Shown here piece after piece: positions 1-59,913 of a DNA stretch of 59,913 nt (position 1 is the stretch's first letter; each line of letters opens with the position of its first letter). The position numbers were made by a program, and so were the translations under genes. The notes beneath the pieces were generated by a model. The model was given only the letters and a program-made list of their open reading frames with translations, was not told the DNA's origin and made no database searches. Location of the stretch: the NCBI GenBank assembly GCA_030426085.1, contig JAUHYW010000068.1, positions 1-59,913 on the forward strand, in the 5' to 3' direction. Source of the DNA: a bacterium (GTDB taxonomy: Bacteria > Myxococcota_A > Bradymonadia > UBA7976 > UBA1532).

Positions 1-2509
1 GGGTGAGGGCGAAGGTGAGGGCGAGGGCGAAGGTGAGGGTGAGGGCGAGGGCGAGGGCGAAGGTGAGGGCGAGGGCGAAGGTGAGGGCGAGGGCGAAGGT
101 GAGGGCGAAGGCGAAGGCGAAGGCGAAGGCGAAGGCGAAGGCGAAGGTGAGGGCGAGGGCGAAGGCGACGGCACCTGCGAGTCGCCGCTGCGCCTCGTGG
201 ACCGCCTCGAAGGCGTCGTGAGCGGGTCGAACTACGCCGGGTCGTGCTCGGTCATCGACGACGGCGCGGGCAACGTCAACATCGCCAACGACGCGGTCGC
301 GGTCTTCACCGCCCCCGCCGCCGACTACTACCAGTTCGACACCCTCGGCACCGACGGCGAGTCGCTCGACACCGTGCTCTACGTGCGCACCGACTGCGAA
401 GACGGCGGCACCGAGCTCGGCTGCAACGACGACTACGGGGACTTCAACCTCGGCGAGTCGCAGAGCCTCGTCGTCGTCGAGCTCGAGGCGGATCAGACGG
501 TGTACGTCTTCGTCGACAGCTACGCCGGCGACGCCGAGGCCCCGTTCGTGCTCGAGGTCTCCGTCGTCGACGCGACGCCGCCGGCCTTCGACCGCGTCGA
601 GGCGTTCTACGCCGACGGCGCCGAGTCGCTCGGCTTCCGGGTCGAGGGCACCGACGCCGACGGTGACATCGCCGGCATGCTGATCGAGCTGCTCGACGTC
701 GGCGGCGAGCCGCTGGTGCTCTTCGACGACGGCGGCACCGAAGGCTACGCCGACTTCGCCACCTTCGCGCCCGATCTGGTGGTCGACGCCGACGGCGGCT
801 TCTCCGGCTCGGGCTCGCTGCCCATCGGGGCTATCGACGGCGTCGTGCAGCTCCGAGCCACCCCGGTCGACGTGTTCGGCCTCGAAGGTGATCCGGTCAC
901 CGTGGACGTTCAGGCCCCCGCCGTGCTCGCCGAGGGCGACGTGTGTGACCCCGCGGGCGGCCTCGACGTCTGCCCCGAAGAGACCCGATGCCTGGACCCG
1001 GACTTCGACGGGATCACGAACTGCCTCGCGGCCGGGGCGCCGGACATCCTCAACGCGGCGCTGTACAGCAACCCCGCCCTGCCCTCGATCGGGGTGCGCA
1101 TCGTCGGGGTCGACGATCAGGACGACGTCGTGGGCTTCGACGCGCTGCTGCTCGACGCCGCGGGCGACCCGATCCCGCTCGATCCGGCCAACCCCGACGC
1201 GCCGGTCTTCCTGGATTTCTCCACGCTCGATCAGGGGGACGGCAACTTCGTCGGCGAGCTGAGCGGCACGCTGCCCGAGGGGCTGCCCCCGGTGGCGTCC
1301 GCCCGGTTCTGGGCGGTCGACTCCACCGATCTGCGCAGCGCGCCGGTGCTCGTCGACGCGCTCGCGCCCGAGGTCGTCGCGCTGGACGCAGCGTGCGATC
1401 TGGCCGAGGCGTTCTCCGTCTGCGCCGGGGACGCCCTCTGCGCGACGCCCCCCGACGGCGACGCGCCGGTCTGCACCGGCCGCGGCGCGCCGAGCCTGGA
1501 CGCGGTGACGGCGCTGTCGAGCAACGAGGGGCAGGATCTCGGGCTCTACGCCACCGGCTCCGACCCCGAGGGCAACGCGATCGGGCTGGCCGTGCTGCTG
1601 CTCGACGGCGAGGGCGCGCCCCTGCGCCTGACGGTGGTGCCCGAGGTGGGCCCCGAAGGGCGCCCGATCCCGATCATCGACGACGGCGCCGACCCGCAGC
1701 CGGTGCGGGTGAGGTTCGACGGCGTCGATCAGGGCCAGCGGGGAGCCTTCAGCGGGGTCTTGGGGCAGCCGCTGGCCGTATTCTCGTCGTGCGCGGACTA
1801 CACCGAGCTGGCGACGGGGCTGTGCCTCGCCGAGGGCGGGGACTTCTTCGATTGCAGCTTCGCGGACTGGTTCTCGGAGTGCGCCGAGGTGTTGCAGCCC
1901 CGGCTCGCTCGAGCCGTGGCGGTGCGGGTGCAGGCGGTGGACGCGACGGGCACGGTGGGCGACGCGCTCGACGCGCCCATCGAGGCCGCCACCCCGCTGG
2001 CCGCCGGCGACGTCTGCCTCGGCAGCTACCTGGGGGCGTGCCAGGCGGGTCGGTTCTGCCAGGAAGGTGACGTCCCGGGCGGGCTGTCGCGGTGCGAGGT
2101 CGCGGTCTTCGAGTGCCCCGCCGACTGGCCGGTCGCCGATCTGAACGACAGCTTCGACGCGGCCTCGGGGCAGTGGCAGATCGCGGGGGACAACAGCCTC
2201 TCGGCCCTGGTCGCCGACGGGGGATCGTGCGGCGGGGGCGGCCCGGTGGACGTCTACACGTTCACCGCGCCGGCCGCCGACACCTACGACTTCCTGCTCG
2301 AGCACGAGCTCGACGCGCTGCTGTTCGCCCGCTCGGCCTGCGGGGTGGCGGCCGCCGAGCTGGCGTGCAACGACGACATCGACACCGGCGGCGGGATCTA
2401 CGACAGCCGCTTCGGGCTCGCGCTCGAGGCCGAGCAGACGATCTACGTGTTCGTGGACTCCTTCAACGGTGAGAACCCCGGGCCGTACACCCTGACCGTC
2501 TCCCGCTGA
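1..2509 (+). CDS. PPC-domain secreted protein with Gly-Glu spacer, 5' end outside window
   Basis: The frame is open from the left edge (first full codon at base 2), so the start and presumably the signal peptide lie outside. It begins with at least 28 Gly-Glu dipeptides. A beta-rich module follows (about 175-560) with VFTAPAADYYQFDTL and LGCNDDYGDF, which fits the bacterial pre-peptidase C-terminal (PPC) fold. The middle contains repeated modules separated by short Cys clusters such as CDPAGGLDVCPEETRC. A second PPC-like module (about 2110-2506) carries CGGGGPVDVYTFTAP. Architecture and sequence closely match the downstream gene, so the two are tandem paralogues. By that comparison it is probably a surface lipoprotein. 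No catalytic motif is visible; a binding or structural role is inference only. Confidence 0.85.
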   Translation, partial: GEGEGEGEGEGEGEGEGEGEGEGEGEGEGEGEGEGEGEGEGEGEGEGEGEGEGEGDGTCESPLRLVDRLEGVVSGSNYAGSCSVIDDGAGNVNIANDAVAVFTAPAADYYQFDTLGTDGESLDTVLYVRTDCEDGGTELGCNDDYGDFNLGESQSLVVVELEADQTVYVFVDSYAGDAEAPFVLEVSVVDATPPAFDRVEAFYADGAESLGFRVEGTDADGDIAGMLIELLDVGGEPLVLFDDGGTEGYADFATFAPDLVVDADGGFSGSGSLPIGAIDGVVQLRATPVDVFGLEGDPVTVDVQAPAVLAEGDVCDPAGGLDVCPEETRCLDPDFDGITNCLAAGAPDILNAALYSNPALPSIGVRIVGVDDQDDVVGFDALLLDAAGDPIPLDPANPDAPVFLDFSTLDQGDGNFVGELSGTLPEGLPPVASARFWAVDSTDLRSAPVLVDALAPEVVALDAACDLAEAFSVCAGDALCATPPDGDAPVCTGRGAPSLDAVTALSSNEGQDLGLYATGSDPEGNAIGLAVLLLDGEGAPLRLTVVPEVGPEGRPIPIIDDGADPQPVRVRFDGVDQGQRGAFSGVLGQPLAVFSSCADYTELATGLCLAEGGDFFDCSFADWFSECAEVLQPRLARAVAVRVQAVDATGTVGDALDAPIEAATPLAAGDVCLGSYLGACQAGRFCQEGDVPGGLSRCEVAVFECPADWPVADLNDSFDAASGQWQIAGDNSLSALVADGGSCGGGGPVDVYTFTAPAADTYDFLLEHELDALLFARSACGVAAAELACNDDIDTGGGIYDSRFGLALEAEQTIYVFVDSFNGENPGPYTLTVSR
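2..172 (+). repeat. Hexanucleotide repeat encoding (Gly-Glu)n
   Basis: Tandem GGNGAR hexamers (GGCGAG, GGCGAA, GGTGAG mixed) encode at least 28 Gly-Glu dipeptides and continue off the left edge. Mixing of synonymous codons suggests the peptide is selected, but the DNA remains repetitive enough to change length in steps of six bases without breaking the frame. Confidence 0.9.
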
Positions 2510-2517
2510 TCCGGCTC

Positions 2518-2554
2518 GTGGCGGGCGCCCGGGCGCCCGTCAGGCCCCCGCCAC
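2518..2554 (+). terminator. Hairpin just after the first PPC gene
   Basis: The arms gtggcggg (2518-2525) and cccgccac (2547-2554) are perfectly complementary, and a second GC palindrome sits inside. It begins nine bases after the stop codon. There is no T-run, so termination is inferred from position and stability only. Confidence 0.4.
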
Positions 2555-2677
2555 GCCGCGCCCGCGGCGCCCCCGGCCCCCCTCGACAGTCTCTTGCACC
2601 GGCCCGGAGCGGCCCGGTACCGTCCGGGACGCGATTGCGGGGGGCAGCGGTGTACCCCTGCCAGGAGGAAGACCCAG

Positions 2678-5350
<2,673 letters not shown>

Positions 5351-5362
5351 GCCCCCCCGCCC

Positions 5363-5388
5363 GGGCCGGGGCCCATCGGTCCCGGCCC
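5363..5388 (+). terminator. Hairpin after second PPC lipoprotein gene
   Basis: Perfect 8-bp stem gggccggg (5363-5370) / cccggccc (5381-5388) with a 10-base loop, starting 13 bases after the stop. No T-run follows, so function is inferred from position. Confidence 0.45.
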
Positions 5389-5462
5389 ACGCTCTCCCCT
5401 CCCCGTTCGCACCACCTCCGGCGCTTCCGTATCATCGGGCGATACCCATACCGGGGGATTGC

Positions 5463-8400
5463 ATGCGTCCATCGAGACTCGTATCGAGCGCGCTTCGGCT
5501 CGCGCTGACGCTGGGGTTCGTCTGTGGCTGCTCGGGCGGCGGAGGCGACGGTGAGCCGGTGGCCGACACCGGCCCGGCGGCCTGCGTCGAGGGCGAGCGC
5601 CGCTGCGGTGTGGGGCTGGTCGAGGTCTGCGACGACGGCGACTGGACCCCGGTCGGGCTGTGCGACGGGGATCGGATCTGCGTCGACGGGGCCTGCGTGC
5701 CCCCGCCGTGCGTGCCCGACTGCACCGGCGCCGCCTGTGGGCCGGATGGCTGCGGCGGCACCTGCGGGGCCTGCCCCGCCGACGCGGCTTGCGTGCAGGG
5801 GCGGTGCACCGCCGTCGGGGTGAACCCCTGCGGCGACGGCACCTGCGAGCCCGACGAGGACTGCGCCACCTGCCCCGCCGACTGCGGCGCCTGCTGCGGC
5901 GACGGCGCCTGCGCCGAGGACGAGGACTGCGCCACCTGCCTCGCCGACTGCCCGTGCGGCGACGGGCAGCGCTGCGATGGGCCGAGCCGGGCGTGCGTGG
6001 CCGCCTGCACCCCCATCGACTGCGCCACCGTGGAGTGCGGCGACGACGGCTGCGGCGGCGCGTGCGGGGCGTGCGGCGGGGGCGAGACCTGCCTCGAGGG
6101 CCGCTGCCGCACGACCTGCGGCGACGCGATCTGCGCGCCGGGTGAGGACTGCCTGAGCTGCCCGGCCGACTGCGGCGGCTGCTGCGGCGACGGCGCCTGC
6201 TCCGACCCCCACGGCGAGGACTGCGCCACCTGCCCCGCCGACTGCCCCTGCCCCGAGGGCGAGGGGTGCGACGTCGAGGCCCGGGCGTGCAGCCCGCTGT
6301 GCGCCCCTGCCTGCCGCGGCCGCATCTGCGGGCCCGACGGCTGCGACGGCGTGTGCGGGGTCTGCGATCCGGGCGAGGTGTGCGACGAGTTCGGCCGCTG
6401 CGCCGAACCCCCGGCCCGCTGCGGCGACGGCGCCTGCCTGCCGGCCGACGGCGAGGACTGCGCCACCTGCCCCGCCGACTGCGGCCCGTGCTGCGGCGAC
6501 GGCGCCTGCGCCCCCGACGAGAACTGCGCCACCTGCCCCGCCGACTGCGCCTGCCCGGCCGAGACCGCCTGCGACATCGCGTCGCGGATCTGCGCGCCGC
6601 TCGCCTGCACCCCGGACTGCTTCGCCCGCATCTGCGGCCCCGACGGCTGCGGCGGCGCGTGCGGGCAGTGCGCGGCGGGCGAGCTGTGCGATCCCGAGCG
6701 GGGGCGCTGTGTGGTGCAGTGCGTGCCCGACTGCGGCCCCGACGACCAATGCGGCCCCGACGGCTGCGGCGATGTCTGCGGCGAATGCGCCGACGGCGAC
6801 GCCTGCCGCGATCGGCGCTGTGTGCCCCCGTGCGCGCCGGCCTGCGACGGGCGGGCGTGCGGCCCCGACGGCTGCGGCGGCACCTGCGGGCCCGGCTGCG
6901 GGCCGGCCCAGGCGTGCACCGTCGACGGGCAGTGCGTGGGCGGCGCGCTCGGCTGCGCCTGCGTCGGCGACGACGTCTGCGTGGCCGGGGTCTGCCGGCG
7001 CCCGTCCCGGCTGTGCGGCCCCGAGGCGCCCGACGGCTTCTGCCCCAACGCCGAGATCTGCGACCTCGGCGTGTGCGTCCCGGCCGGGCAGGACTGCTCG
7101 CTGCAGAACCCGATCGGCGTCTGCCCGGTGGGCGCGCTGTGCATCGGCGGCGGCTGCCGGGCCTTCGACCCCGGGGCGCTGTGCGACGACGGCAACCCGT
7201 GCACCGCCGATGTCTACGAGCCGGGCCGGGACGGCTGCCGGTCGGTGCCCCAGGAGGCCGGGTGCAGCGACGGCGATCCGTGCACCGCCGACGCCTGCGT
7301 GGACGGCGCCTGCCAGGGCACGCCCATCGCCGACTGCGTGCCGCCGCCGGGGATCGATCCCGTCGTCAGCCCCACCGCCGAGCCGCGGATCATCCTCGAG
7401 GGCGACAAGCCCGCCGGGTGGGCCATCCGAGTGGACGGCGAGCCGGCCGTCGCCGCCGGGCCCGAGGTGCGGTGGGCGGTCGAGCTCGAGCTCCAGCCGG
7501 GGGAGAACGTCTTCCGCGTCGCCCGACAGGACGGGGACACCGTCAGCGCCGCGGCGGTGGTGCGGGTGGTCTACGACGACGACCCGCCGGCCACCCGCAT
7601 CACGCCCGGGGGCGGCGTCTTCCGGGACGGGATCACCGTGACGCTGGCCGCCACCGAGCCGGCGACGGTCCACTACACCACCGACGGCGCGGTGCCCGAC
7701 CGCTGGTCGCCGGCCTTCGACTCGGTGCGCACGCTGCGGATCTTCGGGGACACGGTCTTGTCGGTGCGCGCCCGCGACCGGGCCGGCAACTGGCAGCCGG
7801 CCGCCCGGTCCGAGCGCTACGTGATCACGACGGCCGACGGCCGCTGGCGCGAGGGCGCCGCGCTCGGCGAGGGCCGCACCGGGCTCACCGCCGCGGGTGA
7901 CGGGGCCCGGATCTTCGTCGTCGGTGGATCGGACGGCGCCGAGCCCCGGGCCGACGGCCGGATGTACGCCGACGGCCGCTGGAGCGACCTGCCCTCCCTC
8001 GCCCGGCCCCGCGCCGAGGCCGCGGCGGCGTGGGTCGACGGCGCGCTGTACGTCTTCGGCGGCCGGGGCGAGGGCATCCCGCTCAGCCAGGTCGAGCGGC
8101 TCGAGGTCGACAGCCCCCGCGGCTGGGACGCCCGACGCAACCTGCCTTCGTCCCGCTTCGGCCTGCAAGCGGTCGTCGTCGGCCCCCGGGTGCACCTCTT
8201 CGGCGGGCAGGGCAACGGCGGCGCGGTGCTCGACACCCACGAGGTCTACGACACCGTCACCGACACCTGGACCGACGCGGTCGCGCCCATGCCCCGCCCG
8301 CGCTACGCCTTCGGGGCGCTGCGCGCCGGCAACGGCCGGATCCACCTCGTCGGCGGGCAGGACGAGGCCGGCCGCCCCGTCGCCGAGGTCGACGTCTACG

Positions 8401-9974
8401 ACCCCCAGACCGACACCTGGAGCGACGCCCCGCCCCTGCCGACGCCCCGGGCCGCGGTCGCGGTCGGCCGGGTGGCCAACGGAGGTCGGGTGCAGGGCGG
8501 ATCGAACGGGGTGCTCGTCAGCGGCGGACGCACCGCCGACGGCCGGCCGAGCGCGGTGGTCGAGGAGTACGTCGTCGACGACGCGCAGTGGCGCACCCGC
8601 CGCCCACTGGCCGGGCCGCGGGCCGGGGCTGCGGGCGTCACGATCGAGGGGCCGGCGCCCGGCGCGCCCGATCCGGTCGCGACCCAGGCGTGGGTCATCG
8701 GCGGCGAGGTGGCGGTCGACGGCGCCCCACAGGCGACGCCCACCGCCGCCTGGTTCACCCGCGAGCAGGATCACCTGCGCGCGCTGCCCGATCTGCCGGT
8801 CGCCCGCCGGGGGCCGGCCGCCGCCGCGCTGGACGATCACATCTACGTGGTCGGCGGGGGCGACGGGCAGCCGAGCCCCGCGGTGTACGCCTACGATCCC
8901 GAGACCGGCGACGCCCGCCCGGTCGCGCCCCTGCCCGGGGTGCAGGACGGCGCCGCCGTGGTCGCCCTCGGAGGCCGGCTGTGGGTCATCGGCGGCGAGA
9001 GCCGCTTCGGCCAGATCCTGCCCACGCTGCGCAGCTACGACCCGGGCACCGACACCTGGTCCGATCACCGCCCGATGCTCAACGCCCGCCGCGATCTGGT
9101 CGCGGCGGTGGTCGGGGGCGAGATCGCGGCCATCGGCGGGCGCCAGGGGATGCCGGTGCAGTCGGTGGAGTTCTACGATCCCGACGCCGACCGCTGGCGC
9201 AGCGGGTCCATCCTGCCCGAACCCCGCACCGAAGCCGTCGGCGGCGCCTGGATGGGGCGGGTCTACATCGCCGGCGGCGTCGGCGACGACGGCGTCTACG
9301 CGGACGTGATCGAGCTGACCGGCGAGGGCTGGCAGACGGTGGCCGACGCGGGCTTCGAGGTGCGGGCGGCGAGCGCGGCGGTAATCGACGGGCGGCTGAT
9401 CGTCTTCGGCGGGCTCGACGCGGACGACGCGCCGAGCGACCGCCGACGCATCCTCGACCTCGCCCGGGGCTATGTCCGCCACTTCCCGCTGGAGCCCGAC
9501 AGCCGCCTGCTCCCGGCGGTCGACGCCCGGGCGGCGGCGGCGCACAACGGCGACGTCTACCTGATCGGCGGCGCAGCGGACGGCGCCCTGCCCGCCGTGC
9601 AGCGCTACGCCGGCCGCTGCCTCGACGGCGACTTCGGGCCCTACGAAGGGCGCCCGCCCTACGCCGACTTCCCCGACCTCGGCGCCGGCTGCGGCGAGGC
9701 CCGGACCACCGTGGCGCTCGACCCCGCCGTGGGCTACGGCCACCACGGGAGCTGCCAGGGGTGGAACGACTGCGGCGACGCCCGGACCTGCGCCGACATC
9801 GCCTGCGCCTGGTTCGGGCACGGCCCGGCGCACAGCTTCCAGAGCATCAGCTGCATCGCGCTGCCGAGCGGCGACTGCGACCTCTTCCGAGGCCTGGGCG
9901 ACGAACTGGACACCGGGTTCGACGCCCCGTGCAACGTCTCGGTGGTGCATCGGGTGGTCTGTCGGGTCGAGTGA
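5463..9974 (+). CDS. Giant Cys-rich / Kelch-repeat surface lipoprotein
   Basis: 1503 residues. The ATG at 5463 gives a signal ending in the lipobox-like VCGC. Residues about 40-650 are Cys-rich with two alternating module types: at least six of the form CxPxC...CGPDGCGGxCGxC, and three doubled blocks of CGDGxCxxxEDCATCPADC. Residues about 700-790 resemble the chitobiase C-terminal / Ig-like fold (VHYTTDGAVPD, RARDRAGNW). Residues about 800-1385 are Kelch-type propeller repeats (YVFGGRGEG, VYDPQTDTWSDAPPLP, IYVVGGGDG). The last about 115 residues carry more Cys (CQGWNDCGDARTCADIAC) and end in VVCRVE. There is no obvious enzyme. An adhesive or ligand-binding role at the cell surface is inferred from the modules. 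Confidence 0.9.
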   Translation: MRPSRLVSSALRLALTLGFVCGCSGGGGDGEPVADTGPAACVEGERRCGVGLVEVCDDGDWTPVGLCDGDRICVDGACVPPPCVPDCTGAACGPDGCGGTCGACPADAACVQGRCTAVGVNPCGDGTCEPDEDCATCPADCGACCGDGACAEDEDCATCLADCPCGDGQRCDGPSRACVAACTPIDCATVECGDDGCGGACGACGGGETCLEGRCRTTCGDAICAPGEDCLSCPADCGGCCGDGACSDPHGEDCATCPADCPCPEGEGCDVEARACSPLCAPACRGRICGPDGCDGVCGVCDPGEVCDEFGRCAEPPARCGDGACLPADGEDCATCPADCGPCCGDGACAPDENCATCPADCACPAETACDIASRICAPLACTPDCFARICGPDGCGGACGQCAAGELCDPERGRCVVQCVPDCGPDDQCGPDGCGDVCGECADGDACRDRRCVPPCAPACDGRACGPDGCGGTCGPGCGPAQACTVDGQCVGGALGCACVGDDVCVAGVCRRPSRLCGPEAPDGFCPNAEICDLGVCVPAGQDCSLQNPIGVCPVGALCIGGGCRAFDPGALCDDGNPCTADVYEPGRDGCRSVPQEAGCSDGDPCTADACVDGACQGTPIADCVPPPGIDPVVSPTAEPRIILEGDKPAGWAIRVDGEPAVAAGPEVRWAVELELQPGENVFRVARQDGDTVSAAAVVRVVYDDDPPATRITPGGGVFRDGITVTLAATEPATVHYTTDGAVPDRWSPAFDSVRTLRIFGDTVLSVRARDRAGNWQPAARSERYVITTADGRWREGAALGEGRTGLTAAGDGARIFVVGGSDGAEPRADGRMYADGRWSDLPSLARPRAEAAAAWVDGALYVFGGRGEGIPLSQVERLEVDSPRGWDARRNLPSSRFGLQAVVVGPRVHLFGGQGNGGAVLDTHEVYDTVTDTWTDAVAPMPRPRYAFGALRAGNGRIHLVGGQDEAGRPVAEVDVYDPQTDTWSDAPPLPTPRAAVAVGRVANGGRVQGGSNGVLVSGGRTADGRPSAVVEEYVVDDAQWRTRRPLAGPRAGAAGVTIEGPAPGAPDPVATQAWVIGGEVAVDGAPQATPTAAWFTREQDHLRALPDLPVARRGPAAAALDDHIYVVGGGDGQPSPAVYAYDPETGDARPVAPLPGVQDGAAVVALGGRLWVIGGESRFGQILPTLRSYDPGTDTWSDHRPMLNARRDLVAAVVGGEIAAIGGRQGMPVQSVEFYDPDADRWRSGSILPEPRTEAVGGAWMGRVYIAGGVGDDGVYADVIELTGEGWQTVADAGFEVRAASAAVIDGRLIVFGGLDADDAPSDRRRILDLARGYVRHFPLEPDSRLLPAVDARAAAAHNGDVYLIGGAADGALPAVQRYAGRCLDGDFGPYEGRPPYADFPDLGAGCGEARTTVALDPAVGYGHHGSCQGWNDCGDARTCADIACAWFGHGPAHSFQSISCIALPSGDCDLFRGLGDELDTGFDAPCNVSVVHRVVCRVE

Positions 9975-10056
9975 GCCCCGCCGCCGAGGCGGTGACGAAG
10001 CGACACGGGCGCGCACGCTCCGAAATCTCGTAACCCTCCGACTTGCCGCTTGATCT

Positions 10057-10072
10057 GCGATCCGAGGATCGC
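10057..10072. promoter_or_regulatory. Small palindrome upstream of aldehyde dehydrogenase
   Basis: GCGATC and GATCGC arms separated by four bases, 64 bases before the aldehyde dehydrogenase ATG. It could be an operator; six-base arms are short, so chance is possible. Confidence 0.25.
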
Positions 10073-10135
10073 GTTGGATCGAACCTCGACCGGCGCCCGC
10101 GCCACACCCGAGCCCACCCCGGAGGACCGCAGAAG

Positions 10136-11656
<1,521 letters not shown>

Positions 11657-11660
11657 GACC

Positions 11661-12044
11661 ATGGACGAGACCCGAGACCTTTCGAACGACGGCCAGCGGC
11701 GGGTCGAGGCCACCCCGGCCGCCGAGGCGCTGATCGAAGAGCTGAAGGCGGTGCACGGGCCCCTGCTCTTCCACCAGTCGGGCGGCTGCTGCGACGGCAG
11801 CGCGCCGATGTGCTACCCGGTCGGCGACTTCAAGATCGGGCGCTACGACGTCAAGCTGGGCGAGGTGGCCGGCTGCCCGGTCTACATCGGCGGCCAGCAG
11901 TTCGAGCGGTGGAAGCACACCCGGCTCATCATCGACGCGGTGCCCGGCCGGGGAGCCGGCTTCTCGCTCGAGGCGCCCACCGGTCAGCGCTTCCTGACCC
12001 GCTCGGCGCTGCTCGACGGCGAAGAGCCCGCCTGCCCCACCTGA
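11661..12044 (+). CDS. DUF779 family protein paired with aldehyde dehydrogenase
   Basis: 127 residues. Contains the DUF779 hallmarks QSGGCCDGSAPMC and YIGGQQFERWKHT. The CC pair and further Cys suggest metal or redox chemistry, but the biochemical role of the family is not established. It starts four bases after the aldehyde dehydrogenase stop, so the two are almost certainly co-transcribed; DUF779 genes are commonly found in that position. An accessory role in aldehyde oxidation is inference from context. Confidence 0.9.
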   Translation: MDETRDLSNDGQRRVEATPAAEALIEELKAVHGPLLFHQSGGCCDGSAPMCYPVGDFKIGRYDVKLGEVAGCPVYIGGQQFERWKHTRLIIDAVPGRGAGFSLEAPTGQRFLTRSALLDGEEPACPT

Positions 12045-12168
12045 CAGCGGCGCTCCGCGTCGCCCGGCGCCGCCCCTGCCCCGGCTCGACCCGCTCCACC
12101 CGTCCACCGCCCGCGACCGCGTCGGCCGCCGCGGCATCGTCGTCGAGCACAGCCGCCCGGAGTCCACG

Positions 12169-13281
12169 ATGCCCCGCGCCCTCGCCCCCCTCATCGCCGC
12201 CGCCCTGACCCTCGCGCTCGGCGCGCCGGCCGGGGCCCGGCCGTTCACCGCCCCCGCCGACGACCTGACGCTGGCCTTCGGCGGCGCCCTCCAGCCGCGG
12301 GTGAGCTACGGCCGCGCCGATCACGTCATGCTCACCGAGCGCTTCGGCTTCGGCCTGCGCCGGGCCCGGGTGCGGGCGTCGGCCGCGTGGCAGGCGGTCA
12401 TGCTGGAGTTCGACGTCGACCTCGTCGGCCTGGCCCCGTTCGGGCTCTACCTCGCGATCCGGCCGGCCGAGAACTGGACCATCCGCGCCGGCTACTTCCC
12501 CGGGGCCCAGCCGCGGGCCATGATCCCCACCGGGGTGCCGGTCATCGACGGGGTCGAGCGGGCGGCCATCGCCGAGCGGTGGGCCGGGCTGACGCTCGGC
12601 GGCCGGGGGCGGGACGTGGGCATCGACGTCACCTGGGCCAACGCCTACGTCAAGGCCAGCCTGTGGGTGCACAGCGGCTACGGCAGCCGGATGGCCCGCG
12701 ACGGCAACAACTTCTGGCAGTCGCCGTCGAGCCACGACGCCACCGGGGGGGTCGACCAGATGACCCCCGCCATCAGCGGCGCGCTGAGCTTCACCCCCCA
12801 GGACGGCCTCGAGCTGGGCGGCTTCGTGGGCTACAACCCCACCGGCGTGGTGCCCGAGGGCTCCCCGGTCGACCCCGATCGCAGCGTGACGAGCTGGAGC
12901 GCGCACGCCTACTGGGGGCCGACGCCGGGCAGCCAGTTCGTGCGTCTCAAGGCCGAGGTCATCGGGCTGAGCATCGCCAATCACATCCCGCCGGGCATCA
13001 ACGGGGAGGCGGCGCCCGTCGACCGCGATCTGATCGGCGGCGCGGGCACCGCGGCGGTGGGCATCATCCCCCACGGCGAGGTCTTCGGGCGCTTCGAGGT
13101 GTTCGACGCCGACGACGGCGCCGGCGCCGCGCGCTACATCACCGCGGGGGTCATGTTCAGCCCGAGCCACATGAAGGGCGGCCCGTTCGAGCGGGAGCGA
13201 TTGACCCTGGCCTGGGCCCACTCGACCCGCGCGGACGACGCGGACCACGTCGTGGTGCTCCAGGGGCAGTGGCTGTTCTGA
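12169..13281 (+). CDS. Porin-like outer-membrane beta-barrel protein
   Basis: 370 residues. A Sec signal peptide (MPRALAPLIAAALTLALGAP, cleavage near AGA) is followed by alternating beta strands: FGFGLRRARVRASAAW and NWTIRAGYFPGAQPRAM resemble the phosphate-selective porin O/P family. The protein ends in a terminal Phe (VVLQGQWLF), the usual barrel-assembly signal of outer-membrane proteins. No soluble domain is visible. Substrate cannot be read from the sequence. It stands 124 bases after DUF779 and may have its own promoter. Confidence 0.8.
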   Translation: MPRALAPLIAAALTLALGAPAGARPFTAPADDLTLAFGGALQPRVSYGRADHVMLTERFGFGLRRARVRASAAWQAVMLEFDVDLVGLAPFGLYLAIRPAENWTIRAGYFPGAQPRAMIPTGVPVIDGVERAAIAERWAGLTLGGRGRDVGIDVTWANAYVKASLWVHSGYGSRMARDGNNFWQSPSSHDATGGVDQMTPAISGALSFTPQDGLELGGFVGYNPTGVVPEGSPVDPDRSVTSWSAHAYWGPTPGSQFVRLKAEVIGLSIANHIPPGINGEAAPVDRDLIGGAGTAAVGIIPHGEVFGRFEVFDADDGAGAARYITAGVMFSPSHMKGGPFERERLTLAWAHSTRADDADHVVVLQGQWLF

Positions 13282-13284
13282 CAG

Positions 13285-13305
13285 GCCCCTGATGGGCGCC
13301 GGGGC
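13285..13305. terminator. Possible shared terminator between convergent genes
   Basis: Short stem gcccc (13285-13289) / ggggc (13301-13305) in the 29-base gap between the porin gene and the convergent amidohydrolase gene. Weak; supported mainly by position. Confidence 0.3.
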
Positions 13306-13310
13306 TCTGC

Positions 13311-14087
13311 TCAGGCAGCCGGGGCGAACGCGTCGAGGGCCCGCCCGATGCGCAACGCGACCGCCACCTGCTGCGCGGGGGTGCGGATGAGGTCGTTGCG
13401 CACCTCGATCTCGAGGAAGGGCACCCCATGCGCCCGACCGTGCTTCATGATCGAGTAGGTCAGCGCCCCGGCTTTGCCCGAATAGGGTTCGTTGAGCGCG
13501 ACGATGAAGCCCTCGTCGGCCAGGGCGGCGGCCAGGCGCTCGGCGAGCGCGGCGTGCTCGTCGAAGAGGACCCCGATCTCCATCGGCCGCTTCTCACCCA
13601 GGAAGTCGGCGGTGAAGCTGTGCATCGACACCATGTGCGCCGGGCCCCGGGCGAGGCGGGCCCGGGCCACCCGGTCGACCGCGCCGTGATACGGGGCGTA
13701 GAGGGTCTCGATGCGGTGGCGGATCGTGGCCCGGTCGAGGCCCTGGTTGAAGCTCAGCGGCAGGTCCGCGCAGCGCTCGACGACGAGGTCGGGGCTGGCG
13801 ACCGCCCGGTTGGGGTCGACGAGCAGCCGGCTGAAGTCGCTGAGCACCGCCACGCAGTCCAGCTCGCGGGCGAGGGCCTCAGCGACCGGAGCGATGCCGA
13901 TGTCGTAGCCCCAGTGGTCGTCGAGCAGGCGCCGCTCGGCGGCGGTGGCCTCGACCCCGACGAGCCGGTTGGAGGCGTGCTCGCAGGTGAAGACGAACGG
14001 GCCGGCGGCCCGGGCGGGGTCGCCGATCACCCGGAAGGGCGGGCGGGTCTCGATGGAGGGGTCTTGGATGCGCATGGCGCCCAGCAT
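13311..14087 (-). CDS. N-formylglutamate amidohydrolase family protein
   Basis: 258 residues from ATG at 14087; an ATG four codons later (14075) is an equally good start. Matches the FGase fold: FVFTCEHASN near residues 31-40 (Glu-His metal or active-site motif), DDHWGYDIG, MVSMHSFT, and EPYSGKAGALTYS near the end. The family hydrolyses N-formyl or related amide bonds, classically in histidine breakdown. No other hut genes are near, so the true substrate is unknown; many such stand-alone members act on other acylated amino acids. Cytoplasmic, no signal peptide. Convergent with the porin gene. Confidence 0.88.
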   Translation of the reverse strand: MLGAMRIQDPSIETRPPFRVIGDPARAAGPFVFTCEHASNRLVGVEATAAERRLLDDHWGYDIGIAPVAEALARELDCVAVLSDFSRLLVDPNRAVASPDLVVERCADLPLSFNQGLDRATIRHRIETLYAPYHGAVDRVARARLARGPAHMVSMHSFTADFLGEKRPMEIGVLFDEHAALAERLAAALADEGFIVALNEPYSGKAGALTYSIMKHGRAHGVPFLEIEVRNDLIRTPAQQVAVALRIGRALDAFAPAA

Positions 14088-14128
14088 ACCCGGCGACGGG
14101 CTTCACCGCAGCGCCGGTGGCCGGGTAC

Positions 14129-16030
14129 TCAGCGGCAGCAGAGGACCGAATAGAGCTCGCCGCAGTTCCGCTCCTGCTGGATCTGGACCACGTCCCCGGT
14201 CAGGTTCCCACCGCCGCCGGCGCTGGTGTAGCCGAAGTCCACCCGCATTCGGGTGCCGTTGGAGGCATCGTTGCTGTTGTACATCAGGTTCTGGCAGTTG
14301 CCGTGCAGCGAGTTGCCGCCGCGCGAGGTCTGCGACTCCTGGGTGACGGCCCAGGTCCACACCCCGTCGGCGGCGGCCTCGGCGTTGGCCGAGTAGCTGC
14401 CTGCGGCGACGGCCCGGAACACCTCGTCCGGGCTGCAGAAGTGGGCCGTGGGGTCGTTGGGATAGCTGGTCTGGCACATCGCGTTCGCCGCCTGGATGCC
14501 GGTGTCATCGCCGAATACGAAGCGGCCGTTCGAGGTCTGGTTGCTGCGCCCGAGCAGGTACGCCACCCGGTTCTGGATGAGCTGGTCGATGACCGCCTCG
14601 AGCTCGTCGATCCGGTCGGAGAGCGCGGTCACCTGGGCCCCGGTGGCGTAGTTCCGGGCGTCGAGGGCGTTGGTGGTGACGTAGGTCCGGCCGACGTCCT
14701 CCCGCAGGGTGTCGACGTAGGCCCGGTTGGCGTAGTCCCGGTCGTCGAGATCGACCCCGGTGATGTAGCCCTGGTCCCGCACCCACTGCTCGGTCGCGTA
14801 GCCCCGCCCGGCGAGGTCGGCGTTGCTGACGTAGGTCCCGGCCAGCTCGGCCCCGTAGGCCACGAGCGCGTCGGCGTCGACGTAGTCGCGGGCGTCGAGC
14901 TGCTCGCCGGTCAGGTAGCCCTGGTCACGCACCCACTGCTCGGTCGCGAAGCCCGCGGCCGCGTCGGCGGTGAGGTAGCCCTGATCGCGCACCCACTGCT
15001 CGCTCGCGTAGCCGTCGAGCGCGTCCGCCCCCAGGTAGCCCTGGTCGGAGACATAGCCCTCGACCCAGCCTTCGGTGGCGTACCCCTGGTCGGAGACGTA
15101 GCTCTGAACATAGGCCTCGGTGGCATAGCCCTGGTCCGCGACGTAGCCCAGCACGTCGCCCTCGGTGGCGTAGCCCTGGTCGCGCACCCACTGCTCGGTC
15201 GCGTAGCCTTCGAGCGCGTCGCCCCGCAGGTAGCCCTGCTCCGAGACGTAGTCCCGCACCCACTGCTGCGAGGCGTAGTCCGCCAGCGCGTCGGCCCCGA
15301 CGTAGCCCTGCTCATCGACCCACGCCTGAGAGACATAGCCCTGGTCGCGCACCCACTGCTCGGTGGCGTAGCCCTGATCGCCCACCCACTGCCGGACCCA
15401 GTCCTCGCCGGCGTAGCCCTGCTCACCGACCCACTCCCGGACCCAGTCCTCGGTGGCATAGCCTTCCGGGTCGGGGATGTCGTCGGCGGTGATGTAGCCC
15501 TGATCGCCCACCCACTGCCGGACCCACTGCTCGGTGGTGTAGCCCCGACCGCCCAGCTCGTCCCACCGGGCGTAGCCGCTCAGATCGGCGTCCCGCACGA
15601 AGTCCTCGGCGGTGTAGCCCCCGAGGGTCTCGGCCCACTGCGCGCCCTGAGCCACCCGGGCGTAGGGCACACTGCCGATGCGCTGGCGGGGGCTGGCTTC
15701 ACCCTCGCCCTCGATCTCGACCCCCAGGTAGAGGCCGTCGACCCGGTCGATGACATCGGCGATGGGCTCCATCATGCCGAGGTAGACATAGAAGACGCCG
15801 TTGTCGGGGGTCAGCTCCCACTCTTCGGACCACAGCGGTGACGGGGCGTCGCCGCTCTCGTAGAGGTGGAAGGTCACCATGAGCGGGCCGCTGGCCGGCT
15901 CGCCGCTGGCGTCATCGACGATGTAGCCCTGGTAGGGCAGCACCTGGGGCACGTCCTGGGCCATGGCCGGGGAGAGACAGGCCCCGGCGAGCGCCGCGGC
16001 CAGGATCAGGGGCAGTCGGATGCGGGTCAC
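14129..16030 (-). CDS. Secreted repeat fibre protein ('WVRDQGY' repeats, coiled coil, Cys-containing head)
   Basis: 633 residues. A Sec signal (cleaved near AMA-QD) is followed by a domain at about 26-135 beginning VLPYQGYIVDDASGEP, a module seen at the N-terminus of secreted fibre-like proteins. Residues about 140-450 hold thirteen QGY repeats of the form ATEQWVRDQGY with variants such as GEDWVRQWVGDQGY. This pattern resembles phage tail-fibre and trimeric shaft repeats. A short heptad stretch (ALSDRIDELEAVIDQL) follows, then a C-terminal head of about 150 residues with paired Cys (ANAMCQTSYPND, GNCQNLMYN, ERNCGELYSVLCC). Its ATG overlaps the stop of the upstream lipoprotein gene by four bases, so the two are translationally coupled. 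No other phage genes are near; a cell-surface fibre or adhesin is inferred. Confidence 0.85.
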   Translation of the reverse strand: MTRIRLPLILAAALAGACLSPAMAQDVPQVLPYQGYIVDDASGEPASGPLMVTFHLYESGDAPSPLWSEEWELTPDNGVFYVYLGMMEPIADVIDRVDGLYLGVEIEGEGEASPRQRIGSVPYARVAQGAQWAETLGGYTAEDFVRDADLSGYARWDELGGRGYTTEQWVRQWVGDQGYITADDIPDPEGYATEDWVREWVGEQGYAGEDWVRQWVGDQGYATEQWVRDQGYVSQAWVDEQGYVGADALADYASQQWVRDYVSEQGYLRGDALEGYATEQWVRDQGYATEGDVLGYVADQGYATEAYVQSYVSDQGYATEGWVEGYVSDQGYLGADALDGYASEQWVRDQGYLTADAAAGFATEQWVRDQGYLTGEQLDARDYVDADALVAYGAELAGTYVSNADLAGRGYATEQWVRDQGYITGVDLDDRDYANRAYVDTLREDVGRTYVTTNALDARNYATGAQVTALSDRIDELEAVIDQLIQNRVAYLLGRSNQTSNGRFVFGDDTGIQAANAMCQTSYPNDPTAHFCSPDEVFRAVAAGSYSANAEAAADGVWTWAVTQESQTSRGGNSLHGNCQNLMYNSNDASNGTRMRVDFGYTSAGGGGNLTGDVVQIQQERNCGELYSVLCCR

Positions 16031-16737
16031 GGAGTCCTCCCCGAGCTGATGGGAAAGAGACGCAGCCGGAGGGGGCCCTGCGTCTGCATGCGATGGATCG
16101 GTTCACGGCTGCCCAGCGTCAGGCGCAGCCGGTAGGTGTCGGTGGACAGTTCGCTGCCGGCCGAGAGGAACTGCCCGCCGAGGAAGCGCAGCCCCCCGTC
16201 GGGCTCGGGGCAGACATCGCCCATCGGGCGGCACTGACGGCCGAGCCCGATGGGGCGGCACTCGTAGCCGGCGGGGCAGGCGTCTTCGGCGCAGTCGCGG
16301 GCGCAGACCCGCGGCCCCTGCGGCCCGCCGAGCGGCAGGCACTGATCGTCGGGCCCGCCGCAGTCGCGGTCGTCTTCACAGGGATCGCACAGCTCGCCGG
16401 GCGGGCCCTGGTCGTCGGGCTGGCAGACCGGCTCGCCGAAGACCACGCTGTCGACGCACGACCAGTCATCGGGGCACAGCCCGTCGTCGTCGAGGCAGGG
16501 CCCGGTACAGACGCCGCCGGCGGGGGTCGAGAGGCAGTAACCGCTCTCGCAGTCGCCGGGGCCGTCACACGGCTCGCCGAAGTCGGTGATCGGGCCCTGA
16601 GCGTCGGGCTCGGGTGGATCCATGTCGCCAGCGGTGGCGTCGACCGGCGCGGGATCCGGCGGCTCGCCGGTTGCGCCGTCGTCACAGGCGGTCAACAGCA
16701 ACCCCAGCCCGATGGCTGCGGTGAGACATCTGCGCAC
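16027..16737 (-). CDS. Cys-rich lipoprotein coupled to the fibre gene
   Basis: 236 residues from GTG at 16737, preceded by a purine-rich AAGGGAGGGG (16741-16750). The lipobox is LLTAC and an Asp/Pro-rich spacer follows. Residues about 55-180 contain Cys pairs of the type GEPCDGPGDCESGYC and CDPCEDDRDCGGPDDQC, then a short beta-like tail (GSELSTDTYRLRLTLGS). Its last codon overlaps the fibre protein ATG (16027-16030). Tight coupling suggests the lipoprotein anchors, exports or caps the fibre; that role is inference. Confidence 0.85.
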   Translation of the reverse strand: MRRCLTAAIGLGLLLTACDDGATGEPPDPAPVDATAGDMDPPEPDAQGPITDFGEPCDGPGDCESGYCLSTPAGGVCTGPCLDDDGLCPDDWSCVDSVVFGEPVCQPDDQGPPGELCDPCEDDRDCGGPDDQCLPLGGPQGPRVCARDCAEDACPAGYECRPIGLGRQCRPMGDVCPEPDGGLRFLGGQFLSAGSELSTDTYRLRLTLGSREPIHRMQTQGPLRLRLFPISSGRTP

Positions 16738-16766
16738 GCGCCCCTCCCTTCGTCCGAATCGTCCCC

Positions 16767-16795
16767 AGGCTACGAGAGCGCCGATTACGGATCAA
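16767..16795 (-). promoter_or_regulatory. Candidate sigma-70-type promoter for the lipoprotein-fibre operon
   Basis: On the minus strand TTGATC (16790-16795) and TAGCCT (16767-16772) are separated by exactly 17 bases within an unusually AT-rich patch, about 30 bases before the GTG start at 16737. Matches to consensus are moderate (4/6 and 3/6). Confidence 0.4.
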
Positions 16796-16849
16796 TTACA
16801 ACGGAAGAATCCACTCCGGGTGACGGCCCGTGCCCCGGCGAGAGCCCGC

Positions 16850-16951
16850 TCAGCGGACGACGAACAGCTCCACCAGGATCCCGGCGGCGGTGAAGATGAA
16901 GGCCACCAGGAGGATGAACTTGACCGCGTCCTTGATCTCGTCTTGCTTCAC
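16850..16951 (-). CDS. Tiny single-pass membrane protein (33 aa), candidate
   Basis: A 33-codon frame from GTG (16949-16951) to TGA (16850-16852). It reads VKQDEIKDAVK, then a continuous hydrophobic segment FILLVAFIFTAAGILVELF, then VVR. A charged N-terminus followed by one 18-20 residue membrane helix is what a real small membrane protein looks like, and an in-frame stop lies just upstream, limiting the start. A GAGGG box sits four bases before the GTG, slightly close. It lies alone between the fibre operon and the DUF2330 gene. Function unknown. Chance hydrophobic frames exist, so this is a candidate only. Confidence 0.5.
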   Translation of the reverse strand: MKQDEIKDAVKFILLVAFIFTAAGILVELFVVR

Positions 16952-17128
16952 GCGACCCTCGATCTGATGCGGCCCCCATTAGGTGGCGCCCGGCGCCGTG
17001 GGTCAAGCTCGGTGTGCCGTCGGGCGACGCCGACCGCCTCGGCCGGGCCCGAAAGACAATCCGGCGGCCGGTGTAAGAGATCGCGGCGCCGGAGTCGGGT
17101 GGCCCGGTCACATCGCCGAGGAGAGCCC

Positions 17129-18889
17129 ATGCACCCCGCCCGCACCCTGGTCCGTTCCTGTCTGGCCGCGACGCTGGCCGTCGCCGCGCCCTCCGCCGCA
17201 TTCGCCTGCGGCGGCTTCTTCTGCAACAGCGCCGAGCCGGTCAACCAGGCCGACGAGCAGATCCTGTTCGCCCGGCAGGGGGATCAGGTCGAGATGCACG
17301 TCCAGATCCGCTACGCGGGGCCCCCGGTGGGCTTCGGCTGGCTGCTGCCGGTGCCGGCCGACGTCGAGACGGCCGTCTCCACCGACCAGCTCTTCACCGC
17401 GCTCGGCCGGCGCTACGCCCCCTCGTTCCGGTTGCGCACGGTCTTCGTCGACGGCTGTGAAGAGCCCCAATACCCCGTCGCCGAGGCCGGCCCCGACGCC
17501 GGCATGTTCGCCGAGTCGGACATGGCCGGCGAGCCGCAGCCGGAGGGGGTCAACGTGCTCTCCCGCGAAGCCGTGGGGCCCTACGACCGGGTCATCCTCC
17601 AGGCCGAGAGGGTCGACGCGCTGCTCGCGTGGCTCGACCAGAACGACTTCCAGGTGCCGATGGGCGGCGAGGAGCGCCTCGCGGAGTACGTCGACTCGTC
17701 GGTCTTCGTGGCCCTGAAGCTGCTGCCGGGCGCCGACACCGACGACATCCGCCCGCTGCGCCTGCGCTTCACCGCGCCGGCCCCGGCGGTCCCCATCCGG
17801 CCGACCGCGGTGGCCGCCGAGCCCGACATGGGGGTGGTGGTCTACATGCTCGGCGAGGGGCGCATGGTGCCCCGCAACTACCTGCACGTTCAGGTCAACG
17901 AGGCCATCATCGAGTGGGAGACCGGGGGGGCCAACTACCGCGACGCGGTGTCCCACGCGGTGGACGAGGCCGGCGGGCGGGCGTTCGTGACCGACTACGC
18001 GGGCAACCTCGCCGATCTGCCCGACTTCGACCTGCCCATCGACCTGCCCGGGCTGGCCGAGGTCCGCACGCTCGAAGAGCTGCGGGCCTACCGCAGCGTC
18101 TTGCAGTCCAGCGACCTGCGCCCGCTCGTCCGGGACGCGATCACCCCGCCCGAGGGCGTATCGGTGGACGACGTGCTCGCCCGGCCGTGGGACTACGACT
18201 GGACCGAGATCCCCTGCGACGGCGCGTGGCTGGCGGCGACCATCGAGGAGTCGGTGCAGCCGGTCTGGCGCGAGCTGGACACGCTCTTCGCCCGCCACGG
18301 CTCCATCACCCGCCTCTTCTCGACCCTCAGCCCGGCCGAGATGGACGTCGACCCCATCTTCGATCTCAACCCCGATCTGCCGTCGGTGGCCGCCGAGCGG
18401 TGGGGCGAGCGCCTCGTGGACTGCGGGGACGACGAGTGGCCCGACTACGACACCGCGCTGGTGACGACCGCCAGCGGGTTGCAGTACCGCCTCGTCCAGG
18501 GGCGCAACCCGAACGCGGTGCGCCGGGCGGGCGGCGAGACCGTGCGCGGGGCCGACGAGGTGGGCGCCGCGGTGGTCGAGCGGCCGTTCGCCGCGGGGCC
18601 GTTCGAGACGATGACCGACAACCGCCCTGCGATCGCCGAGCGCTATGGCATGGATCCGGACGGGCCGGTCGATCAGCCGGAGGACGTGATGGACGGCGTC
18701 GGCGGCATGGGCGGCGGCGGCGGCGCGGGCGGCTCGGGTGGCGCCGGGCCGGACGGCGGCGTGCCCATCGACGGGGGCGGGGTCGGGGCCGGGCCGGGCT
18801 GCGCCTGCGACGCGGCGGACGGCTCGCCGGTCGGCTGGTTGTGGGTCGGGCTGCTGATGCTCGGCGGCGTGCGCCGTCGCCGACGCTGA
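17129..18889 (+). CDS. DUF2330 protein with MYXO-CTERM sorting tail
   Basis: 586 residues. The ATG at 17129 is preceded by GAGGAGAG (17118-17125). The signal peptide ends just before the DUF2330 hallmark CGGFFCNSAEPVNQADEQIL. The body keeps family features such as GFGWLLPVP. The C-terminus is a Gly/Ser-rich linker (GGMGGGGGAGGSGGAGPDGG), a GCACD motif, a single hydrophobic segment GWLWVGLLMLGGV and then RRRRR. This is the layout of the MYXO-CTERM signal, recognised and processed in Myxococcota to leave proteins at the cell surface. Molecular function of DUF2330 is unknown. It is the best lineage marker in the window. Confidence 0.92.
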   Translation: MHPARTLVRSCLAATLAVAAPSAAFACGGFFCNSAEPVNQADEQILFARQGDQVEMHVQIRYAGPPVGFGWLLPVPADVETAVSTDQLFTALGRRYAPSFRLRTVFVDGCEEPQYPVAEAGPDAGMFAESDMAGEPQPEGVNVLSREAVGPYDRVILQAERVDALLAWLDQNDFQVPMGGEERLAEYVDSSVFVALKLLPGADTDDIRPLRLRFTAPAPAVPIRPTAVAAEPDMGVVVYMLGEGRMVPRNYLHVQVNEAIIEWETGGANYRDAVSHAVDEAGGRAFVTDYAGNLADLPDFDLPIDLPGLAEVRTLEELRAYRSVLQSSDLRPLVRDAITPPEGVSVDDVLARPWDYDWTEIPCDGAWLAATIEESVQPVWRELDTLFARHGSITRLFSTLSPAEMDVDPIFDLNPDLPSVAAERWGERLVDCGDDEWPDYDTALVTTASGLQYRLVQGRNPNAVRRAGGETVRGADEVGAAVVERPFAAGPFETMTDNRPAIAERYGMDPDGPVDQPEDVMDGVGGMGGGGGAGGSGGAGPDGGVPIDGGGVGAGPGCACDAADGSPVGWLWVGLLMLGGVRRRRR

Positions 18890-18901
18890 TCCCACCCGGC
18901 G

Positions 18902-19474
18902 TCAGCGCACGCTGCTCCGCCGGGCGGCGAGTTCGACCAGCTCGGCCTTCAGCTTCGGATCCGCCTCCCGCTGCGCCGCCTCGGTGAGCGCCTTGCCCGC
19001 CGCCGCCCCCGGCAGGTCGAACAGCGCCGTCGCCGCCGTCCGCCGGATCTGCGCGTCGGGGTCGCTCAGGCGCTCGGTCAGCGCCGGCACCGCCCGATCA
19101 CCGAACACCGTCAGATAGCGCAGCACCTTGTGCCGCACCCCCACCGGGTTCGAGCCGTCGAGCGCGCCGACGTACAGCGTGAACGTCGCGTCGTCGGGCC
19201 ACCACTTCAGCGCCTCGAGCGCCGCCGGCCGCAGCGGCCCGGCGTAGGGATCGGCGGCGATCGCCCGCAGGATCGACGCCGGGTCGTCGGCCGCCGCCTC
19301 GAAGCGGGCGCGCTCGGGCAGCCCGTGGTAGCCCCGCAGCAGCGCCTCGACCTGCGCCCGCGCGCCGGCCGCCTTCTGCTCGGCGGTCTGCTGCCCGGTC
19401 TGGGCGTTGGGGCCGGCGCAGGCGGGGCCGGCGCTCAGAGCGAGGAAGGCGGTCATCACGGTCATCGCACGCAT
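18902..19474 (-). CDS. Small secreted HEAT-repeat-like protein
   Basis: 190 residues. A hydrophobic N-terminal signal (MRAMTVMTAFLALSAGPACA) is followed by a Gln/Ala-rich linker and helical repeats: DPASILRAIAADPYAGPLRPAALEALK, HKVLRYLTVFGDRAVPALTERL, DAQIRRTAATALFDLPG. These fit HEAT/PBS-type repeats, which form protein-binding solenoids. The gene begins only four bases after the metalloprotease stop on the same strand, so they are co-transcribed. A chaperone, inhibitor or partner for that protease is an inference from context. Confidence 0.75.
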   Translation of the reverse strand: MRAMTVMTAFLALSAGPACAGPNAQTGQQTAEQKAAGARAQVEALLRGYHGLPERARFEAAADDPASILRAIAADPYAGPLRPAALEALKWWPDDATFTLYVGALDGSNPVGVRHKVLRYLTVFGDRAVPALTERLSDPDAQIRRTAATALFDLPGAAAGKALTEAAQREADPKLKAELVELAARRSSVR

Positions 19475-19478
19475 CGGC

Positions 19479-21335
19479 TCACTCCTTGGTCAGCGGGTTG
19501 GCCCGGATGACCGACACCTGCTCGGCGCTGATGTCGGTGTGGTCGGGTCCGGCGAGGGGGAACATCAGGTTGGTCCAGTCGGGGCAGCCGGTCGGGAAGT
19601 TGCCGGTGTTGCGGCAGTCGGGGGTGTCAGCGATGGGATCGGTGCTGCGCTGGTTCTGCTCGGTGGTGTGGAACAGCCCGAGGTAGTGGCCGACCTCGTG
19701 GGCCATCACGACCCCGGTGTAGCTGTTGCCGTCGATGATCTGGCCCCCGCCGTCGCGGAAGCGCTGGCCGAGGAACTCCGAGGTGAACACCACCCCGCTG
19801 GCCGGGGTGCCGTGCAGCCCGGCCGGGCCGGGCAGCCCCTGGGAGATGCCGAGCACGCCCCCGCCCCCGGGCAGGGCGAAGGTCTGGATGAACACGATGT
19901 TGAGGCTGAGCGCGTCGTCCCGGGTGTCGCCGGGGGCCTCGGTGAGGGTCAGCACCTCGCCGACGGCCTGCTGGCTGCGCAGCACGGCGTAGTCCTGAGC
20001 CGCCTGCCCCGCGATGTCGAAGAAGCGCACCTGCCCGATCTCGACCCCCACCGGGCGGTAGATGCCCTCGAAGGCGTCGAGCAGCGCCTGCATGTCGCCG
20101 TCGTCGCCCGCCTCGGCGGCCGAGATGCCGATGTCGACCAGGTAGATGTTCAGGTCGATGATCGTGCCGTCCCGCTGCTCGTCGAGCTGATACCAGCAGA
20201 GCTGCTGGCTGTTGCTGGCCAGCACGTAGCGATGGCTGCCGCTCTCGAGCTGATCCTCGAACCGCGAGGTGGCCGGCACCACCGTGGGGTTGATGCTGCC
20301 GAAGAGCGCCGCGCCGGCGGTCTGGAAGTCGTTCTGCCCCCGGAAGTCGATGCGCCCGCCGCTGGGGCGCTCGACCCGCACCGGGTCGATGCGCTGCCCG
20401 TCGATGGAGAACGGCACGATCATGTAGGCGCTGGCGTCCGGGGCGACCTCGTAGTCCACCGCGAAGACCCCGTTCTGCACCGGGCTCTCGCAGGTGATGC
20501 CCAGCGGCGAGTCCTCGAGATCCTCGGGCGGGGCGACCGGGGTGTTGGGGTCGGGGAAGCACACCCCGAGGCCCTGGCCCACCGGCTGGCACAGGTAGCC
20601 CGGCCGACAGTCGCCCGGGGCCTGGCACATGCGCACGCAGAAGGTCGGGTTGTTGGAGACGAAGCACCGGTTGTCGACCTCGGCCCCCGGGCCGCGGGCG
20701 CAGTCGGTGCGATCGGCGCAGCCGACGGTGGTGCAATAGCCCCCGGGCCAGTCGACGATGCAGCCGCCGCCGGCGCACTGCTCGTCCCGCTCGCAGGGCA
20801 TGCCGTCGATCCGGCCGCCGTCCTCGCCGGGCAGGCAGACCCCCTGCCCCTCGAAGTCGACGCAGGTGTAGCCCTCGCGGCAGGGCGCGGCGTCGCAGTT
20901 CACCGCGCAGATGGTCTGGACCGCGGGCACGCAGGTGGTGCCCAGGCCGCACGGGTCGTCGTCGTCGCAGTCGACCACCGCGCAGTAGCCGTCGGGGTAG
21001 CCCGGATCGGGCAGGCAGACACCCGCCTCGCAGTCGGCGTCCCGGTCGCAGGCCTCACCGGGGCCGGCGCCTTCGCCCTCGGGCGGCGCCATGTCGGGGC
21101 CGGGGCCAGCATCGGGCTCGGGCTCCGGATCGGGCGCCGCCATGTCGCGGGCCGGGCCGACGTCGGGCTCGGGGTCGGGGTCGGGCGCCGGGTCGGGATC
21201 ACCGCCGTCCGCCGGCTCCAGCATGATGACGCCCATGTCGCCGCCGGGGCCGGCGTCCGAGTCGCTCGCGGGGGGGTCGGAACACGCCGCGAGCAGGGCG
21301 GCGAGGCACAACGGCGTCAGCGTCGACGTTCGCAT
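19479..21335 (-). CDS. Zinc metalloprotease lipoprotein (M43/pappalysin-like)
   Basis: 618 residues. The ATG at 21335 opens a lipoprotein signal with lipobox LLAAC. Acidic spacer rich in Asp, Pro and Glu follows (to about residue 115), then Cys-rich modules such as CDRDADCEAGVCLPDPGYPDGYC to about 290. The catalytic domain is C-terminal: HEVGHYLGLFH with zinc ligands H546, H550, H556 and catalytic E547, followed by the Met-turn-like NLMFP. This is the metzincin pattern of peptidase family M43, whose members are secreted proteases. The lipobox predicts membrane anchoring. The following HEAT-like gene is separated by four bases. Substrate unknown. Confidence 0.9.
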   Translation of the reverse strand: MRTSTLTPLCLAALLAACSDPPASDSDAGPGGDMGVIMLEPADGGDPDPAPDPDPEPDVGPARDMAAPDPEPEPDAGPGPDMAPPEGEGAGPGEACDRDADCEAGVCLPDPGYPDGYCAVVDCDDDDPCGLGTTCVPAVQTICAVNCDAAPCREGYTCVDFEGQGVCLPGEDGGRIDGMPCERDEQCAGGGCIVDWPGGYCTTVGCADRTDCARGPGAEVDNRCFVSNNPTFCVRMCQAPGDCRPGYLCQPVGQGLGVCFPDPNTPVAPPEDLEDSPLGITCESPVQNGVFAVDYEVAPDASAYMIVPFSIDGQRIDPVRVERPSGGRIDFRGQNDFQTAGAALFGSINPTVVPATSRFEDQLESGSHRYVLASNSQQLCWYQLDEQRDGTIIDLNIYLVDIGISAAEAGDDGDMQALLDAFEGIYRPVGVEIGQVRFFDIAGQAAQDYAVLRSQQAVGEVLTLTEAPGDTRDDALSLNIVFIQTFALPGGGGVLGISQGLPGPAGLHGTPASGVVFTSEFLGQRFRDGGGQIIDGNSYTGVVMAHEVGHYLGLFHTTEQNQRSTDPIADTPDCRNTGNFPTGCPDWTNLMFPLAGPDHTDISAEQVSVIRANPLTKE

Positions 21336-21444
21336 CGGGACTCCAGGGTGGGTCGGGTGCCGCGGCCGGTCAGCAAGAAATATTCCGTGCGTTCGTGAAC
21401 GGTGATCACGGGCCGTGCAAGCCCTCTCCGGGCAAGGCTTTCTG

Positions 21445-23607
21445 CTAGCGGGCGCGGCCGGTGTAGCGCAGCTCGAGGCGGTAGGCGCCGGCCTCGTAGC
21501 CCAGCACGCCGACATAGAACTGACCCTCGCCGGTGAGCGCGCAGGTCTCGTCGGCGGGACCTTCGAGCCACGGTCGGCAGTCATGGGCGTCGGCCGTCGG
21601 CGGCTCGCCCCGGCGCACGTAGAGATCGACGTCCCCGGTCAGCCCGGTGATGGCCGCCCGCAGCTCGCCCCCGGTCACCTGAAACGGCCCGTAGCGCCGC
21701 CAGGCGTCCTTCTCGACCGCGCCTTCGAGGCTGACGACCTGAGGCCCGGGTGGCGGCTCCACCGGCGGCGGCGCGTCCTCGGGCGGCGGCAACCACGCCA
21801 GCGCGAGCTGGAACGCGGTCGCCTGATAGCCATAGACCGCCACGTAGACCTCGGCCCCCTCGACCCGGCACGTCTCGGCCGCCTGGCCCCCGGCCCACGG
21901 GCGGCAGTCGAAGTCATCGGCGGTCGGCGCGGCCCCGGCCCGGACGTAGAGATCCGCGTCCCCGGTGGCGTCGAGCGTCTGCAACGTCGCCTCGAGCGGC
22001 CCGCTGCCCACGCTGAACGGCCCGAAGTGGCGCCACTCGCGGGCCTCGACCCGGCCCATCATCGTGGCCATCGACGGCTCGGGCGGCGGCGGGGTCTCGG
22101 GCACCCTCAGCGACTCTTCGAGGATCGCGCGCACCACGCGCCACCGGATGCCGGTGTCGGCCCGCTCCACGTCGACGTCGACGGTGTAGCTCGAGGCGGG
22201 CGCGAAGCCTCGGGCGTAGGCGAAGACCCGGGTCTGCCCCTCGGGCACGACGAGGGTGCAGGTCTCTTCCGTGCCGGTGAGCACCGGCCGGCAGTCGTGG
22301 CGCGAGAGCCACGGGCGGCTGCCGAAGCGTACGTAGAGATCGGCGTCGCCGTCGCCCTTCATCGCGACGTGCACCCGCTCGCCGGCGACCACGTCCCACC
22401 GGCCCAGATCGGCCCACGCGTTCTCGGCGACGGCCCCGGTCACCGTGGCCAGCCGATCCCGCCGCCGGGCGACCTCGGTGTCTTCCTTCACGATCGGGCG
22501 CCACAAGAAGTCGGGGTGGTTGCGCTTGCTGTCCCCCACCCACTCCCCGCCGATGATGCGCCCCTCGCCGTCGAGCTCGAGCACGTAGGCGTAACGATCG
22601 GTGCCGGTGTAGTCGTCGATGTGATCGGCGAGGTGCCCGTCCTCGCCCTGGTGCGACTCGAAGATGTATTGCAGGTCCATCTCGACGTGGCGGAAGGCCA
22701 CCGCCTCGGCGTTGAACCGATACGGCGCCTCGGCCGGCGCCCCGACGAGCGCGTTGGCCTGCGCCGCGTCGACCGCCTCGTCCCGGGTGATCCGATAGCC
22801 CCGGATGGGCTGATTCCACACCTCGTAGTCGTAGGTCCGATCCTCGACGAGCGCCTCGGCCCGCAGGCCGAGCAGGTTGGTGATGACGATGTGGAAGCTG
22901 CCGGCGTTGGTGTCGGCGCAGCCGGCGTCGGCCTCGACCGGGCGCCCGAACGCATCGTAGGCGACCCCGCCCTCCCCGGCGGCGGTCTTGTCGCAGCGCA
23001 GGGCCATCACCTTCTGGGGCAGCCCCTCGTCGTAGGACAGCGTCACCAGCGCCTTGATGTCGTTGATCCGGAACTCGACCCCGTCGCGGACCACCGCCCG
23101 CCGGGGCTCGGCCTCGACCACCGCCGCCGGGCCCCAGGCGTGGCAGATGCCGAACCAGGTCTCGATGCACCGCCCCTCGGACGCGCCCCGCCGCCGGGCG
23201 CACGTCTCGCCCTTGGCGGCGTCGCACGCGCTGTCCTCGGTGCACGGGGTGGCGTCGGGCAGGCTGTCGATGCCGTAGGCCGCCGAGATCTGATCGGGCA
23301 GGCCGGGGCGATCGAAGGCCTCGGCGTACTTCTCGGCCGGGGAGCGGCTCTCGGGCCCGGCCCAGCGGTCGTTGAGGCTGTCGAGGTGCGTCGGCCAGTA
23401 GCTGCCGGCCCACGGGATGCGGGCCGCCTCCCCCTGCGCCGGCAGCATCGCGTGGCGGGTCTCCATCGCGTCGTCGAGCAGGATCTCGGGCCGGTCTTCG
23501 GGGCCCCAGGCGATGGGGGCCCGGCGATCACGGGTCTCGGGCGGGGGCTCGGGCGCGGCGCAGGCGATCAGCGCCAGCGCGATGCCCGGGGCAGTGGCTC
23601 GGAGCAT
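21445..23607 (-). CDS. Transglutaminase-elicitor family lipoprotein with PPC-like domains
   Basis: 720 residues. The ATG at 23607 gives a lipoprotein signal (ALALIAC); ATGs further upstream would add non-signal residues. Residues about 60-400 match the transglutaminase elicitor family first known from Phytophthora and also found in bacteria. Recognisable parts are the nucleophile region ETWFGICHAWGPAAVV (Cys155, His156) and the downstream EMDLQYIFESHQGED, LADHIDDYTGTDRYAYVLEL and WVGDSKRNHPDFLW, which would supply the His/Asp side of the active site. Three PPC-like domains follow (each with DADLYVR or DVDLYVR and a CRPW or CRPV Cys). Such enzymes cross-link Gln and Lys side chains. Export and lipid anchoring imply action on extracellular or cell-wall proteins. 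Confidence 0.85.
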   Translation of the reverse strand: MLRATAPGIALALIACAAPEPPPETRDRRAPIAWGPEDRPEILLDDAMETRHAMLPAQGEAARIPWAGSYWPTHLDSLNDRWAGPESRSPAEKYAEAFDRPGLPDQISAAYGIDSLPDATPCTEDSACDAAKGETCARRRGASEGRCIETWFGICHAWGPAAVVEAEPRRAVVRDGVEFRINDIKALVTLSYDEGLPQKVMALRCDKTAAGEGGVAYDAFGRPVEADAGCADTNAGSFHIVITNLLGLRAEALVEDRTYDYEVWNQPIRGYRITRDEAVDAAQANALVGAPAEAPYRFNAEAVAFRHVEMDLQYIFESHQGEDGHLADHIDDYTGTDRYAYVLELDGEGRIIGGEWVGDSKRNHPDFLWRPIVKEDTEVARRRDRLATVTGAVAENAWADLGRWDVVAGERVHVAMKGDGDADLYVRFGSRPWLSRHDCRPVLTGTEETCTLVVPEGQTRVFAYARGFAPASSYTVDVDVERADTGIRWRVVRAILEESLRVPETPPPPEPSMATMMGRVEAREWRHFGPFSVGSGPLEATLQTLDATGDADLYVRAGAAPTADDFDCRPWAGGQAAETCRVEGAEVYVAVYGYQATAFQLALAWLPPPEDAPPPVEPPPGPQVVSLEGAVEKDAWRRYGPFQVTGGELRAAITGLTGDVDLYVRRGEPPTADAHDCRPWLEGPADETCALTGEGQFYVGVLGYEAGAYRLELRYTGRAR

Positions 23608-23711
23608 GACGGATCCAGCGGCGGCAGAAGGCGACCGCCCCAGCATACAGCAAGCGGCGGGCGGTGGCGCGGGGGCGTCCGAAGCGGAGCGGCTGGAATG
23701 GAGGGGAGAAG

Positions 23712-23799
23712 GAACTCCGGGCCACGCGACCATGCACGGTGAGGTCGCCGTCGAATACCCCCGGATGGATCCGACGACGGGCCACGGGACCCGGAGTTC
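23712..23799. repeat. Hairpin repeat element, copy 1
   Basis: Outer arms GAACTCCGGG (23712-23721) and CCCGGAGTTC (23790-23799) pair perfectly. The loop contains GCACGGTGAGGTC followed by CCGTCGA and a CCCCCGG...CCGACGA segment shared with copy 2. Confidence 0.7.
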
Positions 23800-23810
23800 G
23801 AGAGGTATAC

Positions 23811-23888
23811 GCGACCGGAGCCGGGTTTGCGCACGGTGAGGTCACCGTCGATCCCCCGGTGGACCGACGATGTCCCGGCCCCGGTCGC
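23811..23888. repeat. Hairpin repeat element, copy 2
   Basis: Arms GCGACCGGAGCCGGG (23811-23825) and CCCGGCCCCGGTCGC (23874-23888) pair with one mismatch. The loop starts TTTGCGCACGGTGAGGTC and continues with the CCGTCGA...CCGACGA block also seen in copy 1. Confidence 0.75.
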
Positions 23889-23924
23889 GCAGTCTGTTGG
23901 CGGCGTACCGCCGAAGCTGAGGGT

Positions 23925-23971
23925 GCGATCGGGGCCGGGTTTGCGCACGGTGAGGTCCCGGCCCCGATCGC
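23925..23971. repeat. Hairpin repeat element, copy 3 (short form)
   Basis: Perfect 15-bp arms GCGATCGGGGCCGGG (23925-23939) and CCCGGCCCCGATCGC (23957-23971) around a 17-base loop that keeps the TTTGCGCACGGTGAGG core. It lacks the middle block of copy 2. One stem pair that is C-G in copy 2 is T-A here, a compensatory change. Confidence 0.8.
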
Positions 23972-24131
23972 GAGAGTTCGTGTGAGCCGAAGCGCCCCGT
24001 CGCGGGGCCGTCGTTCAGCGTCGATTCACTGACACCTCCCGACTCACGCCCCAAATGCTCAGCAACGACCGTGCCACACCGACGCGGCGCGTCAAATTGG
24101 GCTGGAGCCCCGGTTCTTCCTCAAAATCGGA

Positions 24132-24162
24132 GACATTATCGTCGTATCACGACGATAATGTC
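24132..24162. promoter_or_regulatory. Perfect AT-rich palindrome, candidate operator
   Basis: Two 14-base arms, GACATTATCGTCGT (24132-24145) and ACGACGATAATGTC (24149-24162), flank a three-base centre. It is a perfect inverted repeat, much richer in A/T than its surroundings, and lies 196 bases upstream of the cytochrome lipoprotein start. A dimeric regulator site is the simplest reading. No T-run follows, which argues against a terminator. Confidence 0.6.
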
Positions 24163-24358
24163 GGACACCGCCGTCGCATCATGGCGCCTGTCGAGTGACA
24201 AACCGAAGGCGACCCCCCTCCCGAAAGGCGAATACGCTCTGGTGTACCCCGGCGAAGCGGACTCGACCGGGCCGGCTGGGGTAACATCCGCGCACCGGTG
24301 CGTAGGACCCGGCGCGCGGTGCGGTGCCGCGCGGACGATGAACCGAGAGGGAGACCAC

Positions 24359-25093
24359 ATGCGAGGATGGATGAGGCTGCTGCCCGTAGGGCTCGCGCTG
24401 GCGATGTTCGGCTGCGACGACGGGGGCGATGACGCCGAAGCGGACGCGGGCGCCGCGGCGGCGAACCTGTACTACGACGGCGCGGAGTCGGCCCAGCTCG
24501 GGGCCGACGGCAACGAGGCCCGCTGCGCGACCTGCCACAGCAACGACGGCACCGCGATGTCGGGCGCGACGCTGATGGACATCGCCTACCGCACGTCGTT
24601 CAAGGGCGGCGACGCGGCGACGCTGCTCGACGCGACCAACGCCTGCGTCACCGGCTGGATGGGCGGCGAGGCGCTGACGGCCGACGACGCGGCCTGGGCC
24701 GAGCTCGAGGGCTACATGCAGTCGATCTCGGACGCGGCGGTGACCGATCCCAACCCGCTCGCGCCCGAGGTGCTCGAGAACGAGGCGGCCTACGCGGCGA
24801 AGTACGCCGGCGGGGACGCGGCGGCCGGCGAGGCGCCCTACACCGAGATGTGCGGGCTGTGCCACGACACGATGCTCACGGTGAACAACTTCCCGTCGTA
24901 CAACCTGACGACGCTGGTGGCGTTCAGCGAGGGCCGCATCGCCCAGAAGGTCCGCACCGCCGGCCCGCCGCCCTCGGGCACGGCCGACGCGATGGACAGC
25001 ACCCCCGGCCCGATGCCGTTCTTCGAGCCCTCGGACCTGTCGGACGACGACCTGCGCAACATCATCGCCTACATCAAGTCGCAGGGCAGTTGA
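24359..25093 (+). CDS. Dihaem c-type cytochrome lipoprotein
   Basis: 244 residues. The ATG at 24359 has a purine-rich GAGAGGGAGA just upstream and opens a lipoprotein signal (LALAMFGC); an in-frame ATG at 24338 is possible. Two haem-binding motifs are present, C56-A-T-C-H60 and C165-G-L-C-H169, each followed by a Met-containing segment (SGATLMD, PGPMPFF) that could give the second iron ligand. The two halves look like two cytochrome c domains. Likely a periplasmic electron carrier tethered to a membrane; partners are unknown. The next gene starts within its stop codon, so it is the first gene of a coupled operon. Confidence 0.9.
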   Translation: MRGWMRLLPVGLALAMFGCDDGGDDAEADAGAAAANLYYDGAESAQLGADGNEARCATCHSNDGTAMSGATLMDIAYRTSFKGGDAATLLDATNACVTGWMGGEALTADDAAWAELEGYMQSISDAAVTDPNPLAPEVLENEAAYAAKYAGGDAAAGEAPYTEMCGLCHDTMLTVNNFPSYNLTTLVAFSEGRIAQKVRTAGPPPSGTADAMDSTPGPMPFFEPSDLSDDDLRNIIAYIKSQGS

Positions 25094-25686
25094 TCCCCCA
25101 CCCCCGCGCGGCCCGATCCCGGGCCGCGACCTCCCCCTTCCCTGCCCTGCTCATCGGCGCGCTGGCGCTCGGCTGCGACGGACCCGCGCCGGATCCGGCC
25201 GACGTCGGCGTCTGCACCCACACGACCTGCACCACCGGCTGCTGCGCGCCCGACGGCCGCTGCCGGCGGGACGATGATCCAACGGCCTGCGGCAGCGGCG
25301 GCCGGGCGTGCGTGGCGTGCCTCGAAGGCGAGATCTGCGAGGCCGGCGCCTGCGCGGTGCTCTTCGCCGACCCGGCGCAGTGCACCGCCGAGACGTGCCG
25401 CGGCTGTTGCAGCGGCGACCGCTGCGTGGCCACGCCCAACGACATCTACTGCGGCGCGGGCGGCGGCGCCTGCGGGCTGTGCGCATTCTGGGAGGCGTGC
25501 ACCGACGGCCGATGCGCGGTCGACCCGGCCCGCTGCGGCCCCCACAACTGCGCCGGCTGCTGCGAGGACGGCTACACCTGCGTCGCCGAGCCGACGGCGG
25601 CGCTCTGCGGGTCGGGCGGCCTCTTCTGCGAGAACTGCCCCGAGGGCGGCTACCGGGACTGCGTGGACGGGATCTGCGTCGAGTGA
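25090..25686 (+). CDS. Cys-rich lipoprotein coupled to the cytochrome gene (TTG start)
   Basis: 198 residues. The start is TTG at 25090, whose last bases form the cytochrome stop (TTGA overlap). That start gives a short basic N-terminus and a clear lipobox (PALLIGALALGC), which no later start would. The rest is four repeated Cys modules, for example CTTGCCAPDGRC, CRGCCSGDRC and CAGCCEDGYTC, each followed by CGxGGxxCxxC. These are small disulfide-rich units of unknown function, common in myxobacterial surface proteins. Overlap with the cytochrome suggests stoichiometric co-production. Confidence 0.8.
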   Translation: MIPHPRAARSRAATSPFPALLIGALALGCDGPAPDPADVGVCTHTTCTTGCCAPDGRCRRDDDPTACGSGGRACVACLEGEICEAGACAVLFADPAQCTAETCRGCCSGDRCVATPNDIYCGAGGGACGLCAFWEACTDGRCAVDPARCGPHNCAGCCEDGYTCVAEPTAALCGSGGLFCENCPEGGYRDCVDGICVE

Positions 25687-25741
25687 CCCGTCCCGGCGTC
25701 GGCGCTGGCAATCGGCCGCCGGATCGGGCAGACCATGGGCC

Positions 25742-26779
25742 ATGAGACACACCATCGGCTCCTGCCTGCTGACGTTGGCCGCGCTCTTCGCCGCCGCCTG
25801 TGACGACGACGCCCCGATCGCCGACGCCGGCCCCCTGCCCGACCTGACCGCCCCCGACGCCCAGCCCGACGTCGCCCCCGACCGCGGCGCCGACCCGATA
25901 CCCGACGCCGGGCCGGCCGACGCCACGCCGCCCGACGCCGCGCCGACCGACGACGTGCCGGCCACCGACTACTGCGAGCGGGCGGTGGACGTCTTCTGCC
26001 CGTACTACGTGCGCTGCGGGCGTATGGCCGTGGCCGACGAGGCCGAGTGCCGGGCCGTATTCGTCGAGAGCTGCAACGCCAAATACGAGCCGATCTACGC
26101 GGCCCACGCCCGCGCCGGCGAACTGCGGCTGTCCGCGGCCGGGCTCGATGCCTGCCGGGATCACCTCGCCGCGGTGGACTGCGCGGCCCACGACTTCGAC
26201 CTCGACGGCCCGTGCGGCGCGGTGTGGCCGGGGCAGGTCGCGGCCGGCGGCACCTGCGGGCCGGGCATCGGCAGCTTCGTCTGCGCCGAGGGCACCGACT
26301 GCCGGATCAGCCTGGAGACCTTCTGCGGCACCTGCGACCCCATCGTGCGGCCGGGCGACCCCTGCGGCGACGACGCGTGGTGCGGATCGGCGGCCGAGTG
26401 CCGGGAGGGCGTGTGCGTCGCCCGGCCGACCGCCGGCCAGCCGTGCGCCGAGGACGGGGCCCGCTGCGCGGCGGGCAGCCAGTGTCGAGACGGAGCCTGC
26501 GCCATCCGGCCGTGGGCCGGGCCGGGTGAGGCCTGCGGACAGGGCGCGCGCTGCCGCTACAAGAGCGACTGTGTCGGCGGGATCTGCGTCGAGGGGGCCC
26601 TGCTCGGCGCGGCGTGCGGCCCCGAGCAGCCGTGCGCCACCGGCTGGTGCGACGGCGGGGTGTGCGCCGCGCCGAAGGTCGTCGGCTCGGCCTGCGCCGC
26701 CGCCGCGGAGTGCGTCAGCGGCGGCTGCCTCGACGGGCTGTGCATCGACGACCGGGGGCCGTGCTTCCTCCCGCAGTGA
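25742..26779 (+). CDS. Cys-rich lipoprotein with Asp-Ala-Pro spacer
   Basis: 345 residues. The ATG at 25742 opens a lipoprotein signal (LTLAALFAAAC). A spacer of DAxP type follows to about residue 75. Residues about 78-165 form a helical Cys-containing domain (YCERAVDVFCPYYVRC...CRDHLAAVDC), and about 180-345 consists of short disulfide modules (GDPCGDDAWCGSAAEC, GQPCAEDGARCAAGSQC, GEACGQGARC, GSACAAAAECVSGGC) like the Dickkopf-type Cys-rich modules of myxobacterial lipoproteins. No enzyme motif. Convergent with the CotH-lectin gene, 21 bases apart. Confidence 0.88.
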   Translation: MRHTIGSCLLTLAALFAAACDDDAPIADAGPLPDLTAPDAQPDVAPDRGADPIPDAGPADATPPDAAPTDDVPATDYCERAVDVFCPYYVRCGRMAVADEAECRAVFVESCNAKYEPIYAAHARAGELRLSAAGLDACRDHLAAVDCAAHDFDLDGPCGAVWPGQVAAGGTCGPGIGSFVCAEGTDCRISLETFCGTCDPIVRPGDPCGDDAWCGSAAECREGVCVARPTAGQPCAEDGARCAAGSQCRDGACAIRPWAGPGEACGQGARCRYKSDCVGGICVEGALLGAACGPEQPCATGWCDGGVCAAPKVVGSACAAAAECVSGGCLDGLCIDDRGPCFLPQ

Positions 26780-26800
26780 GGCCGACGCGCCCCGCTCGAC

Positions 26801-29800
26801 CTACTCCGCGCAGCGCCCCACGGCCGGATCGGCGTCGTCGCAGTCGCCCTCGCAGCGCAGCACCCCGTCCCCGTCGGCATCGACCGCCACCCCGGCGCAC
26901 GGCGCCTCACAGATGAAGCCCTGCGGCGCCCCGCAGCCGAGGTCGTTCCACAGCCCGTCCTGGGGCCGCAGGTGGGCGCAGTCCTCGGCCTCGTTGTAGT
27001 CGTTGGGCTCCCCTGCGCCCCACGGCGCGCCGGGGGCCAGCTCCCGGCCGTCCACCCAGCGGAACGTGCCCTCGGCCGCCCGGTCATCGAGCCCGATCCA
27101 ATACGCCCGCCGATCGGCGGCCAGCGCCCCGTCGGTCACCCGGCGGGCCTCGTCCGGATCGGCGAGCACCGCCAGCTCGAGGCCCATGTCCCGGCAGGCG
27201 TCCCGGGCCTCGACGTAGGGCAGCGCCGTGCTGCACGCCAGGTAGTGGTGGGGCCCGAAGTCGAGCCGCGCGCAGCGCAGGCAGCCCTCGCCGTCGTCCA
27301 CCTCGCCGTTGCAGTCCTGATCGACGCCATCGTTGCACACATCGAACAGCCCCGGCGCCCGGGCGGGGTCGGCGTCATCGCAGTCGAGGCCGCAGCCGTT
27401 GACCCCGTCGCCGTCGGCGTCGGTCGCCGGATCACACGCGTCCTCGCAGATGATGCCCCGGCGGTTGCCGCACGGCAGATCGTTCCACCGCCCGTTGCGG
27501 GCCCAGATGTGGGCGCAGTCCTCGTTGCCCGCGTTGTTCGGCTCGCCGTCGTTCCAGTTCGCATAGTCTCGGGCGACGCCGTCGGCCCAGACGAACTCGC
27601 CCTCGTCGGCGAGGTCGTCGAGGCCGAGCCAGTAGTCGTGCTCCCGGATGGCCAGCGCCCGGGGCAGGACCCACGCCTCCTCTTCGGGGCCGTCGGGGAT
27701 CCAGCCCTCGGCGCCGTGCTCCCGGCAGCGGGCGATGGAGTCGGCGTAGGTTCGGGCCGTCGTGCACACCAGGTAGCGGTGAGCGCCGCGCCACAGCGCC
27801 TCACAGTCGGGGCACTCCGGCGCGTCGTCGGCGTAGCCGTTGCAGTCCTGGTCGATGCCATCGGCGCAGATCTCGGGCGCGCCGGGCCAGACGGTGCCGT
27901 CCTCGGGGTCGCAGTCCCGATCGCAGATGAAGCCATCCCCGTCGGGATCGGGATCATCCGACGTCAGACACTCGATGAGACCCCCGACGTCCGCCCGGCG
28001 ATCGGTGAGGAAGCGGATGGTGTCTTCGACCGCCCGGTCGATGCCCGCCAGATCGTATGACTTGCGGGGGTCGGCGTCGGCCTCGTCCCGATGGCTCAAG
28101 GCGACCGCCTCGATCTGCGGGATCAGGCCCATGCCATCGATCGTATCGACCAGCCGGATCAGCGTCTCGTCGAACGCTTCGAGGCACGCCTGCGAGGCCC
28201 GGCAGCGATCGAGCAGCAGGCCGTTGCCGTCGCGCAGACCCAGGTGACGGGCGAAGGTCTGGTCGGTGCCCCACGGAATGAGCCGCAGCACGCCGTCATC
28301 GTCGAAGTGCAGGAAGTAGTTGTTGCGGGTGGGCGCGTAGCCGTCCCAGTGGCCGATGTAGATCTCGGTGACCATCATCGCCAGCACCTGCGGCCAGTCG
28401 ATGACATCCTGGCTGGCGGCGTAGAACTCGGCCGGCTCGACGCTGTGCAGCAGCGCGATCAACGCCTCGAGCTCGGCCGGGTCGTCGTCGCCCTCGTCCC
28501 GGTCGAAGCGGCCGACGTGATCGGGGAAGAGGTCGGCGCCATAGGCCCCTTCGTACAGGTTCTCGGTGCCGGTGAACCAGCGATCGAGCAGCTCGTTCTC
28601 GGGGGCCTCGATGTTGGCGTACAGGCCATAGGCGTCACCGTTGACCGTCACCCAGGCATAACCCACCCGGGGCGCGGCGACACCCATCGCCCGGAAGATG
28701 GCATAGGCGGTGAACTCGTGGATCATCGAGCGATCCTGGACCATGTTGTTCAGCGTCAGCCGCCGCTGACCGAGCAGCGTCGCGTCATCGCTCGCCCAAT
28801 CGATCTGCACCTTGAACGCCGACTTGCGATCGAGGGTGCGGAACGAGCCGGCCCGCCCCTTCAGGCGGAAGCCGACCGGCATCGGCTCGCCGTCGTCGAA
28901 GCGCATGGTGGCCGACACATAGCTCCGCGGCTCGGCGTCGAGGCGGGCGAGGCCGTCGGCGTCGACCTCGAAGTCGAAGCGATGCACCTGCATGGGATCG
29001 AACAGCGCGCCGCCGGCGTCGACGAGCGGGCGGTTGGGCTCGCCGCGGGTCGGGCCGGTGCGGACCCAGGCCCCCTGCCCGTCGGGCAGCCGGCCCCAGG
29101 TGTAGGCCGCCGGCAGCTCGGGCACCGGCTGCATGTCGACGATGGCCCCGCTCGGATCGCGCAGCACCACCCGGTCGCCGCCGCATGCGACGCCGAAGGT
29201 GAAGCCCACCTCGTCGGCCGTCTGACGGCGCACGTCGACGATCCCACCCGGCTCGAGGGTCGGCCCGTCCAGCCGGTAGCCGGCCTCGGGGTCATCGGGG
29301 TCGTCCGAGACCCGCCAGCCGATCAGATCCACCGGCTGGGGGCCGATGTTGATCAGCTCGATGTACTCCCGACCGCGGCAGTCCAGCTCGTTCAGCCGGA
29401 TCTCGGCCGGGGGCAGCGGCATGTTGGGCCCGCCAGGGGTCGGCGCGGTCTCGCCCCAGGGCCCGTCGGCGTCGGGCAGCCGGCCCCAGGACGCCCCGTC
29501 CCGCGGCTCGTCGAGGGCCACCGCAGCGGCCACGGTGCGATCGGGCGCCAGCAGGCTGATGGTCTCGTCGCAGGCGACGCCGAAGGGCAGATCGGCGAGC
29601 GAGAGGAAGGCGCCGGCCTCGACGGCCTCCACCGGCAAGGGCTGCCCCCGGTCGGGATCGGCGGGGTCGTCGGTGACCTGCCAGCCCGCGGCGCTGCCGG
29701 CCTCGAGCACGGACAGCTCGACGAACTCGACGCCGCGGCAGGCGACCTCGTTGAGCGCGAATACGGCGGATGGCGGGGGCGGCGGGCCGTCGGGCGCGGC

Positions 29801-30076
29801 GTCGGGCAGCGCGGCGTCGGACAGCGCCATGTCCGGGGGCGTCGCGTCGGGCGGGGCCGCGTCCGGGCGGGCCGCGTCGGGGCGCGCGCCGTCGACCGGA
29901 TCAGGCGCCGCGTCGCCCGATCGGGTGGCGTCCGGGTGCCCGACGTCGAGCTCGACGCGGGCGTCGACCGCGCCGTCGAACCGGGGATCAGCGGTCGGCT
30001 GCTCGCCGTCACACGCGCTGGTGACGGCGCAGATCGCCACGACGAACAGGCCGAGCGGCAGTCGAGCGGGTGCCAT
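26801..30076 (-). CDS. CotH-kinase lipoprotein with lamin-tail and C-type lectin domains
   Basis: 1091 residues. The ATG at 30076 is preceded by AGGAGGT and opens a lipoprotein signal (lipobox TSAC, Cys22). An Asp/Ala/Pro spacer runs to about residue 105. Two lamin-tail-like domains follow (ALNEVACRGVEFVELSV, RLNELDCRGREYIELINIG). A CotH kinase-like domain occupies about 365-700, with KSAFKVQIDW, YGLYANIEAPENELL, NLYEGAYG, NNYFLHFD and LIPWGTDQTF. Calcium-binding-type Asp-rich linkers (DPDGDGFICDRDCDPEDG, DADGDGVNGCGLDCDD) alternate with two C-type lectin domains (HYWLGLDDL-like segments, NWNDGEPNNAGNEDCAH, GEPNDYNEAEDCAHL). CotH proteins are secreted atypical kinases; here one is joined to carbohydrate-binding modules on a lipid anchor. 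Target unknown. Confidence 0.9.
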   Translation of the reverse strand: MAPARLPLGLFVVAICAVTSACDGEQPTADPRFDGAVDARVELDVGHPDATRSGDAAPDPVDGARPDAARPDAAPPDATPPDMALSDAALPDAAPDGPPPPPSAVFALNEVACRGVEFVELSVLEAGSAAGWQVTDDPADPDRGQPLPVEAVEAGAFLSLADLPFGVACDETISLLAPDRTVAAAVALDEPRDGASWGRLPDADGPWGETAPTPGGPNMPLPPAEIRLNELDCRGREYIELINIGPQPVDLIGWRVSDDPDDPEAGYRLDGPTLEPGGIVDVRRQTADEVGFTFGVACGGDRVVLRDPSGAIVDMQPVPELPAAYTWGRLPDGQGAWVRTGPTRGEPNRPLVDAGGALFDPMQVHRFDFEVDADGLARLDAEPRSYVSATMRFDDGEPMPVGFRLKGRAGSFRTLDRKSAFKVQIDWASDDATLLGQRRLTLNNMVQDRSMIHEFTAYAIFRAMGVAAPRVGYAWVTVNGDAYGLYANIEAPENELLDRWFTGTENLYEGAYGADLFPDHVGRFDRDEGDDDPAELEALIALLHSVEPAEFYAASQDVIDWPQVLAMMVTEIYIGHWDGYAPTRNNYFLHFDDDGVLRLIPWGTDQTFARHLGLRDGNGLLLDRCRASQACLEAFDETLIRLVDTIDGMGLIPQIEAVALSHRDEADADPRKSYDLAGIDRAVEDTIRFLTDRRADVGGLIECLTSDDPDPDGDGFICDRDCDPEDGTVWPGAPEICADGIDQDCNGYADDAPECPDCEALWRGAHRYLVCTTARTYADSIARCREHGAEGWIPDGPEEEAWVLPRALAIREHDYWLGLDDLADEGEFVWADGVARDYANWNDGEPNNAGNEDCAHIWARNGRWNDLPCGNRRGIICEDACDPATDADGDGVNGCGLDCDDADPARAPGLFDVCNDGVDQDCNGEVDDGEGCLRCARLDFGPHHYLACSTALPYVEARDACRDMGLELAVLADPDEARRVTDGALAADRRAYWIGLDDRAAEGTFRWVDGRELAPGAPWGAGEPNDYNEAEDCAHLRPQDGLWNDLGCGAPQGFICEAPCAGVAVDADGDGVLRCEGDCDDADPAVGRCAE

Positions 30077-30177
30077 CGTGACCTCCTGATGATGAACCGG
30101 AAACGGAACGGTATCAGGGGGATGACGCGCGAGACCAGCGCCCGGCCACGGATTCAGGGCGACGGCCGGGGCGGGGG

Positions 30178-31539
30178 TCAGCCCTTCATGCGCCCGAGCT
30201 GCATGCGCAGCGCCCCCTCCAGGTCGGGGTGGCGGAAGGCGTAGCCCGCCGCCTCGAGCCGCTGCGGCAGCACCCGCTGTCCGGCGAGCAGCATCTCGTC
30301 GGCCGCCTCGCCGAGCGCCAGCTTGAGGGCGAAGGCCGGGGCGGGCAGGAACGCCGGGCGACCGAGCACCTTGCCCAGCGTGCGGGCGAAGTCGCGGCTG
30401 GTCACCGGCTCGGGCGCGGTGAGGTTGACCGGGCCCTCCAGCGCGTCGTCGAAGAGGGCCCGGTGGATCGCCCCGACGACGTCGTCCAGCGCGATCCAGC
30501 TCCAGTATTGATCGCCGCTGCCCACCGGCCCCCCGAGCCCCAGCTTGAACGGGGTGAGCATCTTGGCCAGCGCGCCGCCCGCCGCCGAGATCACGATGCC
30601 CAGGCGGGTGTTGACCACCCGCACGCCCGCGTCCCGGGCCGGCTGGCAGGCCGCCTCCCACGCCCGGCACACGTCGGCCAGGAAGCCGTCGCCTGCGGGG
30701 CTGTCCTCGGTCAGCCGCGCGTCGCCCCGATCGCCGTAGAAGCCGACCGCCGACGCGCACACCAGCACCTTCGGCGGGGTCTTCGCCGCGGCCAGCGCCT
30801 CGGCGAGCAGGCGGGTGCCCTCGACCCGGCTGTCGCGGATGCGGGCCTTCTTGGCGTCGCTCCACCGGCCGATGATCGGCTCGCCGGCGAGGTGCACGAC
30901 CGCGTCGACGCCCTCGAAGGCGTCGGCGTCGATCTCGCCGGCCTGCGGATCCCAGCGGATCTCGGCCCCTTCGGCCGCGCGGCGCACGAGCGGGCGGACC
31001 TGATGGCCGCCGGTGGTCAGGAAGGCGCTCAGCGCCTCGCCCACGAGGCCCGAGGCCCCCGAGAGGGCGACGGTGAGGGGCTGCGTGCCGCGGTGGGCGT
31101 TCAGATCGTCGGTCATGATGCGATGCCGATAGGTGAAGAGCTGGTCGAATCGACGGCGGACGAAGCCGGCGCCGAGCGCGCCCAGCGGTCCGAGGGGCAG
31201 AGTGTATTCGATGTGATCGATCAGCGCGCTGCCCTCGCCGTCGGGCTCGACCCGGTGGGTGTGGGCATAGGCCGCGAACGGGCCGCTGAGCTGCACGTCG
31301 CGGAAGCGGACCCGAGGGATGTAGTCCCGGTGCTCGAGCGTCCAGCGCAGGGGCAGCCCGCCGACCCCGACCCGCAGCCGGGCGATGGCCCCGTCGCGCA
31401 GGTGAGGCGGGTGCTCGACGACCTCCACCGGGGCCCAGGGCGGGGTCAGGCGGCGGAAGGCGCCGGGGCGCTCGTGCCAGGCGAACAGCTCACCGGGCTC
31501 GACCGGGGTCGAGACCCGGCGCTCGAAGACGTGGCTCAT
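30178..31539 (-). CDS. SRPBCC domain fused to TIGR01777-type NAD-dependent epimerase
   Basis: 453 residues. Residues 1 to about 145 form an SRPBCC/START-like domain (ERRVSTPVEPGELFAWHERP, DHIEYTLPLGPLG). Residues about 156-453 are a short-chain dehydrogenase of the YfcH/SulA type: G161-ASGLVG nucleotide motif, VHLAGEPIIGRW, ASAVGFYGDRGD, FLADVCRAWE, and the C-terminal LLAGQRVLPQRLEAAGYAF typical of TIGR01777. The substrate of this family is not established. The ATG overlaps the stop of the upstream YbgA-like gene by four bases, so the two are coupled. In other bacteria both families often occur near photolyase genes; none is in this window. Confidence 0.9.
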   Translation of the reverse strand: MSHVFERRVSTPVEPGELFAWHERPGAFRRLTPPWAPVEVVEHPPHLRDGAIARLRVGVGGLPLRWTLEHRDYIPRVRFRDVQLSGPFAAYAHTHRVEPDGEGSALIDHIEYTLPLGPLGALGAGFVRRRFDQLFTYRHRIMTDDLNAHRGTQPLTVALSGASGLVGEALSAFLTTGGHQVRPLVRRAAEGAEIRWDPQAGEIDADAFEGVDAVVHLAGEPIIGRWSDAKKARIRDSRVEGTRLLAEALAAAKTPPKVLVCASAVGFYGDRGDARLTEDSPAGDGFLADVCRAWEAACQPARDAGVRVVNTRLGIVISAAGGALAKMLTPFKLGLGGPVGSGDQYWSWIALDDVVGAIHRALFDDALEGPVNLTAPEPVTSRDFARTLGKVLGRPAFLPAPAFALKLALGEAADEMLLAGQRVLPQRLEAAGYAFRHPDLEGALRMQLGRMKG

Positions 31540-32567
31540 ACGCGGCTCCGCAGGCCGAGGGATCGGGGGTAGGGATCGAGGTAGCTCTGCTCGAGCGCCC
31601 AGGCGTGCCCGCTGCGCCGCAGGTGATGCCGCAGCAGCGTCAGGGGCACCTCCACCGGCACCCGCCCGTCGCGGTACTCGTCGATGAGGCCGCCCAGCTC
31701 GCGCTTCTCGACCGGCTCGAGCCGGTGCTTGACCACGCCCGCGAGGTGCTGCATCGCGTTGACCTGCCGCCGGGGGCTCGTGGGGCGGGCCAGCGCCGCC
31801 ATGAGGCCCGCGCCGTACTCATCGAGCAAGGCCTCGAGATCGGGCGCTCCGCCCGCGCGGGCGACGAGGCGCCCCAGCACGCGGTGGCGGGCCGCATCCT
31901 GAGACATCAGCAGGATCTTGTGCCGGGTGTGGAAGGCCACCAGATCCCGCGGGCGGGGCGCCGCGCGCAGGCGCAGCCACTCGTCGTACACGAAGACCCG
32001 CAGCACGAAGTTCTCCCGCAGGCGGGCGTCGTTCAGCCGGCCGTCCTCCTCGATGGGCAGCAGCGGCAGGCGGGCGGACAGCGCCTCGGCGAAGAGCCCG
32101 ACCCCGTCCGGGCGGGCCCCGCCCGGCCCGTAGACCTTGACCCGGGCCATACCGCACGAGGGCGAGCGGGCCTTGAGCACGAAGCCCCGCAGGCCGGCCC
32201 CGGCCAGGGCCTCGACCCGCGCGGCGGCCCAGGCCCGCATCGGCTCGGTCCAGTCCCGGCCGCTGCGGCTCTCCACGAGCCGGCGCCCCGCCCCCTGCCC
32301 GTCGACCTGCACCAGCCGCAGCGCCGGGCGGGGCACGCCCATACCGACGCCGACCTCGGGGCAGACCGCCATGTAGCGGAAGTGCGGGCCGAGCACGTCG
32401 ATCACGAAGCGATCCTGCCGGTGACCGCCGTCGTGGCGCACCCGCTGGCCGAGCAGGCAGGCCGAGACGCCGACCGGGATACGACCTGCGGGCGCGTCGG
32501 GCGCAGGGGGGCCAGCGGGCGCGGGGTCGCAGGGCACACTGTCGGCGGGGGTGATCTCGTCGGACAT
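31536..32567 (-). CDS. DUF523-DUF1722 (YbgA-like) protein
   Basis: 343 residues. The N-terminal half is DUF523 with its conserved Cys motifs (VSACLLGQRVRHDGG, VCPEVGVGMG, SPSCGMARVKVY). The C-terminal half is DUF1722/YbgA (HTRHKILLMSQD, NAMQHLAGVVK, and a terminal SYLDPYP). The three Cys motifs suggest a metal cofactor. Recent family-level work links such proteins to thiouracil or tRNA chemistry, but I cannot assign that here. First gene of a two-gene operon, with a four-base overlap into the epimerase gene. Confidence 0.9.
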   Translation of the reverse strand: MSDEITPADSVPCDPAPAGPPAPDAPAGRIPVGVSACLLGQRVRHDGGHRQDRFVIDVLGPHFRYMAVCPEVGVGMGVPRPALRLVQVDGQGAGRRLVESRSGRDWTEPMRAWAAARVEALAGAGLRGFVLKARSPSCGMARVKVYGPGGARPDGVGLFAEALSARLPLLPIEEDGRLNDARLRENFVLRVFVYDEWLRLRAAPRPRDLVAFHTRHKILLMSQDAARHRVLGRLVARAGGAPDLEALLDEYGAGLMAALARPTSPRRQVNAMQHLAGVVKHRLEPVEKRELGGLIDEYRDGRVPVEVPLTLLRHHLRRSGHAWALEQSYLDPYPRSLGLRSRV

Positions 32568-32691
32568 CGACGCGGCTCCGGCGCGGGGGCGGCGACGCGG
32601 GAGGCGTCACCTGCGCCGTTCGGATACCCGAGGCGGGCGGCGGGTCACACGATTCGGGCGGGCGCTCGGGCAGGCCCTCGCCGGCCCCTCG

Positions 32692-32732
32692 AATAAAAAA
32701 TCCCGCCCTCGTAACCCCAGACGCCCGGGCGG
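32692..32732 (-). terminator. Rho-independent terminator, minus strand
   Basis: Read on the minus strand, arms CCGCCC (32727-32732) and GGGCGG (32703-32708) enclose an 18-base loop and are followed by ATTTTTTATT (32693-32702). The T-run is striking in this GC-rich sequence. It would end transcription coming from the Cys-rich lipoprotein gene before the YbgA operon. Confidence 0.55.
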
Positions 32733-32868
32733 ATTCTCATAGTCGGAGCGAGCGCGAACGCTCCACACTCCGCCCCGACGCGGTCGGTCGGATGGGTCGT
32801 TCCCCCTCCTCCCTCCCGACCCGTCCGTCGATCGCCGACGGGCACCTGCTCACTCGCTGAGCAGACCT

Positions 32869-32898
32869 CCGGCCGGCATCCTTTGGGGTGCCGGCCGG
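32869..32898 (-). terminator. GC-rich hairpin downstream of Cys-rich lipoprotein gene
   Basis: Perfect 10-bp arms CCGGCCGGCA (32869-32878) and TGCCGGCCGG (32889-32898) with a 10-base loop, 46 bases beyond the lipoprotein stop on the minus strand. No T-run, so it may stabilise the mRNA end as well as terminate. Confidence 0.45.
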
Positions 32899-32943
32899 AC
32901 TCCTTTCCCGCGCTCCTTTCGAACCCGAAGTCGAGGCCGGCGC

Positions 32944-34383
32944 CTACTCGCAGAACCCGGCGCCGACGCAGCGCCCGGCGCACGCGTCGTCGAACTGCGC
33001 CTCGCAGTTGCACCAGTCGCCGCCGGGGCAGCAGAACTGCCAGCCGCACTCGTTGCATCGCTGGAACATGCTGCCGTCGCGGGCGCACTCGGCGTTCCAC
33101 TGGCAGTTACCGTTGCAGGTGCGCCAGCCGCACGACCCGCAGGTGCCGGGCGCGGTCTCTTCACCGGGCGCGCAGACCCCCTCGCTCTGGCAGCCGCCCC
33201 ACTGGCACTGGTTGTCGCAGGTCTCGACCCCGCAGTTGCCGCACGCCCGCTGGCTGCCGGCGTCGCACACGCCCTCGTCGCCGCACAGCCCCCAGTTGCC
33301 CCACGAGCCGTTGCCGCACCGCCGCCGCTGCACCCCGCAGCGCCCGCACGCCCGCTCCTCTTCCTGCCCGTCCATGCAGACGCCGCACATGCCGTTGCCC
33401 TGGCACTGCGTACCGCCGGGGCACGCCTCGGCGCCGCCCCACCGCTCGCAGTCGTCGATGCGCTCGCAGGTCTGCACCCCCAGCTCGACGCAGCGCCGCT
33501 CGCCGGCCACGCACTCGGGGATGCACGCCGCCTCGCACACCCCGCCCCGGCACTGGGTCCCCTGATCACAGGCGATGACCGCGCCCCACACGACGCAGTC
33601 CTCTGCGGTGCGCACGCAGCTCTGCTGGCCGCCCTGGAAACAGCGCACATCGCCCTCGTTGCACTCCGGCTCACCGCAGGCGAGCACGCAGCCCTCCTCC
33701 GGGGCGCAGACCCGCCCGGGGGGACAGGCCTCGGCCGGGCTGTAGTCCAGGCACCCGCTCTCCTGCATCTGGCACCGCTGGAACTGGTCCTGCCCGAGGC
33801 AGGTCAGCTCGCCGGGGCGGCACTGATCGGTGCACTCCCCGCCCCCGCCGCCGCACTGGCCGGCCTGACACGCCTCGCCCTCGCCGCAGTCGACCGCCGT
33901 GGACCACCGGGGGCAGTCCTCGCCCCGGCACTCGGTGTAGGCCGCCGGGCCCACGCAGCGCCGGGCGCCCGGGGTGCAGTCGGCCTCGCAGCCCTGCTCG
34001 ACGCATTGCCCTTCGACGCAGCGCTGCCCGTCCACGCACGGGGCCGGCGCGCTCCACACCCCGCACCCGTCGGCCCCGGAGTCGCATCGCTGGAGCCCCT
34101 CCGGCGCGCAGCGGGCGCTGCCCGGCATGCAGGTGCCATCGCACGACGCCTGACAGCTCCCCTCGACGCAGCTCGCGCCGTTGCAGCTCTGGGGCAGCGA
34201 CCAGTAGCCGCCGCCGGTGCACACCTGGGCCTGATTCTCGAGGCAGCGCCGGGTGCCCGGCTCGCACTCGGCCGGCTCGGGGCCGCCGCCGTCGGTCAGC
34301 GGCTCGGTCGCCGGGCCGGCGCAGCCGAGGGCGGACATCACCAGAGCGGCAAGGCAGACAACAGCATGTCGTGGGCTTCTCAT
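32944..34383 (-). CDS. Cys-rich lipoprotein
   Basis: 479 residues. The ATG at 34383 opens a lipoprotein signal (VMSALGC). From about residue 35 to the end the chain is disulfide-type repeats: CEPGTRRCLENQAQVCTGGG, CTPGARRCVGPAAYTEC, CRPGELTCLGQDQFQRC, CVAGERRCVELGVQTC. Each is a unit of the kind PGxRRCxxxxxQxC...W. The last third changes to CGRCGVQRRRCGNGSWGNWG and CGNCGVETCDNQCQWGGC units that resemble thrombospondin-like Trp/Cys motifs. No catalytic residues are recognisable. It probably ends the minus-strand run that starts with the two propeller genes upstream. Confidence 0.88.
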   Translation of the reverse strand: MRSPRHAVVCLAALVMSALGCAGPATEPLTDGGGPEPAECEPGTRRCLENQAQVCTGGGYWSLPQSCNGASCVEGSCQASCDGTCMPGSARCAPEGLQRCDSGADGCGVWSAPAPCVDGQRCVEGQCVEQGCEADCTPGARRCVGPAAYTECRGEDCPRWSTAVDCGEGEACQAGQCGGGGGECTDQCRPGELTCLGQDQFQRCQMQESGCLDYSPAEACPPGRVCAPEEGCVLACGEPECNEGDVRCFQGGQQSCVRTAEDCVVWGAVIACDQGTQCRGGVCEAACIPECVAGERRCVELGVQTCERIDDCERWGGAEACPGGTQCQGNGMCGVCMDGQEEERACGRCGVQRRRCGNGSWGNWGLCGDEGVCDAGSQRACGNCGVETCDNQCQWGGCQSEGVCAPGEETAPGTCGSCGWRTCNGNCQWNAECARDGSMFQRCNECGWQFCCPGGDWCNCEAQFDDACAGRCVGAGFCE

Positions 34384-34444
34384 GGGCGGGACTCTATCGC
34401 AAAGCCGGCCCCGGATCATCGACCGCGCGGCGGGGCGCGGGCGG

Positions 34445-36306
34445 CTACCGACACCCCAGGCGGGCGATGTCGAGCACAGCGTCCCACCCGCCCATGAACA
34501 GGGTGCGGCCGTCGGGCCCGAGCGCGATCCGCTCGGGCGCCTCGCGGGTCTCCAGGGCGTACACCGCGCCGAAGCGACCGCCCTCGATCTCGACGACCCA
34601 CACCTGCTCGTCGGCGGTCAGGGCGACCACCCGCTCGGCGTGGGCGGCGACGTCGACGATCTCCACGTCGACCAGGGCCCGATCGAGCACGACCGGCGCC
34701 GCCGGATCGGAGACGTCGACCGACAGCACCCCCCCGAAACCGCCCGCCACGTACAGCCGGTCGCCGGCTCGGCTCAGGTCGTGGGCCCAGGTCCGCCACG
34801 GCACCTCCCCGACGATCTCGAACCCGGCGTCGTCGAGCCGCACCGTCAGCAGGGCATCGGGGGTGCCCACCGCGAGCCAGCCCGCTGCGTCGAGGGGCGC
34901 GATGCCCCGCACCGAGCGCTCGAAGGGCAGCTCGGCCTCCAGCCGCAGGCCGTCGGCCGACAGCGAGAAGGCCCGGATGTCGCCGTAGTCGGCCAGCCAC
35001 ACCCGGCCGTCGGCGAAGGCCAGCGCGACGCCGGTGAGGGGCCCCTCGACCGGCATCCGATCGAGCAGCCGCCAGCCGTCGACGTCGTAGACCAGCAGCC
35101 CCATGTTGCGCTCGAAGAGGACCAGCCGACCGCCCTCGAAGGCGAGCCGGGTGACGTCGTCGTCCGGCGGCTCGGGCAGCTCGATGTCGACCAGCCGCGG
35201 GCGCTCGGGATCGGCGATGTCGATCACCCGCAGCCCGCCGGCCCCGTCGGCGACGTAGACCCGGTCACCCGCGCTCGACAGATCCTCGACCCGGCCCCGA
35301 TCACTGAACGCGGCGACCGGATCGTCGAGCGGACCCGGCGCCAGGTCGTACACCTCGAACCGCCCGACCCTCGACAGCGCGACCCGGGTGGGCGGCCCGT
35401 CGAACACCGCGAAGTCGACGACGTAGCCCTCGTATGGCCAGTCCTGCACCACCTCGACGTCGGCGACGCCTTCGATCCGGAGCAGGCTCAGCCGGTTCTC
35501 CGGGCCATCGTCCAGCGTGTAGTACCCCTCCGGCCGGGCCGGGCTCAGCGGGCCGCCCCGAGGCATACGCGCGCGAACGAGCGCGTCGGGATCGGTCAGG
35601 TCGACCAGCTCCGCGCCGATGGACGACCGCCCGACGTGCAGCAGCTCGGGGGCGACGAAGCGCAGGCTCGAGCCGGTGAAGCTGATCGGCACCTCGAACT
35701 CTCGGACCGGCCGGGCCGGATCCCGGGCGTCGACGATCCACGCCGTGTGCACGGTGCCGAAGGCGACCCGCTCCCCGTGCACCGCGAGCAGGAAGTCCGA
35801 TGTGGTGGTGTCGACCGCCCCCAGCTCGACGATCGCCGTCGGATCGGCCGCGTCGTAGATGCGCAGCCCCCCGAGGCCGTCGGCGACATAGACCCGATCC
35901 CCGCGCGCCCGGACGGAGCGGGCCCGGCTGGCCGTGGGCCGCGCGCCGATCAGCCGGGGTCGGCGGGGATCGAGATGTAGCCCGGCGGACCGTGCATCGC
36001 CCGGCCGACGCCCCGCCCGGGCGGGCTGAGCAGCCCCAGGGGTCGGGCGACGGGCACGCACGCCGGGCCGCAGCCGGGGGCCGGCGCGGGGGTGTGCACG
36101 CAGCCGACGTCGGCCCGGCAGGCGTCGGCGGTGCACGGATCGCCGTCGTCGCACACCAGGAAGTCGCACAGACCGGGGGGCACCGCGGCGTCGACCTCGG
36201 TCGCCGGATCGGACGCCGCCGTGCGGTGCGAATCGCACCCGCCAAGGACGATCAGGACGCCCAGCAGTCCCCGGGGACCGGGGGCTCGACGCCGGGCCTC
36301 AATCAC
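34445..36306 (-). pseudogene. LVIVD-type beta-propeller lipoprotein with an internal frameshift
   Basis: The N-terminal part starts at GTG 36306 (overlapping the stop of the upstream gene by eight bases). It encodes a lipobox (LLGVLIVLGGC) and a Cys motif CDDGDPCTADACRADVGC, but reaches a stop at 35950-35952. The neighbouring frame then continues without interruption to 34445 and encodes propeller repeats: RVYVADGLGGLRIYDAADPT, RVYVADGAGGLRVIDIADPE, LYVAGGFGGVLSVDVSDP. Both pieces look like genuine coding sequence. One extra base in the four-base C tract at 35956-35959 would join them. It is either a true inactivating deletion, a sequencing error or, less likely, a programmed -1 shift. Intact, it would be a surface propeller of about 620 residues. 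Confidence 0.7.
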
Positions 36307-37714
36307 AGCGCCACGCGTGGCGCAGATCGGCCGGGACCACATCGTAATAGGTCATGTGCCAGATCCGGGTCAGGGGGTCGAAGACGACGGAGGGGGTCTG
36401 GTGCATGCTCGCCAGGCTCGCGGGGGGCCCCGGGCGGCGGGCGACCTCCTCCGAGCGCCAGCCGCCATCCGCCTCGCGGATCAGGGCGTGCAGCGTCGAC
36501 CCGCGCGATTCGCTCCAGGCGATGAGCGGGCGGCCGGCGGAGTCCAGGCCGAGGGCGATCTGGGCGAGCGGCGTGTCGCCCAGCGGCGACTCGATACGCC
36601 AGCCCCCGCTCTCGCGCACCCCATAGCGCAGGGCCCCGTCGGCGGTGAAGGCCAGGTGCAGCCGCCCCGCCCCGTCGATGGCGAGCGCGCGGCGCCCCCT
36701 CCAGAGCACCGCCGGGTGGGCGGCGACCTCCTCGACCTGCCACGGCCCGCCTTCGAGCGGCCGGACCGCCAGATCGATCCCGCTCTCGTCCGCGTCGCCG
36801 AGCCGGCGGCTCACCAGATACATCAGCCCCCGGGCTCGATCGATCCGCAGGGTCGGGTGGGTGCGCTCGGCGGCGCCGAGCGGCACCCGCTCCACGTCGA
36901 GGCGCCCCTCACCGGGAGCCGGCGTGCCCAGGTAGACCCGGTCGCCGGGCCCGATGAACGTCAGAAACGGCCGGCCCGACAGGTCGACGTCGAGGTCGAT
37001 GAAGCGCTCCTCGACCGGCGCGTGCCATGTGATGTGCCACCCGTCTTCAGCGGGCGTCGCGTGCATCATGCGGTCGTTGCGGTCGAGGCTGGCGAGATGG
37101 ATCCGACCCTCGGGTCCGAGCGCGGCGACGCTGTACAGCCCGGCCCGCTCATCGCCGATCCGCTCGGTGGTCCACCCGCCGCCCGCCGGACGACGCCCGT
37201 AGCGCAGCGCCCCGACCTCGGTGTCCCAATACGCGACGTGCAGCGTGCCCCCGTCGTCGACGACCAGATCGCCGTATCGCCCCACCTCGCCGATGCCATC
37301 GACCCGCGCGCTGACCCAGGTGCCGGCGGGCAGCGGCCGGCTGACGCAGCCCGCGTCCGGCTCGCAGGCGTCGGTCGTGCACCGATCGCCGTCGTCGCAG
37401 ACCGTCGGCGCGCCCCCAACGCAGGCGCCGGCCCGGCACTGATCGCCCGTCGTGCAGCGGTCGCCGTCGTCACATGGGCGCAGGTGGGGCTGGAAGACGC
37501 AGCCGAACGTGGGCTCGCAGCGGTCGTCGGTGCAGGGGTTGCCGTCGTCGCACCCGTCGGCGGCGCAGGGCGGCTCGACGGGGCCGGGGTCGGGCCGCCC
37601 GGCGTCGGCCTCGGCGACGCCGTGGCCCCGGTCGATGCAGCCGCACAGCCCCGCCGCGACCAGGGCTGCGAGCAGCGCGGTTCGCGGACGCAGCGCGTGG
37701 GTGACGTCAATCAT
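36299..37714 (-). CDS. Cys-rich / propeller-like lipoprotein
   Basis: 471 residues from ATG at 37714 (an ATG four codons upstream, 37726, is also possible). The lipobox is GLCGC. Residues about 45-110 carry three copies of the CDDGxPCTxDxC / [12 protein letters not shown] module. The remainder is a series of beta repeats ([55 protein letters not shown]) as in six- or seven-bladed propellers. It ends in HAWRCD. Its stop overlaps the GTG of the frameshifted propeller gene, so the two were built as a coupled pair. Confidence 0.85.
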
Positions 37715-37888
37715 CGTGCAACCCATGTCGACCGCGCCGGCTGGTGATCGGCGGCGCCGGTGGAGACCTCGCACGATACACCACGGCCCCGCGGCGTCGC
37801 GGGTTAGGGGATCTCGCCCATCGCCCCGCCCGGCCGCGCGTGGCCCACTCGACCCACCGTCGACCGCATACCCCGCCGAAGGCCCACG

Positions 37889-39001
37889 ATGTCGCTGCGC
37901 ACCCTCGCCCTGAAGATCCACCTCTACCTCGGCCTCGTCACCGGGCTCGTGCTCGCGGTGGTGTGCTTCACCGGCGCGCTGCTGACCTTCGAGCGCGAGA
38001 TCGGCGAGGCGACGCACCCCGCGCGCTATTTCGCGCCCGGCGACGGCCCCCGGCTGTCGCTCGACGAGGTGGTCCGCCGGGTGGGCGCCGCGCTGCCCGA
38101 GGCGCGGATCCAGGGCGTGACGGTGCACGCCGATCCGACGCGCACCCTCGAGTTGCCCATCGAGGGCGGCGTCACCGCCTACGCCGACCCCCGCACCGGG
38201 GCGGTCGTCGAGCGGGTCGCGCGGGCCGAGACCGGGTGGCACCTCGTCATGCGGCTGCACCGCTACCTGCTCGGCGGCGACATCGGCAAGCGGGTCGTCG
38301 GCGTCTGCGTCCTGATCTTCCTGCTCATCCTGATCACCGGCGTCTGGATCTGGTGGCCCAAGAGCCGGCGTCAGCTCCGCGCCCGCACCCGGATCGCCAC
38401 CGGCCTCGGCTGGCGCCGCCTCAACTACGACCTGCACGTCTCGGCGGGCATCTTCTGCGCCGTCTTCCTCTTCGCGATGGCCTTCACCGGGCTCATGTGG
38501 TCGTTCGAGTGGTTCAACGCCGGGATGTACGCCGTCGCCGGCTCGACCGCCGCCCCCTCGCCCGAGCCGCCGCCCCGCCCCCGGCCCGACGCCACGCCGG
38601 CCACGCTCGACGCGGTGTACGCCGCCGCGGCGGCCGTGCCCTCGCCGTTCCACCGCATCCGCCTGCCGAAGGAGCCGGGGGCCGCCTTCGCGGTGCGGGT
38701 GCTGCCCGAAGACGCGGCCAACGACTACGCCACCGACGTGCTGTACGCCGATCCCTACACCGGGGAAGTCGTCGCCCGGGCCCGGGCCGGCGATCGGGCC
38801 GGCGGCGCCCGCCTGCGCTTGTGGTTCCACGCCATCCACTTCGGCACCATCGGCGGCTGGCCGACCCGGATCGTGTGGGGCCTCGCGGCGCTGATCGGGG
38901 CGAGCTTCCCCATCACCGGCGCCCTCATCTGGATCAACCGCCGCCGCCGTCGCTGGCGCCGACGGTGGGCGGCGTGGCGCGGCCGGGGCGAGGCGACGTA
39001 G
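37889..39001 (+). CDS. PepSY-associated transmembrane protein
   Basis: 370 residues. It matches the PepSY_TM family: an N-terminal helix ([27 protein letters not shown]), a PepSY-like periplasmic stretch, a second helix ([20 protein letters not shown]) followed by [20 protein letters not shown], and a final helix ([20 protein letters not shown]) before an Arg-rich tail. Conserved His in [24 protein letters not shown] and FHAIHFG are typical and may bind haem or metal. Family members are linked to iron-siderophore or flavin reduction at the inner membrane. No siderophore gene is near. The PRPP-synthetase-like gene follows after 26 bases, probably in one transcript. Confidence 0.9.
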
Positions 39002-39027
39002 ACTCGGGCCCTGCCTCGGAGGACCCC

Positions 39028-39942
<915 letters not shown>

Positions 39943-40042
39943 GCGCTCCCGATCGGTGACGTACCGATTGCATCGAGCCCGGCACACCGGGATGGTGAGG
40001 GCGCGCGGCAGGCGCACAAAACGACCCTCGGGAGTACACGCG

Positions 40043-42916
40043 ATGCTCGATCCCTCCTCAACGCGTCGATGGCCGGGCCGGATGCTGGCCCTCGCATCGA
40101 TCTCACTCTGCCTCCTGGCGACCGGCTGCGACGACGAGCCCGACGCGCCGCCGGTCGACCCCGACCCCACCGGCTGGTCCCTCGTGGCCGAGAGCCCCGA
40201 CGCGGCGCTGCTCGCGGTGCACGGCACCGCGGCCGACGACGTGTGGATGGTCGGGGCCGACAACGGCGACGGCCCGGTGGTCATCCACTGGGACGGCGCG
40301 ACCTGGACCCGCCACGACACCGGCCTGATCGGCGACCTGTGGTGGGTGCACGCGGTGCCCGGCGGCCCGGTGTACTTCGCCGGCTCCGACGCCCACATCG
40401 CCCGCTACATCGACGGCGCCTTCGAGCGCATGACCACCCCCGGCCTGGGCAAGCACACCATCTTCGGCCTGTGGGGCGCCGGCCCCGACGACGTGTACGC
40501 CGTGGGATCGGTCGCCGGGCGCAACGGCTTCGTGTGGCACGACGACGGCGCCGGCTGGCGCGCGCTGCCTCTGCCCGACGACCTGCCGGCCAACGCCGCC
40601 CGGGACACCCCCTCGTTCTTCAAGGTGTGGGGCACCTCGGCCGACGACGTGTGGGTCGTCGGCGGCCAGGGCGTCGTGCTGCGGGGCAACGCCCGGGACG
40701 GCTTCGAGCGGGTGCCCTCCGGCTCGGAGGCCCTGCTGTTCACCGTGCACGGCACCGGTGATCGCACGTTCGCGGTCGGCGGCGGGGCCAACGCGGTGGT
40801 CCTGCGCAGCGACGGCGAGGGCGGGCTGGTCGACGCCACCCCCGACGGGGCCCCGCTGCTGCAAGGGGTCTGCGTCAGCGAGCACGGCTTCACCTGGGCC
40901 GTCGGCGCCCGGGGCGCGGTCTACCGGGCCGAGGACGGCATGGACGGCGCGTTCACCCGCCAGGACATCGGCCTCGACCTGAGCGTGCAGTCGCTGCACG
41001 CGGTGTGGATCGACCCCGACGGCGGGGTGTGGGCGGTCGGCGGCAACGTGCTGTCGGGGCCGCTCGACGGGGGCCAGGCGATCCACAGCCGGCCCGACCG
41101 GCCCTCGATCACCGTCGAGCGGGAGGACGTGCCGCCCGCGGGCTGCCCGGCCGACCCCGAGGGCGACGCCCAGGCCGAGGCCGAGGGCCACTCCGTCGCC
41201 CGGATCTGGAACGACGTGATGCTCGACGCCGTCCGCCGCGACCTGCCCCGGCCCACCGTGCACGCCCGCAATCTGTTCCACACCTCGATCGCGATGTGGG
41301 ACGCCTGGGCGGCCTACGACGACACCGCCGACGGCTACCTCGTGCGCGAGCGGCTGACCGCCGACGACGTCGCCGCCGCCCGCCGCGAGGCCATCTCGTA
41401 CGCCGCCTATCGGGTGCTCAGCCACCGCTATTCGCCGGCCATCGGGGGCGAGGTCTCCCAGGCGTGCTTCGACGATCTGATGGCCCGCCTGGGCTTCGAC
41501 CCGGCCGACGACGGCGCCGAGGGCGAGGGCCCCCGGGCGCTGGGCAACCGCATCGGCGCGGCGGTGGTCGCCGAGTTCGCCGACGACGGGGCCAACGAGG
41601 CCGGCAACTACGTCGACCCCGACGGCTACCGCCCCGACAACCCGCCGATGGTGGTCGACCTGCCGGGCACCAACGTCGACGACCCCGCCCGCTGGCAACA
41701 GCTCGTGATCGCCGAGGCGGTGACCCAGAACGGCATCCCCGAAGGCAGCGGCGTGCGGGGCTACGTCGGCCCCCACTGGGGCGCGGTGACCCCGTTCGCC
41801 CTGGAGCGCCCGGCGCCCGGCGCGCCCTACATCGACATCGGCGATCCGCCGCTCACGCTCGACGACGCGGTGGTCGACGGCGCGGTGGAGGTCATCCGCA
41901 AGACCGCCGAGCTCGACATCGACGACGGGGAGATGATGGACATCTCGCCGGGGGCCTACGGCAACAACCCGCTGGGCACCAACGACGGCGTGGGGCACGC
42001 GGTCAACCCGATCACCGGCGAGCCCTACGCCCCGCAGATCGTGCTGCGGGGCGACTTCACCCGCATCCTCGCCGAGTTCTGGGCCGACGGCCCGGCCTCC
42101 GAGACCCCGCCCGGCCACTGGAACACCCTGGCCAACGACCTGGCCTACAGCGAAGGCTTCGAGCGGCGGCTGTTCGGCGAAGGCGACCCGCTCGACCCGC
42201 TCGCGTGGGACGTGCACGCCTACCTCGCGCTCAACGGCGCGGTGCACGACGCGGCGATCGTCGCCTGGGAGCTGAAGCGGACCTACATCAGCGCCCGCCC
42301 GATCACGCTCATCCGCTACATGGGCGGGCAGGGCCAGCGCAGCGACCCCGACGGGCCGAGCTACGACGCCGAGGGCCTGCCGCTCGTGCCGGGGCTGATC
42401 GAGGTCATCACCGCCGAGTCGGCCGCGCCCGGCGAGCGCCACGCGCACCTCGCGCGCTACGTCGGCGAGATCGCGCTGTGGTCGTGGCGCGGCGAGCCCG
42501 GCGACCGGGACGCCGAGATCGGCGGCGTCGGCTGGATCCGGGCCGTCGACTGGATCCCCTACCAGCGGCGCAACTTCGTGACCCCCGCGTTCCCGGGCTA
42601 CGTCTCGGGGCACAGCACCTTCAGCCGCTCGGCGGCCGAGGTGCTGGCGCAGATCAGCGGCAGCGCCTACTTCCCCGGCGGCCTGGGCACCTACACCCTC
42701 GACCCGGGCTACCTGTTCTTCGAGTTCGGCCCCTCGGCGCCGGTGCAGCTCCAGTGGGCGACCTACTACGACGCCGCCGATCAAGCCGGCCAGTCGCGGC
42801 TGTGGGGCGGCATCCACATCGTGCACGACGACCGGGACGGGCGCATCGCCGGCGACCGGGTGGGCGCCCTGGCCATCGGCAAGGCCCGGACCCACTACGA
42901 GGGCACCGCCGACTGA
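40043..42916 (+). CDS. Beta-propeller / vanadium-dependent haloperoxidase fusion lipoprotein
   Basis: 957 residues. The ATG at 40043 (GGGAG box at 40030-40034) opens a lipoprotein signal (LCLLATGC). Residues about 45-365 are propeller repeats of the DDVWxVG type (AADDVWMVGADNGDGPVVIH, SADDVWVVGGQGVVLRG). The C-terminal half is a vanadium haloperoxidase / PAP2-type domain. All vanadate ligands can be placed: K745 and R752 in ELKRTYISARP, S855-G856-H857 in PGYVSGHSTFSRS, R919 and H925 in SRLWGGIHIVHDD. Spacing K-R (7) and R-H (6) equals that of the fungal chloroperoxidase. The enzyme would oxidise halide with H2O2 or act as a phosphatase, outside the cell. Own transcription unit. Confidence 0.9.
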   Translation: MLDPSSTRRWPGRMLALASISLCLLATGCDDEPDAPPVDPDPTGWSLVAESPDAALLAVHGTAADDVWMVGADNGDGPVVIHWDGATWTRHDTGLIGDLWWVHAVPGGPVYFAGSDAHIARYIDGAFERMTTPGLGKHTIFGLWGAGPDDVYAVGSVAGRNGFVWHDDGAGWRALPLPDDLPANAARDTPSFFKVWGTSADDVWVVGGQGVVLRGNARDGFERVPSGSEALLFTVHGTGDRTFAVGGGANAVVLRSDGEGGLVDATPDGAPLLQGVCVSEHGFTWAVGARGAVYRAEDGMDGAFTRQDIGLDLSVQSLHAVWIDPDGGVWAVGGNVLSGPLDGGQAIHSRPDRPSITVEREDVPPAGCPADPEGDAQAEAEGHSVARIWNDVMLDAVRRDLPRPTVHARNLFHTSIAMWDAWAAYDDTADGYLVRERLTADDVAAARREAISYAAYRVLSHRYSPAIGGEVSQACFDDLMARLGFDPADDGAEGEGPRALGNRIGAAVVAEFADDGANEAGNYVDPDGYRPDNPPMVVDLPGTNVDDPARWQQLVIAEAVTQNGIPEGSGVRGYVGPHWGAVTPFALERPAPGAPYIDIGDPPLTLDDAVVDGAVEVIRKTAELDIDDGEMMDISPGAYGNNPLGTNDGVGHAVNPITGEPYAPQIVLRGDFTRILAEFWADGPASETPPGHWNTLANDLAYSEGFERRLFGEGDPLDPLAWDVHAYLALNGAVHDAAIVAWELKRTYISARPITLIRYMGGQGQRSDPDGPSYDAEGLPLVPGLIEVITAESAAPGERHAHLARYVGEIALWSWRGEPGDRDAEIGGVGWIRAVDWIPYQRRNFVTPAFPGYVSGHSTFSRSAAEVLAQISGSAYFPGGLGTYTLDPGYLFFEFGPSAPVQLQWATYYDAADQAGQSRLWGGIHIVHDDRDGRIAGDRVGALAIGKARTHYEGTAD

Positions 42917-42938
42917 ACCCGCCCCCTGCCCGGGCGCC

Positions 42939-43418
42939 TCACGGCACGAGGTAGCCCGGGGCCCGCTCGTGGGCCAGCAGCCACCGCTTGCGGGCCAGCC
43001 CGCCGGTGTAGCCCCCCAGCTTGCCATCCATCGCCACCACCCGATGACAGGGGATCACCACCCCCAGCGGGTTGCGCCCGTTGGCCCCGGCCACCGCCCG
43101 CACCGCCTTCGGCCGCCCGATGCGGCGGGCCAGCTCGGTGTAGGTGATCGCCGCGCCCGGCGGGATGCGGCGCAGCGCGGCCCACACCGTCTGCTGAAAA
43201 GGCGACCCCTGCGGCGCCAGCGGCAGATCGGCCAGCGCGTCGAGCCCGCCGCCGAAGTAGGCCGTGAACGCCGCTTCGACGCCGTGTGGATCGCCGTTCA
43301 CGATCGCCGGCCCTCCGGCCTCGGGGGCGAAGCCCGACGCCCGCAGCCCCTCGGCGTCGCCCTCGACGCGGAACGGCCCCAGCGGGCTCTCGACGGTGAC
43401 GGTCCAGACATCGCGCAT
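42939..43418 (-). CDS. ogt: Methylated-DNA--protein-cysteine methyltransferase
   Basis: 159 residues, the normal length for Ogt-type O6-alkylguanine repair proteins. The methyl-accepting Cys124 is in the invariant IPCHRV motif, and YTELARRIGRPKAVRAVAGANGRNP supplies the DNA-binding helix and arginine finger. It removes alkyl groups from O6 of guanine in a one-turnover reaction. Single gene, convergent with the haloperoxidase gene and divergent from the VWA lipoprotein gene. No Ada-type regulatory domain is attached. Confidence 0.95.
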   Translation of the reverse strand: MRDVWTVTVESPLGPFRVEGDAEGLRASGFAPEAGGPAIVNGDPHGVEAAFTAYFGGGLDALADLPLAPQGSPFQQTVWAALRRIPPGAAITYTELARRIGRPKAVRAVAGANGRNPLGVVIPCHRVVAMDGKLGGYTGGLARKRWLLAHERAPGYLVP

Positions 43419-43596
43419 CGCAGGCGCCTCCGGGCGTAGAGCGGTTCACGCCGCCCACCGTGCGCGCTCGGTCCCCGCCGGACAAGCGCCGAGTTCGGGC
43501 ACCCTCATGCGGCATGACCCCGCCGTCGAGCGGATGGCACGGGCCTTGTAATCCTGCCCTCCGACACCGCGACCCCATCCCACACGGAGACCCGCC

Positions 43597-44844
43597 ATGA
43601 AGACCCTGCACCCCCTCACCCTGGCCGGCGCGCTCGCCTTCACCCTCATCGGCTGCGCCGACGACGGCGCCTACGACAGCGCCGGCGCGAGCTGGGGCGG
43701 CGGCGACGCCCCCGGCAGCTTCGCCGAAGACGCGCCGGTCGAGGGCGAGATCGAGGGCGAAGGCGAGGTCGAGCGCCCACTGCCCCAGCCGGGTCAGCTC
43801 ACCGCCGGCGAGTGGCGCGACCTCGACGAGTGGGACTTCTGGCTCTCGCTCTTCGCCCAGGACCGCACCGACCGCCTCGGCGAGCACCTGCGCACCTGGG
43901 GCATCCAGCCGCTGGAGCGGGTGGCCGCGGTGGTCACCTACGACGGCGCGCCGGCCATCGACGTCGAGGTCGTGCTCGAGGACGAGCGGGGCGTCGCCTG
44001 GACCGCCCGCACCGACAACCGGGGCCGGGCCGAGCTGTGGCCCGCGCTGTTCGGCGAGGGCCACAGCGACCCCCAGGCCGAGCGGCCCGGCGTCGTCCTG
44101 CGGGTCGGCGAGGCCGTCGTCGCCGAGGCGCTGCCCGCCGACGGCGCCCCGATCGAGATCGACCTCGCGGCCCACGGCTTCGCGCCGCCGGCCGACCCCG
44201 AGGGCCTCGACCTGATGCTCGTCGTCGACACCACCGGATCGATGTGCGACGAGCTGCGCTACCTCCAGAGCGAGCTGGCCGGCGTCGTGCGCGCGGTGCG
44301 CCGGACCCACGGGGACGACCTCCCGCTGCGGGTCGCGATCCAGGTCTACCGCGACCGGGGCGACGACTACGTGGTGCGGCAGTTCCCCTTCGAGAGCGAC
44401 CCCGACCGGGCCCTGGCCGATCTGCTCGATCAGGGCTGCGGCGGCGGCGGCGACTACCCCGAGGCGGTCGGCCCGGCGCTGGCGGCGGCCACCGACCTCG
44501 AGATGCAGGGCGGCGGCTGGCGGGCCGGGGCCCGGGCCCGGCTGATGTTCCTGGTGCTCGACGCCCCGGCCCACGATGACAGCCAGACCCTCGCCCAGCT
44601 CCACGCGGGCGTCGCCGACGCCGCCGCCGCCGGGGTGCGGATCGTGCCGGTGGCCAGCAGCGGCGTCGACCGGGCCACCGAGTTCATGCTGCGCAGCTTC
44701 GCGGTGGTCACCGGGGGGACCTACGTCTTCCTCACGGACGACAGCGGCATCGGCGACAGCCACCTCGAGCCGACCGTCGGGCCCTACCGGGTCGAGCCGC
44801 TCGACAACCTCATGACCCGCCTGATCAACAGCGCGCTGGAGTAG
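43597..44844 (+). CDS. VWA-domain lipoprotein
   Basis: 415 residues. Lipoprotein signal with lipobox LIGC, then an acidic spacer that includes a short EGEIEGEGEVE run reminiscent of the Gly-Glu spacers at the left of the window. Residues about 95-190 look like a beta carboxypeptidase-regulatory-like fold (ERVAAVVTYDGAPAIDVEVVLEDERG). Residues about 205-400 are a von Willebrand A domain with MIDAS motif D211-T-T-G-S215 and downstream GGGGDYPEAV. VWA domains bind protein partners through a metal. A surface-assembly or adhesion role is inferred. Confidence 0.9.
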   Translation: MKTLHPLTLAGALAFTLIGCADDGAYDSAGASWGGGDAPGSFAEDAPVEGEIEGEGEVERPLPQPGQLTAGEWRDLDEWDFWLSLFAQDRTDRLGEHLRTWGIQPLERVAAVVTYDGAPAIDVEVVLEDERGVAWTARTDNRGRAELWPALFGEGHSDPQAERPGVVLRVGEAVVAEALPADGAPIEIDLAAHGFAPPADPEGLDLMLVVDTTGSMCDELRYLQSELAGVVRAVRRTHGDDLPLRVAIQVYRDRGDDYVVRQFPFESDPDRALADLLDQGCGGGGDYPEAVGPALAAATDLEMQGGGWRAGARARLMFLVLDAPAHDDSQTLAQLHAGVADAAAAGVRIVPVASSGVDRATEFMLRSFAVVTGGTYVFLTDDSGIGDSHLEPTVGPYRVEPLDNLMTRLINSALE

Positions 44845-44847
44845 GTA

Positions 44848-45615
44848 TCAAACCCACGGCTGCCCTTCGAGCCAGCCCAGCATGCCATCCGGCGCGACGC
44901 CGAACCGGGCCAGCCCGGGGGCGATGACCTCCACCGCGCAGCGCACGAAGATCGCCACCCGCAGATCGCGAGGCAGGAAGCCCAAGGTGGCGTCCGACCA
45001 GCGGGCGCAGAAGACCTCGGGCGACGTCAGGTTCTCCGACGCCGCCGCGCCGAGCATCGCCGGGGCGTGCGCCGCCAGCCAGCCCACCTCGCCCTGCTGC
45101 GCGCTGTACGCCAGCCAGGCCCAGCCCAGGCGGGCGTGCTGCACCTCGTCGCTCAGCAGCGCGTGGGCCGCCGCCCGCACCCCGGGCTCGGTGGCCCGAT
45201 CGTGCGTCTCGAGCAGCAGCGCGGCGTTGAGGGACTCGGTGACGCAGACGAAGGCCACCATCTCGTAGAGCAGGCGGGCGCGGGGATCGAGCCCGGCCGG
45301 GCCCAGCGGCGCGGCGGGCGCGGGTCGATCGGCGAAGGGATCGGCCGGGTCGAAGCGGGCCGCCAGCCGGGCGCAGAGCACCGCGTGGCGCCGCTCGTCG
45401 GCCGCCGCCCGCTCGCAGCCTTCGAGCAGGTTCGGCGGCCCGTGGGCCGCGCCCATCGCCCGGTGCAGGCGATCGTAGCGCGCCGCCCCGTCCCGCTCGG
45501 CCCAGGCCCGAGACCACCACTCCCCGGCGATCGCCCGCCGACCGGCGTCGGGCACCGCGACCGCCAGCGGGGGCAGCGGGGGCAGCCGGTCGTCGCCGGC
45601 GTCGCTCAGAACCAC
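44848..45615 (-). CDS. Ferritin-like (di-iron) domain protein
   Basis: 255 residues from GTG at 45615 (a GTG two codons upstream is possible). The four-helix iron motifs are visible: CERAAADERRHAVLCARL, VFVCVTESLNAALLL and LLSDEVQHARLGW, giving two ExxH-type pairs plus a Glu. Family members are oxidases, oxygenases or iron-storage proteins; which one cannot be told here. The start overlaps the end of the small lipoprotein gene by about ten bases, so they are coupled. No signal peptide. Convergent with the VWA gene, three bases apart. Confidence 0.8.
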   Translation of the reverse strand: MVLSDAGDDRLPPLPPLAVAVPDAGRRAIAGEWWSRAWAERDGAARYDRLHRAMGAAHGPPNLLEGCERAAADERRHAVLCARLAARFDPADPFADRPAPAAPLGPAGLDPRARLLYEMVAFVCVTESLNAALLLETHDRATEPGVRAAAHALLSDEVQHARLGWAWLAYSAQQGEVGWLAAHAPAMLGAAASENLTSPEVFCARWSDATLGFLPRDLRVAIFVRCAVEVIAPGLARFGVAPDGMLGWLEGQPWV

Positions 45616-45797
45616 GCGCACTTCCCGGCTTCGCCGTCGCCCGCCTCGGGCTGGGAGGCCGGGGCCTCGTCCGCCGGGGCCTCGTCCGCCGACGCGGCGT
45701 CCGCCGGCGCCTCGGGCTTCGTCTGGGGCTGACCCCCGCAGCCGGCCATCACCCCGCCCCCGAGCACCAGCACCGCGAACAGCTTGTCGACCTTCAT
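45606..45797 (-). CDS. Small lipoprotein (63 aa) upstream of ferritin-like gene
   Basis: 63 residues from ATG at 45797. The signal MKVDKLFAVLVLGGGVMAGC ends in a good lipobox. The mature part is an Ala/Asp/Glu/Pro-rich tail ending GEAGKCAWF with a second Cys. Its last codons overlap the GTG of the ferritin-like gene. No domain is recognised. The single C-terminal Cys could bind metal or form a disulfide; no further function can be suggested. Confidence 0.75.
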   Translation of the reverse strand: MKVDKLFAVLVLGGGVMAGCGGQPQTKPEAPADAASADEAPADEAPASQPEAGDGEAGKCAWF

Positions 45798-45880
45798 CGC
45801 GTCGCTCCCTCCAGCGTGAGGCGGCACGGTACCACGACCAGCGCCCGCACAGCGCGACGCCCGGCGCGCCCCCGCGGCCC

Positions 45881-47149
45881 TCAGCGCACGCAGATGATGG
45901 TCCGGTTGCAGACATCCAGATCATCGCCGCACTGCCGATGGCCCAAGGGATCCCGGCCGGGCAGGCCGACGGCGCCATTGCCGTCGGGGCAGCGATCGTA
46001 CTCGGTGACGCTGGCGGTCTCATGGCTGACAATGTCGTTGACGTGGGGGCGCCAGCCGGCGGCGATGATCGTCTCGAGCTCGGCGAAGGTGATGACCCGC
46101 GCGTCGCGCGCAGCGCACCACGCCCAGGCCGACCCCTGCTGGCACGGCCAGCTGATCGCCAGGACGCAGACCTCGTCCCCCGTCCAGCGTTCACACCACC
46201 TCTCCTCTCGGGTATCGCCGATGCTGTCGCAGTCGGGCTCGTCGGGGAAGTCGACGTGGCCGTCCATGTCATTGTCGATGCCATCATTGCACTGGGGCGG
46301 CGGGTCGGGGTTGTCCTCGAAAACTTCGCCCGGCGACATGCACCCGTCATCGAGCATGTCCACCAGGCCGTCGCCGTCATTGTCGATCTCGTCGTTGCAC
46401 TCCGTATGCCGGACCTCGATCTGCACCTCGACCGTCTTCGGCCTGTCGGGCGGGGCGAGGCCCTGCTCGACGAATATGAACCAGACGCCCGGCTCGAGGT
46501 ACGGGAGGCCTGTGGGCCCCCGCGCGAACGTGCTGCGGCACCACATCTCGGTCTCGGGCGCGAGGCAGTCGGACCGGAGGTGCGCCGCGCCGCCGACGTC
46601 CACCCCGTCGGCGTCCAGGATGACGAGCGAGACGAGGCTGGGCTCGGTGAGCGTGAGCTCGAGCATCACCTCGGCGCCCCGCCCCTCCGCGCAGCCCGAC
46701 TGGACCGCGCCCGGCCCCTGGGCGATGGGCAACTCGAACCGGCCCCCGGCCTGCCCCACCGCCACGACCGGCATGTCGAGCGGACACATCGGCGGGGCCG
46801 CGTCCGGCTCGGGGGCCGCGTCCGGCTCGGGTGGAGCCGCGTCCGGCTCGGGCGCCGCGTCGAGTTCGGGGGCCGCGTCGGGCTCGGGGGCCGCGTCGAG
46901 CTCGGGGGGCGCGTCGGGCTCGGCGGCCGCGTCGGGCTCGGGCGGCTGCGCGTCGAGGGGCAGCGTATCGGCGGGTGATGCGTCGGCGGGCGACGTATCG
47001 GGCGCCGCGTCGCGGGTCCGCACGTCGAGATCGCCCGCCCCCTGCTCGGGGGCCGGGCCCGCGTCGCGGGGGTCGGCCAGACCGACCGGATCCGCCGGGG
47101 CGCACGCGAGCGCGACGAGTGACAGCATGGGAAGAAGCGCGCGGTGCAT
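45881..47149 (-). CDS. Lipoprotein with (E/P)PDA spacer and Asp-rich calcium-type repeats
   Basis: 422 residues. The ATG at 47149 is preceded by AGGAGG and opens a lipoprotein signal with lipobox ALAC. Residues about 45-125 are a repeated spacer of EPDAAPELDAAPEPDA type. A beta domain follows (about 130-245), then Asp-rich motifs CNDEIDNDGDGLVDMLDDGC and CNDGIDNDMDGHVDFPDEPDC, which are calcium-binding-like units common in myxobacterial surface proteins. The C-terminal about 110 residues have six Cys and end in RTIICVR. No catalytic motif. Confidence 0.88.
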   Translation of the reverse strand: MHRALLPMLSLVALACAPADPVGLADPRDAGPAPEQGAGDLDVRTRDAAPDTSPADASPADTLPLDAQPPEPDAAAEPDAPPELDAAPEPDAAPELDAAPEPDAAPPEPDAAPEPDAAPPMCPLDMPVVAVGQAGGRFELPIAQGPGAVQSGCAEGRGAEVMLELTLTEPSLVSLVILDADGVDVGGAAHLRSDCLAPETEMWCRSTFARGPTGLPYLEPGVWFIFVEQGLAPPDRPKTVEVQIEVRHTECNDEIDNDGDGLVDMLDDGCMSPGEVFEDNPDPPPQCNDGIDNDMDGHVDFPDEPDCDSIGDTREERWCERWTGDEVCVLAISWPCQQGSAWAWCAARDARVITFAELETIIAAGWRPHVNDIVSHETASVTEYDRCPDGNGAVGLPGRDPLGHRQCGDDLDVCNRTIICVR

Positions 47150-47248
47150 GATGGCCTCCTGACACCGCTGCACATGGTGCGCGCCGGCCGGGGCCCCGGG
47201 CAACCTCCGAGTTCGGGCTTCCGTTTGCGGTTCAGGTCGCGCTCGGGC

Positions 47249-47902
47249 TCAGCGGCCGGGCCCGCCGAACGGCAGCTTGCCCAGCAAGTCCCGGATCGCC
47301 TGCTTCACCTTCGCCCCGCCGATGTAGAGCATCAGCTCCCGGGTGGTCTCGTCCTCGCGCAGCATCTGACGGAAGGCCGGATCGCGGATCAGCTCCTCGG
47401 GGTCCTCCATGTTGGCCCCGGCCAGCCCGGTCAGCTCGAACTCCCGCATGACCTCCAGCGCCCGCGCCGTCTCGAAGCTCATGCCCAGCTCGCCGGTCCC
47501 CCCGCCGACCATCGAGCCGAGGCCCTCGGCCCGGCTGTCGACGAAGTGCTCGAAGCCATCGCGGGTGGAGGTCTCGACATAGCGGGCCGGGGTGTCGCCC
47601 AGGTTCCAGAAGCCGTGCGACGAGCCCCGCGGCTTGAGGACGTGATCCCCGGCCCCCGCCGTGAAGCGCACCCCGTCGGCCCCGCCGACCTCGAAGTGGA
47701 GGGTGCCTTCGATGATGTACATGTGCTGGTCTTCGTTGGTGTGGGTGTGGAAGGCGAGCAGCTCCCGGGGGCGCACCTCGCCCTCCATGATCGAGAAGCA
47801 GCCGTCGAGCCGGGCGCTGCGCGCGATGATGCGCATGTCGCTGGCGGTCTTCTCGCCCTGGCCACGGCGGATGACGATGTCGGCGGGGTCGGGGGTGGTC
47901 AT
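47249..47902 (-). CDS. Cupin-domain protein
   Basis: 217 residues. The ATG at 47902 follows a GAGGAGGAT box. Cupin motif 1 is visible in LLAFHTHTNEDQHMYIIEGTLHFEVG (His, His, Glu/Gln and His metal ligands) and motif 2 in GDHVLKPRGSSHGFWN. A C-terminal helical part of about 90 residues follows (DPAFRQMLREDETTRELMLYIGG). Cupins range from sugar isomerases to dioxygenases; the substrate is unknown. Cytoplasmic. Divergent from the glycosyltransferase gene. Confidence 0.88.
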   Translation of the reverse strand: MTTPDPADIVIRRGQGEKTASDMRIIARSARLDGCFSIMEGEVRPRELLAFHTHTNEDQHMYIIEGTLHFEVGGADGVRFTAGAGDHVLKPRGSSHGFWNLGDTPARYVETSTRDGFEHFVDSRAEGLGSMVGGGTGELGMSFETARALEVMREFELTGLAGANMEDPEELIRDPAFRQMLREDETTRELMLYIGGAKVKQAIRDLLGKLPFGGPGR

Positions 47903-48092
47903 GGGATCCTCCTCGGGATGGCATGGTCGTGGTGTCTCGCTGACGGGGCTGATCGTGCCAGAGCGCCCCGGCCCGCCGTAGGACCGGAGGCGCCGCGGAT
48001 GGGACACTGCGCGCCGCCCCCGGCGCGCGGCGCTCGATTTTGTCGGCGACTCCGCATATGGTGCGCGGCCGAAGCCTGCTGCCGAGGTCCCC

Positions 48093-48803
48093 ATGCTCGA
48101 CGCCCGACCCCTCATCGTCATCCCGACCTACAACGAGCGGGACAACCTGCCCAGCCTGCTCGACGCGGTGCACGCGGCGATGCCCATCGCCGACGTGCTC
48201 ATCGTCGACGACAACTCGCCCGACGGCACCGGCGACCTCGCCGACGCCCGATCGGCCGAGGACGGCTGGGTGCACGTCATGCACCGCGAGGGCAAGCAGG
48301 GCCTGGGCACCGCCTACCTCGCCGGCTTCCGCTGGGGGCTCGAGCGGCCCTACACCCACATCTTCGAGATGGACGCCGACTTCAGCCACGACCCCCGGGC
48401 GCTCTCGGCGCTGCTCGAGGCCACCGTCGAGGCCGACGTGGCGCTCGGCAGCCGGTGGGTGAAGGGCGGGGGCACCGTCGGCTGGCCGCTCAAGCGGCAG
48501 CTCCTCAGCCGGGGGGGCAGCCTCTACGCCCGCACCATCCTGGGGGTCGGCGTCAAGGACCTCACCGGCGGCTTCAAGTGCTTCCGCCGCGAGGTGCTCG
48601 AGACGATGGACCTCGACGGGGTCGCCACCAAGGGCTACGGCTTCCAGATCGAGCTGACGTGGCGCGCGCTGCAGAAGGGCTTCGACGTGGTCGAGGTCCC
48701 GATCACCTTCGTCGACCGGGTCGCCGGGCAGTCCAAGATGTCGGGCGCCATCTTCCGCGAGGCGCTGACCGTCGTGTGGAAGCTGCGGCTGGGGCTGGTC
48801 TGA
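48093..48803 (+). CDS. Polyprenol monophosphomannose synthase-type glycosyltransferase (GT2)
   Basis: 236 residues, full length for DPM1-like enzymes. GT-A fold signatures are present: VIPTYNERDNLPSLL, VDDNSPDGTGDLA, the metal site MDADFSHDP, GSRWVKGG, and FVDRVAGQSKMSG. These enzymes move mannose (or glucose) from a GDP/UDP donor to polyprenyl phosphate at the inner face of the membrane. The next gene is a GT39-type membrane transferase that could use that lipid-linked sugar, which supports a two-step protein or lipid glycosylation unit. Confidence 0.92.
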   Translation: MLDARPLIVIPTYNERDNLPSLLDAVHAAMPIADVLIVDDNSPDGTGDLADARSAEDGWVHVMHREGKQGLGTAYLAGFRWGLERPYTHIFEMDADFSHDPRALSALLEATVEADVALGSRWVKGGGTVGWPLKRQLLSRGGSLYARTILGVGVKDLTGGFKCFRREVLETMDLDGVATKGYGFQIELTWRALQKGFDVVEVPITFVDRVAGQSKMSGAIFREALTVVWKLRLGLV

Positions 48804-48822
48804 TCGACCGGGACGCCGCGCC

Positions 48823-50070
48823 ATGAGCCGCCCCGGCGCCCGAGCCCCGATGCTGGCCTTCGCCGGGCTGTGGCTGCTGCAAGCGGCGCTGGCCTTCGGG
48901 CTGCCCCTGGTCGCCGACGAAGCCTACTACCTCGCCTGGAGCCGGGCGCTCGCCCCGGGCTACCTCGACCACCCCCCGGGCGTCGCGTGGTGGATCGCCC
49001 TCGGCGGCGGCCACCCCCGCCTGCCGGCCCTGATCCTGATGCCCCTCGCCTGGCTGGCCCTGGCCGACGCCGCCCGCCGCTGGGGCGCGACCCGCTGGCG
49101 GTGGATCCCGGCCCTGGCGCTGGCCACCCCCCTCGGCTTCTCGACCGGCCTCTTCGCCACCCCCGACGTCCCGCTCGTCTTCTGCTGGTGCATCGCCCTG
49201 TGGGCCGTCGCCGCCGAGCGCCCGCTGCTGGTGGGCCTCGCGCTGGGCCTCGGCCTGTGGAGCAAGTCGGCGCTGCTCGTCGCCCTGCCCGGCCTCCTCT
49301 GGGCGCTGGACCGCCGGTCGGCCCTCACCGCCGCCGCGGTGGCCCTGGCGATCTACGCCCCGCACATCCACTGGTCGCTGACCCACGACGGCCTGCCGTG
49401 GACCTTCCAGAGCAGCCACCGCGCGCTCGCGTGGCACCCGTTGCGGCCCCTCGAGGTCATCGGCGGCCAGCTCCTGCTGGTCACCCCGGGCATCGCGTGG
49501 CTGGCGGCGCGGGCGTGGCGCCGACCGGCGGACGCCGCCGACCGCCGGCTGCGGGCGCTGAGCCTGCCGGTGCTCGGGCTGTGGATCGCGGCCAGCCTCG
49601 CCACCCGGGTCGAGGCCAACTGGCCGGCGCTGGCGTGGCCCGCGGCGTTGATCCTGGTGGCGCGGGCCGCCGACGGCGCGGCGCTGCGCCGGGCCGGGCG
49701 CATCGGGCTGGCTTTGACGCTGTGCGCGGCCGCCGCGCTGCCGATCGTCGACCACAGGTGGCCCTTCGCCGGCCCCGAGCGGGGCGGCGCCCGGCTGGCG
49801 GCCTGCCTCGATGACGCCGCGCCGGGCATGACCCCGATCGCCGGGCGCTACCAGGAGAAGGCGCTGCTCGACGCGGCCGGGGTCGAGGCCGGCTACCGCC
49901 GATGGGCCGGGCACCGCCCGAGCGAGTACGACCGCCAGGGCCCGCAGGCGGGGCCGGCGTGCGGGTTCGTCTACCTCGGCGACCGGGCGGCGCTCGCCGG
50001 GCGATGCCTGGGCGCGGTGGAGCCGATGCAGGCATGCGGGCGAGCGATGACAGTGTGTCGCTGCCCATGA
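48823..50070 (+). CDS. GT39 / ArnT-like membrane glycosyltransferase
   Basis: 415 residues with about ten hydrophobic segments. The first extracytoplasmic loop carries the family Asp-Glu (VADEAYYLAWSRALAPGYLDHPPG), as in ArnT and bacterial protein mannosyltransferases. Such enzymes transfer sugar from polyprenyl phosphate to lipid A, protein or other acceptors on the periplasmic side. The gene starts 19 bases after the polyprenol-phosphate sugar synthase gene, so the two probably act in sequence. The last about 90 residues form a soluble tail ending with Cys residues (MTVCRCP). Confidence 0.88.
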   Translation: MSRPGARAPMLAFAGLWLLQAALAFGLPLVADEAYYLAWSRALAPGYLDHPPGVAWWIALGGGHPRLPALILMPLAWLALADAARRWGATRWRWIPALALATPLGFSTGLFATPDVPLVFCWCIALWAVAAERPLLVGLALGLGLWSKSALLVALPGLLWALDRRSALTAAAVALAIYAPHIHWSLTHDGLPWTFQSSHRALAWHPLRPLEVIGGQLLLVTPGIAWLAARAWRRPADAADRRLRALSLPVLGLWIAASLATRVEANWPALAWPAALILVARAADGAALRRAGRIGLALTLCAAAALPIVDHRWPFAGPERGGARLAACLDDAAPGMTPIAGRYQEKALLDAAGVEAGYRRWAGHRPSEYDRQGPQAGPACGFVYLGDRAALAGRCLGAVEPMQACGRAMTVCRCP

Positions 50071-50092
50071 CTGGCCGGGCCCGACGCCGGGC

Positions 50093-50122
50093 TTGACGCC
50101 GGGCGAGGCGGGTGATGCTATC
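50093..50122 (+). promoter_or_regulatory. Candidate promoter of the phosphoesterase-SLOG gene
   Basis: TTGACG (50093-50098) and GCTATC (50117-50122) are 18 bases apart, the latter preceded by TGAT. They lie 26 bases before the ATG at 50148. Suggests the gene is transcribed on its own and not with the glycosyltransferases. Confidence 0.4.
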
Positions 50123-50147
50123 GGCCTCCGAGCACAGGAGCCCTGAC

Positions 50148-52049
50148 ATGACCCCCGCCGACCCATCCGACCCCCGGCATCGAGAGCTGGGGTGGATCCA
50201 CCTGACCGATCTGCACGCCGGCCAGCCCAAGGAGGGCGGGCGGGTGCCCGAGATCGAAGCGGCGCTGATCGACGACCTGCGGCGGATGGTCGCCGGCGAC
50301 CCGGGCCGGCCGCCGCTGTGGATCGACGTGGTCTTCTTCACCGGCGACATCGCCTTCAAAGGCATCGCCGAAGAGTTCGGCCGGGCCACGGCGATGCTGG
50401 GGCGGGTCCTCGGCCGGATCCGCAAGCTGAACACCGAAGCCGGCGCGCCCGAGGCCCGCCGCACGCCGCTGCTGGTCCCGGTGCCCGGCAACCACGATCT
50501 GGCCCGCCCGAGCCGAGCCGTCGCCGGGCAGATCCGGGCGGCCTTCGCCGGGCGGACCGACAACGCGCCCGCGCTGTGGAGCGGCCTCACCCAGCCGGTC
50601 CGGCCGCTGGTCGAGGCCTGCTTCGCCGACTACATGGCGTGGCTCGATCACCCCCTGCCCTTCCCCAAAAAAAGGTCAAAGGGCATCGTGCCCGGCGACA
50701 TGGCATGCACCATCAACCGGGGTGGCGTGCGGCTGGGCGTGGTGGGCCTCAACTCGGCCTACCTGCACCTCGACGACGCCGGGGAAGGCACGCAACACAT
50801 CGACCGCTCGCAGTTCGAAGCGCTCGTCCGCAACGGGCGCAGCTTCGCCGAGCGGCACGACGTCACCGTGCTGATGACCCATCACCCGCCCGAGAGCCTC
50901 AGCGACACCGGCCGCGCGGTGCTCTCGCAAGGCATCCTGCGCACGATCGACCTGCACCTCTACGGCCACGCCCACGTCGGGGGGCACGTCGCGACGCCCG
51001 GCGCGCACGGCGTGCGCCACGGGTTTCTGGGCCGATCGCTCTTCGGCGCCGAAGAGGACGGCTTCGACCGGCTGCACGGCTACACCGCCGGCCGGGTGTG
51101 GCTCGATCGGGCTGGCGACGAACCGACGCCGATCGTCGACGCTTGGACCCGCCCCGGCTGGCGATGCGGCCACACCTGGGTCTTCGGGCCGATCCGGCCG
51201 GCGACCGGGCAGTGGAGCACCCGCATCGCGCTCGAGCCGAAGGCCCCGCCGGGGCCCGTGCCGCCAGCCCCCACGATCGCGGCGCTGGCCGATGGGCTGG
51301 GCGATCATCAGCGCCTCCCGACGTGGCCCGCTTTCGACGAGCTGGCCACCGCGCTGAGCCTCGGGACCGCACCAAAGACCCGCAAGAAGTGGCTCTTCCT
51401 CTCGGCCAGCGTCCCCGGAGACAGGGCCGACCGCGCCGTGAAGCCCGGCGACATGCCCTACGTGCGGACCGCCCGACCGAAGGTGATCGAGCAGACCCTC
51501 GTCGCCCTCGCCCGCAAGCTCGCGGCGTCCGACACCGGCCTGCTCTTCGCCGGCGCGCCCAGCGTCACCCGCCGCCTCGCGCCGGTGCTGCTCGAAGCGC
51601 ACGAGTCGGCCCCGTGGGTCATCCTGCTGCAAGCCGAGTGGTTCCAGGACCGACTCATCGAAGAGGTCCCGGTCGTCGCCGCCCTCGACGACGTGATCTG
51701 CGCCCGCTGGCAGGCCGGCGCCGACGAAGACGACATCCTCGGCCAGATGCGGAAGGCGCTGGCCGGCTTCCCCGGCCTCGTCGGCTCGGTCTACATCGGG
51801 GGCAAAGGCGGCATCAAAGACGAGTTCGACGCCTTCGGCGACACCTGCCCCGACCTGCCCCGACTCGCCCTGGGCCTCGGCGGCGGCGCGGCGGCCGACC
51901 TGCTGCTCGACCCGAAGACCGAAGCCGCCGCCCACGGCGCGGTCACCACCGGCGACCACCCCCGAGGCGCCCTCCCCCGCCCCGGCCGCCTGTGGCACAC
52001 CCCCGAGGCCGCCGTCGACGCGATCTGCGAACACTTCGCCATCGAGTAG
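50148..52049 (+). CDS. Calcineurin-like phosphoesterase fused to a SLOG-like nucleotide-binding domain
   Basis: 633 residues; the ATG at 50148 follows AGGAG (50136-50140). Residues about 14-330 carry every metallophosphoesterase motif: D21-x-H23 in HLTDLHAGQ, D67 in FFTGDIAF, N115-H116 in PGNHD, H245 in MTHHPP and H274/H276 in YGHAHVGG. After a Pro-rich linker, residues about 412-625 resemble SLOG-type (LOG/DprA-related) domains: KWLFLSASVPGD at the start, the central LLFAGAPSVTRRLAPVLLEA, and the late VYIGGKGGIKDEFDAFGD and ALGLGGGAAADLLL. SLOG domains are predicted to bind or process nucleotide signals in bacterial conflict systems. No signal peptide, so it is cytoplasmic. A seven-A tract occurs within the gene (50668-50674). 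Confidence 0.85.
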   Translation: MTPADPSDPRHRELGWIHLTDLHAGQPKEGGRVPEIEAALIDDLRRMVAGDPGRPPLWIDVVFFTGDIAFKGIAEEFGRATAMLGRVLGRIRKLNTEAGAPEARRTPLLVPVPGNHDLARPSRAVAGQIRAAFAGRTDNAPALWSGLTQPVRPLVEACFADYMAWLDHPLPFPKKRSKGIVPGDMACTINRGGVRLGVVGLNSAYLHLDDAGEGTQHIDRSQFEALVRNGRSFAERHDVTVLMTHHPPESLSDTGRAVLSQGILRTIDLHLYGHAHVGGHVATPGAHGVRHGFLGRSLFGAEEDGFDRLHGYTAGRVWLDRAGDEPTPIVDAWTRPGWRCGHTWVFGPIRPATGQWSTRIALEPKAPPGPVPPAPTIAALADGLGDHQRLPTWPAFDELATALSLGTAPKTRKKWLFLSASVPGDRADRAVKPGDMPYVRTARPKVIEQTLVALARKLAASDTGLLFAGAPSVTRRLAPVLLEAHESAPWVILLQAEWFQDRLIEEVPVVAALDDVICARWQAGADEDDILGQMRKALAGFPGLVGSVYIGGKGGIKDEFDAFGDTCPDLPRLALGLGGGAAADLLLDPKTEAAAHGAVTTGDHPRGALPRPGRLWHTPEAAVDAICEHFAIE

Positions 52050-52098
52050 CCCGCCCGCCGTCCTCGCCCGGACGCCCGCCTTGCGCTATCGTCATGCC

Positions 52099-52206
52099 TC
52101 GAACCGCGGAGGGGGGGATGACGCGGCCGACCACCGATCACGACCCGCGCACCGGCCTCGCCCCGCGCCTCACATGCGGGCGTGGGCCGTCGACGCCGCG
52201 GTTCGA
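52099..52206. repeat. 11-bp inverted repeat between SLOG gene and tRNA terminator
   Basis: TCGAACCGCGG (52099-52109) and CCGCGGTTCGA (52196-52206) are perfect inverted copies 86 bases apart. No transposase lies between; the space holds no convincing gene. Confidence 0.5.
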
Positions 52207-52240
52207 AAGAAGAAACCCCCGCCGGCCGGGCCGACGGGGG
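52203..52240 (-). terminator. Intrinsic terminator of tRNA-Leu
   Basis: On the minus strand an 11-bp stem (52216-52240, one wobble pair, CCG loop) begins five bases after the tRNA and is followed by TTTCTTCTTTCGA. This is the clearest rho-independent terminator in the window. Confidence 0.8.
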
Positions 52241-52245
52241 TCGAG

Positions 52246-52329
<84 letters not shown>

Positions 52330-52446
52330 GTCGCAGGTGAGGGGCTTTATAGGGACCGCGAGCGACGGCGTCAAGAGCATTGATCGCCTCAATCGCGTTT
52401 TTCCCATCACCCGGCGCAGAGGACCGCCGGGCGGGGAGGACATCGC

Positions 52447-52809
52447 GTGCGGCAGGTGCTGATCATCGAGGACGACCGCTTCAACCGGCGGCTGTACCGC
52501 GACCTGTTCGAAGCCGAGGGGCTGACGGTGCGGCTGGCGAGCTGCGCCGCCGAGGGCCTGGAGGCGGCCCGGGCCGCGCCCCCGGCGCTGGTCGTCATGG
52601 ACATCGAGCTGCCCGGTATGAACGGGCTGGAGGCGACCCGGCTGCTCAAGGCCGACCCCGGCACCCGGGACGTGCCGATCCTGATCGTCAGCGCCCACGC
52701 GATGGGCACGTCGAGCGCCGAGGCCGACGGGGCGGGGGCCGACGCCTTCCTCAGCAAGCCGCTGCGCTTCCCCCGCTTCCAGGAGGTCGTGCGCCGCCTG
52801 CTCGGCTGA
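52447..52809 (+). CDS. Stand-alone response-regulator receiver protein
   Basis: 120 residues, a receiver domain and nothing else. GTG start at 52447 with GGAGGA (52435-52440). The acidic pair D9-D10, phospho-acceptor D52 (VVMDIELPGMNG), S82 and K104 (FLSKPL) are all in place. With no output domain it should act by protein contact, like CheY or DivK. No histidine kinase is encoded nearby. DivK-like sequence around IELPGMNGLEATRLLK is noticeable. Convergent with the aminotransferase gene. Confidence 0.93.
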   Translation: MRQVLIIEDDRFNRRLYRDLFEAEGLTVRLASCAAEGLEAARAAPPALVVMDIELPGMNGLEATRLLKADPGTRDVPILIVSAHAMGTSSAEADGAGADAFLSKPLRFPRFQEVVRRLLG

Positions 52810-52832
52810 CGGGCTGACGGGCTGCGGCGCGC

Positions 52833-54113
<1,281 letters not shown>

Positions 54114-54295
54114 GCCGCGGAGACTACCCCAAGCGTGCCGGCGACACCACGCCCTGGCACGGCGGATGCTTACAGGTAGGAACGAGACCGATAGCCGCCT
54201 ACAGCCGGCGCCCCCTCGGAGGCGACCGCTGAGGGCGGGCGACGCACGGTCCGCCGCCCGCCCGGCTCGAACCGACCGAACCCAGGGAGACCTGC

Positions 54296-54787
54296 ATGAA
54301 CGCCGTCTTCGCCCTCTTCCCCGACGAGACCCGCGCCCGCGACGCCATCGACGAGGTCATGGCCCACGACGAGCTCGCCCCCGACATCGAGGGGGTCATC
54401 ACCCACGGCGCCCAGGACGCCCGCAAGTTCCGCGCCCGGGAGCTGGTGGAGACCGACGCCGGGCCCGCCATGCGCCGGGGGCTGGCCATCGGCATCCTCG
54501 GCGGCGCGCTGGTCGGGGCCCTCTTCGCCGGCCCGCTCGAGCTGATGGCCGGCGGCCCGTGGACCGGCGCCTTCTTCGGCGCCGTCCTGGGCTCGATCTT
54601 CTCGATCTTCGGGGCCATCGCCGGCGCCGGCTACACCGACGGATCGCTCACCGCCCTGGCCCGCAAGCTCAAGCGGGGCCAGATGCTGGTGACCTTCAAG
54701 GTGGGCCACCGCGAGACCGAAGAGGCCGTGCAGCGCATCGTGCGCCGCTTCGGCGCGGTGCCGGCCACCAAGAGCCCCGGCGCGTGA
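54296..54787 (+). CDS. Small membrane protein, DUF1269-like with Gly-rich hydrophobic core
   Basis: 163 residues. The N-terminal about 55 residues form an alpha/beta unit (NAVFALFPDETRARDAIDEV). A glycine-rich hydrophobic core follows (RRGLAIGILGGALVGALFAG, GAFFGAVLGSIFSIFGAIAGAGY) and then a second alpha/beta unit (RGQMLVTFKVGHRETEEAVQRIVRRFGA). The layout of two ferredoxin-like halves around a Gly-zipper membrane hairpin is that of DUF1269 / stress-response membrane proteins. Precise role unknown. Preceded by GGGAGA at a suitable distance. Confidence 0.8.
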   Translation: MNAVFALFPDETRARDAIDEVMAHDELAPDIEGVITHGAQDARKFRARELVETDAGPAMRRGLAIGILGGALVGALFAGPLELMAGGPWTGAFFGAVLGSIFSIFGAIAGAGYTDGSLTALARKLKRGQMLVTFKVGHRETEEAVQRIVRRFGAVPATKSPGA

Positions 54788-54940
54788 GCCCCGGCCCGTG
54801 AGCCCCGGCCCGTCCGATCGTGCCTCACCCCCCGCGGCGCTGAGGCGCATCGCCCCACCCCGCCCCCGCGCGCCCGCCGCTTGACAGGCCCCCGGGCGGG
54901 CGTCACCGTGCCCGCTACCCGCATCACCCGAGGGCCCGGG

Positions 54941-57049
54941 ATGACCCCACCCCCCACCGCATCGACCGCCCCGGCGTGGCTCATCGCCGCCGCGCTGCTG
55001 CTCGCCGGGGCCGCCCTCGCCCAGCCGGAAGACGCCGGCCCCGACCCCGAAGCGGCGCTGCCCTACGGCTACAGCCTGCTGCCCGCCCTGGTCGACCCGT
55101 CCAGCCCGCTCGGCGAGTGGCACGCCGCCGGCGCCGACGCGGCCCGGCTCGGGCTGTGGGACGCCGTCGCGCCCGGCGAGACCCCGCGCCTGATCCTGGC
55201 CGAGACCGGGGTGATCGTCGCCTGGAGCGGGCCCGACGCCGGCCCCCCGCCCCGGCCCGCCGTCGGCCTGTACCGGATCGGCCGGGGCGCCCTGGTCGTG
55301 CGCCGCTCGCTGGGCGACCGCCTCGTCGAGCGCCGCCTCGAGCTGGCGGTCGACGGCCGGACCCTGACCCTGACCCCGCCCGACGGCCCGCCGGTCACCC
55401 TGAGCCGGGGCCTGCACCCGCCGGGCGCCGCCCCCGACGACCGCCACCCGTGGCGGTACCCGGTCGAGGACGAGTGCCGGATGGCGCTGAGGAACCGCTA
55501 CCCGCTGCTGGGCCCCGACGGCGCGGCGGTCGGCGCGCTCGACGTCGGCTTCGACGGGGCGCTGACCGCCGAGGTCGACGGCGAAGCCCACCGCGGCGCG
55601 CTGCGGCTCGCGGCCTGTGAGCGGCAGGTCGGCTGGGATCCGGCGGACGCCTTCGAACTCGAGGGGCTGGGCCGCGCCTGCGAGACGGGCAGCCTGCCCG
55701 ACCGCTACCGGGCCATCGTGGTGACGCTGCGGGGCGCGCTCACCGCGGGCGATGACCCCGACGGGCCCCGCCTCGGATTCGAAGCGACGGCCATCGGCGA
55801 GCGGATGGGCGGCAGGTACGGCGGCTACGCCCGCGAGGGGATCGACTTCCGAGCGGCGGCCGGCGACGACGGCCCCCACCTGTGCCTCGCCGACGGGCGG
55901 CTCACCCTCGCCCCGGCCGAGGCCCCCTGCCCCCGCCCGCTGCGCATCGGCGCCCCCGAGAAGCCGATCGAGGGCGAGCTGGCCTGGCTCTTCCGGCGCC
56001 CGCCGGCCTGCGTCTACCTGCCCGAGCTGGCCCGCGCCGCGCACCCCGGGCTGGCCGGGCTGGCCGGCGACTGGATGAGCGACCGCCGCGCCGCCGGCGC
56101 CCTCGCCCTGCGGGCGGTCGACACCCTGCCCGCCCGCCACGGCCGGCGCGCCCGGCACGACGGCTTCCCCGGCGGCTTCGGGCGGGTCGGCGTCCCGCTG
56201 TTCGACGGCACCGGCCCCTTCGAACGCGACCGCAAGGTCATCGGCTGGCGCCTCGACCCCCACGGGCTGGGCTGGCTCATCGAGGGCGGGACCTGGGCCG
56301 GCGACCGCGACGGCGCGCTCGGCGCGACCCCCGACGACTGGACCCCGCGGGCGGCCGCCCCCGACTTCGTCTGGGCCGTCGCCGCGCACCCCGACGGCGG
56401 GCGGACGCTGCGCATCCGGGGCCGGGCGGCGAACGCGCCGCGGCTCGAAGGCCGGCTGTGGCCCGAGGGCGACCACATGACGCTGACCGCGATCGTGGAC
56501 GGGGCCCGCTGGCTGTGGCGGCTCCAGCGGGGCACCTCGACGCTGCTCCAGCGGGTGGCGCCGTTCGACCCCCTGCCCGTCGACCCCCTGCCCGCCGACC
56601 CTCTGCCCGCCGGGCCCGGCCAGCCCCCGTGGATCACCCGCCACCTCGCCAGCGCCCCGCTGCGCTGGCGCCTCGATCCGGCCGCGACCGCCCGGATGAA
56701 GGGCGCCCCGACCAGCCTGCCCCCGTTCGCCGCCGTGCTCGACGACCCGCGCAGCGCGGGGCACCCGGTCGAGCTCACGCTCGACGGCCGGGTCTTCGTG
56801 GTCCGGGCGGGGCCGGTGCAGCACACCTCGCTGGCGACCCGCCTCGGCCGCGACGGGCACCACGACCGCTACGCGCTGCTGACGATCATCGACAACCAGG
56901 CGGCGCGCGCCGAGATCAGCGTGGCCTACGACGGCCCCCGCCTCGGGCGCAGCGGCGCGCAGCCCCGGGCCCGGCTGCTGCTCGACGGCACCGAGGTGGC
57001 GGCCTTCGACGTCGTGCCCCGGGCGGCGTCGGTCCGGGGGGGGCTGTGA
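54941..57049 (+). CDS. Secreted protein of unknown function
   Basis: 702 residues from ATG at 54941. A Sec signal peptide (WLIAAALLLAGAALA) is cleaved before QPEDAG. The body is beta-rich with no family I recognise. Visible features are several isolated Cys (EDECRMAL, LAACERQVGW, LGRACETG, CLADGR, APCPRPL, PACVYLPEL) and a repeated Leu-Pro-x-Asp-Pro stretch near residues 545-565. Its stop overlaps the ATG of the next gene (TGATG), so the two are coupled. The absence of a lipobox suggests a periplasmic or secreted product that may work with the lipoprotein encoded next. Confidence 0.75.
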   Translation: MTPPPTASTAPAWLIAAALLLAGAALAQPEDAGPDPEAALPYGYSLLPALVDPSSPLGEWHAAGADAARLGLWDAVAPGETPRLILAETGVIVAWSGPDAGPPPRPAVGLYRIGRGALVVRRSLGDRLVERRLELAVDGRTLTLTPPDGPPVTLSRGLHPPGAAPDDRHPWRYPVEDECRMALRNRYPLLGPDGAAVGALDVGFDGALTAEVDGEAHRGALRLAACERQVGWDPADAFELEGLGRACETGSLPDRYRAIVVTLRGALTAGDDPDGPRLGFEATAIGERMGGRYGGYAREGIDFRAAAGDDGPHLCLADGRLTLAPAEAPCPRPLRIGAPEKPIEGELAWLFRRPPACVYLPELARAAHPGLAGLAGDWMSDRRAAGALALRAVDTLPARHGRRARHDGFPGGFGRVGVPLFDGTGPFERDRKVIGWRLDPHGLGWLIEGGTWAGDRDGALGATPDDWTPRAAAPDFVWAVAAHPDGGRTLRIRGRAANAPRLEGRLWPEGDHMTLTAIVDGARWLWRLQRGTSTLLQRVAPFDPLPVDPLPADPLPAGPGQPPWITRHLASAPLRWRLDPAATARMKGAPTSLPPFAAVLDDPRSAGHPVELTLDGRVFVVRAGPVQHTSLATRLGRDGHHDRYALLTIIDNQAARAEISVAYDGPRLGRSGAQPRARLLLDGTEVAAFDVVPRAASVRGGL

Positions 57050-58119
57050 TGCCCCGGCGCGCGCCCCCCGGCCCCCTCGGCGCGCTGGCGCTGGGCCTGC
57101 TGACCCTGACGGCGATCGGATGCGGCGGCCGCCCGGCCGCGGTGGGCGCCCCCCCGCCGTGGCCCACCCCGCAGCCGGTCGGGGCCGACGACCCGCGGCG
57201 GCCCTTGATCGGCGAGTGGATCGAGCCCGGCCCGCCGCTGTGGACGACGGCCGCCCGGCAGGCGCCCCGACCCCGCGGCGGCCGCCCCTGTCGACGGCGG
57301 CTGATCTTCACCGCCGACGGGGCCTTCGAGACGGTCGACGCCCGCGCGGGGGACGGGGGGCTGCGGCTGTTCACCGCCGAGCCGGCGGCCGGCGGCCTCA
57401 CGCTGACGATCTACGACACCGCCGCGCCCGAGCGGCCCCCGAGGACGCTGCGGGTCACCCTCGACGGCGACCGCCTCACGGTGGACGGCGACCCCCGGAC
57501 CTACACCCGGGCCGCGCCGCTCGACGGGCGGATCCTGTCCGGCGCCTGGTTCGAGGGCGACCTGCGGGCGGCGCTCGCCGAGGCGGGCGAGGCCGGCGAC
57601 TGGAGCGCGGCCACCGCGGCGCGTCAGCGGGCGCTCGACGGCCTGCTGCTCAACCACGACGACATGTGGATCATCGCGCCCGACCTGCGCGAGACCGACG
57701 GGCGCTCGCGCCACGGGCGGCTCGTGGTGCTCGACGCCCACGGCCCCGAGCGGTGCGTCGTGCGCAAGCGGCCCGGCGCCGATCCCGACCGGGGCCAGCT
57801 CGACCACCTGCGCCGCGCGCCCGACCGGCTCATCGACGACGACGGCGACGTCTGGGTCACCGCGGCCCGGCGCCGGGAGACCCTGGCCCGGCTGGCCGCC
57901 GCCGGCTTCCGGGTGCCCTCGATCGTGACCCCCACCCTGCCCGACGCGCTGCGCCGCTCCCCGTGGGCCGCCCCGCCCGAGGCCGGGCCCGCCGCCCCGA
58001 CCGACGCCGCGCCCGCCGCCTCGCCCGAGGCCGCGACCGACGCCGCGCCCGCTGCCGCGCCCGCCGCCGCGCCCGACACCGCGACCGACGCCGCGCCCGC
58101 CGCCGCGCCCGCCGAGTAG
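57049..58119 (+). CDS. Lipoprotein with Ala-Pro-rich C-terminus
   Basis: 356 residues. ATG at 57049 in a one-base overlap with the previous stop. Lipobox is LTAIGC. Two lipocalin-like or beta segments are suggested by LIGEWIEPGPPLW, RLIFTADGAFETVDA and TLRVTLDGDRLTVDGDPRTY, a pattern seen in small secreted beta-barrel proteins that test for a weight-like 'GxW' start, but similarity is faint. The last about 50 residues are an Ala/Pro/Asp/Thr repeat tail (DAAPAAAPAAAPDTATDAAP). Function unknown; coupled with the secreted protein upstream. Confidence 0.75.
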   Translation: MPRRAPPGPLGALALGLLTLTAIGCGGRPAAVGAPPPWPTPQPVGADDPRRPLIGEWIEPGPPLWTTAARQAPRPRGGRPCRRRLIFTADGAFETVDARAGDGGLRLFTAEPAAGGLTLTIYDTAAPERPPRTLRVTLDGDRLTVDGDPRTYTRAAPLDGRILSGAWFEGDLRAALAEAGEAGDWSAATAARQRALDGLLLNHDDMWIIAPDLRETDGRSRHGRLVVLDAHGPERCVVRKRPGADPDRGQLDHLRRAPDRLIDDDGDVWVTAARRRETLARLAAAGFRVPSIVTPTLPDALRRSPWAAPPEAGPAAPTDAAPAASPEAATDAAPAAAPAAAPDTATDAAPAAAPAE

Positions 58120-58195
58120 CGCCCGCCGGCCCGAGGGGCTTGCGCCGGGCGCCGGCCCGCTCCACGCTGCCCGCGCACCGCACCTGGAGATCCCG

Positions 58196-58519
58196 ATGGC
58201 CGACGCCCCGATCGACCGCATCGTCCTGCTGAGCCTGAAGCCCGAGCTGGCCCACCCCGAGGGCCGCGCGGCCGTCGCCGCCGAGGCCCGGCGGGTCCTG
58301 CCCGACGTGCCGGGCGTCATCGACGTGCGGGTCGGCGTCGCCGACGACCCGGCCCCCGGCGAGAAGGGCAACTCATGGGACGTCTCGATGCTCATCCGCG
58401 TCGAGTCGGCGGCGGCGCTGCCGGCCTACCAGGCCGACCCGGCCCACCGGCGCTTCGTCGACGCCTACCTCGCCGCCCGGGTCGGCTTCCGCAAGGCGTG
58501 GAACTTCACCGCGACCTGA
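58196..58519 (+). CDS. Dabb (stress-responsive alpha/beta barrel) domain protein
   Basis: 107 residues, a single Dabb domain. The family start is IDRIVLLSLKPE, with the middle PGVIDVRVG and the ending AYQADPAHRRFVDAYLAAR typical of dimeric alpha/beta barrels. Plant and bacterial members range from stress proteins to small-molecule cyclases; no specific role can be given. Single gene, preceded by CTGGAGA about seven bases before the ATG, and followed by the hairpin repeat array. Confidence 0.9.
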   Translation: MADAPIDRIVLLSLKPELAHPEGRAAVAAEARRVLPDVPGVIDVRVGVADDPAPGEKGNSWDVSMLIRVESAAALPAYQADPAHRRFVDAYLAARVGFRKAWNFTAT

Positions 58520-59594
58520 CCGGGGGCCGACGGCGGCGGCGTCGGGCCCGGCCCGCTCACCCCGCCCGCCCCGCCGGGCGACGTCGAGCGCCCGCCGAGG
58601 GGTCGGGCGGGTCGCGCCCTCGGCCGCAAGGCCTCGGCGCGGGGTCTCGCTCGAGTCGGGGGCGGGGTGAACGCCTCGGCGAGGGGTCCTCATCGGGTCG
58701 GGGGCGGCGTGAACGCCTCGGCGGAGGGCCCTCATCGGGTCGGGGGTGGCGTGAACGCCTCGGCGAGGGGTCCCGACCGAGTCGGGGTCCAGCGTGAAGA
58801 CCTCACCGAGGCCTCCCAGTTGAGTCGGGGGTCAGCGTGAAGGCCTCGTCGAGGCCTCCCGACCGAGTCGGGGTCCAGCGTGAAGGCCTCGTCGAGGCCT
58901 CCCGACCGAGTCGGGGTTCAGCGTGAAGACCTCGTCGAGGGGGTCCCGACCGAGTCGGGGCCCAGCGTGAAGGCCTCGTCGAGGCCTCCCGACCGAGTCG
59001 GGGTTCAGCGTGAAGGCCTCGTCGAGGCCTCCCGACCGAGTCGGGGTCCAGCGTGAAGACCTCATCGAGGGGGTCCCGACCGAGTCGGGGTCCAGCGTGA
59101 AGACCTCGTCGAGGCCTCCCGACCGAGTCGGGGTCCAGCGTGAAGACCTCGTCGAGGCCTCCCGACCGAGTCGGGGTCCAGCGTGAAGACCTCGTCGAGG
59201 GGGCCCCGACCGAGTCAGGGCCCAGCGTGCAGGCCTCGTCGAGGCCTCCCGACCGAGTCGGGGTCCAGCGTGAAGACCTCGTCGAGGGGGTCCCGACCGA
59301 GTCGGGGCCCAGCGTGAAGGGCTCGCCGAGGCCTCCCGACCGAGTCGGGGTCCAGCGTGAAGACCTCGTCGAGGGGGTCCCGACCGAGTCGGGGTCCAGC
59401 GTGAAGACCTCACCGAGGCCTCCCGACCGAGTTGGGGGCCAGTGTGATGACCTCGCCGAGGGGGGCATCACCGAATCCACCCCAGCGTGATGCCCTCGGC
59501 GAGAGATCGCGACGGAGTCCGCCCCAGCGGGTCGGACGCACCGAGGGGTCATCCCCGACTCGGCCAGGCCGTGTCAGGCGCGTCGAGGGCGTCC
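58520..59594. other. Gene-free stretch dominated by the tandem repeat array
   Basis: About 1.07 kb without a gene. 58520-58626 shows nothing definite, 58627-59525 is the tandem repeat array, and 59526-59594 shows nothing definite. Long open frames run through it on both strands only because the 42-44 bp unit lacks stop codons. Confidence 0.75.
58627..59525. repeat. Tandem array of about twenty 42-44 bp hairpin-forming repeats
   Basis: The unit contains CCCGACCGAGTCGGG (6-bp stem, 3-base loop), then CAGCGTGAAG, then a second hairpin around CCTCGTCGAGG. Two subtypes occur. In one, GGCCTC faces GAGGCC (43 bp); in the other, GACCTC usually faces GAGGGGGTC (44 bp). Central copies are nearly identical and end copies are degenerate, the normal signature of growth by unequal exchange. 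Units abut directly without spacers. Because 43 and 44 are not multiples of three the array cannot encode a regular protein repeat. Confidence 0.9.
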
Positions 59595-59913
59595 TCACCG
59601 AGCCCGCCCCGCCGCACAAGGCCAAGCCGCCCACAACTCAGGGGCGTCGGGTTCGGTGGAGGGCCGGGCGGAGGCGGTCCGTCCGCCGCCGCGCGCCCCG
59701 CCTCCCTGCTTCGGCATCTCGAGCGACGGCTCGGGCTTCACGACCGGACCGATGGGCGATGGCCCGCGCTTCGGCCGGGGCCTGTAGACGGTCGGCGGGG
59801 CGCGCGTCGTCGGCCGTCCCGCGTCGTGTATCGGGGAGAGGGGCTGATCGGGGGCGCCAGACGCGTCGACCGGGCGCGTCGGGCACAGGCACGTCGGGCA
59901 CGCGGTGGAGGGC
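59595..59913 (-). CDS. Possible C-terminal end of a Pro-rich protein, cut by window edge
   Basis: A frame open from the right edge to a TGA at 59595-59597. It reads like low-complexity protein with codon use similar to the true genes: CPTCLCPTRPVDASGAPDQP, PTVYRPRPKRGPSPIGPVVK, PEPSLEMPKQGGGARGGG. The Cys cluster near the edge might belong to a preceding domain. No family can be named. Because everything here lacks stops in several frames, this call is weak. Confidence 0.3.
   Translation of the reverse strand, partial: PSTACPTCLCPTRPVDASGAPDQPLSPIHDAGRPTTRAPPTVYRPRPKRGPSPIGPVVKPEPSLEMPKQGGGARGGGRTASARPSTEPDAPELWAAWPCAAGRAR

Follow-up and report, generated by a model that had tools for sequence, protein, structure and literature searches.

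A conserved array of hairpins with an invariant loop motif, probably a sigma-54-dependent regulatory RNA, in a genus of the Bradymonadia

The window, a 59,913-nt stretch of a bacterium of the class Bradymonadia, contains three adjacent inverted repeats, found by repeat search, between a lipoprotein-like gene and a cytochrome-c-like gene (Table 1). The three elements (W1, W2 and W3, corresponding to copies 1, 2 and 3) have a common core, GCACGGTGAGGTC, that starts at positions 23734, 23831 and 23945, and different stems, as reported in a preliminary description made from the sequence alone. The longer middle block that this description had noticed in copies 1 and 2, and found absent from copy 3, constitutes the inner hairpin of the minus-strand fold, and the compensatory change of one stem pair from C-G to T-A between copies 2 and 3 is present on both arms (GCGACCGG../..CCGGTCGC versus GCGATCGG../..CCGATCGC). 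Minus-strand folding of copies 1, 2 and 3 gave z values of −4.0, −5.6 and −5.6, respectively, against dinucleotide shuffles, and the two long copies fold better on the minus than on the plus strand.

Table 1. Coordinates of the hairpin elements, of the predicted control sequences and of other features of the window.
Feature	Coordinates	Strand	Description
Hexamer tandem arrays	1–172 and 2809–2950		GGGCGA units
Lipoprotein-like gene	21448–23607	−	720 aa; PF16683 (transglutaminase-elicitor) and three PPC domains (Pfam)
Element 1 (W1, long form)	23712–23799	−	20-bp outer stem; inner hairpin 23746–23779; motif CUCACCGUGC at 23734–23743
Inverted repeat 1	23712–23731/23780–23799		20-nt arms, 80% complementary
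Element 2 (W2, long form)	23809–23890	−	16–17-bp outer stem; inner hairpin 23843–23872; single-stranded motif CUCACCGUGCGCAA at 23827–23840
Inverted repeat 2	23810–23825/23874–23889		16-nt arms, 94% complementary
Element 3 (W3, short form)	23925–23971	−	17-nt loop containing CUCACCGUGCGCAA on a 15-bp stem; nearest to the promoter
Inverted repeat 3	23925–23939/23957–23971		15-nt arms, 100% complementary
Sigma-54-type promoter	24061–24076	−	TGGCACGGTCGTTGCT; exact match to the consensus; identical at the sister locus
Conserved block	24077–24096	−	TTTGACGCGNNGCGTCGG; directly upstream of the promoter; in both genomes of the genus
Palindrome	24132–24162	.	GACATTATCGTCGT-N3-ACGACGATAATGTC; 14-bp arms; about −82 to −112 from the predicted start
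Cytochrome-c-like gene	24359–25090		adjoins the array on the side away from the lipoprotein-like gene
Phosphoesterase-like protein	50112–52046		calcineurin-like phosphoesterase and SLOG cluster3 domains
Tandem array of about 43-bp units	58652–59464		about 16 copies; two short palindromes per unit (CCCGACCGAGTCGGG, GGCCTCGTCGAGGCC)

The lipoprotein-like gene begins 105 nt after the last hairpin, and a 78% identical ortholog was found only at the corresponding locus of the sister genome described below; the distance is 105–125 nt in both species. The next gene encodes a lipoprotein that may be a metalloprotease, on the basis of a weak Pfam match that stays below its cut-off. Paralogs of this PF16683/PPC gene recur through the family. 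The stretch with the cytochrome-c-like gene has no match at the sister locus. Towards the end of the window, the tandem array of about 43-bp units is dispersed, unlike the hairpin array, with nine matches in this genome and six in the same-genus genome; none appeared in 16 other relatives searched.

A second genome of the same genus (G001) contains five homologous elements, E1 to E5 (C5:19997–20461), at a locus syntenic with the window. W1 corresponds to E1, W2 to E2–E4 and the short W3 to the short E5, with the short form nearest to the promoter in both species. Since the short form has an equal position in both, it did not arise by a recent deletion such as had been suggested for copy 3, between GTC repeats; an older deletion is possible. 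E3 and E4 are young duplicates, spacers included, and are identical over a 76-nt match except for two compensated outer-stem pairs. Trained on five long elements, a covariance model recovered the other three (W1, W3 and E5), in each case on the minus strand, with 44.9 bits for element 1 (E 3e-4 over the whole genome) and 31.1 bits for element 3, and scored element 2 at 80.8 bits. The relatives of the downstream gene in the rest of the family are partial paralogs, which offered no further syntenic locus for comparison; the conservation described here is that of one species pair and of paralogous copies, in the only two genomes that carry the array.

Comparison of the elements indicates that their stems are kept for pairing, not for sequence. 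In an alignment of the eight elements 95.1% of the cells were paired; fitting this alignment to the covariance model biases it in favour of structure, but the slid controls and the raw stems lead to the same conclusion. Two-sided changes occurred in 11 of 26 pairs, as against 5.0 ± 1.5 in shuffles, none of which (0/500) reached 11, and sliding the registers by 1–3 columns left only 0–2 pairs with such changes. The 14-bp outer stems of E3 and E4 differ by exactly two compensated pairs, and W1 and E1 have a common inner block, but their 20-bp outer stems are for the most part different and yet almost completely paired in each. The preliminary view that pairing itself is conserved thus extends to the elements of the sister genome, and the loss of pairing in related strains that was to count against it was not observed. 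Among outer-stem pairs that are not Watson-Crick on the minus strand there were 11 G-U, no A-C and one other mismatch, the 11:0 count including pairs common by descent and representing perhaps 7–9 independent events. This asymmetry suggests that the selected molecule is probably a minus-strand RNA.

Long GC-rich palindromes are known to mutate by template switching, and the array might be an old tandem duplication of palindromes without function, the arms of which are kept alike by this quasipalindrome correction in a way that mimics compensation. Such a process would create two-sided changes like those between E3 and E4, but it would not be expected to favour G-U over A-C on one of the strands, and 11:0 was seen (strand-biased deamination could add to this count), and we consider it unlikely. 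A device working at the DNA level, in which a recombinase or a replication protein would recognise cruciforms or single-stranded hairpins, would agree with the perfect GC-rich palindromes and their repeated core. We regard it nevertheless as very unlikely, in view of the one-strand tolerance of G-U, which points to RNA, of the promoter directly upstream of the array, and of the lack of any recombinase family among about 22 neighbouring proteins scanned. Moreover, the elements are conserved in the centre and vary at the ends, the reverse of integron attC sites.

The sequence CUCACCGUGC is invariant in all eight elements, and in seven of them it is followed by GCAA. In the long elements its place is 3′ of the inner hairpin, whereas in the short ones it constitutes the loop, and it was predicted to be 54–94% unpaired, compared with 33–36% for the whole leader; in the predicted fold of E2 it is partly paired. 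Part of the motif could, in the long elements, pair instead with one strand of the inner hairpin, the 3′ one (ACGGUG/CACCGU). However, the two short elements keep CUCACCGUGC without that strand, indicating that pairing within the element is not the sole reason for its conservation and that the motif has some other use. Correction of the arms by template switching does not explain an unpaired motif that is invariant in eight of eight elements. No target for the motif was found, the inspected genomic matches to its complement being all in coding frames. Core-like matches did exceed those of a reversed control (113 versus 25, and 352 versus 88), but those inspected lie in coding frames, where the motif spells L-T-V-R, so that the excess reflects codon usage, and these matches were rejected as targets. 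A protein-coding reading of the array was also discarded: the minus strand spells DLTVRK in parts, but the copies are in different frames, E3 and E4 carry one base more than E2, and in the window the GTG frame that follows the promoter comes to a stop after four codons. The array as a whole does not preserve a reading frame.

In its own genome (10.1 Mb in 178 contigs), the array had no other BLAST matches beyond short chance similarity, and the covariance model identified only the three elements plus one match at chance level. Both searches therefore returned the absence of further genomic copies that the preliminary description had set as grounds against its proposal. Among 57 genomes of the class and 379 of the phylum, the array was present only in the sister genome, besides one weak stray match (36.8 bits, in G299) that we took as chance because it is isolated, has imperfect stems and a G+C content of 0.79. 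Plasmids and phages gave no matches to the array, and three pattern matches in viral contigs were not matches to the model, and we thus rejected a viral, phage or plasmid origin. The pattern CGACGGYGN{1,5}CTCACCGTGCGC occurred in 119 stretches across unrelated GC-rich taxa, and model scores for 80 loci were at chance level, so that this pattern was uninformative. Comparison with Rfam 15 produced only three chance-level matches, the best with 25.2 bits against a gathering cut-off of 80.

From the hairpins and their core, the preliminary description had contemplated REP-like or miniature mobile elements as well as a family of structured RNAs. The array does have hairpin form and a common core, like REP/BIME sequences with their RAYT, but its identity as REP/BIME-like palindromes or miniature mobile elements is extremely unlikely. 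REP and BIME elements exist as many dispersed intergenic copies, whereas the array, with three copies in 10.1 Mb, occupies a single locus per genome, is syntenic in the sister, has strand-specific wobble pairs and lacks plasmid or phage matches; MITEs are dispersed with constant terminal repeats, whereas here the ends are variable and the locus is single. The matching transposase that had been suggested as a check was likewise not found: the Y1/RAYT family (PF01797) had no match in the genome and was detected in five of 14 control genomes; as the assembly is 95% complete, a copy in the missing part may have been overlooked. It is the structured-RNA part of the earlier reading that is favoured, by compensation, by the G-U asymmetry and by the conserved promoter.

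This promoter, directly upstream of the array on the minus strand, is a perfect match (TGGCACG-N4-TTGCT) to the sigma-54 consensus of M. xanthus, TGGCACG-N4-TTGC(T/A) (PMC9765219), as in sigma-54-dependent transcripts, and transcription would start from it near position 24050. There are six exact consensus sites in this genome and seven in that of the sister, compared with none for the reversed pattern. Several other perfect motifs are closely followed, within about 80 nt, by a purine-rich stretch and an ATG, suggesting that this motif is a working promoter type in the genus. The block TTTGACGCGNNGCGTCGG is limited to the array locus, with no match, at up to three mismatches, in 11 other genomes of the family. 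Further upstream, where the two genomes were aligned apart from the array because their copy numbers differ, the palindrome is a candidate enhancer (bEBP) site; the minus-strand sequence TGTCCGACAT, near −110, overlaps it and is conserved in the sister genome, in which TTTGTCGG-type half sites recur. A scan of about 22 window proteins revealed no gene for a sigma-54 activator. Template switching does not account for the conservation of a sigma-54 promoter directed towards the array.

We consider it reasonably probable that the array specifies a regulatory RNA with several hairpins that depends on sigma-54, be it a small RNA or the leader of the gene for the secreted lipoprotein. An enhancer-binding protein would act at the upstream palindrome, and the predicted minus-strand transcript, starting near 24050, would form a short hairpin and then two long ones (W3, W2 and W1) before reaching the lipoprotein start codon at 23607. 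Each hairpin would hold out a single-stranded CUCACCGUGC(GCAA), in a loop or in an internal bulge, and one partner, either an RNA-binding protein or a target RNA, may dock at the repeated motif; a transcript with several such hairpins could then act as a multi-site regulatory RNA. The array is presumably transcribed, and its RNA might function on its own as a small RNA, or it might be the long leader of the transglutaminase-elicitor lipoprotein gene, a possible target of cis control.

A narrower alternative is that the array is purely a cis-acting 5′ leader, controlling translation of the lipoprotein gene or stability of its mRNA and without a function in trans. The gene follows the last hairpin at a similar distance in both species, a scan for intrinsic terminators found none between array and gene, and, the cytochrome-c side being unmatched in the sister, only the downstream neighbour is kept. 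Nevertheless, the outer flank beyond the cytochrome-c side is also syntenic, so that linkage to the downstream gene is weak evidence. The leader would also be long (about 440 nt in the window, 725 nt in the sister), whereas at several other perfect sigma-54 motifs an ATG follows within some 80 nt, and a simple leader switch does not need a shift from three to five copies. A purely cis-acting leader is a possibility that we hold to be on the doubtful side.

A regulatory RNA of this kind would have its nearest counterparts in architecture, judging by the features compared, in the cuckoo RNAs of Rhizobiales and in CrcZ/CrcY. The cuckoo-type sRNAs (SmelA075/SmelA099) contain three to four tandem hairpins with one loop motif, the anti-Shine-Dalgarno sequence CCUCCUCCC, and diverged stems (PMC3927594). 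The array similarly has repeated hairpins with variable stems, but its eight loops all display CUCACCGUGC instead of CCUCCUCCC, and its long form has an extra inner hairpin. CrcZ and CrcY have a predicted sigma-54 promoter, an upstream activator site and six Hfq-binding motifs, and sequester protein (PMC6292655). The array resembles them in carrying several copies of one motif on a predicted transcript behind a sigma-54 motif, a likeness of architecture; their motifs are A-rich Hfq/Crc sites, which are absent from the array. Pxr of Myxococcus is an intergenic stem-loop RNA of about 108 nt with three distinct stem-loops, apparently transcribed from a sigma-54 promoter and adjoining the regulator gene nla19/pxrR; its tandem paralogs in Cystobacter each have their own promoter, and some have fewer stem-loops (PMC5568312, PMC5684412). 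The array is also intergenic, with stem-loops, a sigma-54 promoter motif and tandem copies, but one promoter precedes all its elements, and no NtrC-like regulator such as nla19/pxrR was found among about 22 window proteins. By the features tested, the array resembles cuckoo RNAs, CrcZ/Y and Pxr in architecture and is a member of none of these families.

We tentatively propose that the arrays are genus-restricted RNAs under sigma-54 control, in which CUCACCGUGCGCAA on interchangeable stems would titrate an RNA-binding partner, the copy number (three or five) setting the dose; the self-complementary UGCGCA of the motif might also let loops kiss one another. To our knowledge, few regulatory RNAs are known in this bacterial group. 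If our interpretation is correct, the array would be a structured RNA not described before, with a defined promoter; its stems would change quickly but keep their pairing, whereas the displayed motif and the sigma-54 promoter remain the same. It would also be a clear example of the gain and loss of copies in multi-copy regulatory RNAs, and its motif would offer a direct bait for finding the partner.
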